In this document: piece by piece, positions 1 to 63,549 of the stretch | How positions within the stretch are numbered: position 1 is the stretch's first letter | How the letters are laid out: each line of letters opens with the position of its first letter | Source: a virus | IMG/VR virus record: IMGVR_UViG_3300021598_000208 | Span: 1 to 63,549 of that record | DNA length: 63,549 bases | Direction: 5' to 3' (one strand) | The notes under the pieces: generated by a model | Seen by the model: the letters and a program-made list of their open reading frames with translations, nothing else | Database searches by the model: none | What the model was told of the DNA's origin: nothing | Program-made: the position numbers and the translations under genes

Positions 1-308
1 ACCCAACAATGCGTGGTGGTTTAAATACTACTGCTGCAACTGCAACCGGTACTATTACAGGTTTAATGGTTCCTGCAGGTTCTACTTCAGTATACGACCA
101 AATTATGGGTAAGAACGCTAAGCGTCCTTTCTTACACGTAAGATATCGTGCTTCTGAAGCTGAAGACCGCAGATACAAAACTTGGATTACAGGTTCTGCC
201 GGTGGGGCTGCTACAAGCGACCTCGATGCAATGGAGGTTAACTTCCTATCTGAGCGTTGCGTATGTACTTTAGGTGCAAACAACTTCGTATTATTCCGTT
301 ATGGATAG
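1..308 (+). CDS. Major capsid protein, C-terminal fragment (partial at 5' end)
   Basis: The frame is open from the first base (first whole codon at base 3) and stops at 306-308. The fragment reads as the C-terminus of a HK97-fold capsid protein, with a glycine/threonine/alanine-rich stretch, a charged segment and the ending LGANNFVLFRYG. The matching N-terminus lies at the far end of the window (63348-63549), after portal and scaffold genes, which is the expected head-gene order. A strong terminator follows 16 bases after the stop. Together the two fragments give only about 168 codons, far short of a normal crAss-type capsid protein, so the core of the gene is missing here. The capsid identity is inferred from position and from both ends. 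Confidence 0.75.
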   Translation, partial: PTMRGGLNTTAATATGTITGLMVPAGSTSVYDQIMGKNAKRPFLHVRYRASEAEDRRYKTWITGSAGGAATSDLDAMEVNFLSERCVCTLGANNFVLFRYG

Positions 309-324
309 TCGATAGGTCTATACA

Positions 325-358
325 GGAGGGTGTCTTTAAAGACACTCTCCTTTTTTTT
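325..358 (+). terminator. Intrinsic terminator after the capsid gene
   Basis: A 13-bp stem (325-350, one G-T pair) is followed by eight T residues. The top of the hairpin (330-345) is a copy of the genome-wide GTGTCTT-NN-AAGACAC palindrome with TA at its centre. Confidence 0.9.
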
Positions 359-382
359 AAATCAAATTAAATCAAATATAAA

Positions 383-1126
383 ATGGCAAAAATTACAACA
401 CCTGTGGACAAGGTCTACAAGTTAAAAATAGGAAACCCTTTAAGCTACACTTTAGCTTCAAGAAATCACCCTCGATTCCCACTAATGTGGTTTGACGAGA
501 AGAATAATGTTAATCGTGCTCTTAGGTATTCTACCAATCAGAAGTCACCTTTTGAAGATGAGCAAGACGGAACAGCAATTATTGAACCTGTTATTTTTGA
601 AGACGGGTTTTTAAGAGTTCCAAAAAACAATCCTGTATTGCAACAATTCCTTCACTACCACCCATTAAACGGTGTTATCTTTGGAGAGGTTGACAAAGAA
701 AAGGATGCAGCAGCTGAAGTTGATGAACTTAATTTAGAGATTGAGGCAATGATGGAAGCTAAGCAATTGTCTATTGACCAAATCGAGACTCTTACAAGAG
801 TTATCTTTGGCAAGGACCCTTCTACAGTATCAACTGCAGAACTTAAGCGTGACATCCTGATATTCGCTAAGAGAGAGCCAAAAGACTTCTTGAATATCTT
901 GAATGACCCTGAATTAAAGTTCCAAGCAAAAGTTCGTTTATTCTTTGAGAATAAGCTATTGATACTCAGAAACAATGACAAAGAGGTGTGGTTTAATACC
1001 TCTACAAATAAGAAGAAAATGCTTTCAGTTCCTTTTGGAGAAGACCCATATGATATGGTTGCCCACTTCTTACAAAGCGATGAAGGTCTTGATTCCTTAA
1101 AAATGTTAGAAGCACTTTTAGGGTAA
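383..1126 (+). CDS. Conserved virion-region protein (247 aa), function unknown
   Basis: This gene lies directly downstream of the capsid gene and its terminator, and is preceded by an AAATCAAATTAAATCAAAT leader. The N-terminal half is rich in aromatic and basic residues (RNHPRFPLMWFDEK, STNQKSPFEDEQDGTA). The middle (about residues 105-170) is helical and charged, and the C-terminus carries KKKMLSVPFGEDPYDMV. I believe similar proteins sit in this slot in Bacteroidota podovirus-like phages, but I cannot assign a role. Position favours a head-completion or capsid-associated protein. An antisense open frame over its 3' half is a shadow. It is followed by its own terminator. Confidence 0.8.
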   Translation: MAKITTPVDKVYKLKIGNPLSYTLASRNHPRFPLMWFDEKNNVNRALRYSTNQKSPFEDEQDGTAIIEPVIFEDGFLRVPKNNPVLQQFLHYHPLNGVIFGEVDKEKDAAAEVDELNLEIEAMMEAKQLSIDQIETLTRVIFGKDPSTVSTAELKRDILIFAKREPKDFLNILNDPELKFQAKVRLFFENKLLILRNNDKEVWFNTSTNKKKMLSVPFGEDPYDMVAHFLQSDEGLDSLKMLEALLG

Positions 1127-1156
1127 TATATTTTGATTATTGATTGATGGTTAGAA

Positions 1157-1188
1157 AGAAGGGCACTTATTGTGCCCTCTTTTTTTTT
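1157..1188 (+). terminator. Intrinsic terminator
   Basis: The stem GGGCAC/GTGCCC with loop TTATT (1161-1177) is followed by TCT and a run of T. It ends transcription of the 247-aa gene just before a new promoter. Confidence 0.88.
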
Positions 1189-1191
1189 ATG

Positions 1192-1199
1192 TATATTTG
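1192..1199 (+). promoter_or_regulatory. Bacteroidota-type promoter (-7 box TATATTTG)
   Basis: A perfect TAnnTTTG box lies right after a terminator and 14 bases before the start codon at 1214. A TTG that could serve as the -33 element is at 1170-1172. Confidence 0.6.
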
Positions 1200-1213
1200 T
1201 AAAAAAAGAACTA

Positions 1214-2152
1214 ATGATAAACTCAGTTAGAAATACGGTATTGTCTGTGTTGAATAAAAACAACTACGGATATGTATCTCCTTCTGATTTCAATCTGTTT
1301 GCTCAAAATTCGCAGATGGAAATTTACGAGGAATATTTTAGCAGCTATAACAAAGTTATAAATGCTGAAAATGCAAGAATATCAGGGGTAGACTATGCTG
1401 ATATGGAGCAACCTATTGCGGAGGTGTTAGAGTATTTTTTACGTACAGATTATCTTTCAAAAATATCTGCTAATAAATTTTCAATGCCTACACCTTCAAC
1501 TACCGGTTATTTAACCTATATGTTGTTGGATGTTAAATGCAAGCCTGTAACTCTTAAAACAGGAACAAATACTTCTGTAGTTAGCAGTCAGTTAGTTGAC
1601 AGTACTGCAACATTTTTAACCAATGGTCTTTCGGCAGGAGATGTAGTTACAAATCTTACTACAGGTTTGGTATCTACGGTAGTGTTAGTTCTTAGTAATA
1701 CAGCAATTCAGTTAGATTCAAATATATTTTTGGCGGCAGGAAATGCCTATGCGATATTTTCTTCTTCAACTATTAATCAAGCAGAAAAGGTAATTAACAG
1801 TAAACTTAGTTTACTACTTAATTCTAACTTAACTCAACCAACAATAGAGTTCCCTATTTATGCATTACAAGGCGAAGAGTTAACTTTTTATCCTACAACT
1901 ATAAGCAACAAAGGGCAGGTTCTTGCAACCTATTTTAGGTATCCTAAAGTTCCAAAGTGGACATATATTACTTTGGCTAATGGTGAGCCTGTATTTGACC
2001 AATCACAATCTGATTACCAAGACTTTGAATTACCTCCTGAAGATGAATACAAATTAATTACAAGGATTCTTCAGTATTGTGGTATATCTATTCGTGAATC
2101 CGATGTTGTACAATTTAATATGGCTAAAGAGCAACAAGAAAAAAATCCATAA
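1214..2152 (+). CDS. Putative head-tail connector/ring protein with inserted beta domain
   Basis: The 312-aa start at 1214 (MINSVRNTVLSVLNKNN) is chosen because it follows the promoter at 1192 and upstream codons overlap that promoter. The N-terminal 100 residues are helical (YVSPSDFNLFAQNSQMEIYEEYF), as in connector proteins next to the muzzle gene of crAss-like phages. Residues of roughly 115-190 form a Thr/Ser/Val-rich beta segment that closely resembles one in the unrelated gene at 42165. The C-terminal part returns to an acidic and helical composition. The ring/connector role is inferred from gene order; no catalytic motif is present. Confidence 0.65.
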   Translation: MINSVRNTVLSVLNKNNYGYVSPSDFNLFAQNSQMEIYEEYFSSYNKVINAENARISGVDYADMEQPIAEVLEYFLRTDYLSKISANKFSMPTPSTTGYLTYMLLDVKCKPVTLKTGTNTSVVSSQLVDSTATFLTNGLSAGDVVTNLTTGLVSTVVLVLSNTAIQLDSNIFLAAGNAYAIFSSSTINQAEKVINSKLSLLLNSNLTQPTIEFPIYALQGEELTFYPTTISNKGQVLATYFRYPKVPKWTYITLANGEPVFDQSQSDYQDFELPPEDEYKLITRILQYCGISIRESDVVQFNMAKEQQEKNP

Positions 2153-2164
2153 AAAAAATAATAT

Positions 2165-3088
2165 ATGGCATATATATCACAATATCAATACTATGAGAAC
2201 GGAGGTGTACAACCTGAAGATGCCAATTGGGGGTCGTATCAATACATTAGTCTTCAAGACATTGTAAACAACTTCTTATTGATGTACTCAGGCAACCACT
2301 CATTGGTAAACAATGAGGAGCGTTTTAAAGTATTGTTCCACGCTAAGCGTGCTATTCAGGAGTTGAACTACGATGCGTTTAAAGAAATTAAAGTATTGGA
2401 GTTGACTGTACCTGATATGCTTAGATACATCTTACCTTCTGACTATGTCAATTGGGTTCGTATTTCATTATACAAAGATGGTTGGTTAAGACCATTGACT
2501 GAGAATATTCAAACGCTATCATCTAAAGCATACTTACAAGATAATACAGGTCGTATTTTATTTGACCAATATGGTAATGCATTAAGTCCTCAGTATTCTG
2601 ATATTGACTTTGATAGATTAACTAAAACTAAGAAGAGTATTTATTTAAACCAAGGCAACCAATTTAACGGACAGTTAGGTTGGAACTACGATGGTATGTG
2701 GTATTTTGACTACAACATTGGTACAGCATATGGTCTTAATACTGAGACAGCAAATTTTAATCCTACCTTTAATGTTGACAGAAAAGGTGGTGTTATCAAC
2801 TTTGATTCATCAATGTCAGGTCAGCAATGTATTCTTGAGTATGTGTCTGATGGTATGGAACAAGGAGACAACTCTTTGATTACCGTTAATAAATTATTTG
2901 AAAAATATATTTACGCTTCTATTCAATATGACATTTTAAATTCTAAATTAGGTGTGCAAGAATATATTGTTTCTCGTGCTCGTAAGGAGAAAAGTGCATT
3001 GTTGAGAAACGCAAAAATTAGAATTAGCAATATTCATCCGGGAAGACTATTAATGAATCTCAGAGGATTAGACAAGCAAATAAAATAA
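2165..3088 (+). CDS. Putative connector/ring (tail adaptor) protein
   Basis: 307 aa, beginning 12 bases after the previous gene and ending one base before the muzzle gene, so it is clearly co-transcribed with both. The N-terminus is Tyr/Gln-rich (MAYISQYQYYENGG), followed by a helical region containing FKVLFHAKRAIQELNYDAFKE and the segment LRYILPSDYVNWVRISLY. This pattern resembles the crAss-like and marine podovirus tail-adaptor families between capsid and muzzle genes. The C-terminus is basic (RARKEKSALLRNAKIRIS). The adaptor assignment is by context and general resemblance; the coding call itself is firm. Confidence 0.7.
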   Translation: MAYISQYQYYENGGVQPEDANWGSYQYISLQDIVNNFLLMYSGNHSLVNNEERFKVLFHAKRAIQELNYDAFKEIKVLELTVPDMLRYILPSDYVNWVRISLYKDGWLRPLTENIQTLSSKAYLQDNTGRILFDQYGNALSPQYSDIDFDRLTKTKKSIYLNQGNQFNGQLGWNYDGMWYFDYNIGTAYGLNTETANFNPTFNVDRKGGVINFDSSMSGQQCILEYVSDGMEQGDNSLITVNKLFEKYIYASIQYDILNSKLGVQEYIVSRARKEKSALLRNAKIRISNIHPGRLLMNLRGLDKQIK

Positions 3089-3089
3089 G

Positions 3090-6000
3090 ATGGCAAACAT
3101 TACAAGGAATTTTATAGCAGGTAGGATGAATAAGGTAATGGACCAAAGGTTATTACCTGATGGAGAATACATAGATGCTATGAATATCAGAATGGGGTCT
3201 ACAGAAAATTCTGAGTTAGGAGTTATTGAAAACACAAAAGGCAACCTGCCTTTGACTACATTAAAATATATTAATGGTACTCCACTTAGTGCTAACGCAA
3301 GATGTATCGGTTCTATTGAAGATAGTGCCAACGATACATTGTATTGGTTTGTACACGACTCAAGTTTCCCTGTTGGATTAACCGGCAAACTTGACTTGAT
3401 TGTTTCCTTTAATGTATTTACTAATATCTTAACATACCACATTATTAGTATTAATGATGGTGGCAATGTTAATACCACACTTAATTTTAATCCTACTTAT
3501 TTAATCACGGGAGTTAATATTATTGATGGTCTTTTATATTTTACCGATGACTATAACGCTCCACGTGTAATTAACGTAAGAAGAAACTACGCTAATCCTA
3601 TTAGTAACATAGACCAAATTACAGCTGAATCTATACTTGTGATTAAAAAACCACCTGTACAGTCTCCATTAGTAGAGCCTTTTGTAACTAATGGTCAGGA
3701 GAATTACTTAGATACAAGATTTATATGTTTTGCATATAGATACAGATATATAGATGGGGAGTACAGTGCTACCTCACAATGGTCTCAGCCTGCTTTCGTT
3801 CCCAATCCTTTTGAGTTTAGCGTGGAAAGTTTCCTTAACGAAGGGATGACCAACATTTGCAATGCAGCAAAAATTACATACAATTCAGGAGACTCTCTTG
3901 TAGTTGGTGTAGACTTATTGTTTAAGCAATCAAATGGCAATATCATAAAGGTTATTGAGAAACTTGACAAGTCTAATTTAGGACTTGCTAATAATACTGA
4001 CTATACTTATACGTTTACAAATAGTAAGATATTTACGGTTCTTCCTGAGTATGAAATACTTAGATTGTACGATAACGTTCCACGTTACGCTAAGGCTCAA
4101 ACAATTATGGGCAATAGACTAATGTATGGTAACTATGTAGAGGGATATGATTTGATTGATAATGATGGTGTTCCAATAAAACTTGAGTACACTACAGCTT
4201 TGGTATCCACTCCAATTGGTAATGAGGAGCTAACTGATGCAACTGTGTCAGGCAACTATACCATTAATGGAAGTGTTAATATAGCGAATGCTACTGTTAC
4301 TATAGACTTAGCAGGTAAGAATTTAGTTGCCGGCTCCGCAATAAACGTAGAGATAGCTATTGACCATTCACAATTTACAGGTCAAACTCCATTTCCTACA
4401 GAAACAACACAGAATGTTAGATTGAACTTTGCGTTCTTTTTATCTACTACATACACATCAGTGTATCAATTAGCAACAAGTGTAGAGTTCCAAAATGCAG
4501 TAGGTACGGCAGCTAATATACAAACAGTAGCAAATGCTTGTAATGGTATTACATTTACCGATTCATTTAACTGCGCTATTCCTAACAACTTAGATGCTTT
4601 TACCAAAAATGGTAGTGGTATTAGTGCTGTTGGTCAACCGGTATCTATTATAACAAGTCCTGCGAGCAGTCTGATTGGATTCCAATTTCCTGCAATGAGG
4701 TATGTAAATAATATTGTTACTCCTACTCAAACTTTTTATGAGTATTATGAAGTGACATTTGCAGAAGCTACTTTCCAAGAAATTGCAAACACACAGAGCC
4801 TACATAGCAATCGTGACTATGAGATTGGCATTGTGTATATGGATGAATTTAATAGAGCAACAACAGCACTTGTTAGTCCTAATAATACTGAGCATATTCC
4901 TTGTGGATTATCTGCTTTTAAGAATACTCTTCAAGTAACCATCCCTGCTACTCAAAGTCCTCCCGCTTGGGCAACAAGATATAAGTTTGTTATTAAGCCT
5001 GACGAAGAAAATTATGAGACAATTTATTGTAGCATATTCTTCCAAGACCCAATAACCAATAACGCATACTTCTTGCTTGAGGGAGAGAACGCACGTAAGG
5101 TAGAGGTGGGTGATAGATTGATTGTGAAAGCTGACTCTACAGGACCAACTGCAAATTGCGTATATGCAACAGTGCTTGAGAAGTCCGGTCAGACATCTAA
5201 TTTTATAGAGATACCAAGTGCATTAGACCCGGAAGTGTTTATACCAATTCCTGCAGGTATCTATATGAAGATAAATCCTAATAGCTTTAATATTATTCAG
5301 GACGAGTTAGCTATCATACAACCGGGTAAGCAAAGTGTTACTTCTCCAAGAGGAGGAGATTTCCCTATTCTGTATTATCCAATGAATAGATACGACACAG
5401 CTACATCAGCTTGGGTTGATTACAGCATACCTGCAGGTAGCAGGATTGTAATGACAATTAGCCAAACAAGAAGCGGTGTTGGAGATTCTTGCGAAAAGAG
5501 AACTAACCTTTTACAAAAAACAATAATTGCTTCAAACGATTACGACAATATGTACGAGTGGTTTGTTGGCGATAACGTTGAGCAGTTCTTAAATGACGGT
5601 GAAAGATTTGCGGATGCCGGTCAATGCGTTCCTGACAATGAATTTATTCCGGGAATTACAAATACTGCAGGAGATATATTAACTGATTTATGTATTAACT
5701 ACTATAAGTTTTATAGAAATACATCAACCAATCAACTGCAATTAATGATTACGGGTACATTACCTTGTACCGGAGTTGGATACCCTAACGCTCGTGCTTC
5801 AAGTGTAGAAGCAAACTTTGTGGTATTCAGAGCAGATAAGAACTTAATATTTGAGACTCAGCCAACAGATGCATTGCCTGATGTTTTCTTTGAAAACAAT
5901 ATGTCGTTTGCCATTACCAATGGTAACCATATGGGCAATATTCAAAACCAATCTATTGGCGCAGGTACTCCTGCAATTGTAGATACTATGTTCTTTAACT

Positions 6001-7508
6001 GTTTTGCTTTTGGAAACGGAGCAGAGAGTTATAAGATTCGTGACTCAATTGTAGGTAACTCATTTAACTTAGGCAACAGGGTTACATCTGTATCTGCTCA
6101 AGACTATCAAGAGGCTGATAGATTTGCTGACATTACATATAGTGGTGTTTATAATGCTGAGTCAAACGTAAACAAACTAAATGAGTTCAATGCAGGTCTT
6201 GTAAACTACAAGAACTTGGAGGCTTCATTTGGAGATATTTATATATTAGACGGAAGAGAGACTGACGTTCTTGTTTTACAAGAAGATAAGATTTCATACG
6301 TATTGGCTGATAAGAATTTATTATCGGACTCTACAGGAGGTGGTGTTGTATCATCTGTGCCTGAGGTATTGGGTACTCAGATTGCTCGTGTTGAGAAATA
6401 CGGTATCAGCTTTAACCCTGAGAGTTATGTGCAATGGGGTTACGACAGATTCTTTACAGATGCCAAAAGAGGTGCTGTATTACAATTAAGAGGTAACTCA
6501 TATTCTAACGAAGCCTTAAAGGTTATCTCTGAAATGAATATGAGAACTTGGTTTAGAGATGAGTTTATTACTCAGTTTAATACTCAAAAACTTGGAGGGT
6601 ATGACCCTTATATGAACGAGTATGTTCTATCTATAAACGCTCGTGAACTACCATACAGACCTGAGTGTTTGGATTGCGGTGTGTCTCAGACATTTACTTT
6701 AACCACACTTGCTGAAGAGCAAGGCTCAAATAGTTATTGCGTAGACTTAGGTCCTACGGTTGGCATTACTGATATTGAGTATACAGTATTCAGCATTAGC
6801 GAAGGTGGTACATTTGAGGTTATTGCAGAGTACGATGGAAGTACCTATACCTCAGGAGAGGTTTCTGAAAGCGGTACACTTAGCTTTGATAAAGACAATG
6901 TATCAGTAGAAACAGTAGACATTACCATTAACTATACCGGTGACATATCACTTGGTATGCTTGCTAATTGTTGTCAAGCTGATTCATTAAGTATTATTCA
7001 GATTGTTCTTACAAGCGATTACGATTCAGGAGATACTGTACACGCAGAATACAGATGGACGAATGGTTCATTTGTTTCTCCATTGCAGTCAAGTCTTGTA
7101 ACATTTGCATCAGGAACCACTAATCCTATCGTGTCAAGATACAATCTTACAACTGATAGCGTTGGTACAGGTGGATTCCCTCCTGCAGGTAGTGTAATGA
7201 GTTTGATTTCAAACAAATTCTCTACAGACACATTTGTGTTTACTCCTGCAGAAGACAAGTTTAAATACCACGTATCTAATACGTTGTACGCAAACAATAG
7301 TTCTGCTATCAATACGTTATTAGGATTGGCAACAACTGCTACTCCTAATGAGGGTGGTGGCAATTATAACTATGCTGAATTTACAGTACCTACTCTTCAA
7401 AATTATTTATATTTGATATGGGATTTTAGACAATCGGTTCCTGTAACTTTATGCTACTCAGATGAAGACATAACTGATGTGTGCTGTAATTGTACAACCC
7501 CTTCATAA
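3090..7508 (+). CDS. Muzzle / tail stabilisation protein (P22 gp10-like, crAss-type)
   Basis: 1472 aa. The N-terminus contains the hallmark RMNKVMDQRLLPDGEY followed by a GSTE...IENTKGN segment, typical of phage stabilisation/muzzle proteins that form the distal end of the short tail in crAss-like phages and marine podoviruses. The body is beta-rich, with many Ser/Thr/Asn/Gly stretches, and includes the conserved VLVLQEDKISYVLADKNLL and YGISFNPESYVQWGYDRFF regions near residues 1050-1120. The C-terminus is a Cys-containing beta domain ending VCCNC. It is a virion component, next to the ring proteins, and likely contacts the tail fibres or hub. Confidence 0.85.
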   Translation: MANITRNFIAGRMNKVMDQRLLPDGEYIDAMNIRMGSTENSELGVIENTKGNLPLTTLKYINGTPLSANARCIGSIEDSANDTLYWFVHDSSFPVGLTGKLDLIVSFNVFTNILTYHIISINDGGNVNTTLNFNPTYLITGVNIIDGLLYFTDDYNAPRVINVRRNYANPISNIDQITAESILVIKKPPVQSPLVEPFVTNGQENYLDTRFICFAYRYRYIDGEYSATSQWSQPAFVPNPFEFSVESFLNEGMTNICNAAKITYNSGDSLVVGVDLLFKQSNGNIIKVIEKLDKSNLGLANNTDYTYTFTNSKIFTVLPEYEILRLYDNVPRYAKAQTIMGNRLMYGNYVEGYDLIDNDGVPIKLEYTTALVSTPIGNEELTDATVSGNYTINGSVNIANATVTIDLAGKNLVAGSAINVEIAIDHSQFTGQTPFPTETTQNVRLNFAFFLSTTYTSVYQLATSVEFQNAVGTAANIQTVANACNGITFTDSFNCAIPNNLDAFTKNGSGISAVGQPVSIITSPASSLIGFQFPAMRYVNNIVTPTQTFYEYYEVTFAEATFQEIANTQSLHSNRDYEIGIVYMDEFNRATTALVSPNNTEHIPCGLSAFKNTLQVTIPATQSPPAWATRYKFVIKPDEENYETIYCSIFFQDPITNNAYFLLEGENARKVEVGDRLIVKADSTGPTANCVYATVLEKSGQTSNFIEIPSALDPEVFIPIPAGIYMKINPNSFNIIQDELAIIQPGKQSVTSPRGGDFPILYYPMNRYDTATSAWVDYSIPAGSRIVMTISQTRSGVGDSCEKRTNLLQKTIIASNDYDNMYEWFVGDNVEQFLNDGERFADAGQCVPDNEFIPGITNTAGDILTDLCINYYKFYRNTSTNQLQLMITGTLPCTGVGYPNARASSVEANFVVFRADKNLIFETQPTDALPDVFFENNMSFAITNGNHMGNIQNQSIGAGTPAIVDTMFFNCFAFGNGAESYKIRDSIVGNSFNLGNRVTSVSAQDYQEADRFADITYSGVYNAESNVNKLNEFNAGLVNYKNLEASFGDIYILDGRETDVLVLQEDKISYVLADKNLLSDSTGGGVVSSVPEVLGTQIARVEKYGISFNPESYVQWGYDRFFTDAKRGAVLQLRGNSYSNEALKVISEMNMRTWFRDEFITQFNTQKLGGYDPYMNEYVLSINARELPYRPECLDCGVSQTFTLTTLAEEQGSNSYCVDLGPTVGITDIEYTVFSISEGGTFEVIAEYDGSTYTSGEVSESGTLSFDKDNVSVETVDITINYTGDISLGMLANCCQADSLSIIQIVLTSDYDSGDTVHAEYRWTNGSFVSPLQSSLVTFASGTTNPIVSRYNLTTDSVGTGGFPPAGSVMSLISNKFSTDTFVFTPAEDKFKYHVSNTLYANNSSAINTLLGLATTATPNEGGGNYNYAEFTVPTLQNYLYLIWDFRQSVPVTLCYSDEDITDVCCNCTTPS

Positions 7509-7517
7509 AAAACATAT

Positions 7518-8795
7518 ATGGCAGTAAGTTCAACATACTATTTAAACGCACCATCACTTGGGTCCGCAACAGCTGTATTCTCAAATGCAGCTTTAACTAC
7601 CCTTGCAGCCGATGGCTTTTATTCTGATGGCGTAATATCAAGAGAGCAGGTTAGTGGGGTATTATTACCACAGCAGACTTGCCCATCTTGTGCTACCCCT
7701 TGTGGAGAAACAGTTACCGCAAGTGGTGGTCAAGGCATTTATCTGCTTGATTTAGAGACCGGGACCACTGTGGGTGACGTAGGTGCTGTCATTGTAAGAT
7801 TTGAGCCTTATGGAGTCCCTGATGGCATTAGAGGAACACTTGGTGTTAACGTCTACAATAAACTTGTTTCATCTGTAGATGGCTTACATCAAAGTAGTAA
7901 TGCAGGAAGTTTTACATACGTAGGTCAAACAAGTGGAGATTGCGGAATATCAGGAACAACTTACCCTGCATTAGCAGAGTTTACTTATAATGGAACAACA
8001 TTTATTGCTACAGGCGATACTCAAAGTGTAACTGTAGCACCGGGCGATGTGTCATTAGGCGCATCTGCTCCCGGTAATTGCCTAATGGTAATACCAAAAC
8101 TTACAGCGTCTCCATCTATTATTAACTTTGAGGTAGTTGGTCCGTGTAGTGGGACAGCTTGGCAGATGTCAGTGGCTTGCCCTGAACTTCTTACAGGATT
8201 TAGTTCAAGTGTTAGTGCTGTATCATCGGTAGCTGCGTGTGCTTTATCTGAAACCACGACTTATTACAATGCTTCATTGGCTAACACTCCGGGCACAGTT
8301 GGTCTTTATGACTTGGTGTTTGCAGATGCTTACGGGGCTACCCCATTGACTGCAGGATTCTATCGTGCATCAGGCTCAATTACCGGTGGTAATGATTGGT
8401 TTCAAGTTAGTTCAGCAGGTGTAGTTGTGGCTTTAGGGGTTTGTGCTCCAACAACTGCGTCTTTAGCTTGGTCATTTACAGAAGCAGGTGGTTCGGTAGG
8501 TACTATGGATTTATATGTGAATGGCTCTATTGTTGAAAGTAGAAGTGTTACATCAAGTGGCACACGTACTGTATCTGCAGGTGACACCATTAACGTACAA
8601 GTTACTTGTGCACAATGCACAGGTGGTGGAGGAACGTATGCAAATGCATACTCTACAGGAATAAACGTTGATTCTGATTGTTCTTCAACAGGGGGTGCAA
8701 GTATATTTACATCAGTTTACACTGTAGTAAGTGGAGATTTAGGAACAACATTAAACTTAAATACATTTGCAGTATGCGATACTGCTTGTGTGTAA
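7518..8795 (+). CDS. Cys-rich repeat surface/tail protein
   Basis: 425 aa, 9 bases after the muzzle gene. Two copies of a beta module are visible. One is at the N-terminus (STYYLNAPSLGSATAVFSN...GFYSDG...). The other is at about residues 247-313 (TTYYNASLANTPGTVGLYD...GFYRASG...WFQVSSAGVV), and both are followed by a Cys-containing strand. Cys pairs such as CPSCATPCG and CAQC suggest disulphides or metal sites. There is no signal peptide or transmembrane segment. The gene position implies a virion surface or tail-tip component; the specific function is not recognised. Confidence 0.65.
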   Translation: MAVSSTYYLNAPSLGSATAVFSNAALTTLAADGFYSDGVISREQVSGVLLPQQTCPSCATPCGETVTASGGQGIYLLDLETGTTVGDVGAVIVRFEPYGVPDGIRGTLGVNVYNKLVSSVDGLHQSSNAGSFTYVGQTSGDCGISGTTYPALAEFTYNGTTFIATGDTQSVTVAPGDVSLGASAPGNCLMVIPKLTASPSIINFEVVGPCSGTAWQMSVACPELLTGFSSSVSAVSSVAACALSETTTYYNASLANTPGTVGLYDLVFADAYGATPLTAGFYRASGSITGGNDWFQVSSAGVVVALGVCAPTTASLAWSFTEAGGSVGTMDLYVNGSIVESRSVTSSGTRTVSAGDTINVQVTCAQCTGGGGTYANAYSTGINVDSDCSSTGGASIFTSVYTVVSGDLGTTLNLNTFAVCDTACV

Positions 8796-8806
8796 AATAA
8801 ATAATT

Positions 8807-9577
8807 ATGGCGAATAAAACATTGACATACAAGGATGACATAACAGGGTGGGTATCATTCTATTCTTATTATCCTGATTGGATGATTGGGATGAATAACT
8901 ACTTCTATACATTTAAAGGAGGAAATTTGTATCGTCATAATGTTAATCCGCTTAGAAATACATTCTATGGTACGTATACACCAAGTAGCGTACAAAGCGT
9001 ATTTAATACATCACCTCTTGAGAATAAGTTATTTAAAACCATCAACTTGGAGGGGGATGATAAGTGGGCGGTAACCTTAGAAACTGACCTGCAATATTCA
9101 GGATTTATACAATCAACTTGGTTTGAGAAGAAAGAGGCATCGTTTTTTGCCTTTATTAGGAACAATAGCGTTGGTGAACTTGCTTTAAGAAGCGTGAATG
9201 GTATAGGCAGAAGCACAAGTGTTACGGGTGGTAACGTCATTAATTTTGCTCCATCAATTGAGATTGGTAGCATTATTAGTGTTGGAGACTATTTCTACTT
9301 CTCAGTTCCTCCATATACGACCCCTGTACTTGCAGGTGCTGTAACAGCAATTACGGTAGATTTAATTAATGGTATCAACAGAATTACCATCAATACTACC
9401 ATACCGGGAACGACACCAATACCTATACAAACCGCATTTTTCTTGTACATTAAGAACTCAGTGGCAGAATCTCACGGAGTATTAGGACATTATTGTACAT
9501 TTAATATAGTAAACGGGTCTACAGACAAAGTTGAACTGTTTGCGGTGGAGTCTGATGTTATGAAAAGTTTTCCTTAA
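8807..9577 (+). CDS. Putative tail-associated virion protein (256 aa)
   Basis: The gene follows the Cys-rich protein by 11 bases in the same operon. The N-terminal third is rich in Tyr/Trp/Phe (DITGWVSFYSYYPDWMIGMNNYFYTFKGG), and the remainder alternates beta segments with Asn/Thr loops. The feel is of a structural protein from the tail region of Bacteroidota podovirus-like phages. I see no enzyme motif. A new promoter follows its stop codon, marking the end of the muzzle transcription unit. Confidence 0.6.
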   Translation: MANKTLTYKDDITGWVSFYSYYPDWMIGMNNYFYTFKGGNLYRHNVNPLRNTFYGTYTPSSVQSVFNTSPLENKLFKTINLEGDDKWAVTLETDLQYSGFIQSTWFEKKEASFFAFIRNNSVGELALRSVNGIGRSTSVTGGNVINFAPSIEIGSIISVGDYFYFSVPPYTTPVLAGAVTAITVDLINGINRITINTTIPGTTPIPIQTAFFLYIKNSVAESHGVLGHYCTFNIVNGSTDKVELFAVESDVMKSFP

Positions 9578-9583
9578 ATTTAA

Positions 9584-9591
9584 TATCTTTG
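9584..9591 (+). promoter_or_regulatory. Bacteroidota-type promoter (-7 box TATCTTTG)
   Basis: A perfect TAnnTTTG box only 7 bases before the ATG at 9599. If it is used, the transcript would be leaderless or nearly so. Confidence 0.55.
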
Positions 9592-9598
9592 TAACGAT

Positions 9599-10009
9599 AT
9601 GGCATTATACATACGAGAATTAAACGAAACCGATTACGATGATATTCTCGTTGATTGGTGGAAACAATGGGAATGGACGGCTCCGCAAAGAGACTTCCTT
9701 CCTGACAATGGTAAAGGTGGTATTATTGTTTACGATGACGATACCCCTGTGTGTGCAGGATTTATGTATTTGACCAATTCAAAAGTTAGTTGGGTAGATT
9801 GGATTATATCTAATAAAGAATATACCAAGAAGCCTGAGAGAAAAGATGCTATTGAATTATTGGTATCTGCATTGACCGAAATATCTAAGAAGTCAGGAGG
9901 TAAATATGCTTATGCTTTAATAAAAAACAATAGCCTTATAAGTACTTATGAATCTCTTGGATATATCAAAGGCGATAATTACACAAGTGAAATGATAAAA
10001 TTATTATAA
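9599..10009 (+). CDS. GNAT-like acetyltransferase domain protein
   Basis: 136 aa. The sequence fits a small GNAT fold: an N-terminal strand IRELNETDYDDI, a substrate-side helix, a central strand (GGIIVYDDDTPVCAGFMYLT), and a C-terminal region where YESLGYIKGDNYTSEMIKLL matches the usual end of GNAT domains (YESLGF pattern). The classic R/Q-x-x-G-x-G/A acetyl-CoA loop is not clear, so enzyme activity is uncertain. It lies between the tail block and internal virion proteins, one base from the next gene, a position seen for small acetyltransferase-like proteins in marine phages. The target is unknown. Confidence 0.6.
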   Translation: MALYIRELNETDYDDILVDWWKQWEWTAPQRDFLPDNGKGGIIVYDDDTPVCAGFMYLTNSKVSWVDWIISNKEYTKKPERKDAIELLVSALTEISKKSGGKYAYALIKNNSLISTYESLGYIKGDNYTSEMIKLL

Positions 10010-10010
10010 T

Positions 10011-10826
10011 ATGGGAGTAGCAACAGGAATAGCAGCAGCTTCATTAGCATTAACGGCAGCTTCAACAGCAGGTTCTTTTATACAAGCAGGTAAGCAAAGA
10101 GACAATATGCGTCAAGCAGAAGCTGATGCTGAATTAGCAATGGAGGAAGCAAGAAAGAAATTGGAAACCAATTTCTATAAAGGCTTATCTATTAATAAAG
10201 AACCATATGAACTCCAAAGAGAAGCATTGTTATCTTCAGGAGCACAAGCTATACAGGCAGGTGTAGAAAGTGAAAGAGGTGCAGCTGCTACGGCAGGTCG
10301 TGTACAGATGGCACAGAACGAAGCGCAAGCAGGAATCAGGTCTGATATGGGAAGAGAGATGCAACAACTTGAGCAATTAACTGCACAAGAACAAAGTCGT
10401 CTTCGTGATGTTGGTGCTCAGTTAGATTTAGAAGAGGTTGCAGGTGCTCAATTGGCAGCAGCAAATTCACAAGAGTTAGCAGCGCAAGCGCAACAACAAG
10501 GAATGGAAGGTCTTATAAGTTTAGGACAACAGGGTGTTAGTCAAATACCATTGTTTCAAAAAACAAATCCTGTAAAGCCACTAATAGCTGACGTAAAAGT
10601 AGGTGCATTACCGCCTGCAATGGCTGCATTTGCTGCACAACAAAGTAGTGCTCCTATTGCTGCTCCATCAAGTCCGGCTTTTAAAGGTGCTCCTTTATTG
10701 AATAATACAACGCCTAAGCCTCCTGCAGTTCCTGCTTTTTTACAAAGTCCACAACAAAGACAACAAAATTTTAGATTTTATAGTCCATCTACGTATCAGA
10801 ATCCTTTTGATATATTTGGAAAATAA
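10011..10826 (+). CDS. Putative internal virion (ejected) protein
   Basis: 271 aa. Begins with an Ala-rich hydrophobic segment (ATGIAAASLALTAASTAGSF), followed by a long Glu/Gln/Ala-rich helical region (about residues 30-170) and a Pro/Ala-rich tail. Small proteins with an N-terminal hydrophobic helix plus coiled coil, placed before giant internal proteins, are typical of ejected core proteins in podoviruses (T7 gp14-like arrangement). That role is inferred from architecture and neighbours. It shares a compact operon with the GNAT gene and the two large genes downstream. Confidence 0.6.
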   Translation: MGVATGIAAASLALTAASTAGSFIQAGKQRDNMRQAEADAELAMEEARKKLETNFYKGLSINKEPYELQREALLSSGAQAIQAGVESERGAAATAGRVQMAQNEAQAGIRSDMGREMQQLEQLTAQEQSRLRDVGAQLDLEEVAGAQLAAANSQELAAQAQQQGMEGLISLGQQGVSQIPLFQKTNPVKPLIADVKVGALPPAMAAFAAQQSSAPIAAPSSPAFKGAPLLNNTTPKPPAVPAFLQSPQQRQQNFRFYSPSTYQNPFDIFGK

Positions 10827-10839
10827 TAAAAATATATAA

Positions 10840-12696
10840 ATGGCAACATACTATAAATACGCAGAACGAAGTGCTGACTCGCAGATAAATTGGGCTGAGG
10901 TTGGTAAGAATATGAGCGATATGCTCCTTGAGGAAAATCGTATTCGTGAACAAAAAAAGACTGCAATTGATGCCGCTTCACGTAAGTATGGTCAGGTGCT
11001 TGCCAACTCTCCTATGGGAGAACACAGAACTGCAAGAGAAGCTACTTTAAAGTTTGCTGATGATGCTGCTAATTATATGAGAATGCAAGACCAACTTTTG
11101 AAGTCAGGTCAAATGAAATTAAAAGACTATACAATTGCTCGTCAAAATTTATTGGACGGAACTGAAAATGCATTTGCTGCAATGAAAGAGTTTCAGAATG
11201 ATTATGGTGAGTTAATGGAAAGAGCAAAGACCAATCAATCTGCTCTTCTTGAGTTAAGAAGTATGGAGCAGGTTCAAAAATTTGGCAATTGGACTAAGTC
11301 AGGTTTTTATATTAATCCAACAGACGGTAATGTTAACGTTGCTATGATGACTGAAAAAGACATTAATGGCAAAAAAGTTTATACGATGGATGACAATCCG
11401 GGTGAATTTGCATCTGTAAATTACGTAAGAGGATTAATTAAAACAAGGTTTAATAGGTACGACCCTAACGCAGCAGCTGATGGTTTTGTTAAAGCTATGG
11501 GTACTCAAATTGAAGCAGTACAGAAAGCTGTAGCTGATTTGAGGAATCAGGGATTGATTCAAACTGTTACTGACATTAGAAATAAAAAGACTATAGACCC
11601 TGTAACAAATCAAATTATATACAACATTGATATGGCTGAAAATCAAGCCGTACAAGCCGCACTTGCTAATGATTACGATAGAGCATCACTTCTTACTGAT
11701 AGTAAAAAGACTGCTCCTAATGGTAAGCTGTATGATTTTACAGACAATGCTCAAGAAGCTGCAGCTAATCCTAATTTAATACTTAAAACATACGACCCAA
11801 ATACGGGTCAAATTGCTCTTAAGTTTACTGATAAGCAGATTAAGGATTCTAACGATTATATGTTAACTGAATTTAGAAGAAGATATGATTACGAGAAAGA
11901 CATTAAAACAACTCCTCAAACTCAATTACAAGAACGTAGAGCACCTACTCCGGGAGAGATTGATGAGAAAAATAAATTAGCAGATGCTAGAAACTTTGCG
12001 CAAAATATGGCTACAGCATTAACAGGAAAAGACCCTGTTGCTGTTGGCAATGCAATTAAATATTTAGCAAATAAGTCAGGTAAGATAGTTAATAGAACAG
12101 CATCCGGAATTACTGTATCAAATACAGATGGTTCAAATGCAAGTACATACAATTTTAATGAAGCAGGAAAATTAGCTGACCCTAAAAAATTAACTACTGC
12201 GTTGGTTTCTGCTTTTGGTGTTGAGTTACCTGAAGACAAAATAGTTAACTTTGCTAATCAATTTATAGGAAACAATCCATTAGAAACAAAAACATCAGCA
12301 TCAGGATTCGCTCCTAAACCAACAAATATAAGTCCAATAGATGCGTATAATCGGGAAGTAGATGTTTCAGTTTCAAAAAGTCCTGCAGCTAAATGGGCTT
12401 CAGAGGATGCTTTTGCTAAAGAATTAAATAATGCTGTTACTAAATTTGGATATACGGCTAAGTCTTCACTTGCAACAGAAGGTGTATATTTGAGAGATAA
12501 AGATGGTAATGATTCTGAAGTTTTTGAAATAACAAAAGATGAAGCACAAAATAAAAAAGTATTGAAACGCATTTCTGATTGGATTAAAAATGACCTTAAA
12601 GGAGCGACACCTGAAGAAAAGGAAGCAAATGCAGGAAGTGCACTACAAACATTAGGTGTTACAAAACCGGGTGGGGTAGGAGCAAAATATAACTAA
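10840..12696 (+). CDS. Putative internal virion/cargo protein (618 aa)
   Basis: Mostly helical, charged and Ala/Asn-rich. The N-terminus (YYKYAERSADSQINWAEVGKNM) is followed by a long coiled-coil-like region and flexible Thr/Lys/Asn-rich sequence in the second half. No enzyme motif was found. It lies between the Ala-rich small internal protein and the giant polyvalent protein, so a capsid-internal cargo protein released with DNA is the most likely role. Expression is probably coupled, with only 13-18 bases between neighbours. Confidence 0.6.
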   Translation: MATYYKYAERSADSQINWAEVGKNMSDMLLEENRIREQKKTAIDAASRKYGQVLANSPMGEHRTAREATLKFADDAANYMRMQDQLLKSGQMKLKDYTIARQNLLDGTENAFAAMKEFQNDYGELMERAKTNQSALLELRSMEQVQKFGNWTKSGFYINPTDGNVNVAMMTEKDINGKKVYTMDDNPGEFASVNYVRGLIKTRFNRYDPNAAADGFVKAMGTQIEAVQKAVADLRNQGLIQTVTDIRNKKTIDPVTNQIIYNIDMAENQAVQAALANDYDRASLLTDSKKTAPNGKLYDFTDNAQEAAANPNLILKTYDPNTGQIALKFTDKQIKDSNDYMLTEFRRRYDYEKDIKTTPQTQLQERRAPTPGEIDEKNKLADARNFAQNMATALTGKDPVAVGNAIKYLANKSGKIVNRTASGITVSNTDGSNASTYNFNEAGKLADPKKLTTALVSAFGVELPEDKIVNFANQFIGNNPLETKTSASGFAPKPTNISPIDAYNREVDVSVSKSPAAKWASEDAFAKELNNAVTKFGYTAKSSLATEGVYLRDKDGNDSEVFEITKDEAQNKKVLKRISDWIKNDLKGATPEEKEANAGSALQTLGVTKPGGVGAKYN

Positions 12697-12714
12697 TAGA
12701 TATAAACAAATAAT

Positions 12715-15700
12715 ATGAACGAGCAAGCATTACAGGACGCATACAATTTATTTGTAAGTCAAGGATACAAAAAAAGTATTGATGACTTTAAACAATTAAT
12801 TGCAACAAACCCTGAAGCGTTAAATGATTCTTATAGTTTATTTAAGTCTCAAGGTTATAACAAAAGTGTTGATGATTATAAAAATCTATTAGGAGTTTCT
12901 TCTGTTGCAGGTCAGCCTATTGTAAAAAAAAAAGTTACTACGGCTTTACCTTCGGAAGTTGGTTCTGTGGTTTCGTCAAAACCGACTGAAGATAAAGAAG
13001 TTGGATTTATTGGCAATTTAGCTTCATCTCTTGATAAGGCTGTTTTAAAAGGTTTTATTGGAGAGCCTATAAAAGCATTAGGTACATTTTTAGAATGGGG
13101 TACAAGTAAAGTTACCGGAGGTTCAGGTAAAGCGCCTATTAGCGATGCTTTAATAAAATTTGGTACAGAATACAATAAAATTATTGATGAACTTACCCCT
13201 CAGGATGAAGAGTTCAAAGGAACATTAACAGACCAATTTGGTCAAGCATTTGGGCAATTAGCATCTTTGGTTGCTACACAAGGTGCTGCAGGATTAATAG
13301 GAAATGCAGGTAAAGCTGCAACTGCATTAGAAATGGCACAGATGTCAGCGCAAGCTATCCCAAAAGCAACAGGCGCTTTTACGGCAGCTGCTAAAGAACT
13401 TGGTAAGACAATAAGCGCACCTGCTTCAGTAAGTGCAGGTCTTGCAATGGGTCAATCTGAATTTGAAAGAGCAAAAGAGGCAGGAGCAACTGATGAACAG
13501 GCTTACAATGTATTCTTAAAAAACTTATCCGTTGGTTCTGTTTTAGAAGCCATTCCTGTTATGGGATTCTTAAAAAGATTCAATAAAGCATCTGCAGGTG
13601 GTGTAGTCAATTATTTAAAAACTAAAGCAGTAGGTGGTCTTGTCGGTGGTACTGAGGAGATGACTACTGAAGTAATGCAGCAGTTGTACGCTAACCAAAC
13701 AGCAAAAGATATATATAATACGAATCAGGATTTATTTGAAGGCGTTGCTGAATCAGGAGGAGTAGGTTTTGGTGTTGGTTTCTTGCTTAACGCAATGGGT
13801 GCTAATGCTAAGATTCTTAGAAAAGAAGGAAAAAATGAAGAAGCAGATGTTGTAGAGCAACAAATAAAAGAATTTGAGCAGCAAGCAAAAAATGGCGGAC
13901 CTTCATCATATGCCTTTAATGGTATAAAAATACAACCTCTTCAAAAAGAAGACGGAACTATTGAAGACCCGACCTCGCTTATGACATCCATTATTGATAA
14001 TATGGATGGCAATGAATTAGCAAAAGCTAATATTGAAATAGTTAATGACCCTGCTCTTAAATTAAAGATGCAAGACAAAATTGTTACGGCATCTATTAAA
14101 GAACAAGTAAGGCAAGGTAATCCTGAACTTAATGAACCGAGCATTAATGCAATTACTGAATTAGAAAAAGAACTAAGAAAATTAGAAGGTAATACCACTC
14201 AGACAGGTAAGGATAAAGCTGCAGCCATACGTGCTCAGATTAAAAATATTCAAGAGAATCAGCTACAAGAAGAAGCTGTAACAGAAACAATAAAATCAGA
14301 ACAAGATGCCATTCAAAAGCAAGCAGCAGGTCAAGTACCTGTACAGCCAACAACCGGAATTAGCCAAGAAGTGGAGGGAGGAAAGCCCCAAGCAAAACTT
14401 GAAGGCATTACCGAAGAAGGTGAAACAACTGAAGTCAATCAAAAAGAAGTAATCATTGGTGCTCCTAAACAAGTGTCTTCAAAGACACTAACAGAACAAG
14501 AGCAGATTGCTCGTATGGAAGAAATGTTTGCTGAGCAGGAAGTGCCTGATGCTCCTCCTGTAAATCAAGGCACGTCAGTAACTAACAAGTCTGCATTAGA
14601 CCAAGTAAAGACTAAACTAAAAGATGATGCAAAAATATCTATTGTGGAGTCGGCACAAAGAGTCCTTACAACACTTCAATCAGTCCTTCCAAACTTTGAC
14701 ATTGTAGTGCACGATACCGATGATAGTTACGAAGCAGCTATGGGTTCAATTAATGCAACCCCGGATTCTGCAGGTAACTTCTCATATGTTAAAATGCCTG
14801 ATGGGTCATATGTTGGTCGTATTGACATCAACTTAAATAGAGCAAACCAAAGAACAGTAGGTCACGAAGTTGCCCACGGTGTTATGCTTAAAGCATTTGG
14901 AGAAAGTCCTGAGACATTTAAGAGCTTCAAGAACAGGATTGCATCTGTACTAAGTGAGAGTTCAAACAAGCAGCTATCTGACTTTGCAAGTCAATACGCT
15001 GAGATTGATTCATACGAGGAGTATCTTGCTGAATTAACTGCCGCATTAGAGCAACAGGAAGGCAAGATTGATACCACTACAATGCAGAGAATAGCTGCAT
15101 TAATTAATGAGTTGGTATCTAAAATTACTAATGGAGCATTCACTCCATTCCAAAATACGGCTGATACCAAAGAAGCAGTTGAGTTCTTTAGAAACATATC
15201 AGAGTCAATCCGTAAAGGTGAGGCTATCAAAGAAGCTGATATTGCTATTAAAAAGAAAGATACAAAAGAGGCTAAAGCTGAAAGAAAATCAAAGGCTCAG
15301 ATAATTGGTCGTAACGCACAGCTATCTGCTATTGCTAAGTTTAATTTAAACTTGGCTCGAGAGATGCAGAATAATAAGATGCCTGCTAAAGATATTAGAT
15401 TGGCTACCGGTTGGGAGAAGGGTTTAGATAAAAAATGGAGATACGAAATTCCTGATGGTAAGTTTAAAGACATTGACTTAGATGATTTAAAAAAAATAAT
15501 TGATAACGATGGTACAGCTATTAGGGTTTCTAAATTAGGAGATATATTTGATGCTCCTGATTTGTACCAAGCATATCCTGAAATTAAAGATATAAACGTT
15601 AGATTTAAAGAGTTGCCTCCAAGAAACTACGGTTCTTTTAATATTAGAGATAAAGTAATTACGGTTAATAAAGACCTGTACAATGAAAAAAGACCGGAGG

Positions 15701-16998
15701 CAGAGTTGACTATGCTTCACGAAATGCAGCACTACATTCAAAACGTAGAGTTGTTTGAGCGTGGGTCTAATCAAGCGTATGCTCCGATTATGATGAAGTA
15801 TATTATTAATGACTTCAAAAGCAAGGTTGATGCTCAAAAAAAGAATTATGATGAATTAAAAAAAGCATTCCCTGATAACAAAGAGGCTATTAAAAATTAC
15901 CGTGATTTATATAAGTCAGCTAAAGAAAAATACGAAAAGGTTAAAGACTTAGCATTACAAAAGCAAAGCAAGGAGACAAAAAAATCTCTTAAAGAAATGG
16001 GAGAAAGCGCAGGCGTAACTATTTCTACCTCTGATATATTTGGCAAGAAAGCTGCTGACGCATTTAACCTGTACTACAGAGTAGCAGGTGAAGTTGAAGC
16101 AAGAAACGTAGAGAACAGAAGCAAGTTAACTCCTGAGGAAAGAAGAAAGACAATGCTTGCTGAGACAGAGAACATTGACAGGGAAGACCAAATTATGTTT
16201 GATAACAGCGAGTTACTGTTTACCGAAGAGGTTCAAAATCTAAAAGAAGAATTTCCTGTATCAAAGGCGCAGCTTAGCAATGACAATAAGGTTTCAAAAC
16301 TAATTAAAGATGCAAGAGCGCAAGGATTTTCTGAGGCTGCCATTGAGACATTCTTAAAAGGTAAAGGTTTTAGTACTCAGCAAATCAATGCAGCAATGGG
16401 TAAAGAAACAGAAGCTGCAGGGAGAGTTGCTTTATCTGAAGAGATGCTACCGGGTTACACCAACTTAATGGCAAAGGTGGATTCATTGATTAAAAAAGGA
16501 GATTCATTAAGAGGCGTTCTTAGTTTCTTAAAAAATTCTAATGAATACATAAACGCTACTGACATCCAAAAAGAAAAGTTAGTTCGTGAACTACGTAAGA
16601 AACTTGGTATTAGAGAGAAGTCAGCGCCAACGGCTCAAAGACTACTTGGATTAATACAGGATGTTACTAAGATTACATTAACTGAAAAGCAGTTCTTTAC
16701 TAAGCAAATTAAAGACTTGGCAAGAGGGGCAAAGGATGCCAAGAAACTGTGGAGACAAGCAAGCAGTGAGTTAACCAAAGAATTAAAAGAATTAGCATCT
16801 TCAGGTAAGATTACAGCTAAGCAATTGGCTGCTGTATTACGTAAGTTTTCTTCTGTAGATATGTTCAAAGAGAAGTCAATAGAAAAGTTTGTTGACTATA
16901 TGGAGAAGGTATTCTCTGATGCAGAGTACGCAAGCAAACTTGATTTTGCAAGAAGCACGCTTAAAAGTTACCGAAGATATATTGGATGCAATTGCTGA
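12715..16998 (+). CDS. Giant polyvalent internal virion protein, N-terminal part (two HExxH motifs)
   Basis: 1427 aa open frame, the first part of a protein that continues after a +1 frameshift near 16957-16970. The N-terminus carries two tandem copies of a roughly 33-residue repeat (DAYNLFVSQGYKKSIDDFK and DSYSLFKSQGYNKSVDDYK). A Gly/Ala-rich, partly amphipathic region follows (about 100-360), then a long charged linker. HEVAH begins at residue 717 within a zincin-like context, and LHEMQHYIQ (H1002) resembles the peptidase-like domain of phage large polyvalent proteins. Such proteins are packaged and ejected into the host. Its last 12 residues are an out-of-frame tail. Confidence 0.75.
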   Translation: MNEQALQDAYNLFVSQGYKKSIDDFKQLIATNPEALNDSYSLFKSQGYNKSVDDYKNLLGVSSVAGQPIVKKKVTTALPSEVGSVVSSKPTEDKEVGFIGNLASSLDKAVLKGFIGEPIKALGTFLEWGTSKVTGGSGKAPISDALIKFGTEYNKIIDELTPQDEEFKGTLTDQFGQAFGQLASLVATQGAAGLIGNAGKAATALEMAQMSAQAIPKATGAFTAAAKELGKTISAPASVSAGLAMGQSEFERAKEAGATDEQAYNVFLKNLSVGSVLEAIPVMGFLKRFNKASAGGVVNYLKTKAVGGLVGGTEEMTTEVMQQLYANQTAKDIYNTNQDLFEGVAESGGVGFGVGFLLNAMGANAKILRKEGKNEEADVVEQQIKEFEQQAKNGGPSSYAFNGIKIQPLQKEDGTIEDPTSLMTSIIDNMDGNELAKANIEIVNDPALKLKMQDKIVTASIKEQVRQGNPELNEPSINAITELEKELRKLEGNTTQTGKDKAAAIRAQIKNIQENQLQEEAVTETIKSEQDAIQKQAAGQVPVQPTTGISQEVEGGKPQAKLEGITEEGETTEVNQKEVIIGAPKQVSSKTLTEQEQIARMEEMFAEQEVPDAPPVNQGTSVTNKSALDQVKTKLKDDAKISIVESAQRVLTTLQSVLPNFDIVVHDTDDSYEAAMGSINATPDSAGNFSYVKMPDGSYVGRIDINLNRANQRTVGHEVAHGVMLKAFGESPETFKSFKNRIASVLSESSNKQLSDFASQYAEIDSYEEYLAELTAALEQQEGKIDTTTMQRIAALINELVSKITNGAFTPFQNTADTKEAVEFFRNISESIRKGEAIKEADIAIKKKDTKEAKAERKSKAQIIGRNAQLSAIAKFNLNLAREMQNNKMPAKDIRLATGWEKGLDKKWRYEIPDGKFKDIDLDDLKKIIDNDGTAIRVSKLGDIFDAPDLYQAYPEIKDINVRFKELPPRNYGSFNIRDKVITVNKDLYNEKRPEAELTMLHEMQHYIQNVELFERGSNQAYAPIMMKYIINDFKSKVDAQKKNYDELKKAFPDNKEAIKNYRDLYKSAKEKYEKVKDLALQKQSKETKKSLKEMGESAGVTISTSDIFGKKAADAFNLYYRVAGEVEARNVENRSKLTPEERRKTMLAETENIDREDQIMFDNSELLFTEEVQNLKEEFPVSKAQLSNDNKVSKLIKDARAQGFSEAAIETFLKGKGFSTQQINAAMGKETEAAGRVALSEEMLPGYTNLMAKVDSLIKKGDSLRGVLSFLKNSNEYINATDIQKEKLVRELRKKLGIREKSAPTAQRLLGLIQDVTKITLTEKQFFTKQIKDLARGAKDAKKLWRQASSELTKELKELASSGKITAKQLAAVLRKFSSVDMFKEKSIEKFVDYMEKVFSDAEYASKLDFARSTLKSYRRYIGCNC
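14473..14488. repeat. Copy of 16-bp palindrome (within polyvalent gene)
   Basis: GTGTCTTCAAAGACAC, here encoding part of a VSSKT peptide in the linker before the first HExxH motif. Confidence 0.85.
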
Positions 16999-19900
16999 AG
17001 AGCAGTCTCTTGCAGATGAATTAGCTGATAGATTTAACGAGTCTCCTAATAAATTATTTAGTGATGATGGAAAGTTAGATTTTGCTCAAAGCCTAAAAGA
17101 GATGGTTAAAGAAGGTGAGATTACTGAAGCGGAGGCTGATATAATGCGTAAGTATAAGTCAGATATACTCCCTCAAGTAGAGTCAAAAAAAATGACCGAG
17201 CAAGAAATTGCAGAAGAGAAGGAAGGTTTAATAAGAGAGATTGAAGATGCTAATGTTGATTCAAGTGGTTTGCCTACGGCAGATGAGCGTTCATTGGCAA
17301 ATCAATTAAGAGACCTAATCAAAACAAAAGCAATCGACAAGCTGAACAATACAGACTTGAAGAATTTGCTTAAAGTAATTAGCAACATCAACAATAATTA
17401 CTTGCCTCATTTTGCTCAGGTATTGGTAGAAAAAATGAATGCTATCAATGAGGGAGAGAAGTTATCTTCTGCGGTAGGGAAAGCAAAACTGCCTAAACTA
17501 TCTACATTGTACGCTAAGTTCAAAAATTTATTTACCGGTAAGGGTGCTACTCTTGAGTTGGTTAGAAGAAGTCCTCTTTACTATATAGACCAAGTGTTTG
17601 GTAACTTTAAAACTAAGGACATCTACAACTCACTATTGAAGAAAGCGGCTCAAGGTGAAGCAAGATTTACATCAGAACTAAAGAAGGTTCAGAATATATT
17701 AGAAAGAGCAGAAGAGAAGGTTGCTAAGTCATTTGACCTTGATGGGAATGACACATTGATGTCTAAATTCAAGATGATGACCTATATGATTCAGCTTGAG
17801 TATGATTCAAACGTAGGGGATAAACAAGTTAATCCTGCAGCTGATTATCTTAAAGCTACAATCAAACATATTGATGAAGGCAAATCTCAATTTGGTGAGC
17901 GTGATGCAGAGATGCTACAAGACATACTTAACAAGTACGGAAAAGTTGTAGGCAAGGATGAGAATGGTAAAGACATTATTGAGATAGACAATCAGAAGCT
18001 GTACGATTCATTTAACAAAGCAGAGAAGGATGCCATTAAGGATATTCGTGGTATCAATGAGTCATTAAGAGGTAAGGCTGAGTATACTGCAGCAATTATT
18101 CGTGGCGATAAAATCAGTCCACTAAATAACTACGTACACTTAAACGTACTTCACGAGACTCAACCTAATGAGTTGACATCAGGCTCTGCCTTTATCACTG
18201 AGTTCAACAACTCAATGAGACCATCTACAAAGGCTAAGTCTTTGATAGCAAGAACAGGTAAGGTTTCTCCTTTGAACTTTGATGTGTTTGCATCTGCTCA
18301 GCGTGGCGCTAAGTTTGTATTGATGGATTACAATTTAACTGAGCCAATCAGGACTGCTCGTAAGACGCTTAATCAGGCTCTTTTAAACTTGGAGGAGCAA
18401 GGAAGAATACCTAAGGAAAACAGACAGGTATTTAATGCCATAAGAGATGCGTTTGAAGAGGCTGTTGAGAATCTTTTGACCAACTCTTATATCTCAAATG
18501 CTTTCTTAGATAATGTCATTGATTACATAAACAAGCAAGGTTACAGAGCCGTTCTCGCAGGAACAAGCAGATTTGTATCAGAGTTAAGTTCAAACATCTC
18601 GTTTGCAATTATTTCGGACCCGAGCGCATTTAAGACAGGTTACGATAATAGAGATGTGATTATGTCTACTGATGCTCCTACTATTATGAGTAATGTAGGT
18701 AGTACTCAAACAAGTAGAATCTTCCCTACTGATACTTTATCAGGCAAGTTGATTGACACAAACGTATTGAACCAAGCGAATGGTATTAAGGGCGGTAAAG
18801 CAAAAGGATATATTGCCAATAAAATTCAACAACTATTTAACCGTACAGGTAAAAAGTATTTGAACACTGTAGAGTTAACAGCAGATGCTTTAATATCTAC
18901 ACCGGATAAGATTGTAATGCGTCCTATTTGGTTTGGTTCATTTGCAAATGAGTTTAAAAAGATTACAGGCAAAGACGTAAACTTTGATAAGATTGCTGCC
19001 AACGATGAGGCTTATATGTCTCAGAACAAAGAGGCGATTGATAAGTCAAAGAACTTTGCTGACGAGCGTTCTGTGTTTACGGGTGCTTCAGATAATGCGT
19101 TTATGGGAATCCTAAAAGGAACTCCTAAACCTAATCAAAGCGGATGGTTAAGAGCGTTTAATAACTTTAATAACTTTATGACTCGCTTCTTGATATTTGA
19201 ATATGCTACTGCACGTGCAGGTATCAATGCTGCTATAGGCAATGGCTCAATGACTAAGAAGGAAGGTGCTGCATTGGTTGCTGCGGTTACCACTCGTATG
19301 ATGGTATACAGCTTACTAACTCAGGCTTTAGGTAATGGTCTTATGGGTCTATTCTTTGATGACGAGGAGGAAGAAAATGACGATACAATCCTTCAAAACA
19401 TTGGTCAAGCATTTGCATCTGCATTCTCTTCAATAGCATTGGGTAGAGACTTTGGTAACGCTACGAAACTATTCATTAACGAAGGAGTAGAACGTGCCAA
19501 TGAAGAATACCTTGACTTTTTAAGAACAGGAGAGTACGATAGATACGAAGATAATATCCAAAACTCTTTAGTCCCTCAAGAAAAGAAAGGAAGACAAACA
19601 GGTGTTTGGGATTATGTTAAAAATATGGGAGGAGCATTTACTCCTATTTTAAAGACTACAGATTTAATCATCAAGAATAAAACTGCTGCTGAACCTAAAA
19701 CAGCAGAAGCTATAAAGAGAAGAGAGAAAGAAAGCAATATTCGTATTCCTTTAGAGATTGCCGGCAACTTAGGTCTTGTTCCTATGTATAAGGATATTAG
19801 AAAGGCGGCTATGAACGACATCTATAAAGACCTTGACAAGAATAAGGGTGTAGAGGTAGAGCCTTTAAGTGAGAATCAAAATGACCAAATTAAAGCACTT

Positions 19901-20293
19901 CGTGAATTAAAACAAACGACACAAGATGATGATGCTTTAAGAGAAATAAATAAAAAAATAAGAGAGATTCAAGCCACAGGTGAGCAAGCTAAAAAATACG
20001 AAGAGGCAAGTAAGAGAGAGTCTGAAAAAAAGAAGAGATTGCTTTATGATTCAGGTGAAGGTGTTAGATATGATAATCCATCAGAGATGAAAAGATATAA
20101 CCCAAGGTTATATAACGAAAGATTCGGTCCCGAGTCTGATTGGTATCAAACTCACAAAGCTGAAGCTGATATTGAAAAGGCTATGAACAAAGAGATTCGC
20201 AAGATGGAAGATGAAGAGTTTCAATACACTCCAAATCCTAAAAACAAATCAGGTAGAAACTCTGATGGAACAATGAAAAGAACAAGAAACTAA
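16889..20293 (+). CDS. Giant polyvalent internal virion protein, C-terminal part
   Basis: Open frame continuing the upstream gene in the +1 frame. Real homologous-looking sequence starts at about 16958, where LDFARSTLK of the first frame joins VTEDILDAIAEEQS of this one; the nominal ATG at 16889 gives a nonsense lead-in. The sequence is long and helical, then around residues 730-830 becomes FNNFNNFMTRFLIFEYATARAG plus a hydrophobic stretch (ALVAAVTTRMMVYSLLTQALG), typical of the C-terminal membrane-active region of phage polyvalent proteins. It ends in a Lys/Arg/Glu-rich tail. The combined protein would be about 2,500 aa. The gene ends tail-to-tail with the leftward replication block (4-base overlap). 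Confidence 0.7.
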   Translation: MLTIWRRYSLMQSTQANLILQEARLKVTEDILDAIAEEQSLADELADRFNESPNKLFSDDGKLDFAQSLKEMVKEGEITEAEADIMRKYKSDILPQVESKKMTEQEIAEEKEGLIREIEDANVDSSGLPTADERSLANQLRDLIKTKAIDKLNNTDLKNLLKVISNINNNYLPHFAQVLVEKMNAINEGEKLSSAVGKAKLPKLSTLYAKFKNLFTGKGATLELVRRSPLYYIDQVFGNFKTKDIYNSLLKKAAQGEARFTSELKKVQNILERAEEKVAKSFDLDGNDTLMSKFKMMTYMIQLEYDSNVGDKQVNPAADYLKATIKHIDEGKSQFGERDAEMLQDILNKYGKVVGKDENGKDIIEIDNQKLYDSFNKAEKDAIKDIRGINESLRGKAEYTAAIIRGDKISPLNNYVHLNVLHETQPNELTSGSAFITEFNNSMRPSTKAKSLIARTGKVSPLNFDVFASAQRGAKFVLMDYNLTEPIRTARKTLNQALLNLEEQGRIPKENRQVFNAIRDAFEEAVENLLTNSYISNAFLDNVIDYINKQGYRAVLAGTSRFVSELSSNISFAIISDPSAFKTGYDNRDVIMSTDAPTIMSNVGSTQTSRIFPTDTLSGKLIDTNVLNQANGIKGGKAKGYIANKIQQLFNRTGKKYLNTVELTADALISTPDKIVMRPIWFGSFANEFKKITGKDVNFDKIAANDEAYMSQNKEAIDKSKNFADERSVFTGASDNAFMGILKGTPKPNQSGWLRAFNNFNNFMTRFLIFEYATARAGINAAIGNGSMTKKEGAALVAAVTTRMMVYSLLTQALGNGLMGLFFDDEEEENDDTILQNIGQAFASAFSSIALGRDFGNATKLFINEGVERANEEYLDFLRTGEYDRYEDNIQNSLVPQEKKGRQTGVWDYVKNMGGAFTPILKTTDLIIKNKTAAEPKTAEAIKRREKESNIRIPLEIAGNLGLVPMYKDIRKAAMNDIYKDLDKNKGVEVEPLSENQNDQIKALRELKQTTQDDDALREINKKIREIQATGEQAKKYEEASKRESEKKKRLLYDSGEGVRYDNPSEMKRYNPRLYNERFGPESDWYQTHKAEADIEKAMNKEIRKMEDEEFQYTPNPKNKSGRNSDGTMKRTRN

Positions 20294-20703
20294 ACGTACC
20301 TAACGTACTTCAATGCTTTTTGTTTATCGTAATAAACCATAAGTTCAGCATCATTTGTAGAACCAACACGGGGAGGGCGACCTCCCCATTTAATCTCTCC
20401 GGATAGTTTGTTTGCCATACCGTATATGATTCCATCATCACACGCCCATATAATTACAGGCGTGAGTCTTTTGTCTGTTAGTTTAACTAATTTTCTTGCA
20501 GCCACAGGTAAAGGATACGCATCACGGATTGTCCGTACACGTCCCTTCACTTCTGCGTATGCTATTAAATTCTTGTCCTTATCAAATACTTTGTAGTCAA
20601 CATCGTGCGGGTCCAATTTCAAATATGAACCACCAAAAATACTTACAAATAACTCTATTGCTTTTTTCTCCCTTATTAAATCAGCTTCTGTTTCAAAAGT
20701 CAT
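20290..20703 (-). CDS. PD-(D/E)XK-fold nuclease-like protein
   Basis: 137 aa, last gene of the leftward replication operon. The segment HDVDYKVFDKD...AYAEVKGR gives the D-x(n)-E-x-K arrangement of restriction-endonuclease-fold proteins, followed by a basic helix and the strand LTPVIIWACDDGIIYG. The N-terminal helix is charged (ETEADLIREKKAIELFVSIFGG). The family member is not identified; a role in resolving or processing phage DNA is possible, given its association with helicase and primase genes. It overlaps the upstream 64-aa gene by 11 bases. Confidence 0.6.
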   Translation of the reverse strand: MTFETEADLIREKKAIELFVSIFGGSYLKLDPHDVDYKVFDKDKNLIAYAEVKGRVRTIRDAYPLPVAARKLVKLTDKRLTPVIIWACDDGIIYGMANKLSGEIKWGGRPPRVGSTNDAELMVYYDKQKALKYVRYV

Positions 20704-20887
20704 CGTCTTCCATTGATTTTAATATTAGTCGCAGGTCTATTATTAGGTTTCTAATATCTTTTTCTGCGGGGACAAAGTCCCTATCCACGAGATTCTCGTA
20801 GATGTTTGCTAACAGCAGATGCTGTTCATTTATTCTAAAGGCAATACGCTCCGCTCGAGCATTCTCACCATTTAAGTTCTTGTCCAT
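20693..20887 (-). CDS. Small helical protein of unknown function (64 aa)
   Basis: Start placed at the ATG at 20887 (a GTG lies two codons upstream). It overlaps the DnaA-like gene upstream by 23 bases and the nuclease-like gene downstream by 11, which supports coupled translation. The content is helical and charged (ENARAERIAFRINEQHLLLANIYENLVD), ending EDDDF. No domain recognised. Confidence 0.5.
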   Translation of the reverse strand: MDKNLNGENARAERIAFRINEQHLLLANIYENLVDRDFVPAEKDIRNLIIDLRLILKSMEDDDF

Positions 20888-21404
20888 AGTCACTTAGTCC
20901 ATTAAACATTAAGTTAATTTTTCTAAGCACAAAAGACTCTTTGCCAATTGGTGTCCGATTTTCTATGTACTCGAGTATTTGTTCGAGCCTTTTATACTTG
21001 TCTACCTGACTTTGCAGGGTAGTGTTCTCCAAAATTAATCTTTCTATTTGATTTTTTAGACTAATATTAGACACTTGCAGTTCCTTTTCTGTTATGCTGA
21101 AGACTGTAGGTTCTTTGTCTCTCATAAACTCTGTGTAGCATTTGACATACTGATTATGGTAGTAAGGTAGTTGCGACAGCATATCATCCACCATTGAGCC
21201 ATAATGCACAATTGTCGTATGGTCTTTACCTAAGTACTTACCTATTGCTGTAGTGGTGTGTCCTCTCTCACGTAATATTTTTGCAAATAACATACGTGCG
21301 TCTACAATTTCTCTGCTTCTTTTTCTTGACTTTATCTTGATGTCAAATACTTTGTTTACTACTTCTTCTAATTCTATAAAGTCTGATGGTATATTGTCTT
21401 GCAT
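20865..21404 (-). CDS. DnaA domain IV-like DNA-binding protein
   Basis: 179 aa. Residues about 25-80 match the DnaA C-terminal DNA-binding domain: SREIVDARMLFAKILRERGHTT, then GKYLGKDHTTIVHYGS, which carries the DnaA signature (DHTTVLHA in host proteins). There is no AAA+ ATPase part. The C-terminal half (about 110-170) is a coiled-coil-like region with Leu/Asn/Glu. It could recognise DnaA-box-like sites; a perfect box is present at 36027-36035. A second DnaA-IV-like protein is at 29310. Family assignment is from motif, the replication role is inference. Confidence 0.75.
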   Translation of the reverse strand: MQDNIPSDFIELEEVVNKVFDIKIKSRKRSREIVDARMLFAKILRERGHTTTAIGKYLGKDHTTIVHYGSMVDDMLSQLPYYHNQYVKCYTEFMRDKEPTVFSITEKELQVSNISLKNQIERLILENTTLQSQVDKYKRLEQILEYIENRTPIGKESFVLRKINLMFNGLSDYGQELKW

Positions 21405-21408
21405 AAAT

Positions 21409-21651
21409 TTATTTTCCTTTAAATACTTCTACTTTAATTCCGTGTTTTTCTAATTCTTTGTGTCTAAACTCCTGTAACTTAGATACTTTACCGTCAGGTT
21501 TTTTTACCTCAACAAATAATACGTCTGAATTTGGAGGGATAGCTATCAGGTCAGGTATACCATTCTTGTTGGTGTTAATCAACTTAATGACATAGTAACC
21601 CTCATCTTCTAACTCTTTAATCCTTTTCGACTGTATCTGTTGCTCTTTCAT
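21409..21651 (-). CDS. VRR-NUC domain nuclease
   Basis: 80 aa, a compact VRR-NUC domain: IKLINTNKNGIPDLIAIP (PDL-type acidic residue), LFVEVKKPDGKVSKLQ (E-x-K catalytic pair and downstream Gln), and the closing helix HKELEKHGIKVEVF. Stand-alone VRR-NUC proteins are common in phage replication modules and belong to the PD-(D/E)XK superfamily, acting on branched or flap DNA. It overlaps the preceding gene in the operon by 35 bases and lies 4 bases upstream of the DnaA-like gene. Confidence 0.85.
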   Translation of the reverse strand: MKEQQIQSKRIKELEDEGYYVIKLINTNKNGIPDLIAIPPNSDVLFVEVKKPDGKVSKLQEFRHKELEKHGIKVEVFKGK

Positions 21652-21949
21652 TTAAGTGCGTTTGCTTCATTAATTCTTTAATAGACATATTGACTTGGGT
21701 ACACTCTTGAATAAAATCAATTAGCTTTTCTAACTCTTCCTGCGTGAAGGCGAACCTATTGGCTAAGAAGAACTCGTAAGGCATACAGCTTTCATCAAGG
21801 TCAATCTCTTCCAATTGAACCGCTAAAGTTTTCTGTGGGAGAACCACAATTGTAAAGATAATCGTATACTCATTACCTTCCTTTACCCATTTGTTCGCAG
21901 GTACTTTGCTCGGGCGATTCTTGTCGTTGATGCAGGTACATTTTACCAT
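21617..21949 (-). CDS. Conserved hypothetical protein in replication operon
   Basis: 110 aa from the ATG at 21949 (a TTG two codons upstream is possible). It begins MVKCTCINDKNRPSKVP, with a short strand-rich part (EYTIIFTIVV) and an acidic helical second half including FTQEELEKLIDFIQECTQ. I recall similar small proteins beside helicase and VRR-NUC genes in Bacteroidota phages. Function not recognised. Confidence 0.6.
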   Translation of the reverse strand: MVKCTCINDKNRPSKVPANKWVKEGNEYTIIFTIVVLPQKTLAVQLEEIDLDESCMPYEFFLANRFAFTQEELEKLIDFIQECTQVNMSIKELMKQTHLNERATDTVEKD

Positions 21950-22046
21950 CTTCAATTAAATTTTTTTTGTTAGATAATAACCAATCCATAAAGTCATTCT
22001 GATTAAGTGATTCAAGTTTATCAAATATTAAATCTACCGGGTTCAT
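21873..22046 (-). CDS. Possible small ORF (57 aa)
   Basis: An ATG at 22046, 5 bases after the upstream gene's stop, opens MNPVDLIFDKLESLNQNDFM and ends at TAA 21873-21875. It fills the gap between two operon genes but overlaps the next gene by 77 bases, so only its first 33 residues are free of overlap. The content of those is helical and plausible. Moderate to low support. Confidence 0.35.
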   Translation of the reverse strand: MNPVDLIFDKLESLNQNDFMDWLLSNKKNLIEDGKMYLHQRQESPEQSTCEQMGKGR

Positions 22047-22051
22047 AAAAC

Positions 22052-22690
22052 TTATTTTACTTCGTTGATGTCGTAATAAAAAGAGTCGCTATTTGAACTA
22101 ACCCACCTATCGCTCTCAGCTTCTACGCATTGTAGTGTGGTATCCACTTTAAACTCCTTTGGACTAATAGGGAACTCATTAGTAATGAAGTTAGAGTCTT
22201 TCCAAAATATCCTGTTGTTAGGTTGGCATAATAGATACCCATCGTCAGCCAATAGTATGTGACCGCACTTATAATCGCTCGGCTCATCTGAATATGGATT
22301 ACTAAACCAATCAACTGTAAACAAATAAGTTGCCCATACAAGTGATTTATCTTTTAAAATAACCTTGCATCTTTTTTCAGCTAAGTACAAGTACTCAACC
22401 ACACTAACGTTCTCACTAAAGCAATCCCATAGTTGCTTGAAGTCTGCAGGTATATCTTTAGATGGCTCTTCGTAAAACAACTCTGAGATAGGTACTCTAC
22501 TGCGAAGCATTCCGTAGTCAGTCATAATGTGAAACGTAAGTATCTTTCCGGCTATGCTTTGTATTGCAAAGGCGTAGCAGTTGTCAAACGTTAAACTGTC
22601 GCTTTCTTTTTTGGTAAGCCAACTCCTTCTTACTTTCAGTTTAAGGTTTGGGATATTGATGTTTAATACATTTGAATCAGTCGTTGTCAT
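22052..22690 (-). CDS. Conserved phage protein of unknown function (212 aa)
   Basis: The start is set at the ATG at 22690, which overlaps the helicase stop by 14 bases; longer starts run deep into the helicase. It begins MTTTDSNVLNINIPNLKLKVR and contains well-ordered strands and aromatic residues (LLADDGYLLCQPNNRIFWKD, ESDRWVSSNSDSFYYDI). I believe this family travels with SNF2-type helicases in Bacteroidota phages. No catalytic motif is recognised; coupling with the helicase suggests a replication or DNA-transaction accessory role. Confidence 0.65.
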   Translation of the reverse strand: MTTTDSNVLNINIPNLKLKVRRSWLTKKESDSLTFDNCYAFAIQSIAGKILTFHIMTDYGMLRSRVPISELFYEEPSKDIPADFKQLWDCFSENVSVVEYLYLAEKRCKVILKDKSLVWATYLFTVDWFSNPYSDEPSDYKCGHILLADDGYLLCQPNNRIFWKDSNFITNEFPISPKEFKVDTTLQCVEAESDRWVSSNSDSFYYDINEVK

Positions 22691-24128
22691 AAAAATCTTT
22701 TTTAAAATGGTTAACGGTATAGTCTTTCTTCTTTGTAACAGCCTTGTAGATGTCGTATTCAATACCACCCTTAGAGAATATCCAATATACTTTATTCTCA
22801 AGGCGTTCCTTTGTGGTCATACGGTCTTTTGACTGCCAATAACTCGTTGCACTAAAGTCAATGTTGTAGAACACCAAGTACTCAGCTTGCTTCAAAGAGA
22901 TTCCTTCTCTGCCTGATACAATCTGAAGAGCGATGTTCTTATGAGTGTCTTCAAAGACACCAAGTTCAGTGGTCAACTCGTCACCAAAAACCTGCTTGAG
23001 TGCATTCAACTCTTCTTTGAACTTGTAGAAGATTCCAATCTTGCATCCCTCAAACTGCTGTTTGATAAACTCTGCTTTGCTTAGGTCAATCACCATTGAC
23101 TCACCATTCTCAAACTTAATAGTCCCTGAGCACAATTGATGAATCTTTGACATCAACTTCACAGGCGTGTCTGCTAATATGGTTTGGCTCTTACCTTCAA
23201 CCACAAGGTCTCTCTTTAGTTTCTGAATTAACTTATAAGTCAACTCGCTCATCTCAACCTGCAGAACCTCTTCGTCAGTCTTTGATAAGAAACCTGCCTC
23301 CTGCTGCGTGTAGCTTATGGTATACTTCTCCATCTCTTTAAGTATCTTATCTGTGCCTCCGCTATAGTCGTTCATCATCAACCCATTTATCTTCTTTTGC
23401 TTTACGTTGACATACTCATCGCAGAATCTGTAGAAACTTTTGTGATGGCTGAATGGACTCGTTGGTATACCATACACCTGATGGTACATCTGTGAGTAGG
23501 ACTCAGGCGTTGGCGTTCCTGATAAAAGTATAACCAATGGATTGTATTTACCTATGACTTGCTTTACCAATACGGCTCTGCCACTTGGCTTGGGAAACGC
23601 TCCCATACTATGTGCCTCATCGCAAATTATCAAATCCCATTTTGCTTTATCGGAAACAAGATGCAGGCTTTCGTAGTTGATGACCTCTATCTTATATCCC
23701 GGATTGAGCGTTGCGTAATCTGATTCAATAGATGATATGGCTTTCTTTTTGGTTACAAACAATACATTTTCAGCATTGCAAAGTTTCGCTATCCCAAGGC
23801 TCGTAAGCGTTTTACCTGTACGCACCTCCATTGCAAGATACAGGAAACGATGCTGCCGCAGGATGTCAACCGCTCGGTTGATTATATCAACCTGATAGTC
23901 CCTGAATTTGAATTTGTTTTCCATCTCGTATAAATTTTTGTAATACTCGCAACTCGTTACGATTCTTTCTATAACTTCTTTTTCTGTATTATATTTTAGT
24001 ACCCTGCGAATCTCGATAGCCTTACCTCGTCCCGTCTTTACTTCTTTGGTTTGAAGTATGATTCTCTTCAAAGACTCGCAGTACTCCAACATTGATTTGT
24101 TGTCCTGACCTGCTAATCTTTCTATCAT
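22677..24128 (-). CDS. SNF2-type / superfamily 2 DNA helicase
   Basis: 483 aa. Motif Q-like FKFRDYQVDIINRAVDIL, motif I EVRTGKTLTSLGIA (Walker A, GKT), motif Ia-like VLFVTKKKA, motif II IICDEAHSMG (DEAH), motif III ILLSGTPTPESYSQ, and C-terminal motifs around IVSGREGISLKQAEYLVFYN and YWQSKDRMTTKER (motif VI with Arg finger). This is the SNF2-like helicase set typical of crAss-like phages and other Bacteroidota phages. An N-terminal extension of about 95 residues precedes the helicase core. It likely unwinds or remodels DNA during replication or recombination. A palindrome copy lies in codons for GVFEDT. Confidence 0.9.
   Translation of the reverse strand: MIERLAGQDNKSMLEYCESLKRIILQTKEVKTGRGKAIEIRRVLKYNTEKEVIERIVTSCEYYKNLYEMENKFKFRDYQVDIINRAVDILRQHRFLYLAMEVRTGKTLTSLGIAKLCNAENVLFVTKKKAISSIESDYATLNPGYKIEVINYESLHLVSDKAKWDLIICDEAHSMGAFPKPSGRAVLVKQVIGKYNPLVILLSGTPTPESYSQMYHQVYGIPTSPFSHHKSFYRFCDEYVNVKQKKINGLMMNDYSGGTDKILKEMEKYTISYTQQEAGFLSKTDEEVLQVEMSELTYKLIQKLKRDLVVEGKSQTILADTPVKLMSKIHQLCSGTIKFENGESMVIDLSKAEFIKQQFEGCKIGIFYKFKEELNALKQVFGDELTTELGVFEDTHKNIALQIVSGREGISLKQAEYLVFYNIDFSATSYWQSKDRMTTKERLENKVYWIFSKGGIEYDIYKAVTKKKDYTVNHFKKDFYDND
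22945..22960. repeat. Copy of 16-bp palindrome (within helicase gene)
   Basis: GTGTCTTCAAAGACAC on the plus strand; read on the gene strand it encodes VFEDT in the second RecA-like lobe. Confidence 0.85.
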
Positions 24129-24460
24129 ATGCGTAATTTTTTTTCACATATTCCGCAATACATTCTCTTACTGTACTCTTCAATGAGAGGTTGAGGGCAA
24201 ACGCAGTCATCAATGATTCGTGTACCATCATCATTAAAGTTCAGAGCAATGTACTCCATCAGGTCTGCGCAATGCTCAAACATCTCAAACGATTGGAAGT
24301 AAGTCATCATCAACTGAATCAACTCAAGTGGTATCTCCTCATCAGGTAGATGCGCAAAGAGACTTATATCAGAGGAGGCAATCTCTTCCAATGTGTTTCG
24401 CTCTGTAATCAGGTTGAATGAATTAATCATCCCTATGTGTATTCTTTGCTCCTGTGTCAT
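24125..24460 (-). CDS. Conserved hypothetical with C-terminal zinc-ribbon-like Cys motif
   Basis: 111 aa; overlaps the helicase start and the upstream gene's stop by 4 bases on each side. Acidic and helical for most of its length (ERNTLEEIASSDISLF, IPLELIQLMMTYFQSFEMFEHCADLMEYI). It then ends with two cysteine pairs, CVC before PQPLIEEYSKR and CGIC before EKKL, which could bind zinc. Small helicase-linked protein, function unknown. Confidence 0.6.
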   Translation of the reverse strand: MTQEQRIHIGMINSFNLITERNTLEEIASSDISLFAHLPDEEIPLELIQLMMTYFQSFEMFEHCADLMEYIALNFNDDGTRIIDDCVCPQPLIEEYSKRMYCGICEKKLRI

Positions 24461-24705
24461 TTGTCTTGGTTTAAATATTCCTTAAACATATCTTCATCTG
24501 AATAATCAAGATATTTTTCTGTGTTTTCATTCATCCTCATCCACATATAAAAGTTAAGTATCTGCTCTTTTTCTTTTTCAAGTAAGTTTTCAGCTTCCAT
24601 TTTTGCAGCTCTTATACCTGATGCAATAGACATTGAATATTCATTTTCTAATATTTCAATTTTAACATCAAGCCAATCAATTAATTCTTGCATTGCTGTT
24701 TTCAT
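24457..24705 (-). CDS. Small helical hypothetical protein (82 aa)
   Basis: Sits between primase-helicase and the previous gene with a 4-base overlap downstream and one base upstream. Acidic, coiled-coil-like (IEILENEYSMSIASGI, AENLLEKEKEQILNFYMWM). Many Bacteroidota phages carry similar short helical proteins here. No function can be assigned. Confidence 0.6.
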   Translation of the reverse strand: MKTAMQELIDWLDVKIEILENEYSMSIASGIRAAKMEAENLLEKEKEQILNFYMWMRMNENTEKYLDYSDEDMFKEYLNQDK

Positions 24706-24706
24706 A

Positions 24707-27136
24707 TTAGTCTAAGTTTAATTGGTTTTGATATTCACTATCCTGTTTCTTGTTAATGATAATCCATCTACCCTGTTGGTCTCTATCCTCCTGTGGCATT
24801 GTCCCTTCTTTGTAGATAGCGTAAGCTATCAACCACTTGTAGAACTTAGTACGGCTGATTGTCATTCTACCTCTCGGTCCATAGTCAGGATACTCATCAA
24901 TGAAGTTAGAATACAACTCGTTCTTGTAAAGTCTTACTCCAACCTGAAGCATTACGTTACGCTCGTTGCTATCTACAAGTCCACACCATTCAATAAACTC
25001 GTGGCAAGTTTCTGCTGATAGCTGACGAATCTTTAGGTTTACGAATTTAGATTTAACAAGTCCGGTTCTCAGGTAATTCATCAAACACCCAATCATATAG
25101 TTATCGAACTCACACCAATCATCATCATTCCAATCGCCAAACATCAACTTGCCGAACTCATCAAGCGGAGTAAAACTCTTGTTGTAGTACTGATGTAACT
25201 CCAACTCCCACTTCCTTCGGGCAAATGAATTACCTGCACCTTTGATGGCATAGTTTGTCGTTATGGCAATCTTTGGTGAACGGCTGAATGGAATCTTAAT
25301 CGCATCCTTGTTCTTCTTCTCAAGTGTCAAACCCTCAGTCACTACGCTAAACAAACGCTCAAAGTCAAAGTGCTTACGCACATCATCGAAGCAAAGTATC
25401 TGCGTGTCTGCTGACACCAACTGATAAGCGAAGCTACGCTCGAAGGCAAATGACTTACCATCAATCACAACTAACTTTTTCATCTTACTCAGTGCGCTCA
25501 TCAATAGTCCCTTACCTGTTCCACCCTCCGGATTGTCACTAATAACCTCATCGTTCAGAATCACAGCAGGACAGAATGATAGGTTCTTGTATCCGTGAAG
25601 TAAGAATCCAATCGTGCTCTCCATTGATTTAACTCTCGCCTCATCTCCACCGTTGATATTGCTCACAAACTTTTTGAAGTCACACCTATCGGTCACGCTG
25701 CACATATTAAAGTTCCTGTCAATCACGTGGTCTTTCCACACGTAACCGCCCAAGTCCAAATAGTCAAGCGTACTTATACCTTCTTTGCTAATCTTTACTG
25801 CGCAGTTCTTGTAGTACAGATAAGATGCATCTTTGCTGTCAGCAATGAAGTATATCTCAATTGTCGATAGCATAGACAAGAACTCTTCCTTAAAAAATCT
25901 CGTGTTGTCAGCGAAGTAATTGTACACCCCGATGTCATCCAACTCCAATAGATGCGCAAGAACGAAGTCTTTAATTTCTTTCTCTGATGTATGGTCTATT
26001 AGGTTGTTTGTTACTTTTACAAAGATGTAGTTCTTTCCACCCTCAGGACAATACTTATAGAAACCGTTGTCTTCTAAGAACTGCTTGAACTGAATATGAA
26101 CTATCTTGATGACCCCACGCTCGTTTCTGTCCCAAAAGGTTTGCTTAGCATTTTCCTCCTCAACCTTATTAAGCACCGAATCGATAGTATCGCTGTCCAA
26201 ATTGGAGTCTTGCAATTGGATGCGAATCTCTTTTTTTGATACACCTCTCCTCAACTTTGCTTTGATTGAATTAACTCTCTCCTCATCCTCGTAGTACTTA
26301 GTCCCGAAGTTAGCTGTGTGCCGGTAGGCAGAGTCAATGGTTGTGCCAATCTCCCTGATGCTAAAGTCATCCGTAGCGAATTGGTTTAGTACGTATGATG
26401 CAAGGCTCTTGTTGATTCCAAAGTCATTGAACGCCATTGCAAGAACGTATGCGTTTTGATTACGCTGCCCTTCGCTCATTGGATATTTCTTTTCCCACCA
26501 TTTAACAAGTATCTCCACAATCTTATTCTCATCTGTGATAGGGATGGTAGCTTGGTCTCTTGTACGACTTACCTCAGTGTACTCAGGCTCTTCAATCGTG
26601 TCCCAAATACTACTGTTCTCATTTACGTAAATTAAGGGGTCATACGAGTCGTAACATACTCGGCTGAGGTTCTTGCTCGTTTTATCAAAATAAGGGTTAT
26701 TAAAGTACTTTTCTAAGCTATTAAAGTAGTTTGTATGGTTCTCTGCATCTGCCGGTATCTTAACTAATACTTTTAAGCCATTTCCCGAAGGGGAAATGAA
26801 TACTGAGAATACATATTTGTTTTTTGACAGGTTCTCTTTGTCCTGTAGTAATTCCTTTTGCTTTGGATACCCATCGAAGTCTAAGCAAATGATTCCTGAA
26901 TGCTCAAGTAATGACGCATCAGTTCTCTTGTTAAACGTACCACTGAAGCAAATGGCAGGCAATTGCTTCTTTAGTTCCTGTCTCTCAGGCTTACGTTTTT
27001 CTAATCGGATTTTCTTAACCAACTCCTTGGTCGTTCCTGCTCCGTCCTTTATTCTATCAAGGATTACACGCACATCTCTGAAGAATGGCGTATCAGTATC
27101 CTTAATACTTTTGAATATAGTTACGTTATGTGTCAT
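24707..27136 (-). CDS. BT4734/VirE-type primase with SF3-like helicase domain
   Basis: 809 aa. Residues of about 55-180 match the BT4734-like N-terminal (AEP primase-like) domain: ICFSGTFNKRTDASLLEHSG, IICLDFDGYP, VFSVFISPSGNGLKVLVK. About 200-290 resembles a PriCT linker (WWEKKYPMSEGQRNQNAYVL). The C-terminal ATPase has GGTGKG (about residue 540), the Walker B-like ILCFDDVRK, and a sensor region KIAITTNYAIKG, as in VirE/D5-type helicases. One protein could therefore prime and unwind DNA at the origin. No DNA polymerase is seen in the window, so the host enzyme is probably used. An iteron-like region lies immediately upstream. Confidence 0.85.
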   Translation of the reverse strand: MTHNVTIFKSIKDTDTPFFRDVRVILDRIKDGAGTTKELVKKIRLEKRKPERQELKKQLPAICFSGTFNKRTDASLLEHSGIICLDFDGYPKQKELLQDKENLSKNKYVFSVFISPSGNGLKVLVKIPADAENHTNYFNSLEKYFNNPYFDKTSKNLSRVCYDSYDPLIYVNENSSIWDTIEEPEYTEVSRTRDQATIPITDENKIVEILVKWWEKKYPMSEGQRNQNAYVLAMAFNDFGINKSLASYVLNQFATDDFSIREIGTTIDSAYRHTANFGTKYYEDEERVNSIKAKLRRGVSKKEIRIQLQDSNLDSDTIDSVLNKVEEENAKQTFWDRNERGVIKIVHIQFKQFLEDNGFYKYCPEGGKNYIFVKVTNNLIDHTSEKEIKDFVLAHLLELDDIGVYNYFADNTRFFKEEFLSMLSTIEIYFIADSKDASYLYYKNCAVKISKEGISTLDYLDLGGYVWKDHVIDRNFNMCSVTDRCDFKKFVSNINGGDEARVKSMESTIGFLLHGYKNLSFCPAVILNDEVISDNPEGGTGKGLLMSALSKMKKLVVIDGKSFAFERSFAYQLVSADTQILCFDDVRKHFDFERLFSVVTEGLTLEKKNKDAIKIPFSRSPKIAITTNYAIKGAGNSFARRKWELELHQYYNKSFTPLDEFGKLMFGDWNDDDWCEFDNYMIGCLMNYLRTGLVKSKFVNLKIRQLSAETCHEFIEWCGLVDSNERNVMLQVGVRLYKNELYSNFIDEYPDYGPRGRMTISRTKFYKWLIAYAIYKEGTMPQEDRDQQGRWIIINKKQDSEYQNQLNLD

Positions 27137-27138
27137 AC

Positions 27139-27223
27139 TATGTCGGTTTTATGTCGGTTTAATGTCGTTTTTATTCTACTAACTCTCTGATAATCAGTAC
27201 TAATGTCAATAATGTCAATTTTT
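27139..27223. promoter_or_regulatory. ATGTCG-iteron region A upstream of primase (possible operator or origin)
   Basis: Three ATGTCG repeats at 10-11 bp steps (27140, 27150, 27161), then CTAACT, a GATAATCAGTACT segment, and two AATGTCA repeats. The same layout recurs at 36788-36872. It ends 2 bases from the primase start codon, so it is either primase promoter/operator or part of a replication origin. Confidence 0.6.
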
Positions 27224-27317
27224 ATCTTAGATTATAATTAAAAAAATAAAGAAGAATAGTAATTATATATATAAGAAGTATAGGAAATTAATTGTCATTT
27301 TCGTCACGGTACAGAGG

Positions 27318-27344
27318 TAAAAAAAGGGGAAGTATTACCTTCCC
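27318..27344 (-). terminator. Intrinsic terminator after SSB-like gene
   Basis: On the minus strand a 7-bp stem GGGGAAG/CTTCCCC is followed by seven T residues. It closes the recombination operon upstream and implies a separate promoter for the primase. The 95 bases between 27224 and 27317 are AT-rich with nothing else recognised. Confidence 0.85.
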
Positions 27345-27367
27345 CGTTTCTTTGTTGGGTGAATAGA

Positions 27368-27679
27368 TTAGAACGGAAGTTCATCCTCCTCAGGCTCAGG
27401 TTCAACTGCTTTTGTCCCATCCCCCTTTGGTTTAGCTTCCTGTGGTGCTTCTGCTTTCATTCCGTTTTGAGCAGGCTCGTAAGTGTCTAACTCAACGTAG
27501 TAGTTCCCGCTACGAGCAGTCTTGATGTTGAGGTTTACCCAACCATTCTTCTCGTGCTGTCTGATGAATGCAACTGCATCATCTGATTTCATTGATAAGC
27601 GACCTACTACAAAGTCGGGTGCTTTTTCGTTTCTCTTGAATGAGAATCCGTCTGCAAAGATTTTTTCGTCTTGTGCCAT
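27368..27679 (-). CDS. SSB-like single-stranded DNA-binding protein
   Basis: 103 aa, shorter than host SSB. The body contains FVVGRLSMKSDDAVAFIRQH and a beta segment NLNIKTARSGNYYVELDTYE, consistent with a small OB-fold. The C-terminus is a Pro/Glu linker ending in the acidic tip EDELPF, the classical SSB tail that recruits partner proteins. It is in a cassette with an exonuclease and an annealing protein, so it probably protects single strands during recombination. The OB-fold is inferred; the acidic tip is clear. Confidence 0.75.
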   Translation of the reverse strand: MAQDEKIFADGFSFKRNEKAPDFVVGRLSMKSDDAVAFIRQHEKNGWVNLNIKTARSGNYYVELDTYEPAQNGMKAEAPQEAKPKGDGTKAVEPEPEEDELPF

Positions 27680-27755
27680 TGTTCTTGAATTTATTTGTTG
27701 CCTCAGTCTGTTTTAACCAACCATCAACCTCTGAGGCTAAGCTAATGATTAGTGT

Positions 27756-27837
27756 AGTCAGGGTAGGATTCGAACCTACAATTCGGAGACTGAGGTATTT
27801 AATCTCAGCTTTCGTCTACCATAACGACTTCCTGACT
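27756..27837 (-). tRNA. tRNA, probably Leu (UAA), with enlarged anticodon loop
   Basis: Read on the minus strand: 7-bp acceptor AGTCAGG/CCTGACT, D-arm GTC/GAC with GG in the loop and the Leu-like GGTAGAC, T-arm GTAGG-TTCGAAT-CCTAC, and a 10-base variable region. The anticodon stem CTGAG/CTCAG closes a 9-base loop, ATTAAATAC, instead of 7, so TAA is the likeliest anticodon but not certain. No CCA is encoded. The phage could use it to supplement Leu-UUA decoding, or it could be a degenerate copy. Confidence 0.75.
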
Positions 27838-27841
27838 TCCT

Positions 27842-27857
27842 GTGTCTTTGAAGACAC
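27842..27857. repeat. Copy of 16-bp palindrome beside the tRNA
   Basis: GTGTCTTTGAAGACAC lies 4 bases from the tRNA 5' end, between it and the exonuclease stop codon. Confidence 0.85.
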
Positions 27858-27882
27858 TTGCTTCGGGGGGAGCAAAAATAAT

Positions 27883-28629
27883 TTATAACAAGTACTCGTC
27901 AATGTAATAGTTTGCGATGTCATCTGATGGCTTAGAACTAAAGTACTTTTGGTATACCTCAATTGCTCTGCCAACTTTAGCCTCGCCACCCTTTACAAAG
28001 TCTTCTGTTGGTCTAAAGATACCAAGTACTCCTGTGCCCTTGTCGATTACGTAGAATACCAACGGCTTACCAAACAACTCCTGATAGATATAGCACTGAC
28101 TATCGTAGTTATATGCTTTGGCTGAATACTTAAACTTATGGATGTCTGATGTAGTCTTTAGGTCAATCACTGAATTATCTGTCACAATATCTGCCTTACC
28201 CTTCCACATCATTCCTTGAATATCTGCAACTGCCGGGGTCTCATACTGATTACCGGCTTTGTAAATCTCATCGTAGAACGCAATGTTGCCTTTTATGATG
28301 GATACAAGATTCTGAATCTCATCCTGCTCCTTCTTTAGCATACAGAATGGAAGATTGTTATCCTCGCAGAATGCTTTGTACTCTTTGGTTGTACGTGTGC
28401 TGACATCAACGAATGGCATAGACTTCGCCTTTTCAGGCTCCAAGATTAGCTGATGGAAGTATCTGCCATCCATAAACGCCTTGTTGTCTTCACGGGTCTT
28501 GCCGAAGTCTTGAGGATTGTTTAATAGAACTCCAATGTCTGAATTAGATAGGTAGTTCCTTCCAATACCATTGTAGTATTGGTTGTCATCACGCAGGAGC
28601 GTGAGCAATTCTGATTTGTTCTCTTCCAT
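27883..28629 (-). CDS. PD-(D/E)XK exonuclease (RecE/YqaJ-like)
   Basis: 248 aa. The active-site region reads MMWKGKADIVTDNSVIDLKT (residues about 135-155): an acidic residue in KADIV and D-x-K in IDLKTT, followed by AYNYDSQCYIYQELFG (helix with QxxxY). This is the pattern of phage 5'-3' recombination exonucleases that work with an annealing partner. The N-terminus YLSNSDIGVLLNNPQDF matches the usual lead-in. Next to an annealing protein (2 bases) and an SSB-like gene, it forms a typical lambda Red-type recombination set. Confidence 0.85.
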   Translation of the reverse strand: MEENKSELLTLLRDDNQYYNGIGRNYLSNSDIGVLLNNPQDFGKTREDNKAFMDGRYFHQLILEPEKAKSMPFVDVSTRTTKEYKAFCEDNNLPFCMLKKEQDEIQNLVSIIKGNIAFYDEIYKAGNQYETPAVADIQGMMWKGKADIVTDNSVIDLKTTSDIHKFKYSAKAYNYDSQCYIYQELFGKPLVFYVIDKGTGVLGIFRPTEDFVKGGEAKVGRAIEVYQKYFSSKPSDDIANYYIDEYLL

Positions 28630-28631
28630 TA

Positions 28632-29276
28632 TTATTGGTTGATTAGATTAGCGATTTCTTTCTTCAATGCAGGACTAATGCTGTACTTACGAGTGATTTG
28701 AGCGCCAATCTTATCAATACCCAAAGACTTGTTGTCTGTTACGTATTTGACTACTGCATCCCAATTCGCTGTACCTTTCTTTAAGTCAGGCAATACATCA
28801 TCCCCAACAGCAGGCGCTGTCTTCCTAACAGGCTCAGCTTTTGCTACTGATTCTCCTTCCGGTAAATCCTCTCCTGCATAAATATAAATCCCTAATCCAA
28901 ACATTGCGAGGTTCTTAACCAAGCAACGCATAATGGTTTTGTTGATGTCGAACGTAGTCGCAGCCTCAACCTTCTTGTCGCCAAAGCGTGTGCTATAGCT
29001 ATACTCGGTCTTCTTCATTGACTTGTTCTTGCCATCCATTACAGGCAACCACATCTCAAGCGTTTCGCCTTCGATGGTTACGGTAGTGTGGCACATAAAT
29101 CCAAGAGCATCGTCATACTCAGTCTCTAAGATTTTGTAGGTAGCATCAGGGCAGGCTCTTTTAGTTTCTGACCACGCCCACGCCCAAGATAAATAAGTTA
29201 GGTTGTCTTTCTTCTCAACGTGCTCGTTCACATTGATGGCGGATAGCCTCTCGAAAACTGTCTTTTTGTTTTCCAT
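28632..29276 (-). CDS. Rad52/Sak-like single-strand annealing protein (DUF1071 type)
   Basis: 214 aa. The N-terminal domain has NVNEHVEKKDNLTYLSWAWA and the later segment FDINKTIMRCLVKNLAMFGLG, both characteristic of Sak/DUF1071-type annealing proteins. A Lys/Ala/Pro linker leads to a small C-terminal domain. It anneals complementary strands made by the neighbouring exonuclease. Upstream is a repeated AATCAAATCAA leader ending at the ATG. Confidence 0.85.
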   Translation of the reverse strand: MENKKTVFERLSAINVNEHVEKKDNLTYLSWAWAWSETKRACPDATYKILETEYDDALGFMCHTTVTIEGETLEMWLPVMDGKNKSMKKTEYSYSTRFGDKKVEAATTFDINKTIMRCLVKNLAMFGLGIYIYAGEDLPEGESVAKAEPVRKTAPAVGDDVLPDLKKGTANWDAVVKYVTDNKSLGIDKIGAQITRKYSISPALKKEIANLINQ

Positions 29277-29309
29277 TTGATTTGATTTGATTATGATTGA
29301 TTGATTTGA

Positions 29310-29612
29310 TTAAATAAAAACTGCTCTCTCCATATCCTTCACAATAGAGACATAGTCTTTATCGTGTGTGATTCTCTGCTCAACCGCAGCGATTCCGTGA
29401 ATGATTGATGAGTGCTTGATGTCATAGCCCGCTTCATTCATAAACTTCTGTATGTATGTGATTTGCATAGGTCTCTTTGCGCATAAATAATACACCAAGT
29501 GCCGAGCATCTACGAACTCTCTCTTCTTTGATTTGGAGAATATATCCTCCTTGCTGATGCTGAATAGGTCTGCGACCCTTTCGACATACTGATTAAAAAC
29601 ATCTTGCTTCAT
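29310..29612 (-). CDS. Second DnaA domain IV-like protein
   Basis: 100 aa. The core KKREFVDARHLVYYLCAKRP and DIKHSSIIHGIAAVEQRI follow the DnaA domain IV pattern (two helices, a basic loop, then the H-S/T-S/T-I-x-H signature). It is shorter than the protein at 20865 and lacks the coiled-coil tail. It has its own promoter-like box and is first in the recombination operon. It may bind DnaA-box-like DNA or compete with host DnaA; this is inference. Confidence 0.75.
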   Translation of the reverse strand: MKQDVFNQYVERVADLFSISKEDIFSKSKKREFVDARHLVYYLCAKRPMQITYIQKFMNEAGYDIKHSSIIHGIAAVEQRITHDKDYVSIVKDMERAVFI

Positions 29613-29634
29613 ATACCTGATTTAATTAGGGGAA

Positions 29635-29642
29635 CAAATATA
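29635..29642 (-). promoter_or_regulatory. Bacteroidota-type promoter (TATATTTG on minus strand)
   Basis: A perfect TAnnTTTG box 22 bases before the start of the second DnaA-like gene, with TTTG further upstream at 29654-29657 (spacing shorter than ideal). It probably drives the recombination operon. Confidence 0.55.
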
Positions 29643-29666
29643 GTGAATTTGTTCAAACATTGTTCA

Positions 29667-29912
29667 TTAATTTTTTTCTTTTTTATCAATTAGCATAGAC
29701 TCTGCCTCATCGAGTGACTTGCTTGATAAGTCTTCTGATATGTAAAACTCTCCGGTCTTTAGCAATTGGATGTAACTACCATCATAGTAGTGTACAACGT
29801 CTGTGCAGTCTTTGTGTAGGATTTCGGCAGGATTGTTTTTAAGAAATGAATCTCGTGCGGTGAACCTACCTGAATCAATAATTCTCGCTCTTTCTTCTGT
29901 TGTAATAGCCAT
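29667..29912 (-). CDS. Small hypothetical protein (81 aa)
   Basis: Start chosen at the ATG at 29912, which follows CACAAATCAAATCCT; the longer open frame upstream would run into the promoter. The content is mixed (MAITTEERARIIDSGRFTAR ... HYYDGSYIQLLKTGEFYISE). The strand-rich middle could be a small beta domain. Function unknown. Confidence 0.55.
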   Translation of the reverse strand: MAITTEERARIIDSGRFTARDSFLKNNPAEILHKDCTDVVHYYDGSYIQLLKTGEFYISEDLSSKSLDEAESMLIDKKEKN

Positions 29913-29964
29913 AGGATTTGATTTGTGCCCACCGAAGTGGGCGTTAATTAGATTAAATTCCGTA

Positions 29965-29972
29965 CAAATATA
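29965..29972 (-). promoter_or_regulatory. Bacteroidota-type promoter (TATATTTG on minus strand)
   Basis: Perfect TAnnTTTG box 53 bases upstream of the gene at 29912, with TTG about 23 bases further upstream. It lies just after the stop of the 105-aa gene. Confidence 0.55.
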
Positions 29973-29978
29973 GTACAA

Positions 29979-30296
29979 TTATTTGTAAAAAACAAGGTCT
30001 GAATATTTTACATACACAAAACCATCGTGAGTGATTTTGTCTGCGCTGTCCCAAGATTCTTTCGTGATGATGTGACCATCCGGAAACTTAGGATTTGATT
30101 CCAACTCCTGCTTTAACTTCTGAACGTAGAGCGTGGCATCCATCAACTCTTCTTGAAGATGGTTTAGCCATTGAATTAGCGTCAGTTCATTCTCCTCAAG
30201 TGTCGTCCCGTATTTCTTAACGCCCACATCTGAGCGACTGCTGAATTTTGAAATGACATTCTCAACGACTCTGTCTTTTTTTTCTTGATTATCCAT
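29979..30296 (-). CDS. Conserved phage protein, possibly MazG-like
   Basis: 105 aa. The central segment SDVGVKKYGTTLEENELTLI then WLNHLQEELMDATLYVQKLK is a widespread phage motif whose EExxxD pattern resembles all-alpha NTP pyrophosphohydrolases. The C-terminal 40 residues (ESWDSADKITHDGFVYVKYS) differ from MazG. Nucleotide hydrolase function is possible but not shown. It overlaps the downstream end of the next gene by 8 bases. Confidence 0.55.
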   Translation of the reverse strand: MDNQEKKDRVVENVISKFSSRSDVGVKKYGTTLEENELTLIQWLNHLQEELMDATLYVQKLKQELESNPKFPDGHIITKESWDSADKITHDGFVYVKYSDLVFYK

Positions 30297-30684
30297 AAAT
30301 AACCTCCCCCATAGTTAGATATTGAAATACTACATCTGCTGAACCGGCATCGCCTTCCTGACGCATATGTCTCTCCAACGCCCACCTCTCATCACTATCT
30401 GATAGCAACTGAAGACGTGCTTGCAATGTTCCACGTGTAATAATACCAACTACCTCATCTTCGTCCATTGCGTCATTGATTGGTACTTTCACATCGTGGT
30501 CTAAGATAGCCTTTACTATTGCTGTGCTCAGGTATGGGTCTTCGCTCTTAGGCACTGCCTTCCTGATTGCTGCTACTGAATCGTCAGGTAGGTAATACCA
30601 ATAGTTACTGCCACCTTCTAATGCTGTTACAAAAATGTCTTCTAAGACTTCTCTGCTTACTCCTTGAATGATTTTGATTTCCAT
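30289..30684 (-). CDS. Conserved phage protein (GGSNYWY family)
   Basis: 131 aa. The N-terminal half contains LEDIFVTALEGGSNYWYYLP, a motif I recognise from a family of uncharacterised proteins found in many tailed phages. The C-terminal half is helical (TLQARLQLLSDSDERWALERH) and ends with a strand-like segment. No biochemical role is known to me. Confidence 0.65.
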   Translation of the reverse strand: MEIKIIQGVSREVLEDIFVTALEGGSNYWYYLPDDSVAAIRKAVPKSEDPYLSTAIVKAILDHDVKVPINDAMDEDEVVGIITRGTLQARLQLLSDSDERWALERHMRQEGDAGSADVVFQYLTMGEVIYG

Positions 30685-30685
30685 A

Positions 30686-31006
30686 TTAATCTTGATTTTG
30701 AATTGATTTGATTTCTAATGTGTCGCACGCATCGTCAATGGCATTCCATATTTGCTCGATGGTTGCTGTGTTTGTAAGTGCCATATCAAGAACCTGCTGT
30801 GCCTGTTCCTGTGTGCATTCGTAGTTCTCTGTCACGTCATCTGTCATCCAAAGATTTTCTACAAAGTAGCCTTTCTTCCGGAGCAGTGCCCGTGCCTCAA
30901 GTACGTCTTTTAATTTGTTTTTTGCCTCAATTAACTGACCTCGTAGGTAGTCGATTTCAAGATTGGCGGAGGCAATTGCGCTCATCTCGTAGTGATTTTT
31001 TGACAT
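30686..31006 (-). CDS. Conserved small early protein (coiled coil plus GYFVENLWM domain)
   Basis: 106 aa. A helical N-terminus (NLEIDYLRGQLIEAKNKLKDVL) is followed by a compact motif, KKGYFVENLWMTDDV, then NYECTQEQAQQVLDMALTN, which I have seen often in phages and mobile elements of Bacteroidota. Function unknown. It overlaps the membrane protein upstream by 25 bases. Confidence 0.65.
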   Translation of the reverse strand: MSKNHYEMSAIASANLEIDYLRGQLIEAKNKLKDVLEARALLRKKGYFVENLWMTDDVTENYECTQEQAQQVLDMALTNTATIEQIWNAIDDACDTLEIKSIQNQD

Positions 31007-31152
31007 ATGGTTTTGATTAATGGTTTACTAAAACTTACTATTTCTACAACCACAAGCAGCACAATAGCTGCCGGCAGCGATATAACGAAGAACCATACCA
31101 CCTGCACAAGCAGGTAGCACACCCCGTATAATGTTTTAAAAAATGATTTCAT
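30982..31152 (-). CDS. Small membrane protein (56 aa)
   Basis: Start set at the ATG at 31152. The N-terminal half and middle hold two hydrophobic stretches (LYGVCYLLVQVVWFFVISL and AAIVLLVVVEIV), followed by a basic end (KPLIKTICQKITTR). It overlaps both neighbours (17 and 25 bases), consistent with a translationally coupled early gene. It could be an inner-membrane protein affecting the host or superinfection. Confidence 0.5.
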   Translation of the reverse strand: MKSFFKTLYGVCYLLVQVVWFFVISLPAAIVLLVVVEIVSFSKPLIKTICQKITTR

Positions 31153-31363
31153 CTGTGTCTCCATTGTCTGTAAGTATTACGGATTTAGGATAGGCTTCTC
31201 GTAGTGCCTGCACGTAGTCGTCATTGCTGAATACAAAGTCACTCTCCCGCTCCTCATCAATCATTGGTTGAATGACTGAACGGATTTGCTTTTCGTTTAA
31301 TTGCGTTCCGAGTATAAAACTCTCCTCGTCCCACGCTGATGTTTTGATTCTGAAGATGTTCAT
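31136..31363 (-). CDS. Small hypothetical protein (75 aa)
   Basis: Start at the ATG at 31363, which overlaps the stop of the 48-aa gene as ATGA. Acidic, with IKTSAWDEESFILGTQLNEK and a helix near YVQALREAYPKSVI. Function unknown; the tight overlaps support expression. Confidence 0.55.
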   Translation of the reverse strand: MNIFRIKTSAWDEESFILGTQLNEKQIRSVIQPMIDEERESDFVFSNDDYVQALREAYPKSVILTDNGDTDEIIF

Positions 31364-31506
31364 TTGTCTTGATTTTTTTGTTTTAAAATGTGTGCGACTT
31401 TGCGTCTCACAATTACTTTTAAGAATTTGTATGTGCAATAAGAACCTAATACCATACCTGCCATTGCACTAAAGAAGCAGGATACGAATAAAACAATTTG
31501 ATTCAT
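31360..31506 (-). CDS. Tiny membrane protein (48 aa) directly behind a hammerhead ribozyme
   Basis: ATG at 31506, TGA at 31362-31360 overlapping the next ATG (ATGA). The sequence starts MNQIVLFVSCFFSAMAGMVL, a single hydrophobic helix of about 20 residues, followed by a basic tail (VIVRRKVAHILKQKNQDK). It begins 24 bases downstream of ribozyme 3. The function is unknown; topology and size resemble small phage membrane effectors. Confidence 0.6.
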   Translation of the reverse strand: MNQIVLFVSCFFSAMAGMVLGSYCTYKFLKVIVRRKVAHILKQKNQDK

Positions 31507-31530
31507 AGCCAATTAAATTTAATAAAATTT

Positions 31531-31580
31531 CCGTTTCATCCTTTTAGAATCATCAGTCGGGACAACTCATCCCGATACGG
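31531..31580 (-). ncRNA. Hammerhead ribozyme 3 (type III)
   Basis: Minus-strand RNA: stem III CCGU/ACGG, cleavage site GUA, stem I UCGGGA/UCCCGA (loop UGAGUUG), core CUGAUGA, a weak stem II (UUCU/GGAU with one mismatch and one G-U pair) and core GAAA. Cleavage is predicted between 31576 and 31575. It lies between the GATase/GGCT fusion gene and the 48-aa gene. Confidence 0.75.
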
Positions 31581-31586
31581 AGGGCA

Positions 31587-31602
31587 GTGTCTTTGAAGAC
31601 AC
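31587..31602. repeat. Copy of 16-bp palindrome, just upstream of ribozyme 3
   Basis: GTGTCTTTGAAGACAC, extended by AGGG/CCCT beyond a CA/CA mismatch, giving a stem-loop that would cap the 3' end of the RNA released by the ribozyme. Confidence 0.85.
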
Positions 31603-31617
31603 CACCCTGAGCCAAGA

Positions 31618-32718
31618 CTAAGGTCGGAATCGTAGAACCTCAGTCTCAGTGAACCACTCATCGCAACCACTACAATGGTAGTTCGCAAACATATCGTGCT
31701 CTAAATCGTGGAAGCAATTTACACAAAACGGCTTCTCATTCTCGATGTCGAAGTCACAATCATCGCAATCATCATCCAATATGTCAAGCAGGTTTAACTG
31801 AACGCCACTGCTCGCAGGAATAAACTCTTCACTCTCCAATTCGTCCTGCTCATCATACCAAGCAAGTTTGTTTGAATACTGCTCGTATGTCTTATGGTGC
31901 TCCTCGCCTTTGCCACTCTGCTTGCTGTTGAAATATATCCAACAGGTAACGCTCTTACCTTTGAGCATAACCTGAATTAGTTTCCTCCTGTACCAAACAG
32001 GATGTCCCTCCAATGCGTCCAACTGCGTAAGCGTGTAATTACTTACTTTGAATACATCGACATCGACATTGTGCCCTGTGCCTTTGTCCTCAATCAGATA
32101 GGGCAATCCTTTAATCACTAATGGATACTTGTCTTTTGTCTCGCCACTGCCTAAAAATTTTGAGGTAGTAAGGTAACGGTTGTAATTGCTGTAACCTTTT
32201 TTTAGCGTGCCATATACAGCAATCAAATGGTCTTCAAAGACATTGTCTTTGCTGTACCAAACGCCATCCCTGTGTGTCCACAATTCTCTGTTGTAAATTT
32301 GAAATGTCCGGCTGAATGTATTGATGGTCACGAATCTGCAATCAAACTGCTCAAGATGACTTTTCCACTTGTGACGTGGAATTTCTCCGAGGTTCTCTGC
32401 CAAATGGCGTGAGTCACTTTTCTTTGCTGTGCCTAATGTACGGATAGTCCCGTTCATCATAAGCCACTCCTGTTTGTTGCTGCCGCATCTGAATGGGTGC
32501 GTGTTCTCTTTGTTGATAGCGCCAATGGTAGCATACCTGAAATGCGCAATGTAAGGTCTGTCTGTGTAAAGTACTTTGTACTCTGTAGATTTGTGGTAAG
32601 ATACCTCAAAAGTATCCAACCAAATAACGCCAAGTCCGTGAGGGTTTATTCTCGCTGATGTCTTAGCAACTTCTTTCGGGACAACTCGTCCCTTTTGCTT
32701 GATAATGATAACGCACAT
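31618..32718 (-). CDS. Class II glutamine amidotransferase / gamma-glutamylcyclotransferase fusion
   Basis: 366 aa from the ATG at 32718, chosen because it puts the catalytic Cys at position 2 (MCVIII), as Ntn-type class II amidotransferases need. The GATase domain has AHFRYATIG (R61), THPF, MNGTI (N89, G90) and SDS (D102). The second domain is GGCT/AIG2-like: YGTLKKG (169-175) and LDALEGHPVWYRR with the likely catalytic E237. The C-terminus holds a zinc-ribbon CVNC...CSGC. Predicted chemistry: release of ammonia from glutamine amides and cyclisation of gamma-glutamyl amines. It sits in the same early block as an amidoligase (34321), suggesting a shared pathway. Confidence 0.85.
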   Translation of the reverse strand: MCVIIIKQKGRVVPKEVAKTSARINPHGLGVIWLDTFEVSYHKSTEYKVLYTDRPYIAHFRYATIGAINKENTHPFRCGSNKQEWLMMNGTIRTLGTAKKSDSRHLAENLGEIPRHKWKSHLEQFDCRFVTINTFSRTFQIYNRELWTHRDGVWYSKDNVFEDHLIAVYGTLKKGYSNYNRYLTTSKFLGSGETKDKYPLVIKGLPYLIEDKGTGHNVDVDVFKVSNYTLTQLDALEGHPVWYRRKLIQVMLKGKSVTCWIYFNSKQSGKGEEHHKTYEQYSNKLAWYDEQDELESEEFIPASSGVQLNLLDILDDDCDDCDFDIENEKPFCVNCFHDLEHDMFANYHCSGCDEWFTETEVLRFRP

Positions 32719-32738
32719 ACTGATTTGATTTGTGGGCA

Positions 32739-32754
32739 GTGTCTTTGAAGACAC
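32739..32754. repeat. Copy of 16-bp palindrome upstream of GATase/GGCT gene
   Basis: GTGTCTTTGAAGACAC, 20 bases before the start codon and within the leader after the promoter-like box at 32811-32818. Confidence 0.85.
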
Positions 32755-32810
32755 AGAACCCGATTATTGAACTGATATTGAACGAAGATACGACATAAAT
32801 TAGACATATC

Positions 32811-32818
32811 CAAATTTA
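32811..32818 (-). promoter_or_regulatory. Possible promoter (TAAATTTG on minus strand)
   Basis: TAnnTTTG match in the gap between the 53-aa gene and the GATase/GGCT gene, about 93 bases before its ATG. No clear -33 box was identified. Confidence 0.35.
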
Positions 32819-32822
32819 TTTT

Positions 32823-32984
32823 TTAATAAACTTTCTTTGCCCTGAATTTTGTTCGCTCTAAATGGGGTCTGTCCACAATGAATTTGTAGTACGCCTTGTC
32901 AACAGCCTCCCACTTTGTGTGGGCGACTACTGACCATACGCATACCTGTCCATAGAATACTTTGAAATAATGTTGACTTTCCAT
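32823..32984 (-). CDS. Small hypothetical protein (53 aa)
   Basis: ATG at 32984 preceded by AAATCAAGTCAAT, stop TAA at 32825-32823. It reads MESQHYFKVFYGQVCVWSVV, with basic and aromatic residues, and ends FRAKKVY. The leader motif and lack of overlap support expression. Function unknown. Confidence 0.5.
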   Translation of the reverse strand: MESQHYFKVFYGQVCVWSVVAHTKWEAVDKAYYKFIVDRPHLERTKFRAKKVY

Positions 32985-33002
32985 ATTGACTTGATTTAAA
33001 AA

Positions 33003-33284
33003 TTAATAATCATCTTCCAACCTTTCACCTGCATAGGACTCATCGAAGTACCTATCCTTCCTGTACGGATACTTGTCACTCTCGTAACAATCTCCACACC
33101 AATGCCCTGTGCTGTACCCATAGGCGTCACTCTCTTCGCTAACGTTTGCCTTAGTACCACAGCCCCTGCAAGGGACTAAGTTCTCATTGCAACGCTCACA
33201 TAGATTTTCGTCAAACCACATATCGTGGTGACCTTGGGAGCACCCACATCCTGAGCACTCCCATACATCATTTGCTCTTGTCAT
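33003..33284 (-). CDS. Small zinc-finger-like protein (93 aa)
   Basis: Four cysteine clusters: CSGCGCSQGHH, CERCNENL, CRGCGTK and CGDC. Together they could form two zinc ribbons or rubredoxin-like knuckles. The C-terminus is acidic and Tyr-rich (YRKDRYFDESYAGERLEDDY). A DNA- or RNA-binding adaptor is plausible. One base from the next gene upstream. Confidence 0.6.
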   Translation of the reverse strand: MTRANDVWECSGCGCSQGHHDMWFDENLCERCNENLVPCRGCGTKANVSEESDAYGYSTGHWCGDCYESDKYPYRKDRYFDESYAGERLEDDY

Positions 33285-33285
33285 C

Positions 33286-33480
33286 TTACTTTCTTTTTGA
33301 TACGTGATAGATTCTGATGCCGTTCTCGATTTTCATATCGATGGGATACACATCCACCAAGACATTGAGGTAGTACTTATACTCCTTTAATTTGTCCTCC
33401 GGTAGATATAATAGCCTGTCGATTACATCTTGAATGGTTTCGTTTCTTTGTTGTTCGGTTGTCATTTGTTCCTTTGTCAT
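33286..33480 (-). CDS. Small hypothetical protein (64 aa)
   Basis: Starts after AAATCAAAAT. Helical first half (TEQQRNETIQDVIDRLLYLP) with DKLKEYKYYLNVLVDVYPID. Function unknown. Confidence 0.5.
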   Translation of the reverse strand: MTKEQMTTEQQRNETIQDVIDRLLYLPEDKLKEYKYYLNVLVDVYPIDMKIENGIRIYHVSKRK

Positions 33481-33492
33481 TTTGATTTGATT

Positions 33493-33618
33493 TTAGTTTT
33501 TTGAATTTGAAGAGATTTCATCTCTCCAATGTTGAATTAAAGTTTTAACAAACACGTATAAAACGATGACTGACAGGCTAATAACTAAAGCCTCTAAAAT
33601 TGTGATGTGTGTGCCCAT
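33493..33618 (-). CDS. Tiny membrane protein (41 aa)
   Basis: ATG at 33618 directly preceded by AAAATCAAATCAA. One hydrophobic helix (ITILEALVISLSVIVLYVFV) then a short hydrophilic end (HWRDEISSNSKN). A second small single-span protein in the early block, like the 48-aa one at 31360. Confidence 0.5.
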   Translation of the reverse strand: MGTHITILEALVISLSVIVLYVFVKTLIQHWRDEISSNSKN

Positions 33619-33637
33619 TTGATTTGATTTTATTGGT

Positions 33638-33853
33638 TTACAATTGAACGCCTAAAACGTCCTTTAATGATTTTGAAATAAATTCGTGACCTCGGCTGAA
33701 TCTATCTTTGATAGTTATTCTGCCAATTTTTAAAGTCCACGTTCCATCTGAAAATTTTGTGATGGTTGACACAGGCGCTGTCTCATCAGGAATAAATCCT
33801 TCCTGTCTGAATACTCCCTGCACTTTCATAGTAAATAAAACATCTTGTCTCAT
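33638..33853 (-). CDS. Small hypothetical protein directly behind a hammerhead ribozyme (71 aa)
   Basis: The ATG at 33853 follows TTAAATCAAATCAA; an upstream extension would run through ribozyme 2 and is rejected. Strand-rich content (TMKVQGVFRQEGFIPDET, GTWTLKIGRITIKDRF). Function unknown. Confidence 0.5.
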   Translation of the reverse strand: MRQDVLFTMKVQGVFRQEGFIPDETAPVSTITKFSDGTWTLKIGRITIKDRFSRGHEFISKSLKDVLGVQL

Positions 33854-33874
33854 TTGATTTGATTTAAATGGTTT

Positions 33875-33925
33875 CCTGTTTCGTCCTGTTAGACTCATCA
33901 GGCAAGGCAAACACCTTGCGACAGG
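33875..33925 (-). ncRNA. Hammerhead ribozyme 2 (type III)
   Basis: Minus-strand RNA: stem III CCUGU/ACAGG, cleavage site GUC, stem I GCAAGG/CCUUGC with loop UGUUUG, core CUGAUGA, stem II GUC/GAC with loop UAACAG, core GAAA. Predicted cleavage between 33920 and 33919. Located 21 bases before the 71-aa gene. Confidence 0.85.
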
Positions 33926-33927
33926 CT

Positions 33928-33943
33928 GTGTCTTTGAAGACAC
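33928..33943. repeat. Copy of 16-bp palindrome, 2 bases upstream of ribozyme 2
   Basis: GTGTCTTTGAAGACAC extended to CTGTGTCTT/AAGACACAG, starting 9 bases after the stop of the 82-aa gene. Confidence 0.88.
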
Positions 33944-33952
33944 AGGCTCTTT

Positions 33953-34201
33953 TTAGAATCTGTGATACATCGACCCTTTTGCATTCGGGAAAACTGACCT
34001 ATCATATTTGTTGTTTTCAACCCATTTATCGTAACCTTCTAGCAATGCTTTGAACTCTGCCTCGTGGTTTACAGGGTCAAGTTTAACGCACATCAGGTTG
34101 TCCTCAATTTTAGAAAATTTAATTTTTGATTCTGTCAGGTAGCAATCCCACACTTTACTAAAATCAAAATAGTAATGCTCTTGAACGTTTTTAAATGTCA
34201 T
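33953..34201 (-). CDS. Small hypothetical protein (82 aa)
   Basis: Start at the ATG at 34201 (an upstream TTG lies in a hairpin between ribozyme and gene). The N-terminus TFKNVQEHYYFDFSKVWDCY is strand-like and the C-terminus contains FKALLEGYDKWVENNKYDRS. It lies between ribozymes 1 and 2. Function unknown. Confidence 0.5.
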   Translation of the reverse strand: MTFKNVQEHYYFDFSKVWDCYLTESKIKFSKIEDNLMCVKLDPVNHEAEFKALLEGYDKWVENNKYDRSVFPNAKGSMYHRF

Positions 34202-34216
34202 TTTATTTGGTTTTGT

Positions 34217-34234
34217 GGAGGGTTTCAAACCTCC
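34217..34234 (-). promoter_or_regulatory. Stem-loop between ribozyme 1 and start codon
   Basis: GGAGG/CCTCC with a short loop, 15 bases before the ATG at 34201; it would form in the 3' product of ribozyme cleavage and could shape translation. Confidence 0.4.
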
Positions 34235-34244
34235 GGTTTTAAAT

Positions 34245-34295
34245 GCTGTTTCGTTCTTTTGAACTCATCAGGCAGAGCAAACACTCTGCGACAGC
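34245..34295 (-). ncRNA. Hammerhead ribozyme 1 (type III)
   Basis: Minus-strand RNA with all core parts intact: stem III GCUGU/ACAGC, cleavage site GUC, stem I GCAGAG/CUCUGC with loop UGUUUG, core CUGAUGA, stem II GUUC/GAAC closed by AAAA, core GAAA. Predicted cleavage between 34290 and 34289. It lies between the amidoligase and the 82-aa gene. Confidence 0.9.
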
Positions 34296-34296
34296 A

Positions 34297-34315
34297 GGAG
34301 GGCAATTTGCCCTCC
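34297..34315 (-). terminator. Stem-loop between amidoligase stop and ribozyme 1
   Basis: Perfect 9-bp inverted repeat GGAGGGCAA/TTGCCCTCC ending 1 base before the ribozyme. There is no T-run, so it looks more like a 3'-end cap for the cleaved RNA than a true terminator. Confidence 0.5.
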
Positions 34316-34320
34316 CTGTG

Positions 34321-35232
34321 TCAATTCTCAATCCATTTGAGGATGTCTTGGTGAACCTCTCCTGTAAGGATATATTTTTGAAATAGCTTCGACAATCTTA
34401 TTACTTCATTCACTTTGTCCTCATTCCCATTGTACATAGATTTTAAAATTGGCGTTACGATTTTAATCATCGAGTCAAATTTGCCCTTCTTATTCACTGC
34501 GAAATTCACAACCTCATACATTAACTCGTAACGCCTCATCATCTGCTTTACTGACTCAAAGCGAGACGGCAACCTGAACTCAAGGCAATTTTCTTTCACG
34601 AGCGCAACCTGATATTTGTAGTGCCAATCATAGCGACCTAAACGCCTTGCCTCATCCTCTGTTACCATCCTCTTATTTTTGTTGCAATAGCTATTTTTTA
34701 GCCTATTTCTAAACAGGGCATAGATGATGCCGGCATAATTACGAACCTCCAATCTAATCTCATTGCCTGTCATTCCCTCCACGCCTAAGGTTATGTGACC
34801 TCCGCAATTTTGAGCGGATGGGCTGAACTTGTCATCGATGATTTTCTCTGCCTTGTGCATCATATCAAAAACCTTCGTGCGCCACATTCCTGCAGGCAAT
34901 AGGGGTAAAATGTGAGTCACTGCCTCATACCCATCCACGCCCGGATGCTCGCCACAGCTTCCGTCACGCTCAAAACCGCAAAACAATTCATATTCACGTA
35001 CTGCGCCTCTGTGCAATGTGTTTTTTTCAACCTCCATTCCGATGGTAAATTTGGCGCTGTATTCCATCCCGTCAAATTTGATAACGTCCCTTTGCTGTGT
35101 CTTTTTAAGACCTGCGATGTCGATATTGCTTTTGCTCTTGTGTAACATTAGCGGAGCGGGTTTGTGATGGTATCTTGTCACTGAACCTCTCATGCTGTCT
35201 CCTGTGGTTGTGTAAACGATTCCTGTATTCAT
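34321..35232 (-). CDS. Putative amidoligase (GS-fold COOH-NH2 ligase, Amidoligase_2-like)
   Basis: 303 aa. The family pattern is visible in order: FTIGMEVEKN (E67, E69; metal/ATP site), ERDGSCG then GYEAVTHILP (residues 88-110, the DGS...E segment), QNCGGHITLG (G-G-H, 144-146), a helix YAGIIYALFRNRLKN, and NCLEFRLPSR (EFR, 218-220). These enzymes join carboxyl and amine groups using ATP. In comparative genomics they are linked to class II amidotransferases and AIG2/GGCT enzymes, and this window has exactly that fusion 1.6 kb downstream in the same orientation. The substrate is unknown. Confidence 0.75.
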   Translation of the reverse strand: MNTGIVYTTTGDSMRGSVTRYHHKPAPLMLHKSKSNIDIAGLKKTQQRDVIKFDGMEYSAKFTIGMEVEKNTLHRGAVREYELFCGFERDGSCGEHPGVDGYEAVTHILPLLPAGMWRTKVFDMMHKAEKIIDDKFSPSAQNCGGHITLGVEGMTGNEIRLEVRNYAGIIYALFRNRLKNSYCNKNKRMVTEDEARRLGRYDWHYKYQVALVKENCLEFRLPSRFESVKQMMRRYELMYEVVNFAVNKKGKFDSMIKIVTPILKSMYNGNEDKVNEVIRLSKLFQKYILTGEVHQDILKWIEN

Positions 35233-35249
35233 TTTGATGTGGTTTTATA

Positions 35250-35265
35250 GTGTCTTTGAAGACAC
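35250..35265. repeat. Copy of 16-bp palindrome upstream of amidoligase
   Basis: GTGTCTTTGAAGACAC, 4 bases after the stop of the 216-aa gene and 17 bases before the amidoligase start. Confidence 0.85.
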
Positions 35266-35269
35266 AGGG

Positions 35270-35920
35270 TTAAAATTGAGAATTTAAAAAAGCTACTGCC
35301 TCCGCTACTTCACCGCTCGTGCCATTGGTTTTGATGTTTCCGTTTGCATCAATTTTTAGTGACACTTTTTTGCCGTCTGTATTTTTGTAGGTAAAGGAAA
35401 AGATGGTTTCCGCTCTTGTTTCTACCTGTGCGCCTGTGCCTTCGCCTTCGCCTTCTGCTTCGCCTTCTCCACTGCCTTCGCCTGTTTCTCCACTGCCTGC
35501 GCCTGTTGTTTCCATCTGCTTAGCGAATTTCAATAATCCCTCTAATGACCTGTTAGGCTCTTGACCTTGTGCCTCTGCCTCTTCACATTTGGTTTTGAAC
35601 GTGGCAATGGTTTCCTCCTGTAGTCTGCCTGCCTTTACAACCTTGTAGAAAAAAGACTTTTGCCATCCGAAAACTTTCTGCCCGATTTCCTCATTGCTCC
35701 AAGTGATGCCCTCTTCGTTCATTAGGCTTCTGCCCTCTTCAGAGGCAAACCAATCAACAGCAGAGGTAACCAATTTGGACAGCGCCAATGTTTGTTCAAA
35801 TTTTTTCTTCTTTGCGTTCGTGATGGTTCTTTGCACGCTGCGAATTTCTGTAAGATTCAAACCTTGTTTTACTGCAGGTAGGTTTAGGAAAGCCTGCTCG
35901 ATGTTTAGCAAATTGCTCAT
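35270..35920 (-). CDS. Early protein with HTH-like domain and acidic Gly/Glu linker
   Basis: 216 aa, first gene of the leftward early block beside the control region. Residues of about 75-105 (WSNEEIGQKVFGWQKSFFYK) could form a helix-turn-helix. A low-complexity Gly/Glu/Ser linker (about 143-165) separates a C-terminal domain with FSFTYKNTDGKKVSLKIDANG. The HTH call is weak. Being closest to the iterons at 35956, it is a candidate regulator or origin-binding protein. Confidence 0.5.
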   Translation of the reverse strand: MSNLLNIEQAFLNLPAVKQGLNLTEIRSVQRTITNAKKKKFEQTLALSKLVTSAVDWFASEEGRSLMNEEGITWSNEEIGQKVFGWQKSFFYKVVKAGRLQEETIATFKTKCEEAEAQGQEPNRSLEGLLKFAKQMETTGAGSGETGEGSGEGEAEGEGEGTGAQVETRAETIFSFTYKNTDGKKVSLKIDANGNIKTNGTSGEVAEAVAFLNSQF

Positions 35921-35955
35921 AACTGATTGATTTTTAATGATTTAGGTTAATTGTT

Positions 35956-35996
35956 GTACATTGCTAGTGCAATGCCTGTACAATATTAGTACAATA
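35956..35996 (+). repeat. Four 11-bp iterons (GTACAATA-type)
   Basis: GTACATTG, GTGCAATG, GTACAATA, GTACAATA, each followed by 3 bases (cta, cct, tta), so the period is exactly 11 bp, one helical turn. They lie just upstream of the leftward early genes and about 30 bp from a DnaA box. Confidence 0.8.
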
Positions 35997-36026
35997 CTTT
36001 GATATAAAAAACAATTATTTTAAAAA

Positions 36027-36035
36027 TGTGGATAA
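36027..36035 (-). promoter_or_regulatory. Consensus DnaA box
   Basis: TGTGGATAA on the plus strand is the exact complement of TTATCCACA. It is flanked by AT-rich sequence and by the 11-bp iterons. The phage encodes two DnaA-domain-IV-like proteins that could bind it. Confidence 0.65.
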
Positions 36036-36109
36036 CTATTTTTTGTGAGCGGAATATTTACAGGTCAAAAGATGGGGATGGGGTTACCTCTCTTCTGCAA
36101 CCTTGTGCA

Positions 36110-36125
36110 GTGTCTTCAAAGACAC
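36110..36125. repeat. Copy of 16-bp palindrome in control region
   Basis: GTGTCTTCAAAGACAC at the left edge of the purine-rich tract. Confidence 0.85.
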
Positions 36126-36240
36126 AGGAGGAGGCAGGGAGGAGGAGCGGAGACAGGAGGAGGGATGGCAGGGAGGAGGCACGAGCGCCACAGGAACGGG
36201 AGCGGAGGCGCAATGGTTAGCGCCTCTGCTACTACATAGG
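36126..36240 (+). other. Purine/G-rich tract with GC hairpin
   Basis: A run of GGAGG-type repeats in an otherwise AT-rich genome, ending in a 7-bp hairpin GAGGCGC/GCGCCTC (36205-36226, loop AATGGTTA). Two-tier G-quadruplexes are possible. The hairpin resembles a tRNA D-arm, but no other tRNA part is present. Confidence 0.5.
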
Positions 36241-36430
36241 CACGCTACGGAAAAGCTAAAAAATCCGGCAGGGGATTTTGAAAACGCACCCCCACCCCCT
36301 CAAAAAAAAATGACTTTCGTTTTCGGGTCGGCTGCGCCAAATGCCCCTATAACCCAAACACTACTACTATCTGAAAATTTTTTTATCTTTACTCTGAAAT
36401 ATTTCTAAAAACGTTTTAAAACAAATTATT

Positions 36431-36688
36431 ATGAAACTAAAATTCAAAGACTCGATTTACAAGAAGGATTTGAGTAATAGCATCTATCAGCAGAGTGGAG
36501 CCAATTTTGGTTTGACTGTGAATGGTGGTATGCTAATCAACAATCGTCCTGATGGTCAGACCGGTATCCAACAGGCTGCCGAGGTAAAGAAGGTAATTAA
36601 GAAAGCTGAGAAGGTTCAGATGATGTCTGAGGCTGTTTACTTGGGTAATATCCGTTCAGAGATGATGGAAGGACCTGAGATGGACTAA
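36431..36688 (+). CDS. Small conserved-looking protein (85 aa)
   Basis: First rightward gene after the control region, bounded downstream by a strong terminator, so it forms a single-gene unit. The N-terminus KLKFKDSIYKKDLSNSIYQQ is basic and the middle has FGLTVNGGMLINNRPDG, then a Lys/Ala-rich helix and acidic end. Function unknown. Confidence 0.6.
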   Translation: MKLKFKDSIYKKDLSNSIYQQSGANFGLTVNGGMLINNRPDGQTGIQQAAEVKKVIKKAEKVQMMSEAVYLGNIRSEMMEGPEMD

Positions 36689-36717
36689 GTTATTTTGAGG
36701 TTAAATGTTGTTTAGAG

Positions 36718-36748
36718 GAGGGCTCAATATTGAGCTCTCTTTCTTTTT
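36718..36748 (+). terminator. Intrinsic terminator
   Basis: An 11-bp stem around GGCTCAAT/ATTGAGCT (36718-36739) is followed by TTTCTTTTT. Confidence 0.85.
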
Positions 36749-36767
36749 GTACCTACCTATGTTAAAT

Positions 36768-37010
36768 TCGACATTATTGTCATTAATTTATGTCGTTTTT
36801 ATGTCGACTTGATTTTTCTAACTTATTGATTATTAATACTTTATTTCTTTAATGTCGAAAATGTCGATTTTAAAGAGCATTTACGGCACAACAGTGTCGT
36901 AAACTCAGCTAAACCCTTGATACTATTGCGTTTGAGCGAATGTCGAGTTTTGACAAACCAACATATACTTGGCATAAATCGACATCAAGATTTTAAATTC
37001 CGACATTAGA
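36768..37010. promoter_or_regulatory. ATGTCG-iteron region B (second copy, possible origin or operator)
   Basis: About nine ATGTCG/CGACAT elements on both strands within the 474-base gene-free stretch 36689-37162. The part 36788-36872 repeats the layout of region A: paired ATGTCG, CTAACT, a GATTATTAATACT segment, paired AATGTCGA. The rest is AT-rich, with a short TACCC/GGGTA hairpin near 37050. Confidence 0.6.
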
Positions 37011-37119
37011 ACGCTTGCGTTTTAATAATCGAAGTGTAATCTCCCTACCCTTACGGGTATAATCTATTAATTGGAATAAATAATTTTTAAAAATAATGGT
37101 TAATATACCGAAGGTTGAC

Positions 37120-37127
37120 TATATTTG
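37120..37127 (+). promoter_or_regulatory. Bacteroidota-type promoter (TATATTTG)
   Basis: Perfect TAnnTTTG box 35 bases before the Acb2-like gene; likely drives the chaperonin operon. Confidence 0.6.
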
Positions 37128-37162
37128 TACATCAATATTGATTAACAATTAAATTAAATCAA

Positions 37163-37411
37163 ATGAGTAATGAAATGCCTTGGGAGCCAACTTTTGGTCA
37201 GCAATTAGTAGGTATAACCTTTAATCCAAGTGGAGACCCTAAAGTTCAAAGAGCAAAAGAACTATGTGCTGAGTTAGCAGACTTGTTATATGATAATAGG
37301 CAAAAAGATATTGAAGGTTTATTTATTGAGCATTCTATATTTTCTGCTGCTATTACAGATATTTTAAAAGCACAGATGATGGTTGTAAAGTCTTTAACAT
37401 TAAAATTTTAA
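37163..37411 (+). CDS. Small two-helix protein, candidate Acb2-like cyclic-nucleotide sponge
   Basis: 82 aa. The pattern GQQLVGITFNPSGDPKV, then a helix RAKELCAELADLLYDN, a short loop, and a second helix AAITDILKAQMMVVKSLTLK fits the compact helical-hairpin family that includes the anti-CBASS proteins Acb2 and Tad1, as I recall it. Such sponges bind cyclic di- and trinucleotides made by CBASS or Thoeris. The match is by pattern memory only. It is 5 bases upstream of the phage groEL and probably co-transcribed. Confidence 0.45.
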   Translation: MSNEMPWEPTFGQQLVGITFNPSGDPKVQRAKELCAELADLLYDNRQKDIEGLFIEHSIFSAAITDILKAQMMVVKSLTLKF

Positions 37412-37416
37412 ATAAA

Positions 37417-39030
37417 ATGGTAGAAACGTCAGGAGTTGGGTATTCACCCAAGGATTTGCAGTTCGGTTCGGACGGCAGAAAGAAACTTATCAGTGGTGTA
37501 GTAAAGATGTCTAAGGCTGTTAAGTCAACGCTTGGACCAAGTGGTAACACTGTACTCATTGAGAGTCCACATCACACACACGGCATTACAGTTACCAAAG
37601 ATGGTGTAACAGTTGCCAAGTCAATTGACCTCATTGACCCAAGCGAGAACCTTGCGGTTAAGATGATGAAAGAAGCGGCAGACAAGACAGCTACCGCTGC
37701 CGGTGATGGTACAACCACAGCGATTGTCTTGACTGAAGGATTGGTACTTGGTGGACTTGAGCATATCAAAGAGGATATGAACAGGACTGAGGTGCTGAGA
37801 CATATGGTGGACATTAGTAACAAGGTGGTGGACAAGTTAAGACGTAAGGCAAAGAAAGTGAGCAGCACGATGTTATTGGATGTGGCATCAATAAGTGCCA
37901 ACAATGACAGAGAGATTGGTCGCATTATTGCTGAGGTGTATAAAGACGTAGGTAAGACCGGTATTGTTACAGTGGAGAGAAGCCAAACGGCAGACACATA
38001 TGCTGAGACGACCAAGGGATTGAAGTTTGACAGGGGGTATTTGAGTCCGATGTTTATCAATGACGTGAAAAAGGACGAGTGTGTGTTTGAGGATGTGATG
38101 GTATTGGTAGCTGATATGGAGATAGCTAACATCCTGCAGATTGAAAACGTGTTGAAGCCAATCATTAGTGAGGGAAAGAAGCTACTTATCATTTCTCCGT
38201 GTAATACAAACGTGGTTAACACGCTTGCAGCGAACACAGTGAAGGGGAATTTGAAAGTGGTGGCTGTGCCTCCGCCTAATTTTGGCTACAAGCAGCACGA
38301 GTTGATGCAAGATATTGCGATTAGTGTAGGAGCAACCTACTATAGTGAGAAGACGGGTGATGATTTGAGCCATATCAACTACGGAGACTTAGGTCACGCA
38401 GGGAAAGTTATTGTGAGCAAGGACAAAACTGTGATTATTCGCAGTGCAGCCAAGGCTGACCAAGCAGCAATTGATGAAAGAGTGGCTCAATTGTGGGAGG
38501 CACATAGTCAAGCGACTAAAAAAGCGGACAAAGACTTCTTATTGGAGAGAATAGCGTCACTTACAGGTGGCATTGGTGTAATATTCGTAGGTGGTCAGAC
38601 TGACCTTGAGCAAAAAGAGTTGTATGATAGAGTTGATGATGCAGTTTGTGCAGTACGTTCCGCACTTGAGGAGGGTATTTTACCGGGTGCCGGCAAAGCG
38701 TTACTTGATGAGAGTGCTGAGATTGAAATGTTAGGCACAAGTCGTGAGTATGAGGCAGCAGTTAACATTGTTCGCAACGCTCTTATGGCTCCATTCCAAC
38801 AAATCTTGGCTAACGCAGGATTGAAACCAAGTGATGTGTACAAAGAAGGTACGCCTGTTGGTCACGGATACAACCTAAAGACCGGTCAGATGGGTGACTT
38901 GGTGCAGATGGGTGTAATTGACCCGTTAAAGGTGACACGCAGTGCGCTTCAAAACGCAATCAGTGTAGCTGTAACCATCCTAAGTACAAACGCAATTATC
39001 ACAATGGCTCGTAGCTACGAGCAACAATAG
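37417..39030 (+). CDS. groEL: Phage-encoded chaperonin GroEL (Hsp60)
   Basis: 537 aa, close to the bacterial length. Conserved elements: VKSTLGPSGNTVLIES, VTKDGVTVAKSIDL (ATP-site Asp), AAGDGTTTAIVLTE (GDGTTT), DRGYLSPMFIND, and the late YDRVDDAVCAVRSALEEGIL with the expected Asp. The Gly-Gly-Met tail of host GroEL is absent; it ends MARSYEQQ. Divergence from host proteins is evident in the apical domain. It probably folds capsid or other phage proteins, working with the GroES homologue two genes on. Confidence 0.92.
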   Translation: MVETSGVGYSPKDLQFGSDGRKKLISGVVKMSKAVKSTLGPSGNTVLIESPHHTHGITVTKDGVTVAKSIDLIDPSENLAVKMMKEAADKTATAAGDGTTTAIVLTEGLVLGGLEHIKEDMNRTEVLRHMVDISNKVVDKLRRKAKKVSSTMLLDVASISANNDREIGRIIAEVYKDVGKTGIVTVERSQTADTYAETTKGLKFDRGYLSPMFINDVKKDECVFEDVMVLVADMEIANILQIENVLKPIISEGKKLLIISPCNTNVVNTLAANTVKGNLKVVAVPPPNFGYKQHELMQDIAISVGATYYSEKTGDDLSHINYGDLGHAGKVIVSKDKTVIIRSAAKADQAAIDERVAQLWEAHSQATKKADKDFLLERIASLTGGIGVIFVGGQTDLEQKELYDRVDDAVCAVRSALEEGILPGAGKALLDESAEIEMLGTSREYEAAVNIVRNALMAPFQQILANAGLKPSDVYKEGTPVGHGYNLKTGQMGDLVQMGVIDPLKVTRSALQNAISVAVTILSTNAIITMARSYEQQ

Positions 39031-39037
39031 AAAGATT

Positions 39038-39181
39038 ATGATAAAATTTAATAATGGGTTAGTAATATTAGGCAATCCCCAAATTACCAAAAGTGGATTT
39101 GGGGTCAAAATAATAAATGACTTTGGATTAAATTTAGAATTATCAAATAATATTTGGAATATATTAATTCAAAATAAATGA
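39038..39181 (+). CDS. Small protein between groEL and groES (47 aa)
   Basis: ATG at 39038, 7 bases after the groEL stop; its TGA overlaps the groES ATG (ATGA). The sequence MIKFNNGLVILGNPQITKSG continues with FGVKIINDFGLNLELSNNIW, strand-rich. The overlaps support real translation. Function unknown; it may be a folding-linked accessory. Confidence 0.55.
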   Translation: MIKFNNGLVILGNPQITKSGFGVKIINDFGLNLELSNNIWNILIQNK

Positions 39182-39435
39182 AACCAATAGGTAAATACAT
39201 TGTAGTCAAAGACATACACGAGACCGTGACTACGGAAAGTGGTCTGATATTGTCAGGCGAGGATACCAATCAGCTTAGATACAAGAAGGCTTCTGTTATT
39301 GCAGCAGGCACTGACGTTGAAGCAATTGAGCAGGGTGATGAGTTGTACTATGACAAGGCTCACAGCTTCACAATGCTGATTGATGATGCGCAATACACTG
39401 TCATCTCAGAACGTGACGTTGTGGTTGTGGTCTAA
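39178..39435 (+). CDS. groES: Co-chaperonin GroES-like protein
   Basis: 85 aa, slightly shorter than bacterial GroES (about 95). Pattern: MKPIGKYIVVKDIHET, TESGLILSGED, an Ala/Gly strand KKASVIAAGTD, QGDELYYDKAHSF and the end YTVISERDVVVVV, which match Cpn10. The mobile loop is around residues 16-30. It follows groEL, separated by the 47-aa gene. The stop overlaps the convergent regulator-like gene by 4 bases. Confidence 0.82.
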   Translation: MKPIGKYIVVKDIHETVTTESGLILSGEDTNQLRYKKASVIAAGTDVEAIEQGDELYYDKAHSFTMLIDDAQYTVISERDVVVVV

Positions 39436-39884
39436 TCCTCAGCTTCAGGCTTACGATACTTATTCTCTCTTTGATAAGCGTTCATTTGGATGATAGCATT
39501 CCGGTAAACCTTGTCACTGTAGGACACATTCTTAGCAAACAATGGGTTTGCAGCAGTACTAACGGGGATTTCTTCCCCGTTTAGTATTTTATAGATAGAC
39601 CCAATTATCCTTTTGGATTTGTATGACAGGTCATACAGGGTCTTCTCTTTACCTTTTCTCTTGCGAAAAATTTCTATCCATCCTTGGCGCTTCAGCTTAT
39701 GGAAACGACCTACTTCCCAACTTACGGTCTCGTTAAACTCCAAGAATTTTTCCTGACCGAAGTATCCTTCCGAGTAAAGGAACAGTAAAATATCGAGGTC
39801 AGATTGCCCCAAACCGTATTTTGATTTGATGTAGTACCTAACTACCCTCCAAAATTTTAGGTAATCATTTGGTGGTGTTTTCAT
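39432..39884 (-). CDS. Winged-helix (MarR-like) DNA-binding protein
   Basis: 150 aa, the only leftward gene in this part. Residues of about 20-95 (LGQSDLDILLFLYSEGYFGQ ... VSWEVGRFHKLKRQGWIEIF, then RKRKGKEKTLYDLSYKSKRI) follow the wHTH order helix-helix-helix-wing. It is convergent with the chaperonin operon and divergent from the small-protein operon at 39931, so it may control the latter. Leader: AAATTAAATCAA before the ATG. Confidence 0.65.
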   Translation of the reverse strand: MKTPPNDYLKFWRVVRYYIKSKYGLGQSDLDILLFLYSEGYFGQEKFLEFNETVSWEVGRFHKLKRQGWIEIFRKRKGKEKTLYDLSYKSKRIIGSIYKILNGEEIPVSTAANPLFAKNVSYSDKVYRNAIIQMNAYQRENKYRKPEAED

Positions 39885-39899
39885 TTGATTTAATTTTAT

Positions 39900-39907
39900 T
39901 ACATTTG
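39900..39907 (+). promoter_or_regulatory. Bacteroidota-type promoter (TACATTTG)
   Basis: Perfect TAnnTTTG box 23 bases before the 77-aa gene; a TTTG lies upstream at 39884-39887. It faces away from the wHTH gene. Confidence 0.6.
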
Positions 39908-39930
39908 TATGGCAAAGTTATAATTTTATT

Positions 39931-40164
39931 ATGGCAAAAAAGAAACCACAACCAAGTAACGCTGAAGATATTGAGTCTATAAGAGAGACTTTAGATAGTC
40001 TTAACTTTAGAAACGACCAAGCTGAACGTGTGCAATCTATGCAACGTGGTAGAGAAAGAGTTCGTGATAGAATTGGTAGAAACAAGGAGCGTAGAGTAGC
40101 TACTGCAGGTAGAACATCTTTGCAAACATTAAACAGTTCATTAGGAAACCAATTTAAAAAATAA
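39931..40164 (+). CDS. Small basic protein (77 aa)
   Basis: Lys/Arg-rich with a helical middle (IESIRETLDSLNFRNDQAER) and a strongly basic stretch RGRERVRDRIGRNKERR. First of a run of small basic genes that may bind DNA or fill the capsid. Function unknown. Confidence 0.55.
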   Translation: MAKKKPQPSNAEDIESIRETLDSLNFRNDQAERVQSMQRGRERVRDRIGRNKERRVATAGRTSLQTLNSSLGNQFKK

Positions 40165-40168
40165 TAAA

Positions 40169-40423
40169 ATGGCAACGAAACAATTAGGCAATCCAAAATG
40201 TGCACCGGGTAAATCTTGCGCTGCAACTACAAGTGAAGGAATGCGTGAAGATAACAAAGTGCACGTGAAGGTGCATCGTTTCAAAAAAAATATAGTAAAG
40301 CATATGATGCTGCTGAGAAAGCTAATCCTGAGAAAGGATACAAGTGGCTTGACAGCACAGCTATGGCAAATATTTATGGTCGTAAATAAATTAATTTATA
40401 ATTTTAAAAAAACAAAAAAATGA
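40169..40423 (+). CDS. Small conserved-type protein broken or shifted at an A-run
   Basis: In frame 0 the ORF runs to 40423, but after the 8-A run (40283-40290) its sequence becomes unnatural. Read in the -1 frame from that run it continues as KYSKAYDAAEKANPEKGYKW and LDSTAMANIYGRK, stopping at 40389. That looks like the genuine C-terminus, so the product is about 73 aa. Either a programmed -1 slip (A-AAA-AAT heptamer) or a lost A in the run. The N-terminus has CAPGKSC. Confidence 0.5.
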   Translation: MATKQLGNPKCAPGKSCAATTSEGMREDNKVHVKVHRFKKNIVKHMMLLRKLILRKDTSGLTAQLWQIFMVVNKLIYNFKKTKK

Positions 40424-40608
40424 AAAAGTCAGTTCCAAATCTTCCTGCATCTTCTAAGTTACAACCTCCTTCAGGTGGTGGTCCACAAATCAAGAATGCA
40501 TTAAAAGCAAAACCATTAGCAATGTCTAAAGGCGTTCCTTCTAAAGGTGCTAAAGTTGCTGTTAAAGCTGCAGGTGTAGCTAAGAAATTAGTTAAAAAAG
40601 CAAAATAA
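40420..40608 (+). CDS. Small very basic protein (62 aa)
   Basis: Lys/Ala/Pro-rich (PNLPASSKLQPPSGGGPQIK, ending AGVAKKLVKKAK). Low complexity, histone-tail-like. Possibly a DNA-condensing or virion-associated protein. Confidence 0.5.
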   Translation: MKKSVPNLPASSKLQPPSGGGPQIKNALKAKPLAMSKGVPSKGAKVAVKAAGVAKKLVKKAK

Positions 40609-40614
40609 AAAACA

Positions 40615-40791
40615 ATGGCAAAGTCAAAATTAATTGAAGAAGTAATTCAAGAAGATGTTGTGGTATCTGAAGAAGTAGCTGCTGAAGTAAAGAAAGCTGT
40701 TGCTCCTAAAGACCCATATGCAGTTCCTGAATTAAAAGAAAAAGATATTGTAACAACTCCGGGTCACACAAAGCGTGACTTTAGAAACTAA
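40615..40791 (+). CDS. Small acidic protein (58 aa)
   Basis: ATG at 40615, 6 bases after the previous stop. First half is acidic and Val-rich (LIEEVIQEDVVVSEEVAAEV), the end is basic (TPGHTKRDFRN). Function unknown. Confidence 0.5.
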   Translation: MAKSKLIEEVIQEDVVVSEEVAAEVKKAVAPKDPYAVPELKEKDIVTTPGHTKRDFRN

Positions 40792-40832
40792 TTTCTGTTT
40801 GCGTAGCATACAGAATTAGAAACTGTTAAGAT

Positions 40833-41123
40833 ATGGCAGACAAGTCAAAAATGCAATGTAACCGTCCTACTGCTTCGGATAGACCGGGCAAGAAGAAGAT
40901 GGTTAAAGCCTGTTCCGGAGGGGAGGAGAAACTCCTCCACTTCGGAGCCAAAGGCTATGGTAATAATTACTCTGCTGCTGCTCGTAAAAGTTTTAAAGCA
41001 AGACATAGTTGCGATACAGCTACAGATAAACTGACCCCAAGGTATTGGGCGTGTAAGAACCTATGGGCAGGACCCGGAGGTTCAACCACTTCTAATCCAA
41101 AAGGTCGTAGAGGAAAATACTAA
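40833..41123 (+). CDS. Conserved small Cys/Gly-rich phage protein (96 aa)
   Basis: Contains KLLHFGAKGYGNNYSAAARK, SFKARHSCDTATDKLTPRYW and ACKNLWAGPGG, a pattern I know from phages of Bacteroidota and marine phages, with conserved Cys/His that may bind metal. The ATG of the following gene overlaps its stop. Role unknown, perhaps capsid-associated. Confidence 0.65.
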   Translation: MADKSKMQCNRPTASDRPGKKKMVKACSGGEEKLLHFGAKGYGNNYSAAARKSFKARHSCDTATDKLTPRYWACKNLWAGPGGSTTSNPKGRRGKY

Positions 41124-41458
41124 TGAAAGACGCTTGCTATAAAAAAGTCAAAGCATCGTATGATGTATTCCCATCTGCTCGTGCATCACAAGCAATAGCT
41201 AAGTGTCGCAAGGGTTCAGGTGTGGTGAGAAAGACTGAGGCAGGCAGTAGTTTGAAAAGGTGGGAGAAAGAGAAGTGGCAGGATACAAAAACAGGTAAAG
41301 CCTGTGGTGCAGGTGGTAGCAATGAATATTGCAGACCAACAACAAGAGTGTCTTCAAAGACACCGAAAACAAAATCGGAAATAAGTCCTTCTAAACTTGC
41401 CTCTAAAAAAGCTGAGAAGTCAAGAGTTGGTATGGGTAGAAGAGTTTTAAATATTTAA
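41123..41458 (+). CDS. Conserved phage protein (DUF5872-like, 111 aa)
   Basis: KDACYKKVKASYDVFPSARA and SQAIAKCRK, then LKRWEKEKWQDTKTGKACG and the basic RPTTRVSSKTPKTKSEIS form a recognisable conserved family in crAss-like and marine phages. It overlaps the upstream gene by one base. A palindrome copy encodes VSSKT here. Function unknown. Confidence 0.65.
   Translation: MKDACYKKVKASYDVFPSARASQAIAKCRKGSGVVRKTEAGSSLKRWEKEKWQDTKTGKACGAGGSNEYCRPTTRVSSKTPKTKSEISPSKLASKKAEKSRVGMGRRVLNI
41348..41363. repeat. Copy of 16-bp palindrome (coding)
   Basis: GTGTCTTCAAAGACAC inside the DUF5872-like gene. Confidence 0.85.
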
Positions 41459-41468
41459 AATTAAAATT

Positions 41469-41690
41469 ATGAACAGAGATTATCCATTATCACCGACTCC
41501 TATGGCAGGATTTGTTCCTGTTTTAGATGGAGTTAAAGTAAAAAAAGGACCAAACAGAAGTGTTGCTAAAAGAACTACTGTTAACGAAGATGGCAGCAAA
41601 AAAGTTGTAAAAGAAGTTGTCAACAATCGTGGTTATAAAGTTGTAAGAAAAGTTGATGGTAAACGTACTGAACTAGGTAAGTCTTATTAA
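41469..41690 (+). CDS. Small basic protein (73 aa)
   Basis: Contains MAGFVPVLDGVKVKKGPNRS and a repeated Val/Lys pattern (KKVVKEVVNNRGYKVVRKVD) that looks like a beta hairpin. Function unknown. Confidence 0.5.
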   Translation: MNRDYPLSPTPMAGFVPVLDGVKVKKGPNRSVAKRTTVNEDGSKKVVKEVVNNRGYKVVRKVDGKRTELGKSY

Positions 41691-41691
41691 T

Positions 41692-41817
41692 ATGAAAAAC
41701 GTAATAAAAAAAGCAGCAAAGTACGAATCTAAGAAATCATTGGAAGGTCCAATGAAGTTTCTTAAAGGGAACGTAACTAAACCTGCAAAAACAATAACAC
41801 TTAAAAAAAAGAAATAA
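41692..41817 (+). CDS. Tiny basic protein (41 aa)
   Basis: ATG one base after the previous stop; MKNVIKKAAKYESKKSLEGP and a Lys-rich end. Part of the small basic gene run. Confidence 0.45.
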   Translation: MKNVIKKAAKYESKKSLEGPMKFLKGNVTKPAKTITLKKKK

Positions 41818-41822
41818 TAGCT

Positions 41823-41981
41823 ATGAGCAAGTTCAAACAACTAAGCGAAAAGATTCAAAAGAAACAAGGTGTTAGTGAGAAATCAGCTAATGCTATCGCA
41901 GCTACAATTGGTCGTAACAAGTATGGTGCTAATGTTTTTTCTAAGATGGCTACTAAAGCTAATAAAGGCAAAAAGAAGTAA
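41823..41981 (+). CDS. Tiny basic protein (52 aa)
   Basis: ATG at 41823. Reads MSKFKQLSEKIQKKQGVSEK then SANAIAATIGRNKYGANVFS and a Lys end; the GRNKYG segment is typical of small crAss-type virion-region proteins. Confidence 0.5.
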   Translation: MSKFKQLSEKIQKKQGVSEKSANAIAATIGRNKYGANVFSKMATKANKGKKK

Positions 41982-41982
41982 T

Positions 41983-42159
41983 ATGCAACAACAACAAAAC
42001 AAAAGCAAAGGTCTTGGCGACACTATTGAGAAGTTTACAACTGCTACCGGTATTAAGAAGGTAGTAGATACTGTAGCGAAAGCAACAGGCAAAGATTGTG
42101 GATGTAAAGAACGCAGAGACGCTTTAAACAGAGCATTTCCTTATCAAGATAAAAAATAA
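41983..42159 (+). CDS. Conserved small phage protein (58 aa)
   Basis: Start at the ATG at 41983, one base after the previous stop. The motif GDTIEKFTTATGIKKVVDTV and ATGKDCGCKERRDALNRAFP is well conserved in Bacteroidota phages as I recall. The Cys-Gly-Cys could bind metal or form a disulphide. Function unknown. Confidence 0.6.
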   Translation: MQQQQNKSKGLGDTIEKFTTATGIKKVVDTVAKATGKDCGCKERRDALNRAFPYQDKK

Positions 42160-42164
42160 AAAAT

Positions 42165-42656
42165 ATGTCAGTTTTCAAAACAACATTTACAAGAGCATTA
42201 AGAGTTATACCTACTGATAATGCTGACGTTCCTACACCATATGTTATTAGTACAGGAACAAACACTTCTGCTGTAACTAATCAATTAGTAAATACAGCAG
42301 GTAATTTTATAAACTTAAATGTAGCTGTTGGTGATATTGTTTACAATACAACTGATGGAACTGCTGCAACTGTAGTATCAGTAACAAGTGCAACTGTTAT
42401 TGTTCTTAATGCAAATATATTTGCTGCGACAGGAAAAAACTATGTTATCTATCAAGATTCTCCACAAACAAGTGGTGGTAACAACGGATGTTTCTTATTT
42501 ATAGGAGGAGCAGGCAACGTAGCAGTTACAACAATTGGAGGAGATGACATTACATTCAATGCAGTTCCTGTTGGAACAATTTTACCTGTACAAGTTTTAA
42601 AAGTTAAGGCTTCAGGCAGCGGTACAACAGCAACATTAATTAACGCACTTTGGTAA
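42165..42656 (+). CDS. Beta-rich structural protein (163 aa)
   Basis: Starts MSVFKTTFTRALRVIPTDNA, then a Thr/Val/Asn-rich segment TGTNTSAVTNQLVNTAGNF ... GDIVYNTTDG ... NANIFAATGKNYVIYQDS that is close to the inserted domain of the protein at 1214. The C-terminus is Gly/Val-rich (CFLFIGGAGNVAV). A virion decoration or head-fibre protein is plausible. Confidence 0.6.
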   Translation: MSVFKTTFTRALRVIPTDNADVPTPYVISTGTNTSAVTNQLVNTAGNFINLNVAVGDIVYNTTDGTAATVVSVTSATVIVLNANIFAATGKNYVIYQDSPQTSGGNNGCFLFIGGAGNVAVTTIGGDDITFNAVPVGTILPVQVLKVKASGSGTTATLINALW

Positions 42657-42665
42657 TTTAATAAT

Positions 42666-42956
42666 ATGAATCACCAAGATAACAGCAGACTTGATATTAT
42701 GGCAGACGAATTAGAGTCTATCAAAGCAGAAGTTTCTGAGATGAAGGCTATGCTTAAAGATGTATATACTCTTTTAGCCGGCAATCCAATTGACAAAGAT
42801 TCAAGTGGGCTTATTGGTAATTTTAAAGAAGTTAAGAAAGAAGTATATGAGTTAAAAGCTGAGTTGAAAAGATACAAGGCTTACTTCTATGCGTTGGTTA
42901 CTTTGGTTGGATTAGGTGCATTAAAAGTTATTACTGAATTTATACTTAGAAAATAA
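42666..42956 (+). CDS. Coiled-coil protein with C-terminal membrane helix
   Basis: 96 aa. Heptad-like first part (ADELESIKAEVSEMKAMLKD, EVKKEVYELKAELKRYKA) then YFYALVTLVGLGALKVITEF as a single membrane span. Holin- or haemolysin-XhlA-like topology at the beginning of the lysis cassette. Confidence 0.55.
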   Translation: MNHQDNSRLDIMADELESIKAEVSEMKAMLKDVYTLLAGNPIDKDSSGLIGNFKEVKKEVYELKAELKRYKAYFYALVTLVGLGALKVITEFILRK

Positions 42957-43087
42957 TGGCAAAGGCAACAAACACAAGTTCTTATATCAGAAAGCCTAAG
43001 AAAAGAGGCGTAGCTGCAAAAAATAAAACAAGTACGAATAAAGCAAGCAAACTTTATAAGAAAGCGTACAGAGGTCAAGGACGATAA
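42956..43087 (+). CDS. Tiny conserved basic protein (43 aa)
   Basis: The ATG overlaps the previous stop (TAATG). SYIRKPKKRGVAAKNKTSTN then KASKLYKKAYRGQGR; this signature occurs widely in Bacteroidota and marine phages as far as I recall. Function unknown; its charge suggests DNA or membrane-surface binding. Confidence 0.6.
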   Translation: MAKATNTSSYIRKPKKRGVAAKNKTSTNKASKLYKKAYRGQGR

Positions 43088-43098
43088 ATAATACTACA

Positions 43099-43392
43099 AT
43101 GGCAGTAAAAAATTTAAACCCAATAACGAGCGTAATGGACTTCAAAACATTTGCGAAGAATCCAATTGTAGCTACGTTATTCTTGGTATTGATAGCGGTA
43201 TCGTACTTATACATAGATGTTAAATCAACATTTAAAGAGCAGATAGTTTCTCAAAGTGCAAAGGTTGATAAGCTAGAAAGCAAAGTTGAAGTTATGCAGT
43301 TGACTTTAAGAAAGACCGACTCATCATTGGCTGCAGCTACTTCTAAGCTAAGCACGTTAGAACAATTAGGTAAAATTCAAAGCATTAAGTAA
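43099..43392 (+). CDS. Membrane-anchored coiled-coil protein (i-spanin candidate)
   Basis: 97 aa. N-terminal cytoplasmic tail, one span (NPIVATLFLVLIAVSYLYID), then a periplasmic heptad region (KVDKLESKVEVMQLTLRKTD). Together with the lipoprotein that overlaps its stop, the pair fits inner/outer spanins. By context only. Confidence 0.55.
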   Translation: MAVKNLNPITSVMDFKTFAKNPIVATLFLVLIAVSYLYIDVKSTFKEQIVSQSAKVDKLESKVEVMQLTLRKTDSSLAAATSKLSTLEQLGKIQSIK

Positions 43393-43739
43393 TGAAGTAT
43401 TTATTTTTACTTTTTCTAACAGGATGTACATTAAGTGCTCAACAGCAAGATGCAGAGCAAGAAAAAGATGCTGAGTTTAAAAAGCTAATTGAGAATGCAA
43501 AGCAAAATCATAGCAATTTTCATCAGGTACACGAAAAGGCAAAAAAGAAAGAAGACAAATTAGTTGCTCAGGCAATTACTAAAATAGTAACTTTGAAAGC
43601 AGAAGTTAAAGACCTTAAAAGCGAGATTAGTGGTATGAAGGTTAGGGTAGATACAGTGTACATACACGATACCATTCAGATTAAAGAGAAGAAGAACTTT
43701 TGGGGTAAAACTAAAGTTGACACTACAAATAACGAATAA
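43392..43739 (+). CDS. Lipoprotein coiled-coil protein (o-spanin candidate)
   Basis: 115 aa. MKYLFLLFLTGC is a short signal with a good lipobox (LTGC, Cys12). Afterwards it is helical and charged (DKLVAQAITKIVTLKAEVKD). The ATG overlaps the stop of the preceding i-spanin-like gene, and its stop overlaps the holin gene. Role in outer membrane fusion at lysis is inferred. Confidence 0.6.
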   Translation: MKYLFLLFLTGCTLSAQQQDAEQEKDAEFKKLIENAKQNHSNFHQVHEKAKKKEDKLVAQAITKIVTLKAEVKDLKSEISGMKVRVDTVYIHDTIQIKEKKNFWGKTKVDTTNNE

Positions 43740-43969
43740 TGAAAAAAGTTTTTAATTGGTTAGGAGGTTTTTTTTCCTCAGAAAGTGGAACATCAAGTAA
43801 GAGATTAGTAGGTATAATTGGAGCGTTTGCTTTGTTTTATACCCTATATGATAACTCAAAGACTCAGGGTGACTTTGCTCCGGCAGACTCACTTGTATGG
43901 GCAACGTTTGCACTTAGTGCTGTGGCATTAGGTCTTACAACCATTGAGGCAGTAACAGGACTTATCTGA
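43739..43969 (+). CDS. Holin candidate (two membrane spans)
   Basis: 76 aa. Two hydrophobic helices, LVGIIGAFALFYTLYDN and SLVWATFALSAVALGLTTIE, separated by a short acidic loop; basic N-terminus. Directly upstream of the endolysin. Size and topology fit class II holins. Confidence 0.65.
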   Translation: MKKVFNWLGGFFSSESGTSSKRLVGIIGAFALFYTLYDNSKTQGDFAPADSLVWATFALSAVALGLTTIEAVTGLI

Positions 43970-44012
43970 GTTAATCAGAAGCGAATCAGCTAAGCGTAAT
44001 GGCATTAGTAAT

Positions 44013-44420
44013 ATGCCTACAGAAGAGCATATTGCCAACTTTAAGTTATTAGCTGAGAATGTATTTGAGCCTATTCGCAATAACTTTAGATGTCCAATTC
44101 ATATCTCAAGTGGATACAGGTCTGCTGAACTTAACAAATGCATTGGTGGCTCATCTACCTCTCAGCATTGCAAAGGTCAGGCTGTTGACATTGATATGGA
44201 CGGCACTCCAAATGGTGTGACTAATAAGATGGTCTTTGATTATATCAAGGACAACTTAGAGTTCGACCAATTGATAGCTGAGTTCCCAAAACAGGGTAAG
44301 CCTGATTGGGTGCACGTTTCTTACAGTGAAGGTAAAAATAGAAAGCAAATACTTGTAGCTAAAAAGGTTAATAGTAAAACTACATACATATCTTACAGTA
44401 GTGAAAAAGACCTTTCATAA
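44013..44420 (+). CDS. Endolysin, M15 family D-Ala-D-Ala peptidase-like
   Basis: 135 aa. Zinc-site motifs SGYRSAELNKCIGG, STSQHCKGQAVDID (His and Asp ligands) and DWVHVSY (second His) mark the peptidase M15 fold used by many phage endolysins. Upstream of the ATG the same frame reads SELIRSESAKRNGISN, which matches the usual N-terminus of this family, yet no ATG/GTG/TTG is available after the in-frame stop at 43953. The true start is therefore unusual or the protein is made by frameshift from the holin gene. Confidence 0.82.
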   Translation: MPTEEHIANFKLLAENVFEPIRNNFRCPIHISSGYRSAELNKCIGGSSTSQHCKGQAVDIDMDGTPNGVTNKMVFDYIKDNLEFDQLIAEFPKQGKPDWVHVSYSEGKNRKQILVAKKVNSKTTYISYSSEKDLS

Positions 44421-45097
44421 TGGCTTATGTATACAGGCATATTAGGTTAGATAAAAATCAACCATTTTACATTGGCGTTGGAACGTATGATACATACAAA
44501 AGAGCGTACGATAAAAAAAACAGGAATTTACATTGGAATAATATCGTCAAAAAAACTGATTATGAGGTTGATATTTTAATTGATGGGCTTTCAGAAAAAG
44601 ATGCTTTTGCTAAAGAGATTGAATTTATATCTTTATATGGAAAGTCTTGTAATGGAGGTTTGCTTTGTAATATAACTGACGGTGGAGAGGGAGGATTTTT
44701 AAGTGAAGAGGTAAATGAAAAGAGAAAATTAGCCTTATTAGGTAGGAAATTACCAAGTCATATTAAAGAAAAGATAAGAATAAAGGCTATTGGAAGGAAG
44801 GCAAGTTTTCTTACAAAAGAAAAAATGTCTGAAATACATAAGAAAAACGGAACAGGAATATGGCTTAAAAGCAAAGGTCACCAAAATGGTAATGCAAAAT
44901 CTATTTCTCAGTTTGATTTAGATGGTAATTTTATAAAAACTTGGGAATGTTCTGCTTATGCTTGCAAGGAATTATTAATAAATAAGTCTTCATTGTCTTC
45001 CGTTTTAAATGGCAATCAAAAAACAGCAGGCGGTTTTATATGGAAATTTCATAAAATCAAATCAAATGGCAAAACATCTTACCTTAATATTACTTAG
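44420..45097 (+). CDS. GIY-YIG homing endonuclease (Seg-like)
   Basis: 225 aa. N-terminal GIY-YIG domain: YVYRHIRLDKNQPFYIGVGT, the catalytic-region AYDKKNRNLHWNN, and EIEFISLYGKSCNGGLLCNI with the conserved Glu. The C-terminal part (SISQFDLDGNFIKTWECSAY, NKSSLSSVLNGNQKTAGGFI) is a NUMOD-type DNA-binding repeat. Free-standing homing endonucleases spread by cutting genomes lacking them. It sits within the lysis cassette, separating the endolysin from the u-spanin-like gene, and its 3' end overlaps that gene by 32 bases. Confidence 0.85.
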   Translation: MAYVYRHIRLDKNQPFYIGVGTYDTYKRAYDKKNRNLHWNNIVKKTDYEVDILIDGLSEKDAFAKEIEFISLYGKSCNGGLLCNITDGGEGGFLSEEVNEKRKLALLGRKLPSHIKEKIRIKAIGRKASFLTKEKMSEIHKKNGTGIWLKSKGHQNGNAKSISQFDLDGNFIKTWECSAYACKELLINKSSLSSVLNGNQKTAGGFIWKFHKIKSNGKTSYLNIT

Positions 45098-45521
45098 TTT
45101 TTTACTATTCTCTTGTGCCTCAAGGAAGGTAGCGGTTACCAAGACACAAGTAGAGACCCATATTGACAGCACAGTTGTCGAAAAGAAGGATAGCGTTTCT
45201 GTACAGCAGAACGCTATTTCTATTAAAGAGGATATTGATGAGGTTGAGATAGTACCTATTGATACAGCTAAGCCACTCGTAATTGATGGTAAGCAGTACT
45301 TCAATGCGACAGTTAGGCTTAAGAAAACACGCAGACACGTAGTAGACTCATCAAAATCCACTGTGTCTAAGTCTATTGAGAATAAGGTTTCGGTCAAGAA
45401 GGATATTAAAGCTAAAGGCTTTGAGAAGAAGGTCGACAAGAAAGCGAACTACTCAATGTTTTTATGGATTATTTTAATCTTATTAGTGCTATGGTTAGCA
45501 CGTAAGTATCTACCAAAATGA
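45066..45521 (+). CDS. Unimolecular spanin candidate
   Basis: 151 aa, start at the ATG at 45066 after AAATCAAATCAA. MAKHLTLILLSFLLFSC is a lipoprotein signal with Cys17; the middle is a charged, Val-rich region; the C-terminus YSMFLWIILILLVLWLARKY is a membrane span. Lipobox plus C-terminal span is the u-spanin design. The phage also has an i/o-spanin-like pair. Confidence 0.6.
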   Translation: MAKHLTLILLSFLLFSCASRKVAVTKTQVETHIDSTVVEKKDSVSVQQNAISIKEDIDEVEIVPIDTAKPLVIDGKQYFNATVRLKKTRRHVVDSSKSTVSKSIENKVSVKKDIKAKGFEKKVDKKANYSMFLWIILILLVLWLARKYLPK

Positions 45522-45535
45522 TAATTTTTATTTAC

Positions 45536-45543
45536 TATATTTG
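45536..45543 (+). promoter_or_regulatory. Bacteroidota-type promoter (TATATTTG)
   Basis: Perfect TAnnTTTG box 21 bases before the start at 45565; likely drives the tail-fibre operon. Confidence 0.6.
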
Positions 45544-45564
45544 TATAAATTAAACTTAAATCAA

Positions 45565-45804
45565 ATGGCAAACTTAACAGCAGAAGAATTGGATTTTATC
45601 CAAAAAGGAACACAAGATTTTACTAAGATTAAAATTAGTCTTGGAGACCTTGAGTTAAAGAAACAATCCCTTATTGCTCAAGCAGAGAAAATAATGGAGG
45701 CTTTCTCAAATAACGAAAAAGTTCTTATTGAGAAATACGGTCCTAATGCTGTAATTAATACGCAAACAGGAGAAGTAAAACAAAAAGAAGATGGGAAAAA
45801 TTAA
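45565..45804 (+). CDS. Small helical protein upstream of tail fibres (79 aa)
   Basis: The ATG at 45565 follows AAACTTAAATCAA. Helical, FIQKGTQDFTKIKISLGDLE then AEKIMEAFSNNEKVLIEKYG and INTQTGEVK. Possibly a fibre-assembly accessory; not recognised. Confidence 0.55.
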   Translation: MANLTAEELDFIQKGTQDFTKIKISLGDLELKKQSLIAQAEKIMEAFSNNEKVLIEKYGPNAVINTQTGEVKQKEDGKN

Positions 45805-46057
45805 TTCATATCCTAATAATTCTACCCCGCAGTTAAATGATAAACTTGTAGGTACGAGAGTTGGTAATTCACCTCCCGATGCAACTTATAACTTTACTCC
45901 TGCGTTGTTGTTAGCATTATTTCAGGCAAACTTTAACGCTACATCAATTGTTATAGCAAACGTTCCTGTATATGCAGATAATGCAGAAGCAGTAGCAGCC
46001 GGATTAGTTGTTGGTAAACTTTATAGAACAGGCGACTATTTGAAAATAGTGCATTAA
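45791..46057 (+). CDS. Short tail-fibre-like protein (88 aa)
   Basis: Begins MGKINSYPNNSTPQLNDKLV, then GTRVGNSPPDATYNFTPALL, the same attachment-type N-terminus as the big fibre that follows. The C-terminus ADNAEAVAAGLVVGKLYRTG is a pattern found near the ends of marine phage fibres. It may be a trimmed or short fibre. Confidence 0.6.
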   Translation: MGKINSYPNNSTPQLNDKLVGTRVGNSPPDATYNFTPALLLALFQANFNATSIVIANVPVYADNAEAVAAGLVVGKLYRTGDYLKIVH

Positions 46058-46070
46058 AATTTCTTAGCGG

Positions 46071-49000
46071 ATGTCAAAGATTAGTACATACGAGGTCGCC
46101 CCGGTGCCTAAACTATCCGACAAACTAATCGGAACAAGTGTTGGCGGTGAAATTGAGGACGTAACGTATAACTTTACTTTACAGGAGTTATTAGATGTAT
46201 TCCTTCCCGTTATCCCTGCAAATAACTTGCAGGGTATTTTGGATTATGGGAATACCGCTACGCAAGATATTAACTTGTTTGGTACAATAACAACTACTAA
46301 TCTTGAAGTAACTGATACCGCAAACTTATTTATAACCTATCTAAATGAGGAGACTCATATAGTAGGTAGTTTGTTTGATTCTGCTGATTCTGTTGGAACA
46401 GCAGGTCAGGTTCTTACAAGTACAGGTGAAGGAGTTGAGTGGTATACGCTTCCTCCTATCTTTACTCCTAATTTAGAACAAGTCTTAACAGAGGGTAATA
46501 CTTCTGATATTGGCATTATATTAGATGCAAATATTGAGGCAATAGGTGTTATTGCTGATACAGCAAACATAGCAACTGAGTTATCAATTCAAGGAACAGT
46601 TGTAGACTATAATGAGTCTGCAGGTTCTGCAGGTCAGGTTTTAGAAAGTACTTCAACAGGTGTTCAATGGGTTAACCTACCTGTTTATAGTGCGACATCT
46701 CCACTTCTATTTAATCCTGCAACAGGCGTATTCAGTATTCAAGTAGCTAATAGTACTCAAAACGGATACCTTAGTTCAGCTGATTGGATTACTTTCAATG
46801 GTAAGCAAAATGCAGGTTCGTATATTACAGCTCTTACAGGCGAAGCTACTGCTACCGGTCCGGGTTCAGTTCCCATTACACTTAACAATGCTTCGGTAAT
46901 AAATAAGGTTCTTACAGGACTGAATGTTACAGGAGGTAATGTACTTGCAACTGATAGTATTTTAACAGCGTTCGGTAAAGTTCAAAACCAAATAAATGGC
47001 TTAGTAGGTGGCGTTCAATATCAAGGTACGTGGGATGCTGCTACAAATACACCTACTTTAACAAGTAGTGTAGGTACACAAGGTTATTATTATATAGTTA
47101 GCGTTGATGGTAATACCAACTTAAATGGTATTACTGATTGGAAGGTAGGGGATTGGGCAATATTTAGTGGTGGTGTTTGGCAGAAAGTGGACAACACTGA
47201 CTCAGTTACATCTGTAAATGGGTTCACAGGAGCGGTAAGTCTTACGACTGACAACATACCTGAGGGTACAACAAATTTATATTTTTTAAATAGTAGAGCA
47301 AGAGCAGCTGTTAGTGCAACGTCACCTTTGTTGTATAATAATACTACGGGTGTATTCAGCATTCAGCAGGCAAGCGGTATTCAGAATGGATTTCTTTCAA
47401 GCACTGATTGGACTACATTTAATAGCAAACAAGATTACTTGGGTGGAACCGGCTTAGTTAAATCTACTGCCGGAACCATCACATATATTACTGATAACTC
47501 AAGCAATTGGAACACGGCTTATAATAGAAGCCTTACAAGTGCTGCGGTTACAGGTACGTCAACAAAGACGCTTACACTTAATCAACAAGATGGCGGTACT
47601 ATTACTGCTTCTTGGAGTGATGCTGATACAGGACTTACATCAGTAGGTCTATCAATGCCATCAGCATTTACTGTATCGAACTCACCATTGACTTCAAACG
47701 GTACAATCGGTGTTACGGGTGCGGGCACAACGGCTGAGTATATTCGTGGAGATGGTAGCTTAGCTACTTTTCCTTCAATTATATCTGAGGCGCAAAATTT
47801 AGTAACTGAGGTATATAATAGTTCAGGTGCTACATTAACAAAGGGTACTGTTGTTTATATCAATGGTGGTCAAGGTAACTTACCTACAATCACTAAGGCA
47901 ATTGCAACAGGAGACCCTACATCTGCTCAAACATATGGTGTTGTTAGAAGTGACATCACCAATATGAATAATGGGTATGTGGTAGTAACAGGTAGATTAG
48001 CAGATTTAGATACAAGAGATTACACTCCGGGTCAACAACTTTATTTAAGTTCAACTACGGCAGGTGCTTGGACTCCAACTAAACAATATGCTCCTGCACA
48101 TTTAGTGTATGTAGGTATTGTAGTAAGAGCGCATCCTACACAAGGTGTTGTTGAGATTTTAATTCAGAATGGGTTTGAGATGGACGAGTTGCACAATGTG
48201 GCTGCTCAGAATCCTGACAATAATGATATTCTGCAATTTAAGACCTCAACAAATTTATGGACTAAAGTTGCAGGTACAACAACAAATATTGCTGAGGGTA
48301 CAAACCTTTACTATACAGACTTAAGAGCGAGAGGTGCACTTAGCTTAACAACTACAGGCACGAGCGGAGCAGCGACTTACGACAATACTACGGGGGTGTT
48401 TAATATTCCGCAGTATCAAGAGGTAATTACTAATCCAATAACAGGAACAGGTACAACTAATACCTTATCAAAGTTCACAAGTGCTTCAAGCATTGGTAAT
48501 AGTAATATTACTGATACAGGTTCTTTAATTACTTTAGGTTCTAATACTTATGTGAATGGTTCAATGGGATTTGGAACATCTACTGTTGGTAGTTATATTA
48601 TAAGAATTGTATCACCATTAACAGGTGGTACTACCACTTATGGTATTAGTAATGCTCCTACTATTCAATCAGATGTTACGGGGGCATCTATTTTGTTTAG
48701 GACTGCACCTTCAACTGTTGCTTCTACTTTTACTTTAGGAAGTTTACAACATTTTACTGCTGGTACAACAACAATAGGTGCAGGTTCAACAGTTACAAAT
48801 CAGTTTGGGTTTTTAGTATTATCAACTGCAATTGGTGCAACTAATAACTATGCCTTTTCAGGTCAATTATCTGCTGCAACAAACACTTGGAACTTACATA
48901 TGTCAGGTACTGCTAATAACTATATGGCAGGTGCTTTAGGTATAGCTAGGACATCTCTGCCTAATATGAATTTAGGTATTGATAGAAATATTACAGGCTC

Positions 49001-50675
49001 AACTGTTTCTTATGGTATTTTTAATGGAGGTGCTATTCAAAGTGATGTTACAGCTACAGGTGTGTATTATACCACTTCTGCTGCTACTGCTGCCGCCACT
49101 TTTACATTAAATGCTCTTAATCATTATAGTGCAGTACAAAGTACTTTTGGTGCAGGCTCAAGTGTTACTACCCAAACAGGTTTCTTGGTTAATGCAAGTT
49201 TAATTGGAGCTACAAACAATTGGGGTTTTAGAGGAGCAATTCCAAGTGGTACAAATCGCTTTAATTTATATATGGATGGTACTGCTAATAACTATTTAGC
49301 AGGAGATACAGGAATAGGTGGTGTTGCAGCATATATTTCAAGTGGTCCAATTTTAACTTCAACATTAACAAATGGTGGTAGTGGGTATGTAGATGGTACT
49401 TATACTGATGTAGCAACAACACTTATATCTTCAACAGGTGTAGGTGCATTATTTACAATAGTTGTAAGTGGTGGAATAGTAACATCTGCTACTTTAACTT
49501 GGGGAGGTGTTTTTTATAAAACAAATGATACTATATCTGTATCTAATACTTTATTAGGTGGAACAGGTAGTGGGTTAATCATTACAGTAAACACAGTTGA
49601 TTCATCTCAATTAACTATTGCAAATGCAAATGGTGGTGATATTTCTTTATTTAGAATTGATACAGGATTGGTTACAGGAGACAATCTTGGAACTATTAAA
49701 TTTTTAAGTAATGATGCAAGTACAAAGGCAAGCGGCATTCAAGCTGAAATAGGTGCTTATGCAGCAGGTTCTGCAGGTGGTGCTTATTTATCATTTTTAA
49801 CTTCAACAGGAGCAGGTGGTGCATTAACAGAGCAGGTAAGAATAGGTAACGGAGGTCAAGTAGGAATTGGTGGTGCTTATTCTTTGACAGGATATTCTTT
49901 AAGAGTTTCTAAAAATATTACAGGTGCAGTAAACTCATATGGAATTGCATCTGATGGAGAAATTCAATCAGGCGTAACAACAAGTGCCAATTTATTTTAC
50001 ACATCAGCAACAACTGCAGCTACTACATTTACATTAACAAGTTTAAATCATTTTGCTGCAGTACAAGGTACATTTGGCGCAGGTAGTACAGTTACTAATC
50101 AGTATGGATTTATAGCAGGTTCTTCATTAATAGGAGCAACTAACAACTATGGCTTCTTTGGTAACATAGCAAGTGGCACTAATCGTTGGAACTTATATAT
50201 GAACGGAACTGCTAATAACTACTTAAATGGAAATACAGGCATAGGTAGTACTATTCCAAGTGGAAAATTAGAAGTTAACGTAGGTTCAAGTGCTGCATAT
50301 TTTACAAGGACTGCAGGAGACAATGGTGCAATTAATCCTGCTTTAGCAATTTTAACATCATCAACTGCATCAAGGATTTATTCTTATGGTACTGCTTTAG
50401 AATTTTTTACTGCAGCGGTTGGTGGTACTGCTACCGAAAAAATGCGTTTAAGTGACATTGGGTCATTTGGAATTGGCACAGGCTCGTCAATTAATGCTTC
50501 AGCTAAAGTACAAATAGATAGTACCTCTCAGGGCTTCTTGCCTCCGAGAATGACATTAGCACAAAGAACAGCAATAGCTTCTCCTGCAACAGGATTAATA
50601 GTATATCAGACTGATGGGGTTGAAGGATTATGGGTTAATACAAGCACAGGTTGGCGTGAATTGACAGTAGTATAA
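46071..50675 (+). CDS. Giant tail fibre / receptor-binding protein 1
   Basis: 1534 aa. The N-terminal attachment part MSKISTYEVAPVPKLSDKLI, GTSVGGEIEDVTYNFTLQEL parallels the short gene before it. Next come Gly/Thr/Ser beta repeats, a module shared with fibre 2 (around 260-410: ILTAFGKVQNQINGLVGG), and three roughly 100-residue repeats with GAGSxVTxQxGF and GTANNYLAG. The C-terminal part ends with a short collagen-free tip (GLIVYQTDGVEGLWVNTSTG). Host recognition is inferred. Confidence 0.75.
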   Translation: MSKISTYEVAPVPKLSDKLIGTSVGGEIEDVTYNFTLQELLDVFLPVIPANNLQGILDYGNTATQDINLFGTITTTNLEVTDTANLFITYLNEETHIVGSLFDSADSVGTAGQVLTSTGEGVEWYTLPPIFTPNLEQVLTEGNTSDIGIILDANIEAIGVIADTANIATELSIQGTVVDYNESAGSAGQVLESTSTGVQWVNLPVYSATSPLLFNPATGVFSIQVANSTQNGYLSSADWITFNGKQNAGSYITALTGEATATGPGSVPITLNNASVINKVLTGLNVTGGNVLATDSILTAFGKVQNQINGLVGGVQYQGTWDAATNTPTLTSSVGTQGYYYIVSVDGNTNLNGITDWKVGDWAIFSGGVWQKVDNTDSVTSVNGFTGAVSLTTDNIPEGTTNLYFLNSRARAAVSATSPLLYNNTTGVFSIQQASGIQNGFLSSTDWTTFNSKQDYLGGTGLVKSTAGTITYITDNSSNWNTAYNRSLTSAAVTGTSTKTLTLNQQDGGTITASWSDADTGLTSVGLSMPSAFTVSNSPLTSNGTIGVTGAGTTAEYIRGDGSLATFPSIISEAQNLVTEVYNSSGATLTKGTVVYINGGQGNLPTITKAIATGDPTSAQTYGVVRSDITNMNNGYVVVTGRLADLDTRDYTPGQQLYLSSTTAGAWTPTKQYAPAHLVYVGIVVRAHPTQGVVEILIQNGFEMDELHNVAAQNPDNNDILQFKTSTNLWTKVAGTTTNIAEGTNLYYTDLRARGALSLTTTGTSGAATYDNTTGVFNIPQYQEVITNPITGTGTTNTLSKFTSASSIGNSNITDTGSLITLGSNTYVNGSMGFGTSTVGSYIIRIVSPLTGGTTTYGISNAPTIQSDVTGASILFRTAPSTVASTFTLGSLQHFTAGTTTIGAGSTVTNQFGFLVLSTAIGATNNYAFSGQLSAATNTWNLHMSGTANNYMAGALGIARTSLPNMNLGIDRNITGSTVSYGIFNGGAIQSDVTATGVYYTTSAATAAATFTLNALNHYSAVQSTFGAGSSVTTQTGFLVNASLIGATNNWGFRGAIPSGTNRFNLYMDGTANNYLAGDTGIGGVAAYISSGPILTSTLTNGGSGYVDGTYTDVATTLISSTGVGALFTIVVSGGIVTSATLTWGGVFYKTNDTISVSNTLLGGTGSGLIITVNTVDSSQLTIANANGGDISLFRIDTGLVTGDNLGTIKFLSNDASTKASGIQAEIGAYAAGSAGGAYLSFLTSTGAGGALTEQVRIGNGGQVGIGGAYSLTGYSLRVSKNITGAVNSYGIASDGEIQSGVTTSANLFYTSATTAATTFTLTSLNHFAAVQGTFGAGSTVTNQYGFIAGSSLIGATNNYGFFGNIASGTNRWNLYMNGTANNYLNGNTGIGSTIPSGKLEVNVGSSAAYFTRTAGDNGAINPALAILTSSTASRIYSYGTALEFFTAAVGGTATEKMRLSDIGSFGIGTGSSINASAKVQIDSTSQGFLPPRMTLAQRTAIASPATGLIVYQTDGVEGLWVNTSTGWRELTVV

Positions 50676-50697
50676 AATAAATAATTAACTTTGGATT

Positions 50698-53600
50698 ATG
50701 GCTTTAGCTAACATAACAAATAACATCTTAACAGACACCGGAGTTAACGTATCAAGTTTAACTCCTACGTCTACTACTATATCTACAACTGCACCTTTAC
50801 AAGGTGGCGGAGACCTTAGTGCGAACAGAACATTATCAATAACACAATCAGGAACATCTGCAAATGGATTCCTTTCTTCAACTGATTGGAATACATTCAA
50901 TAATAAGCAAGCGGCAGGTAACTATATGACCTCACTTACAGGTGAGGCTACGGGAACGGGTCCGGGTGCGACTGCAGTAATTTTAAATAATGCATCAGTA
51001 ACAGCTAAGGTTCTTACGGGTGTTAATATTACCGGTGGTTCAATTAGTGCTTCTGATAGCATTCTTACAGCTTTTGGAAAAGTACAGAACCAAATCAACG
51101 GATTAATCGGCAGTTCAATATACCAAGGTGTATGGAACGCTGCAACTAACACACCTACTTTACAGAGTGGCGTTGGTGTAAGAGGTTACTACTACATTGT
51201 AAATGTGGCAGGTACTACAAATCTTGATGGAATCACAGATTGGTTTGTGGGCGATTGGGCGATATTTGACGGAACAGCTTGGCAGCAGGTAGATAATACT
51301 GACGCTGTAGTAAGTGTTAATGGTCAAACAGGTGCTGTTAGTTTAACCACTGACAATATTCCTGAAGGAGCAACCAATCAATACTTCTTAAATAGCAGAG
51401 CACGTGCAGCATTAAGTTTTGCTGCAGGCAGTGGTGCGTATAATAGCACTACAGGTGTTATTACTATACCAACTAATACAAGTCAGTTAACCAATGGTGC
51501 TAACTTTATTACATTAGCATCACTTAGTGGAACGGCTCCTATTCAATATAATAGTAGTACAGGTGCTATCAGCATTACCCAATCAGGTACATCTTCAAAC
51601 GGGTTCTTGTCAAGTACTGATTGGAACACGTTTAATAATAAGCAAAGTGCTTTAACTAATCCGGTAACAGGTACAGGTACTACAAACTACCTACCTAAGT
51701 TTACAGGTACAAGTACAATAGGGAATAGTAGTTTACAAGATGATGGTAGCAATGTTTTTTTAAGTAATGGTTATTATATCTCAACAAGAACAGATAATAC
51801 TTCTGTTTTAAGAACGCATTTATTAATGCAAAGAGGAAGCGGTGCAGGAACTTACGCTGATATTTTTACGGCAGGAGATACTGCAAATGGAGTAGCTTCT
51901 ATGCAATTTGGATTTAATTCAAGTGCAAAAATGATACTTACCGCTTCAGGCAATTTAGGTTTAGGAGTAACACCAAGTGCGTGGGGTAGTGGTTCAACTG
52001 CGTTTGAAATTGGTAATGGTGCTATTTGGAAATCTGGTAGCCGTTCAGTTGATTGGATTGCAAATGGTTATTATGATGGTACGAATTATATATATAATCT
52101 AACTAATGCTGCAACATTTTATAGGCAATATGACGGTCAGCATCAATGGCATCAAGCTCCTTCAGGAACGGCAGGTAACGCTATATCCTTTACCCAAGCA
52201 ATGACGTTAGATGCGAGTGGGAATCTTTTGTTAGGTGGTACAAGCACCAATAGCGGTAGGTTGCAAGTTACGGGAACTGCAAATAATTGGACACAAACTA
52301 TTTTAGCGTCAACTACTTCAGGACAATCTTATGGTTTATTAGTAACAGCAGGAACAACTTCTACAGATGCTTCTTTTTATGTTAGAAATGCAGCAGGAAC
52401 ATCTCCTTATTTATATATTAGAGGAGATGGTAATGTGGGTATAGGTACTACAAGTCCAACGGCTAAATTAGAGGTAGTTGGTGGAACAATAAATAACCAA
52501 ATAGCAAGGTTCATAACTGCTGATTTTCCTACACATAGCATTGGACTTGGTGTAGATGGCGCAGGTTCGGAATGGGGTGCTTCTATATTCCAAGATGATG
52601 TAAAAAGATTTACTATTGATGGGAATGGTGGTATATTAGTTGGTTCAAGTTATCAAAGTAGTAATGCTCCTGCAAATGGTGCTATCATTCAAGGTAACGT
52701 AGGTATAGGTACTTCATCGCCCGGAACTAAATTACAAGTTAATAGTACAGCAGGAACTTATGGAATAACAAATACTAACGGAACTGTAACTATTGGAACA
52801 TATATTGAAGCGTCAAATACTTATGCATCATTTGGTACTTCATCAAACCATCCTATTGGATTTTTTACTAATAACAATGCTCCGCAGATGTATATTAATA
52901 CATCGGGCAACGTAGGTATAGGTACTACATCGCCAAACAATAATACAATATCAGCTTTTGATGCCTTAACTATTGGTAAGACATCTACATCGTCATCGGC
53001 TTTAGTATTTACAAACGGAAGTTCGACTATATGGGGCTTTAATTATGCCAATGCTTCAAAATATACATTATCTTCTTCTACTGATTTAGCATTTGAAACA
53101 GGCGCAAGTTGGAGTGAAAAGATGCGCATAACAAGTGTGGGGAATGTACTTGTGGGAACAACAACTGCTACGGGTTCATTAAATACTGAAATAACAATTA
53201 ATAACTCAAGTGCGGGGAACTATGCAGGTATTGGATTTAAAACGGCAGACACTAATAGAGGATACATTGGAGCAACAAGTACAAGTATTGAAATAGGAGC
53301 AATAGGTTTTACTTCATTCTACACAGGCGGTGGCTTTGAACGTATGCGCATAACAAGTGGAGGTAATGTAGTAATTGGAAATACAGTTCCATCAAATGTT
53401 GGATTAACAATATACGGCTCAAATGCAGCAACTATTTATCAAACTGCAAACACAGGAACGGGAGCAGCAAATGGTTTTTATGTTGGGCATACAGGAGATA
53501 TAAGCTATATATGGAATTATAATAATTACCCAACTGTTTTTGCTACTAACAACACCGAACGTATGCGCATAACAAGTGGGGGGCAGGTGTGTATTAATAC

Positions 53601-55347
53601 AAGTGGTGGGACAAGTGGTGGTGTTTTCCATCCATTTATAGTTAAAGCAACTGCATCATATTCACAAGGAATTTGGGTTGAGGCTGCTACTAATGATTCT
53701 GCAATATTTTTAGATAATAATGGTTCAGTTCCAACTATAGGTGTTTCATATAGAACATCGGCAGGGTATTTGCCACTAGCGTTTTCAACAAACGGCACCG
53801 AACGTATGCGCATAACAAGTGGGGGGAGTTATGAATTAAGAAATACAGTATTCTCAACATCAACAGATGTAACAACTACAACATACAAGCAATTATATCC
53901 AAGCGAATATAATATAGCTCAGATTGCAGTAAGAACTGATGGACAATTTTATACAGGTGCTTTTAGTTTTAGAACCGCAGATGCTTCTAATGCAAATGTT
54001 CTTTTAGAACGTATGCGCATTCAATCTGATGGAACTATTAGATTAAACGCAGGGGGAGAAACAACATCAGCAACTTTACAATTTTATGCTGACCCAACAC
54101 CATCTAATGGAGCAAGCATAGCAGTTAGTTATTTAGGTTCAGGTTCTTATGGTCCTTTGACATTTGGCACAGGCGGAAGCGAGCGTATGCGCATAACCTC
54201 AAGCGGTAACATAGGTATAGGCACTACGAGTCCTGTAACTCGTTTAAATTTAGCAGGAAGTTCAACACAATACATTACATTAACAAACGGTGGTGCAGAC
54301 GGTGTTCCAAATGCAGTTCAAGGTGGTATAATAGGACAAGCAAGATTGTCTAATAATAACCTTGCTCAAATGGCTTCTATTCTATTTAGAAATCAAAATA
54401 GCGCTGCTTGGTATCTAGGTGAAATTACTTTTAACACTAATGGTACAGATGGTACTAATCCAAGTGTTTCACCTACCGAAAGAATGAGAATAAATTCTGA
54501 TGGCTTGGTAGGTATAGGTACTACATCGCCAAGTGCAAATTTAGAAGTTGTTGGAGGAAGTAATACCGCAACAAGTTTTGGTAGTTTTATAGTTAGGAAT
54601 AGTTCTAATGCAGGTATGTCTTTTGGTGCATCTTCTACTTCTTACGCTTGGATACAAGGGAATATTTATGGCACAGGAATAGCGCCTATTGTTTTACAAT
54701 CTAATGGCGGTAACGTAGGTATTGGAATCACTAACCCTAATGTGCCTTTAGATGTTCAAGGGAATATTCGTATTAGAGGAGCAAGTTCTTCAAGCTATTT
54801 ACTTTTTAATACTGATGGTTCAACAAATAATTATGGAGGCATAGAAGTTAATAATGACATTTCAAATGGAACTTCAATGCGTTTTTATAATCTTACATCA
54901 GGGAGTTTAACTGAGAAAATGCGTGTAACAAGTGGTGGTGATTTATTAGTAAATGCAACAGCAACCACTCAAGGAGCTAAGTTCTATGTAAATGGGATAG
55001 GTGCATTTGGAAGTGTATATGTTGGAGCATTAGGTACAGGAACTGTTTACTCAAATGCAGGATTCCTAACCAATACCAACCCTTCAGACAGAAGATTAAA
55101 AAACAATATCATACCACTTACCTATGGTCTATCTGATATATTAAAATTAAATCCTGTTTCATATAATTGGAAAGATGGAACCAATGGTAAGCAATTTGGA
55201 TTCATAGCACAAGAAGTACAAGAAATAATGCCTGATGCAGTAAAGCAAGGAGAGTATCTTGGACTTGAAAAAGACGCTATCTATTCAGCTTTGGTAAATG
55301 CAATTAAAGAACTTAAACAAGAATTAGACACTTTAAAAAACAAATAA
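50698..55347 (+). CDS. Giant tail fibre 2 with S74 self-cleaving chaperone
   Basis: 1549 aa. Shares the FGKVQNQING...YYYIV...DNIPEG module with fibre 1, followed by many Gly/Ser-rich repeats, including the recurring ERMRITSGG. The C-terminal about 95 residues (SDRRLKNNIIPLTYGLSDIL, FGFIAQEVQEIMPDAV) form the intramolecular chaperone peptidase S74 domain, with the catalytic Ser of SDRRLK; it cleaves itself after trimer folding. Receptor binding is inferred. Confidence 0.85.
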   Translation: MALANITNNILTDTGVNVSSLTPTSTTISTTAPLQGGGDLSANRTLSITQSGTSANGFLSSTDWNTFNNKQAAGNYMTSLTGEATGTGPGATAVILNNASVTAKVLTGVNITGGSISASDSILTAFGKVQNQINGLIGSSIYQGVWNAATNTPTLQSGVGVRGYYYIVNVAGTTNLDGITDWFVGDWAIFDGTAWQQVDNTDAVVSVNGQTGAVSLTTDNIPEGATNQYFLNSRARAALSFAAGSGAYNSTTGVITIPTNTSQLTNGANFITLASLSGTAPIQYNSSTGAISITQSGTSSNGFLSSTDWNTFNNKQSALTNPVTGTGTTNYLPKFTGTSTIGNSSLQDDGSNVFLSNGYYISTRTDNTSVLRTHLLMQRGSGAGTYADIFTAGDTANGVASMQFGFNSSAKMILTASGNLGLGVTPSAWGSGSTAFEIGNGAIWKSGSRSVDWIANGYYDGTNYIYNLTNAATFYRQYDGQHQWHQAPSGTAGNAISFTQAMTLDASGNLLLGGTSTNSGRLQVTGTANNWTQTILASTTSGQSYGLLVTAGTTSTDASFYVRNAAGTSPYLYIRGDGNVGIGTTSPTAKLEVVGGTINNQIARFITADFPTHSIGLGVDGAGSEWGASIFQDDVKRFTIDGNGGILVGSSYQSSNAPANGAIIQGNVGIGTSSPGTKLQVNSTAGTYGITNTNGTVTIGTYIEASNTYASFGTSSNHPIGFFTNNNAPQMYINTSGNVGIGTTSPNNNTISAFDALTIGKTSTSSSALVFTNGSSTIWGFNYANASKYTLSSSTDLAFETGASWSEKMRITSVGNVLVGTTTATGSLNTEITINNSSAGNYAGIGFKTADTNRGYIGATSTSIEIGAIGFTSFYTGGGFERMRITSGGNVVIGNTVPSNVGLTIYGSNAATIYQTANTGTGAANGFYVGHTGDISYIWNYNNYPTVFATNNTERMRITSGGQVCINTSGGTSGGVFHPFIVKATASYSQGIWVEAATNDSAIFLDNNGSVPTIGVSYRTSAGYLPLAFSTNGTERMRITSGGSYELRNTVFSTSTDVTTTTYKQLYPSEYNIAQIAVRTDGQFYTGAFSFRTADASNANVLLERMRIQSDGTIRLNAGGETTSATLQFYADPTPSNGASIAVSYLGSGSYGPLTFGTGGSERMRITSSGNIGIGTTSPVTRLNLAGSSTQYITLTNGGADGVPNAVQGGIIGQARLSNNNLAQMASILFRNQNSAAWYLGEITFNTNGTDGTNPSVSPTERMRINSDGLVGIGTTSPSANLEVVGGSNTATSFGSFIVRNSSNAGMSFGASSTSYAWIQGNIYGTGIAPIVLQSNGGNVGIGITNPNVPLDVQGNIRIRGASSSSYLLFNTDGSTNNYGGIEVNNDISNGTSMRFYNLTSGSLTEKMRVTSGGDLLVNATATTQGAKFYVNGIGAFGSVYVGALGTGTVYSNAGFLTNTNPSDRRLKNNIIPLTYGLSDILKLNPVSYNWKDGTNGKQFGFIAQEVQEIMPDAVKQGEYLGLEKDAIYSALVNAIKELKQELDTLKNK

Positions 55348-55349
55348 AA

Positions 55350-55706
55350 ATGGCAACAACAGTATTTGAATGGGTAATCAGCCAATTAAATTGCGCTGTA
55401 GAATCAGAAGGTTTACCTGACGTTATCAATGTAATACATTGGCGTTATAACGCAACACAAGTAGATGGAGACAAAACTTACTTCGCTGACACCTATGGTG
55501 CATCAAGCGTAGCACAACCAAATCCACAAGACTTTATCCCTTACGCTGATGTAACTGAGGCTGAAGTTATTGGATGGTTAGAAGAAATCCTTCCTGTGGA
55601 AGCTATGCAGGCAAGTCTTGAGGCTAACATTGCGCTACAAATTAACCCTGTTGAGGTGACATTACCATTACCTTGGTTACCACAACCTACACCTCCAACT
55701 TTGTAG
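55350..55706 (+). CDS. Small tail-region protein (DUF7936-like)
   Basis: 118 aa, 2 bases after fibre 2. VINVIHWRYNATQVDGDKTY, FADTYGASSVAQPNPQDFIP and VTEAEVIGWLEEILP match a small conserved family in marine and Bacteroidota phages, often next to fibres. Possibly a fibre accessory. Confidence 0.65.
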   Translation: MATTVFEWVISQLNCAVESEGLPDVINVIHWRYNATQVDGDKTYFADTYGASSVAQPNPQDFIPYADVTEAEVIGWLEEILPVEAMQASLEANIALQINPVEVTLPLPWLPQPTPPTL

Positions 55707-55722
55707 TTCAATAAATATTTAT

Positions 55723-55730
55723 TACTTTTA
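55723..55730 (+). promoter_or_regulatory. Possible promoter (TACTTTTA, one mismatch)
   Basis: Near-match to TAnnTTTG with TTTG at 55700-55703 (spacing 23), upstream of the packaging operon. Confidence 0.4.
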
Positions 55731-55754
55731 CATTATTAAATCAAATCAAATAAA

Positions 55755-56141
55755 ATGAAGTACAAAGACCTAAACATTTTAGTAGCATCTATCAATGCTG
55801 TTATTGGCGGACAAGAAACAAAAGTTCAGAAGAAGTTATTCAAGTTGTACGAAAAGGTTAAGCCTTTCCACGAATCTTATAACGCTCAGCGTGATGAGTT
55901 ACGTTTGGATAATGCCGCAACGGATGACAAGGGTATTCTTTTAATGGACGAAAAAGGTGAATACAAATTCAATAAGGAAGGCGTAAAGAAGCTGACCAAA
56001 GACATTGAAGCCTTAAACGAGAAAGAATTTGACTTCAAACCTATTGAGGTTATCAATACCAATGGATTAGAGAAGTTTACGTTTCTTGAAGATTGGACTA
56101 CAGGAATCACTTTTGTTAAGGAAGAAGAGGAAGAACTCTAA
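55755..56141 (+). CDS. Helical protein in head/packaging operon (128 aa)
   Basis: Leader AAATCAAATCAAATAAA. Helical/charged: KVQKKLFKLYEKVKPFHESY, DIEALNEKEFDFKPIEVINT and a Glu-rich end. It overlaps the next gene's ATG by 1 base. Similar proteins occur in this position in related phages; function unknown. Confidence 0.6.
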   Translation: MKYKDLNILVASINAVIGGQETKVQKKLFKLYEKVKPFHESYNAQRDELRLDNAATDDKGILLMDEKGEYKFNKEGVKKLTKDIEALNEKEFDFKPIEVINTNGLEKFTFLEDWTTGITFVKEEEEEL

Positions 56142-56368
56142 TGGATATTCGTAAAATATCAATAGGACCGGACTACAAAGGAGGTGCTATGCACTATCTT
56201 GTAGGGCAAAAAGTCCTTGGCGATACTAACGAGATTCACCTTATCAAATTTGATACAGAGAAACAATCTGTTAAGATTTACATCATAAACGAGAAGGCGG
56301 AAGTTGTACTTTGGAAAGAGTTTAACTCCACCATTCCTATATCCATTGAATATAACATCAACATCTAA
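56141..56368 (+). CDS. Small conserved beta-strand protein (75 aa)
   Basis: Strand-rich: MDIRKISIGPDYKGGAMHYL, VLGDTNEIHLIKFDTEKQSV, EVVLWKEFNSTIPISIEY. Overlaps both neighbours by one base. I believe this is a conserved packaging-operon protein in Bacteroidota phages. No function known. Confidence 0.6.
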   Translation: MDIRKISIGPDYKGGAMHYLVGQKVLGDTNEIHLIKFDTEKQSVKIYIINEKAEVVLWKEFNSTIPISIEYNINI

Positions 56369-56931
56369 TGAGGTCTCCATTCTATTTCATAGCCAAGCCG
56401 GTTAATGGAAAGAGATACGACAACACAAAAGAGATAGGAGGTATTGAACTTATTGTCAGTACATCTGAGGAGGACCACAAGTTCTCTAATCGATTTGCAG
56501 AGGTCGTTGAACTTCCATTGGGGTATAAAGGACCCATTAAACGAGGTGACACTTTACTTGTGCACCATAACGTATTTAAGTTTTATAATGATATGCGGGG
56601 TAGGCAAAAGAGTGGCAAGTCTTTTTTTAAAGACGACCTATTCTTTATAGAGACGGAGCAGTTTTTTATGTATAAGCAGGACTCCACGTGGAACGCTTAT
56701 GATAGATTTTGTTTTGTCAAGCCTATCCCCACTACACAAAGCTATATCAAGAAGCCATTTACCAATGAGCCACTTGTTGGTATAATGAAGTACCCCAATC
56801 AATATTTGATTGATAAAGGCATTAAAGCAGGTGATATGGTTTGCTTTTCTCCGGATAGTGAATACGAGTTTACCGTAGATGATGAGAAGTTATATCGGAT
56901 GTATGACCATCAAATAACAATCAAACTATGA
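56368..56931 (+). CDS. GroES-fold-like protein (187 aa), uncertain
   Basis: The sequence reads as two small beta-barrels in a row. First: SPFYFIAKPVNGKRYDNTKE, IGGIELIVSTSE, RFAEVVELPLGYKGPIKRGD and TLLVHHNVF; second: DRFCFVKPIPTTQSYIKKPF, LVGIMKYPN, KGIKAGDMVCFSPDSEYEF. Each half has the order strand, loop, x-G-D, strand that recalls GroES. If true, this is an unrelated co-chaperonin-like protein in the packaging operon. Inference only. Confidence 0.45.
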   Translation: MRSPFYFIAKPVNGKRYDNTKEIGGIELIVSTSEEDHKFSNRFAEVVELPLGYKGPIKRGDTLLVHHNVFKFYNDMRGRQKSGKSFFKDDLFFIETEQFFMYKQDSTWNAYDRFCFVKPIPTTQSYIKKPFTNEPLVGIMKYPNQYLIDKGIKAGDMVCFSPDSEYEFTVDDEKLYRMYDHQITIKL

Positions 56932-57401
56932 ATCTAATCACATTCGACAATATTATCAAAGACCCAATATCCTATGTATCAGATATACACTTGCACGGGT
57001 TTCAAGACGTGGCAGATGGTGACAACGTTTTCAAAAACATTCAGCCAAGAGACGCTAACGATGAGTTTGCCGTATACTGCCGTGAACTATTTAATGGTTA
57101 TAAAGTAGCATTCAATTTTGTTAGAAAGTCTCCTGAGGGTCAGAAAGAACCCAACTTTATCCATACGGATGAGATGATGGGTGACCTTACTTGCATTCTC
57201 TATCTAAACGAGGAGTCACCAAATGCAGATGGTACAACAATATATGACAATGATGAAAAGCCTATATTTACAATGTACTCTAAGTTCAATCGTATGATAG
57301 CATTCAGTTCGGTTCTTCCGCACTCGAGGAATATTTTTGAGAATTTTGGACAGGGTGAAGATGCAAGATTGGTTCAGGTAGTATTTTTAAAAGCTAAGTA
57401 A
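56928..57401 (+). CDS. 2OG-Fe(II) oxygenase-like protein
   Basis: 157 aa. FIHTDEMMGDLTCILYLNEE supplies the H79-x-D81 of the iron triad; H132 in VLPHSRNIFENFG is the likely distal His, with Arg near the C-terminus (EDARLVQVVFLKAK) for 2-oxoglutarate. The strand GTTIYDN after the HxD also fits. Phage proteins of this type (DUF6445-like) occur near terminase genes; substrate unknown. Confidence 0.7.
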   Translation: MNLITFDNIIKDPISYVSDIHLHGFQDVADGDNVFKNIQPRDANDEFAVYCRELFNGYKVAFNFVRKSPEGQKEPNFIHTDEMMGDLTCILYLNEESPNADGTTIYDNDEKPIFTMYSKFNRMIAFSSVLPHSRNIFENFGQGEDARLVQVVFLKAK

Positions 57402-57688
57402 TGAGAGATACTAAAGAAATAAAACTACGAATTATTGAAGCGGGTTACAAAGCTGTCAACCATCTTGTAAAGGTGGCTGAAGAGGATATTATTAATACCG
57501 AGTCAGATACAGATGTGTCTGCCGATAAGATGAAGAATGCAGCAGCAGCTAAGAAGTTAGCCATCTTTGATGCGTTTGAGATACTGAGTAGAATAGAAGC
57601 GGAGAAAGAAAATCTTGAGTCCGTTGAAAGAGGAATAAGTAAAACAGATACAAAACAAGGATTTGCAGAAAGAAGGTCAAAACAATAA
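57401..57688 (+). CDS. Possible small terminase subunit
   Basis: 95 aa, immediately before the large terminase (26-base overlap if the TTG start of the latter is used). Helical: KLRIIEAGYKAVNHLVKVAE, DKMKNAAAAKKLAIFDAFEI. Size, position and helical content fit a TerS, but no HTH is evident. Confidence 0.5.
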   Translation: MRDTKEIKLRIIEAGYKAVNHLVKVAEEDIINTESDTDVSADKMKNAAAAKKLAIFDAFEILSRIEAEKENLESVERGISKTDTKQGFAERRSKQ

Positions 57689-59912
57689 TCTATGCCGTAT
57701 AGTCGATAATCATATACCGGCTGCCGTTATCTCTAACAAAAATAGAGTGAGGTCGTGGCTATATGGGTATAACGACCAATACGATGTTGTTGTAATTTCA
57801 AAGACCGGACAGATAGGACAGATAGTAGAGATAGCAGGATTAATTATTGCTCTTCCACTTGCTCCTGATAAGTGTCTTCAAAGACACTCCGCTAAAGCCG
57901 AACAGTATTGGGAGCGTCAGCCATTACCCCGTGAGTTAGCCAAGATACAATCCATATTTCAATGGAATGAAAAGCCAAAAGATTTTAAAGACCGTTGGGT
58001 CGATTATATAGAGCAGGAGTTTGACTACCGTGAACAGGGATATTGGTTTATGAACAATGGGGTCAAAACCTACATAACCGGCTCGCATTATATGTACTTG
58101 CAATGGTCAAGTATTGACGTGGGTTATCCTGACTTTCGTGAAGCCAATAGAATCTATTGGATATTTTGGGAAGCCTGTCGTGCAGACCCAAGGTCATTTG
58201 GTATGATATACCTAAAGATTAGACGTTCGGGGTTCTCGTTTATGTCATCCTCAGAGTGCGTGAACATAGGTACGCTCGCACGTGACGCACGTATAGGTAT
58301 CTTATCTAAGACGGGTTCCGATGCTAAGAAGATGTTCACCGATAAGGTTGTACCTATCAATAGCCGTCTACCATTCTTTTTCAAACCGGTGATGGATGGT
58401 ATGGACAAGCCAAAAACTGAGTTGGCATATAGGGTACCGGCAGCAAAGATTACCAAGAAGAATATGTATGAGACTGACGACAATGATGTCGATGGACTTG
58501 ATACATCAATAGATTGGAAGAATACTGAGGATAACTCATACGATGGAGAGAAGCTACTATTCTTGGCTCACGATGAGTCTGCTAAATGGACTAAGCCTGT
58601 AAACATTAAAGAGAATTGGCGTGTAACCAAAACCTGTCTTCGCTTGGGTAGTAAGATTATTGGCAAGTGTATGATGGGTTCAACGTCCAATGCTTTAAGC
58701 AAAGGCGGGCAGAACTATAAAGATATTTACGAGGACTCAAATGTAAAAATCCGTAACGCCAACGGGCAGACCAAGAGTGGTCTATATGCCATATTTATTC
58801 CGATGGAGTGGAATATGGAGGGATTCATTGACAAGTATGGTCATCCTGTGTTTCGTAAACCTGAGGAGCCTATTATGGGTGTGGATGGTGTTATGATAAA
58901 GAACGGAGCCATTGACTATTGGGAAGCGGAGGTTGACTCATTGAAAAATGATGCTGACGCACTGAACGAGTTTTACCGTCAGTTCCCACGTACAGAGTCT
59001 CACGCTTTTCGTGATGAGAGCAAGCAAGCCTTGTTTAACCTGACCAAGATATATCAGCAGATTGACTATAACGACTCAATGATTAAAGAGCATTACCTTA
59101 CTCGAGGAATGTTTTCTTGGAAGGATGGTATTAAGGATACGCAGGTAGTTTGGACCCCGGACCCAAGAGGTAGGTTCAATATAAGTTGGGCACCACCTAA
59201 GCATATGCAAAACAACATACACATCCGAAATGGGATAAAGTATCCCGGTAACGAGCACCTTGGCTCTTTTGGATGTGACTCTTATGACATATCAGCGGTT
59301 GTTGGAGGCAGGGGGTCTAATGGCTCTTTGCACGGTATGACTAAGTTCCATATGGACGATGCGCCTGTCAATGAGTTTTTCTTGGAGTATATTGCCCGTC
59401 CACAAACAGCAGAAATATTTTTTGAGGAAGTATTAATGGCTTGTGTTTTCTATGGAATGCCTATCTTAGTAGAGAATAACAAACCGAGACTTTTGTATCA
59501 TTTGAAAAACAGAGGTTACAGAGGTTTCTCAATCAATAGACCTGACAAGCAAATGGCAAAGCTGACAAAGACTGAGCGGGAGTTAGGTGGTATACCAAAC
59601 TCATCTGAGGATGTTAAGCAAGCGCACGCTGCAGCCATTGAGTCGTATATTGAGAAGTTTATAGGATTTGATTTAGAAGCTAAATATAGAGACCCGGAAC
59701 AAATGGGTACAATGCCGTTCACAAGAACGCTTGAGGATTGGGCAAAGTTTGACATTTCTGATAGAACTAAATTTGATGCCTCTATTAGTTCGGGTTTAGC
59801 CATTATGGCTAACCAAAAGCATCTATATGTTTCTGAGAAAAAAGAATCAAAATTAATTATTAACTTCGCTAAATATAAGAACGAAGGTACAACAAGTCAA
59901 TTGATTAGATGA
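57663..59912 (+). CDS. terL: Large terminase subunit (TerL, crAss-type)
   Basis: 749 aa. ATPase domain: the crAss-style motif IRRSGFSFMSSSEC in place of a standard Walker A, and Walker B KLLFLAHDESAKW (D/E near 302-303). The nuclease domain begins with SFGCDSYDISAV (about residue 539) and includes the metal-site ILVENNKPRLLYHL. The first reliable sequence is CRIVDNHIPAAVISNKNRVR; the only standard start upstream is the TTG at 57663, since no ATG precedes the conserved part. It overlaps the portal start by 4 bases. A palindrome copy encodes CLQRHS near residue 72. Confidence 0.88.
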   Translation: MQKEGQNNNLCRIVDNHIPAAVISNKNRVRSWLYGYNDQYDVVVISKTGQIGQIVEIAGLIIALPLAPDKCLQRHSAKAEQYWERQPLPRELAKIQSIFQWNEKPKDFKDRWVDYIEQEFDYREQGYWFMNNGVKTYITGSHYMYLQWSSIDVGYPDFREANRIYWIFWEACRADPRSFGMIYLKIRRSGFSFMSSSECVNIGTLARDARIGILSKTGSDAKKMFTDKVVPINSRLPFFFKPVMDGMDKPKTELAYRVPAAKITKKNMYETDDNDVDGLDTSIDWKNTEDNSYDGEKLLFLAHDESAKWTKPVNIKENWRVTKTCLRLGSKIIGKCMMGSTSNALSKGGQNYKDIYEDSNVKIRNANGQTKSGLYAIFIPMEWNMEGFIDKYGHPVFRKPEEPIMGVDGVMIKNGAIDYWEAEVDSLKNDADALNEFYRQFPRTESHAFRDESKQALFNLTKIYQQIDYNDSMIKEHYLTRGMFSWKDGIKDTQVVWTPDPRGRFNISWAPPKHMQNNIHIRNGIKYPGNEHLGSFGCDSYDISAVVGGRGSNGSLHGMTKFHMDDAPVNEFFLEYIARPQTAEIFFEEVLMACVFYGMPILVENNKPRLLYHLKNRGYRGFSINRPDKQMAKLTKTERELGGIPNSSEDVKQAHAAAIESYIEKFIGFDLEAKYRDPEQMGTMPFTRTLEDWAKFDISDRTKFDASISSGLAIMANQKHLYVSEKKESKLIINFAKYKNEGTTSQLIR
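57872..57887. repeat. Copy of 16-bp palindrome (within terminase gene)
   Basis: GTGTCTTCAAAGACAC, here in the N-terminal part of terL, in another reading frame than in the polyvalent gene. Confidence 0.85.
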
Positions 59913-62344
59913 AAAATGTAACAATCAACATAAACACGGCAGTATTTCCAAGTCAAATGGCAACTGATGCTGAAAAAGCAACTGATGCATTTGGGTTGCA
60001 AGTCGGGCAAGCCATCCAATATGAGTGGTTCCGTAAAGATGGTAACTCGTGTAGATACTATGGTCAATGGAGAGATTTTCGTAGACTTAGATTGTATGCA
60101 CGTGGAGAACAATCAATTGCTAAATACAAAAATGAATTAGCGATTGACGGAGATTTATCTTATCTAAATTTAGATTGGACTCCTGTTCCTATCCTTCCAA
60201 AGTTTATTGATATTGTTGTTAACGGAATGTCTGACCGTTTATTTAAAGTAAAAGCATATGCGCAAGATGCGATGTCTCAATCAAAGAGAAGTAAGTATCA
60301 AGAAATGCTTGAGACACAAATGGCAGGTAAACCTGTTCTTACAAAGATTCAAGAGTTAACAGGAGTAGACCCATTTATGATGGACCCTGAAGAACTTCCT
60401 GAAACAGACGAAGAGTTATCATTATATATGCAGCTTCATTATAAGCCTGCAATTGAAATAGCCGAAGAAACTGCAATCAATACAATCTTTGATGACAATC
60501 ATTATGATGACATCAGAAAGAGATTGGATTATGATATTGCTGTTATTGGTATTGGTGTAGCTAAGCACGAGTTCTTACAAGGAGAAGGCGTTAAGATTTC
60601 TTACGTAGACCCTGCTAACATTGTATACAGCTATACAGAAGACCCATTCTTTAAAGATTGTTTTTATTGGGGTGAAATTAAAACGCTTCCAATAACAGAG
60701 TTAATGAAGATTGACCAATCATTAACAAGAGAAGATTTACAAGAGATTACACAATACAGTCAATCGTGGTATGACTACTACAACGTAGCGCAGTTCTACG
60801 AGAATGATATGTTCTATAGAGACACTTGCACTCTTATGTATTTCAATTATAAAACGACTAAAAAAGTTGTCTATAAAAAGAAGTATCTTGAGAATGGTGG
60901 TACTCGTGTAATTGAGAAAGATGAAAAGTTCAACCCTCCGACTGAAATGATGGAGGAAGGTAACTTTGAAAAGATTGAAAAAACAATTGACGTTTGGTAT
61001 GAAGGTATTATGGTAATGGGTACTAACATCCTATTACAATGGAAGATGTCTGAGAATATGGTTCGTCCTAAGTCAGCGTCTCAACACGCTTTACCAAACT
61101 ATGTAGCTTGTGCTCCTCGTATGTACAAAGGAGTTATTGAATCACTATGTCGCAGAATGATACCATTCGCTGATTTGATTCAGGTTACGCACTTAAAACT
61201 ACAACAAGTTATTGCACGTACTGTACCTGATGGTGTATTCATTGATGCTGATGGCTTAAATGAAATTGACTTAGGTACGGGTAACGCATACAATCCTGAG
61301 GATGCACTTAGATTATATTTCCAAACAGGTAGTGTAATTGGTAGAAGCTATACTCAAGATGGTGACTTTAACAATGCAAGAGTGCCTATCACTCAGTTGA
61401 CATCTAACTCAGGTGCAGCTAAAACGCAGATGTTAATCACCAATATGAATCACTACATTGATATGATTAGGTCGGTGACCGGTCTTAACGAAGCAAGAGA
61501 TGGTTCTACCCCTGACCCTAACGCATTGGTTGGTGTTCAGAAGTTAGCTGCATTAAGTTCTAATACAGCAACAAGACATATCCTTGACTCTTCATTGTTT
61601 ATATATCGTTCATTAGCTGAAGCTATTACTTACAGGGTTGGCGATATATTAGAGTACTCAGACTTTAAGGATGAGTTTATCAATCAAATTGGTAAATACA
61701 ACGTGTCAATCTTAAACGAGATTAACGACTTATACATTTACGACTTTGGTATATTCATTGAGGTTTCTCCTGATGAAGAGCAAAAAGCACAACTTGAGGC
61801 TAACATTCAGATGGCACTTTCTAAAGGTGACATCAACCTTGAGGACGCTATTGACATCCGTGAGATTCGTAATCTTAAATTGGCTAACCAATTACTTAAG
61901 GTTAAGAGAGTTAGAAACCAAGAACGTGAAGAGAAGATGGCTATGCAGAAGCAATCAATTATTGCTCAGCAACAATTGAAGTCTCAAGAGATGGCTTCTC
62001 AAGCTGCAATGCAAAAGATTGAAATGGAGACAAACTCTAAGATGCAGATTAAGCAAGCTGAAGTGGCATTTGAAATTCAGAAACTTGAGAAGGAAGCTGA
62101 AATGAAAGCGTTACTTATGAGAGAAGAGTTCCAATACAATATGCAATTGCAAGGAATAGAGGTTGGCAATTTAACTGAAAGAGAGAAAATGAAAGAAGAT
62201 GCGAAAGCAAAAAGAATTAGTCAACAAAATACCGAGCAATCCAAATTAATCAATCAAAGAAAAAATAATCTACCTCCAATGAACTTTGAGTCAAATGAGG
62301 ATAGTTTAGATGGCTTTGATATGGCGGAATTTGAACCTCGATAA
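59909..62344 (+). CDS. Portal protein (crAss-type)
   Basis: 811 aa. The typical N-terminal region includes FRRLRLYARGEQSIAKYKNE and NLDWTPVPILPKFIDIVVNG. The wing/stem contains AVIGIGVAKHEF and SYVDPANIVYSYTEDP. Later AALSSNTATRHILDSSLFIY is the clip/crown region. The C-terminus (from about residue 660) is a long Gln/Met/Glu coiled coil. The portal forms the dodecameric DNA gate between terminase and capsid. Confidence 0.88.
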   Translation: MKNVTININTAVFPSQMATDAEKATDAFGLQVGQAIQYEWFRKDGNSCRYYGQWRDFRRLRLYARGEQSIAKYKNELAIDGDLSYLNLDWTPVPILPKFIDIVVNGMSDRLFKVKAYAQDAMSQSKRSKYQEMLETQMAGKPVLTKIQELTGVDPFMMDPEELPETDEELSLYMQLHYKPAIEIAEETAINTIFDDNHYDDIRKRLDYDIAVIGIGVAKHEFLQGEGVKISYVDPANIVYSYTEDPFFKDCFYWGEIKTLPITELMKIDQSLTREDLQEITQYSQSWYDYYNVAQFYENDMFYRDTCTLMYFNYKTTKKVVYKKKYLENGGTRVIEKDEKFNPPTEMMEEGNFEKIEKTIDVWYEGIMVMGTNILLQWKMSENMVRPKSASQHALPNYVACAPRMYKGVIESLCRRMIPFADLIQVTHLKLQQVIARTVPDGVFIDADGLNEIDLGTGNAYNPEDALRLYFQTGSVIGRSYTQDGDFNNARVPITQLTSNSGAAKTQMLITNMNHYIDMIRSVTGLNEARDGSTPDPNALVGVQKLAALSSNTATRHILDSSLFIYRSLAEAITYRVGDILEYSDFKDEFINQIGKYNVSILNEINDLYIYDFGIFIEVSPDEEQKAQLEANIQMALSKGDINLEDAIDIREIRNLKLANQLLKVKRVRNQEREEKMAMQKQSIIAQQQLKSQEMASQAAMQKIEMETNSKMQIKQAEVAFEIQKLEKEAEMKALLMREEFQYNMQLQGIEVGNLTEREKMKEDAKAKRISQQNTEQSKLINQRKNNLPPMNFESNEDSLDGFDMAEFEPR

Positions 62345-62363
62345 AAATGTCAAAATTTTTGTA

Positions 62364-62371
62364 TAAGTTTG
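62364..62371 (+). promoter_or_regulatory. Possible promoter (TAAGTTTG)
   Basis: TAnnTTTG box 20 bases upstream of the scaffold gene, which also has an AAATTAAATCAA leader. It would allow separate control of scaffold and capsid. Confidence 0.45.
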
Positions 62372-62391
62372 TATAAATTAAATTAAATCAA

Positions 62392-62976
62392 ATGGAATTA
62401 AAAGTTAGAGCATTAGACATTATTGAACCTAAAAGTGTTCAAGAGGTCGAAAAGGAATTACTTGATAAACACGAAGAATCTTTAAGTCAAGATAACAATC
62501 CGGAACCGGAGCCAATACAAAATGACCCGGAGCCTGAACCCGAGCCTCAACCTCAGGAAGTTGGTATTGATTTAAAAGATGAAGACGTTCTTTCATATAT
62601 TGGTAAGAGATATAATAAGCAAATAAACTCTTTAGATGATTTAGTGGCAGAGCGAGAAGCATCTGAACCACTACCTGAAGATGTGGCTGCTTATATGAAA
62701 TATAAAAAGGAGACAGGGCGTGGCTTTGAAGACTTTCTTAAATTAAAGAAAGACTTTGACGCAATGGACCCTGACCAACTTTTAAAAGAATACTTAACTT
62801 CTACACAGGAGGGTCTTGATAGTGATGACATTGAGACATTAATGGATGAGTACAGATACGATGAGGATTTGGACGAAGAAACAACCATTAAAAGAGTAAA
62901 AATCGCAAAAAAGAAAGTTCTTGCTGAAGCAACGATGTATTTAGCGGAGAGTTCAAAGGTTTTGAGTTCAATGTAA
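62392..62976 (+). CDS. Scaffold-like protein, N-terminal part
   Basis: 194 aa, between portal and capsid. A Pro/Glu-repeat stretch (NPEPEPIQNDPEPEPEP) follows a helical N-terminus, then acidic helical sequence (EDVAAYMKYKKETGRGFEDF, SDDIETLMDEYRYDEDLDEE). The last residues (about 181-194) appear out of frame: the natural-looking continuation is in the -1 frame downstream. Scaffold identity is by position and composition. Confidence 0.6.
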   Translation: MELKVRALDIIEPKSVQEVEKELLDKHEESLSQDNNPEPEPIQNDPEPEPEPQPQEVGIDLKDEDVLSYIGKRYNKQINSLDDLVAEREASEPLPEDVAAYMKYKKETGRGFEDFLKLKKDFDAMDPDQLLKEYLTSTQEGLDSDDIETLMDEYRYDEDLDEETTIKRVKIAKKKVLAEATMYLAESSKVLSSM

Positions 62977-63326
62977 ATGACAAAAAAATTGTTTTTAATC
63001 CGGGAGATGCCAACGAATTAAAGAAAAACCAATCTACGCCACAGAACTTTATTAATAAGTTCTTGGATGAGCAAGGGTTGATTAAAGACGCAGTTGGTTA
63101 TCATAGGTCTTTAGCTATGGCAATGCAACCTGAGAAGTTTGCCAAGTTCTTTTATGAACAAGGATTGGCTGATGCGACAGACGATGTAACTCGTAAAATC
63201 AAGAACATCAATATGTCCACCAACCGAGCACCTGAAATTGGTAAATCTACAGAGGGAGTGCAGGTGAAAGCGATAAACCCTGATTCAGGACGAAACCTGA
63301 AAATTCGCAGCATAAAAAGAATTTAA
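62928..63326 (+). CDS. Scaffold-like protein, C-terminal part in -1 frame
   Basis: After the stop at 62925-62927, this frame reads without a start codon: FKGFEFNVNDKKIVFNPGDA, NELKKNQSTPQNFINKFLDE, YHRSLAMAMQPEKFAKFFYE, to a basic end KIRSIKRI. The order fits the C-terminal capsid-binding part of crAss-type scaffold proteins. A TTG at 63063 is the first start-like codon but lies inside conserved sequence. A frameshift, a small deletion, or an assembly error joins it to the upstream part. Confidence 0.55.
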   Translation, partial: SNDVFSGEFKGFEFNVNDKKIVFNPGDANELKKNQSTPQNFINKFLDEQGLIKDAVGYHRSLAMAMQPEKFAKFFYEQGLADATDDVTRKIKNINMSTNRAPEIGKSTEGVQVKAINPDSGRNLKIRSIKRI

Positions 63327-63347
63327 AACAATTAAAAATCTAAAACA

Positions 63348-63549
63348 ATGGCAGGTTCATTATTGAGTAATCCTACCTTTGCGTTGCAGCCAAGTGCTGA
63401 GCAGGTAGCGTTACAGACAAACTACATTACCAACTTCAACTTCTTGAATCAGTATCTTCCTGATACATACGAGAAGGAATTTGAGCGTTATGGTAACAGA
63501 ACAATCGCATCTTTCTTACGTATGGTAGGAGCAGAGATGCCTTCTAACT
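63348..63549 (+). CDS. Major capsid protein, N-terminal fragment (partial at 3' end)
   Basis: ATG at 63348; MAGSLLSNPTFALQPSAEQV, then NFNFLNQYLPDTYEKEFERY and GNRTIASFLRMVGAEMPSN. This resembles the N-terminal arm region of crAss-type capsid proteins. It runs off the end of the window in the same gene whose C-terminus opens base 1. If joined directly, the frame continues (t + ac gives a Tyr codon), but the middle of the protein would be missing. Confidence 0.75.
   Translation, partial: MAGSLLSNPTFALQPSAEQVALQTNYITNFNFLNQYLPDTYEKEFERYGNRTIASFLRMVGAEMPSN

Follow-up and report, generated by a model that had tools for sequence, protein, structure and literature searches.

Hairpin-hammerhead units at gene junctions of a bacterial virus as predicted punctuation marks of phage transcripts

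Genes, ribozymes and hairpins of the window

The window (the whole stretch of DNA analysed, 63,549 nt) comprises positions 1 to 63,549 of the IMG/VR virus record IMGVR_UViG_3300021598_000208, from a virus of bacteria. Its hairpin-ribozyme region gave no megablast match among GenBank phages. All features described here lie on the minus strand, around three gene junctions. The upstream cistron of junction 1 is gene A (34321..35232), an ORF of 303 aa with relatives in IMG/VR. Its protein has no match to Pfam or PDB sequences; the best fold matches (YbdK, gamma-glutamylmethylamide synthetase and PafA) are non-significant and come from a low-confidence model, and gene A is tentatively considered amidoligase-like. 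Junction 1 is followed by a small ORF (33953..34201) that starts at ATG 34201 and whose stop codon at 33953 precedes junction 2. The small gene after junction 2 (33638..33853, ATG 33853, MRQDVLF...) has homologues in L352 and L326. Junction 3 separates a gene with class-II glutamine amidotransferase-like and gamma-glutamyl cyclotransferase domains (31618..32721; Pfam PF06094, 1.1e-22, and PF13522, 5e-5) from the small gene 31360..31506 (ATG 31506, MNQIVLFV...).

Three type III hammerhead ribozymes (HHR) are found within 2.8 kb at these junctions, on the same strand as the neighbouring genes; relatives carry one to four. HHR1 (34244..34296) and HHR2 (33875..33925) have the cleavage triplet GUC, with predicted cuts at 34290/34289 and 33920/33919, respectively. 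HHR3 (31530..31581; predicted cut 31576/31575) is a sub-variant combining the triplet GUA with U.U at position 10.1/11.1, where HHR1 and HHR2 have G-C. The U.U is frequent among the HHRs analysed, and an HHR3-type variant also precedes a conserved gene in L303, L304, L046, L346 and L321. The core CUGAUGA ... GAA and the A15.1-U16.1 pair are present in all three ribozymes, and full-length model alignments show stems I and II closed by loops and stem III open, the type III topology. Full-model matches to Rfam RF00008 were obtained at 34297-34243 (42.3 bits, E 1.2e-6), 33927-33873 (37.9 bits, E 2.1e-5) and 31583-31528 (32.1 bits, E 9e-4). The three scores are under the curated (gathering) cut-off of 48.5 bits, which is passed by a few HHRs of relatives (L327, L331); an Rfam search of the window at the gathering threshold returned nothing, the HHR matches appearing only with E-value thresholds. 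Self-cleavage of the three HHRs is predicted from sequence. A stretch near 32663-32692 (repeat D18) was considered as the remnant of a fourth ribozyme and rejected, being inside the amidotransferase coding sequence and devoid of a core.

Each ribozyme is immediately preceded by a hairpin. Hairpin 1 (GGGAGGGCAAATTGCCCTCC, 34297..34316) starts about 4 nt past the gene A stop codon (34321), hairpin 2 (CTGTGTCTTCAAAGACACAG, 33926..33945) about 7 nt past the stop at 33953, and hairpin 3 (GGGTGGTGTCTTCAAAGACACTGCCC, 31582..31607) about 10 nt past the stop at 31618. None of the three is followed by a T-run. Two of them belong to a 16-nt element with ten copies in the window, some of which fall within ORFs. 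Copies of the hairpin GTGTCTTCAAAGACAC without a ribozyme are located between two genes (35250..35265), immediately upstream of the start of the amidotransferase gene (32739..32754) and downstream of the gene 28629-27883 (27842..27857).

A preliminary description of this DNA had recognised the order stop codon, stem-loop, hammerhead, next ORF at three sites, which is confirmed here, on the minus strand in every case. One of its spacings needs correction: the 1-6 bases placed between stem-loop and ribozyme become 0 nt at all three junctions with the extended stem III. The ATG of the small gene is 42, 21 and 23 nt past the ribozyme at junctions 1, 2 and 3.

Hairpin-hammerhead units in other contigs

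A search of other contigs from IMG/VR yielded 175 non-redundant type III HHRs, a set in which the loci are partly interdependent. With a cut-off of dG <= -8, an adjacent hairpin was found at 129 of the 175; it is separated from stem III by 0-1 nt in 110 cases, and at roughly one HHR in four no such neighbour was detected. The median dG of the abutting hairpin is -12.6, compared with -1.7 in shuffled sequences, and 0.73 Mb of mono-nucleotide shuffles contained no match to the HHR search rule. Taken together, these two results exclude chance. Median distances are 33 nt to the stop codon upstream and 23 nt to the next ATG downstream. The order stop codon, hairpin, HHR, start codon is real and general. 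All stem I pairs (6/6) are formed in 92 of the 99 matches to the core pattern, with a wide variety of pair types, pairing not being part of the pattern.

The presence of the hairpin depends on what lies upstream. It was detected at 112 of 130 HHRs with a co-directional upstream gene and at 14 of 38 without one (p 7e-9). Similarly, 80% of the gene ends with an HHR carry such a hairpin versus 25% of those without (Fisher p 3e-21). A T-run follows only 2 of 74 HHR-linked hairpins, so that intrinsic terminators, in which a GC-rich hairpin is followed by a T-run, were rejected. Since the hairpin is tied to the upstream gene and almost never has a T-run, it looks like a cap for the 3' end of the upstream message, neither a terminator nor a folding aid.

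That 97 of the 129 hairpins contact stem III directly (0 nt) could also indicate that the hairpin is a ribozyme accessory that stacks on stem III or blocks misfolding with the upstream coding sequence, with no role at the 3' end. However, a hairpin serving the ribozyme should not be largely absent where there is no co-directional upstream gene, nor would it be expected to precede unrelated tRNA-like minihelices (see below) or to occur alone at other junctions. This role is considered unlikely.

The position of the HHR close to the ATG, taken by itself, would also suit an element controlling the downstream gene. The unit would then be a regulated ribozyme in the 5'-UTR, with a hairpin that terminates or attenuates the upstream gene in the ordinary way. 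The tight ATG spacing fits this possibility, as does the cultured relative Flavobacterium phage elemo (MT497071; host Flavobacterium sp. BAL314), whose one HHR (17865-17921, minus strand) precedes the gene that opens a transcription unit. However, the loops of stems I and II are minimal (6 and 4 nt) and a sensor would not fit in them, T-runs are as rare as described above, and the replacement of the HHR by a minihelix in some relatives keeps cleavability while leaving no common sensor. We regard 5'-UTR control as improbable, even more so than an accessory role of the hairpin.

A tRNA-like minihelix at orthologous junctions

In some relatives the slot of the HHR is occupied by a 42-nt minihelix composed of an acceptor stem, a GG-containing connector and a canonical T-arm. 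The set of minihelices was assembled from gene A relatives, because the pattern AAAGACACN{18,44}GGTTCGANTCC gave mostly real tRNAs and chance matches. R1 matches of the minihelix search at L360, L357, L347, L369 and Cellulophaga phage phi38:1 were dropped as ordinary tRNAs, and one in MW202828 because it looks like a larger tRNA. The structure has 12 covarying base pairs, with 98.8% of cells paired and 11 of the 12 pairs changed on both sides. A hairpin is present upstream of 21 of 29 minihelices (7% in shuffles), and an ATG lies within 60 nt in 29 of 30. Only a few minihelices encode CCA. ARAGORN found no tRNA gene at the loci tested (including L060, L063, L069 and L070) and the Rfam tRNA model gave no match at the minihelices, which lack the D and anticodon arms and do not form a cloverleaf. 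The stacked acceptor and T stems (12 bp) and the T-loop UUCGANN are parts of the minimal RNase P substrate, and the minihelix is presumably cut by the host RNase P, for which it is a candidate substrate. In L330, L336 and L345, one minihelix overlaps or abuts the gene A stop codon and the hairpin is on its other side; a cut at that place would damage the stop codon.

The two kinds of putative cutter alternate at orthologous positions. At the gene A 3' junction (junction 1), 73 relatives show an HHR in 56 cases, preceded by a hairpin in most, a minihelix in seven, only a hairpin in seven and none of these in three, and the gene tree requires at least five switches between HHR and minihelix. At least three further switches are seen at the gene A 5' junction, where one relative has a twister. 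The replacement of a ribozyme by a tRNA look-alike at the same spot strongly suggests that a long message is cut into hairpin-ended messages, and non-homologous replacement argues strongly for the cut itself as the function under selection. The preliminary proposal that cutting leaves the upstream mRNA ending in a hairpin is thus favoured by comparative evidence, namely recurrence, dependence on the upstream gene and the minihelix swap. Its corollary that no protein is needed may hold for HHR junctions, but relatives with a minihelix presumably need host RNase P. Relatives keeping the hairpin and lacking the ribozyme, which had been put forward as a counter-argument, do exist as a minority: the seven junctions of 73 with only a hairpin have no detected cleavage element, indicating that the hairpin may also act ribozyme-free.

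These data also bear on whether the hairpin-HHR cassette could be an RNA-coding element of a selfish or mobile kind, tolerant of gene gaps and without benefit to the phage. The scattering of the 16-nt hairpin over the window, including ORFs, would suit such an element, and so would hairpin sequences that resemble one another more within genomes (0.74) than across them (0.56). However, the HHR is retained at the gene A 3' junction in most relatives although the identity of gene A proteins falls to 44%, HHR stems are richly covarying, and the non-homologous minihelix and twister occupy the same kind of slot. A selfish cassette is accordingly the least credible of the alternatives and a very remote one.

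Proposed mechanism and comparison with known systems

The unit formed by hairpin, hammerhead, short leader and start codon is probably a punctuation mark of a polycistronic phage transcript in which the cutters are interchangeable. Self-cleavage of the nascent RNA would occur at GUC| or GUA|. It would leave the upstream message with a 2',3'-cyclic phosphate 5-7 nt past a stable hairpin, shielded from 3' exonucleases, and the downstream message with a 5'-OH at its start, immediately adjoining the stem I hairpin. In minihelix relatives, cleavage by host RNase P about 1 nt past the hairpin would produce an equivalent hairpin-protected end pair. The predicted distance from hairpin to cut is short for both cutters in spite of their different chemistry (median 6 nt for HHR and 1 nt for minihelix). 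Small genes would thereby obtain their own mRNAs, with stability and dosage uncoupled from their neighbours and no extra promoters or terminators. With less confidence, though still on the favourable side, we propose that phages with Bacteroidota-type hosts use a general mRNA punctuation code, in which a 3'-cap hairpin and an interchangeable cutter (hammerhead, twister, or a new tRNA-elbow-mimic family cut by host RNase P) give separately stabilised single-gene mRNAs, the ribozyme form being used also by other phages and by Patescibacteria-associated elements.

What hammerhead ribozymes do in bacteria and phages has been described as an open question (PMC6155905). It becomes testable now that the hairpin is seen to follow the upstream gene and the ribozyme to be replaced, at orthologous junctions, by an RNase P-type tRNA mimic that is unrelated to it. 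The units are predicted to represent a natural compact design for operon splitting and a new small RNA family, and to indicate places where more self-cleaving motifs can be sought.

Processing of long transcripts into gene-length mRNAs by HHR clusters flanking single phage or prophage genes was already proposed by Perreault et al. in 2011 (PMC3088659). As in the window, several HHRs surround genes of one transcription unit in those clusters; cleavage was seen in vitro for three tandem arrays and in E. coli for one, a halovirus 5' end was mapped at most 3 nt from the HHR cut, and the U10.1-U11.1 variant was described. Within the portions of that report covered here, a ribozyme-coupled hairpin, dependence on the upstream gene and a tRNA-like replacement, all three seen in the present study, are not reported. 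In the open-licence literature searched, no description was found of the hairpin-HHR unit, the hairpin coupling, the minihelix or its replacement of the HHR. The HHRs described here share core, topology and cleavage triplet with type III members of RF00008, but they have a short 6-nt stem I loop of UGNGUR type, a 4-nt stem II loop, scores under the cut-off and the A17/U.U sub-variant.

Theta (HDV-like) ribozymes located beside phage tRNAs are self-cleaving and have been proposed to process phage transcripts (PMC10879173); they serve tRNA processing, whereas the units described here lie between protein genes and carry a hairpin cap. RNase P cleaves model substrates consisting of acceptor stem, T-stem and T-loop (reviewed in PMC11143913). 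The minihelix has these parts, but it is natural, is situated between phage genes and has a GG-bearing connector in place of the D and anticodon arms, its cleavage being putative.

Two other systems combine similar parts. In RiboJ-type engineered ribozyme insulators an HHR and a hairpin form one cassette, as they do here, but the RiboJ hairpin is downstream and the one described here is upstream of the predicted cut. In mitochondrial transcripts, tRNA punctuation marks the cut sites between genes. The marks are tRNA-shaped in both cases, but in these phages minimal tRNA mimics alternate with predicted self-cleaving ribozymes.

Hammerhead junctions of the window and its phage relatives

The window, a single IMG/VR virus record of 63,549 bases, encodes a terminase, a portal protein, GroEL and a primase-like protein. 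Its terminase shows 78% identity to that of the metagenomic phage MW202828, 44% to those of the cultured Flavobacterium phages elemo, and lower identities to those of Cellulophaga phages. The hammerhead region lies on the minus strand, within a block of minus-strand genes. The three type III hammerhead ribozymes (HHR1-HHR3) align end to end to the Rfam model RF00008 with E-values of 1e-6 to 9e-4, all scores being under its curated cut-off. Hairpin and HHR occupy 34316-34297 and 34296-34244 at junction 1, 33945-33926 and 33925-33875 at junction 2, and 31607-31582 and 31581-31530 at junction 3 (all minus strand). The order stop, stem-loop, ribozyme and small gene, put forward in the preliminary description, holds at all three junctions: the hairpin begins 4-10 nt after the stop codon and directly adjoins the HHR (0 nt), and the ATG comes 21-42 nt after the HHR. 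When 0.73 Mb of mono-nucleotide-shuffled sequence was scanned with the ribozyme search rule, no match appeared. HHR3 belongs to a sub-variant: its triplet is GUA, and positions 10.1/11.1 form a U.U mismatch, which has already been described (PMC3088659).

Elemo (MT497071) carries one HHR (17865-17921, minus strand) ahead of the first gene in a leftward block, with no obvious strong hairpin adjoining; this phage being cultured, its ribozyme offers an entry point for experiments. Elsewhere in the window, the ORF at 44420-45097 (plus strand) has a weak match, below the domain cut-off, to I-HmuI/NUMOD-like homing endonuclease domains. An unusual purine- and GC-rich stretch (AGGAGGAGGCAGGGAGGAGG...) at 36100-36300, between divergent gene blocks, contains the inverted repeat GGCGC...GCGCC; it might encode a noncoding RNA or serve as a replication element. 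The window has ten copies of a 16-nt near-palindrome (GTGTCTTCAAAGACAC or its complement; 14473, 22945, 27842, 31587, 32739, 33928, 35250, 36110, 41348 and 57872), located inside ORFs in differing reading frames and at gene ends, and all loci examined together have 346; the repeat could be a dispersed hairpin element or a protein-binding site.

Hairpins associated with hammerheads in IMG/VR

Two pattern scans of IMG/VR and one protein scan yielded at least 251 HHRs, at least 177 of them non-redundant. The second pattern specifies only the core, with no stem I pairing, and all six stem I pairs form in 92 of the 99 distinct core-pattern matches listed, a single position showing as many as six pair types. 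Beside stem III, a hairpin of dG <= -8 is present in 129 of the 175 non-redundant HHRs listed (shuffle mean, -1.7); its 3' end touches stem III in 97 and lies at most 1 nt away in 110. No hairpin was detected in about one quarter. Median distances in this set are 33 nt to the upstream stop codon and 23 nt to the next ATG. The listed hairpins are highly diverse in sequence, with UUCA, CUUCGG, GAAA and other loops. They are more similar within genomes (0.74) than between them (0.56), an excess without counterpart in stem I (0.66 and 0.62).

A strong hairpin is found at 80% of gene ends with an HHR (n = 92 among those listed) vs 25% of those without (n = 278). The HHR-linked hairpins are not intrinsic terminators, since a T-run follows only 2 of the 74 listed. 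Among the matches listed, a hairpin is present at 112 of 130 HHRs with a co-directional gene ending just upstream, but at only 14 of 38 lacking such a gene (Fisher p 7e-9). A hairpin serving as a cap for the upstream message would be predicted to show this dependence on the upstream gene, whereas one that merely aided ribozyme folding would not. Hairpins without any cutter also exist, several of them within the window.

Across the HHR loci listed, the cleavage-site nucleotide 17 is linked to the 10.1/11.1 pair (Fisher p 6e-29; C17/G-C 96, A17/U.U 55, A17/G-C 15, C17/U.U 1), defining two subtypes frequently found in one genome. Contigs L382-L407, most of which are Patescibacteria MAG contigs (e.g., L393, L395, L399 and L406), also carry type III HHRs, as many as six in 8 kb and likewise with abutting hairpins. 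There, a boxA-like GTTCTTT lies within 30 nt after 23 of 41 HHRs (0.5 expected), vs 1 of 203 among the viral matches listed, which suggests a tie to antitermination.

Replacement of the ribozyme at orthologous junctions

In some relatives, a tRNA-like minihelix of 40-44 nt stands in place of the HHR at a conserved junction. Its acceptor-like stem of 7-8 bp is joined through a 10-11 nt connector, in which a GG is conserved (AUGGU...A), to a 5-bp T-stem with the canonical UUCGANN loop. In seven aligned copies, 98.8% of cells in the 12-pair structure are paired, both sides have changed in 11 of 12 pairs, and the covariation score was reached by 0 of 500 shuffles. A covariance model search gave 27 distinct strong copies, one tRNA having been removed. 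ARAGORN predicted no tRNA gene at the loci tested, and Rfam gave no tRNA match at minihelix sites. Of 30 copies, 29 have an ATG no more than 60 nt downstream, and a hairpin precedes 21 of 29 (vs 7% of shuffles), usually with a gap of 1 nt. The element may represent a new RNA family, and its GG may stand in for the D-loop in contacting the T-loop.

Clustering of downstream genes identified three families preceded by an HHR in some phages and by a minihelix in others. The 3' junction of gene A (34321-35232, minus strand; the cistron upstream of junction 1) carries, in 73 relatives, an HHR in 56, a minihelix in 7, only a hairpin in 7 and none of these in 3, six junctions having been classified by eye from sequence. 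On the tree of these relatives, HHR and minihelix have switched at least five times at the 3' junction and at least three times at the 5' junction. Directly 5' of gene A, contig L341 has a type-P3 twister ribozyme (4395-4472; 61.8 bits, cut-off 39.9), which encloses a hairpin (GTGTCTTACAAGACAC) and the upstream stop codon. Several relatives have like elements on both flanks of gene A, and HHRs and minihelices co-occur in several genomes (L043, L063, L313 and L343). The 3' junctions of L330, L336 and L345 do not fit the usual arrangement: there the hairpin lies downstream of the minihelix, which itself abuts or overlaps the stop codon.

The 3' junction of gene A in L357 has an HHR complete save for A9->U (CTGATGT); with this substitution it may be inactive, which would make it a natural example of ribozyme loss at a junction that kept its hairpin. 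At this junction, L354 (5498) and L360 (5495) share a post-hairpin motif, (T)GGTGGTAGAAAC, whose CCACC-type partner lies upstream; the motif is also found at the same kind of junction in L090 (9325, minus strand). Rfam gave no match to it in L354 and L360, and it is a candidate further cleavage element. The DUF805b RNA motif (RF02914) occurs in the same gene block (L353, 5417-5449 and 1460-1492; L371, 3699-3733), one copy lying just 3' of gene A.

Proposed processing and known systems

Sequence comparison establishes the structures, positions, orientation, conservation and replacement of these elements. In the mechanism proposed, nascent RNA would self-cleave co-transcriptionally at the HHR. 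The 3' end of the upstream message would then lie about 6 nt past a stable hairpin, and the downstream message would open on the stem I hairpin with a 5'-OH end. At minihelix junctions, the RNase P cut would fall about 1 nt past the hairpin. Capping of 3' ends is preferred mainly because the distance from hairpin to predicted cut is short in two unrelated chemistries.

RNase P cleaves a model substrate made of acceptor, T-stem and T-loop (PMC11143913), all of which are present in the minihelix. In the open-licence literature, no report was found of the hairpin-HHR unit or of a tRNA-like alternative to the HHR. Phage HHR clusters and a processing role for them were proposed in 2011 (PMC3088659), their biological role still being termed an open question (PMC6155905). 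The window shares clustering and the processing proposal with the clusters of 2011, and differs from them, in the passages compared, in the coupling of each ribozyme to a hairpin.

Follow-up and report, generated by a model that had tools for sequence, protein, structure and literature searches.

The window, that is, the whole 63,549-nucleotide stretch of IMG/VR record IMGVR_UViG_3300021598_000208, holds three type III hammerhead ribozymes when searched with RF00008, all on the same strand and all intergenic within one leftward operon. The first, HH1 (34244..34296, minus strand, GUC site, G10.1-C11.1), lies 3' of a gene for a 303-aa protein (34321..35232, minus strand, with its stop at 34321) and 5' of a gene for an 82-aa protein (33953..34201, minus strand, ATG 34201). 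In an earlier sequence-only reading of this DNA the 303-aa gene had been called an amidoligase, a name that finds no support: the protein has no match in Pfam, even at E ≤ 10, or in PHROGs. The second ribozyme, HH2 (33875..33925, minus strand, GUC site, G10.1-C11.1; predicted cut 33920/33919), is directly followed on its 3' side by a gene for a 71-aa protein (33638..33853, minus strand, ATG 33853). The longest open reading frame at this place (33638-33943) would start at GTG 33943 and read through HH2; ATG 33853 is the likelier start. HH3 (31530..31581, minus strand; predicted cut 31576/31575) belongs to a second class with a GUA site and a U31549.U31538 mismatch at 10.1/11.1, and is placed between a gamma-glutamyl cyclotransferase-like gene with a weak GATase match (31618..32754, minus strand) and a small gene starting at ATG 31506. 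In the product of the former, the gamma-glutamyl cyclotransferase domain is joined to an N-terminus that weakly resembles class-II amidotransferases. Elsewhere in the window (37417-39030) the phage encodes a GroEL.

The sequence-only reading had placed a complete hammerhead on the minus strand at HH1, and every part of it was located between 34296 and 34244. Stem III pairs U34296-GCUGU-34291 with A34249-CAGCA-34244; the 5 bp first given for it become 6 bp once the outer U-A pair is included. Residue C17 is C34290, stem I comprises 6 bp (34289-34284 / 34277-34272) closed by the loop UGUUUG, the core CUGAUGA occupies 34271-34265 and GAA 34252-34250, and stem II is formed by GUUC/GAAC (34264-34261 / 34256-34253) with the loop AAAA. 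The CUGANGA core with GAA, the A15.1-U16.1 pair and the NUH site that mark members of RF00008 are all present, and the predicted fold of HH1 in isolation is the hammerhead secondary structure, with a cut predicted between 34290 and 34289, as before. None of the hammerhead-like matches in 200 randomized versions of the window, drawn from a first-order Markov model, had stems as long as 8/4/6 or 8/4/5, in keeping with the earlier judgement that a chance assembly of the parts is unlikely. The Rfam search that had been proposed as a check matches HH1 to RF00008 (Hammerhead_3) with 42.3 bits (E 7.8e-6, whole window), which lies below the gathering cut-off of 48.5 bits, a curated search threshold and no structural feature. 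HH2 (37.9 bits) and HH3 (32.1 bits) likewise stay below it, and HH1 is overlooked by default Rfam annotation because of its score. A covariance model built from this lineage, R1, gives 78.7, 72.1 and 73.7 bits for HH1, HH2 and HH3, respectively. HH1 is a canonical type III hammerhead ribozyme, and self-cleavage is predicted for it.

Structural conservation and coupled sequence classes

Among 132 distinct relative sequences aligned for covariation, 97.1% of the stem cells are paired; sliding the partner strand lowers this share to 33-41%. Double-sided compensatory changes occur in 12 of the 15 stem pairs, and the covariation score of the stems was reached by none of the shuffles. Two of the remaining pairs, 15.1-16.1 and 15.2-16.2, never vary, and the third is 10.1-11.1. 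Stems that fail to covary among related phages had been named beforehand as a result that would refute the ribozyme; clearly the opposite was found. Columns C3-A6, G8, A9, G12-A14 and the pair 15.1-16.1 are invariant, while N7 varies. All three helices are supported by covariation and stem III is open, so that the set shares with Hammerhead_3 the three-stem junction, the CUGANGA...GAA core, the NUH cleavage site and the open stem III; it differs in its set-specific loop I (UGNGUG) and loop II (NAAA), as well as in an abutting hairpin that lies outside the Rfam model. Loop I, mostly UG(U/A)GUG, and loop II are nearly fixed while the stems vary freely (alignment A2, columns 17-23 and 42-46), which may reflect one conserved tertiary contact. 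Between the two loops the 132 sequences hold no covariation signal, and a Watson-Crick pseudoknot, at which UGUU/AACA in HH2 had hinted, was dropped for this reason.

The ribozymes fall into two classes, one combining G10.1-C11.1 with C17 sites and the other U10.1.U11.1 with A17 or U17 sites; HH1 and HH2 belong to the former (G-C/GUC) and HH3 to the latter (U.U/GUA). A mismatch at 10.1/11.1 is present in 19 of the 132 sequences (U.U, or A.A twice), none of which has C17, and in a mutual-information ranking the column pairs that join residue 17 to 10.1-11.1 come immediately below the stem pairs. Before a second scan, whose pattern left residue 17 open, it was predicted that C17 would be missing from at least 90% of the new members with U.U. 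Indeed, A or U was found at this position in 45 of 47 new U.U members, compared with 26 of 108 in the G-C class. The coupling persists when sequences are clustered at 80-85% identity; at 85%, C17 occurs in 0/23 (U.U) and 26/36 (G-C), respectively (Fisher P 9e-9). The U.U class stands before 49 protein families, and several families hold both classes, with C17 in their G-C members. A single ancestral event is therefore insufficient, and a founder effect was rejected as the sole cause of the coupling, which also withstands clustering. The U10.1-U11.1 mismatch itself, carried by HH3 and its class, is a reported natural hammerhead variant (PMC3088659), and the sections of that article available to us hold no mention of a coupling to A17 or U17.

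A hairpin cassette at gene junctions

Stop codon, hairpin, ribozyme and start codon nearly always follow each other in the same order. The next ATG (of an open reading frame of at least 40 codons) is found at a median of 22 nt from the ribozyme, compared with 209 nt at random in the same contigs, and the upstream stop codon at a median of 30 nt, compared with 227 nt. Immediately on the 5' side of stem III, mostly 1-2 nt away from it, a stable hairpin with a stem of at least 7 bp is present in 83% of cases, as against 2.3% in shuffled sequence and 6% on the downstream side. These hairpins comprise 85 distinct stems, with UCAA, UUCG or GNRA-type loops. All three copies in the window show the cassette: GGAGGGC-AAATT-GCCCTCC (34297..34315, minus strand) adjoins the 5' side of HH1 stem III, CTGTGTCT-TCAA-AGACACAG (33926..33945, minus strand) adjoins HH2 and GGGTGGTGTCT-TCAA-AGACACTGCCC (31582..31607, minus strand) adjoins HH3. 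Intrinsic terminators were considered and rejected, since the hairpins run straight into stem III and a T-run is absent after those of HH1-HH3. Type I hammerheads, which also occur in these phages, begin at the upstream stop codon and have their own hairpin III beside the cut, so that after cleavage by either type the upstream message would end in a hairpin.

When the full cassette is folded, with loop-loop contacts uncounted, hairpin and hammerhead together cost 3.8 kcal/mol for HH1 and 0.3 kcal/mol for HH2 relative to the best fold. The competing fold of HH1 extends the hairpin into the cleavage-site strand (-41.6 vs -37.8 kcal/mol, single-strand folding). Permuted upstream sequences, however, compete with the ribozyme no less than the hairpin does. 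An evolved switch, by which the hairpin would lock away the strand with the cleavage site, was rejected because the energy gaps from the hammerhead fold to the best fold do not differ from those of the permuted sequences and thus give no sign of one.

The same hairpin, GTGTCTTCAAAGACAC, is also located on the minus strand at two gene junctions that carry no ribozyme (35250..35265 and 32739..32754), and was also seen at a ribozyme-free junction at 36110-36125 of the window. In two relatives (L103 and L105) the same hairpin serves as stem III of a type I hammerhead.

Distribution in a podophage lineage

A search of IMG/VR with the 303-aa upstream protein, made irrespective of ribozymes, found 12 further contigs and another that is 100% identical in the protein. 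Of the 11 non-identical, full-length relatives, eight (L004-L011) have type III hammerheads, and in seven (L005-L011) one stands directly after this gene, at 50-63% amino acid identity. Out of 13 hammerhead matches in the relatives just one passes the Rfam gathering cut-off, and most scored members escape default annotation because they fall below it. Covariation, synteny and context lend strong support to two proposals of the sequence-only reading, namely the identity of the element as a hammerhead and its intergenic position as a putative processing element. A strict DNA pattern for the type III hammerhead was found in at least 120 viral contigs, and R1, run on 39 whole IMG/VR records, most of which had been picked for a pattern match, gave one to five type III copies in 37, all copies within each record sharing one strand. 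In 33 of the 39 records the terminase is 64-100% identical to that of the window. By contrast, neither ribozyme model finds a match in the complete genome of the relative MW202828, whose terminase is 78% identical, and the element is therefore dispensable; the hammerheads are a lineage-wide feature of these aquatic phages, though not a universal one. In INPHARED, a near-DNA search with 6 kb around HH1 matched nothing, and a search with 71 nt gave chance matches alone.

The phage had been labelled crAss-like, an assignment that was rejected on the evidence of the terminase, whose relatives lie elsewhere. The 87 phage records that match it at E ≤ 1e-5 comprise flavobacterial phages and an unclassified podovirus; the taxonomy lines checked read Elemovirus, Pachyviridae, Pervagoviridae or unclassified Caudoviricetes, with no Crassvirales among them. 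Next to MW202828, identity to the window terminase is 44% for Elemovirus and 31-39% for Pachyviridae and Pervagoviridae.

Type I hammerheads form arrays of seven in two places, one in L049, within about 9 kb, and one in G024 (the record of L066), within about 16 kb. The strict type III pattern was also seen in 25 bacterial contigs (L140-L164), mostly from Patescibacteria/CPR metagenome-assembled genomes, with Polynucleobacter and Henriciella genomes also among them; they score 46-74 bits with R1, and the abutting hairpin is present in some. The open-access literature searched holds no article linking type III hammerheads to these bacterial groups.

Candidate roles in early transcripts and related systems

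It appears probable that the ribozymes punctuate early polycistronic RNA, generating messages with hairpin-capped, protected 3' ends and, downstream, a stem I hairpin with a 5'-OH. HH1 would act in cis on the early leftward RNA, separating the 303-aa gene from the 82-aa gene, and together with HH2 it would release a 370-nt message (34289-33920, bounded by the two predicted cuts) for the 82-aa protein, so that HH1, HH2 and HH3 would divide the polycistronic RNA into segments the size of single genes. The upstream message would keep the abutting hairpin, with about 7 nt between it and the terminal 2',3'-cyclic phosphate, as protection of its 3' end. The downstream message would begin with stem I as a hairpin bearing a 5'-OH, some 20-45 nt before the start codon, where it may protect or insulate the 5' end. 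With a hairpin-capped 3' end on one side and a stem I 5' end on the other, the cassette would therefore replace a terminator and a promoter at gene junctions.

The leader position near the start codon, as well as the second class (U.U with A/U17), which looks tuned, would also suit ribozymes that cleave chiefly to lower expression, through loss of the leader or uncoupling of translation and destabilization of the downstream RNA, perhaps under the control of a factor or ligand. However, the conserved parts comprise the hairpin and the core alone, with an aptamer-like domain absent, the competition between hairpin and ribozyme does not exceed that with permuted upstream sequence, and the downstream genes are highly varied and unrelated (66 and 49 families), which makes this explanation unlikely. 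Still less weight is given to a hairpin unrelated to mRNA ends, which would insulate the ribozyme from upstream sequence or stack on stem III for co-transcriptional folding: the gap of 1-2 nt in most cases and the shortness of stem III (4-6 bp) fit, but the same hairpin is present at ribozyme-free junctions and the hammerhead fold is no more favourable with the hairpins than with permuted upstream sequence. Since two hammerheads flank a single small gene, HH1 and HH2 could also excise a small 370-nt RNA that may circularise like viroid-like or retrozyme elements. This seems very improbable, as the stems of HH1 and HH2 differ and the enclosed RNA is a gene. Copies in the window and its relatives lie between genes, differ from one another and, in many records, occur singly or far apart, unlike the tandem hammerheads that delimit a circular RNA unit in such elements. 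Furthermore, in comparable arrays circular or spliced products were sought and not found (PMC3088659). The least credible reading is an inactive relic or a chance look-alike. The score below Rfam gathering could be cited for it, but the stems covary, the core is invariant and relatives with 50-63% identity retain the ribozyme at the corresponding junction.

As for the two classes, C17 and G10.1-C11.1 are the consensus states of the hammerhead, and departures from them usually slow cleavage; the classes are taken as fast and slow versions for this reason. If the ribozymes punctuate early RNA, a fast class (G10.1-C11.1, GUC) and a slow class (U10.1.U11.1, GUA/GUU) might set, for each junction, the speed and completeness of cutting into hairpin-capped messages, and hence the stoichiometry of the products. 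This extension is offered tentatively, with rather less than even confidence, and compensation is an alternative reading of the coupling. The classes bear directly on hammerhead chemistry, and if the two-speed reading is true, the coupling of residue 17 to 10.1/11.1 would amount to a new structural or kinetic rule for the hammerhead.

The role of prokaryotic hammerheads, which have been tied to phages, was described as an open question in a 2017 review (PMC6155905). Multiple hammerheads that flank single genes in prophages were reported before, with processing into gene-length messages proposed, and clustered prophage hammerheads cleave native transcripts of about 2 kb in vitro, with cleavage also shown inside E. 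coli cells (Perreault et al., 2011; PMC3088659). Hence the ribozyme belongs to an established family, and its arrangement in the operon is likewise of a kind already known: as in those clusters, several coding-strand ribozymes, three in the window, flank small genes. The present set differs in its flavobacterial-type podophages, the mixture of types I and III, the conserved 5' hairpin and the coupled cleavage-site classes. In the open-access literature available to us no description was found of the hairpin cassette, of types I and III mixed in one podophage lineage or of the coupled classes, which seem new, and the 2011 dataset may include some members. In a set this large, coherent and uniform in architecture, the loose idea of a role in RNA processing gives way to predictions that can be tested.

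Cultured relatives make the idea testable in infected cells. In Elemovirus (Flavobacterium phages, MT497017 and relatives) one type III match of 39.5 bits is present in 5/5 elemo species tested, and elemoA 7-9A, the one tested with model R2, has in addition one type I match of 51.7 bits; each copy lies about 20 nt before an ATG, as in the window lineage. Cleavage of MT497017 RNA is predicted, on the minus strand, at 19132/19131 for the type III and at 17296/17295 for the type I copy. The type III copy differs in having no obvious 5' hairpin, and the terminase is the more distant one given above. In Flavobacterium phage elemoA (L137:17290-17347 and 17275-17382) the type I hammerhead is overlain on the opposite strand by an annotated 35-aa plus-strand open reading frame, QLF85237.1, which is probably spurious.
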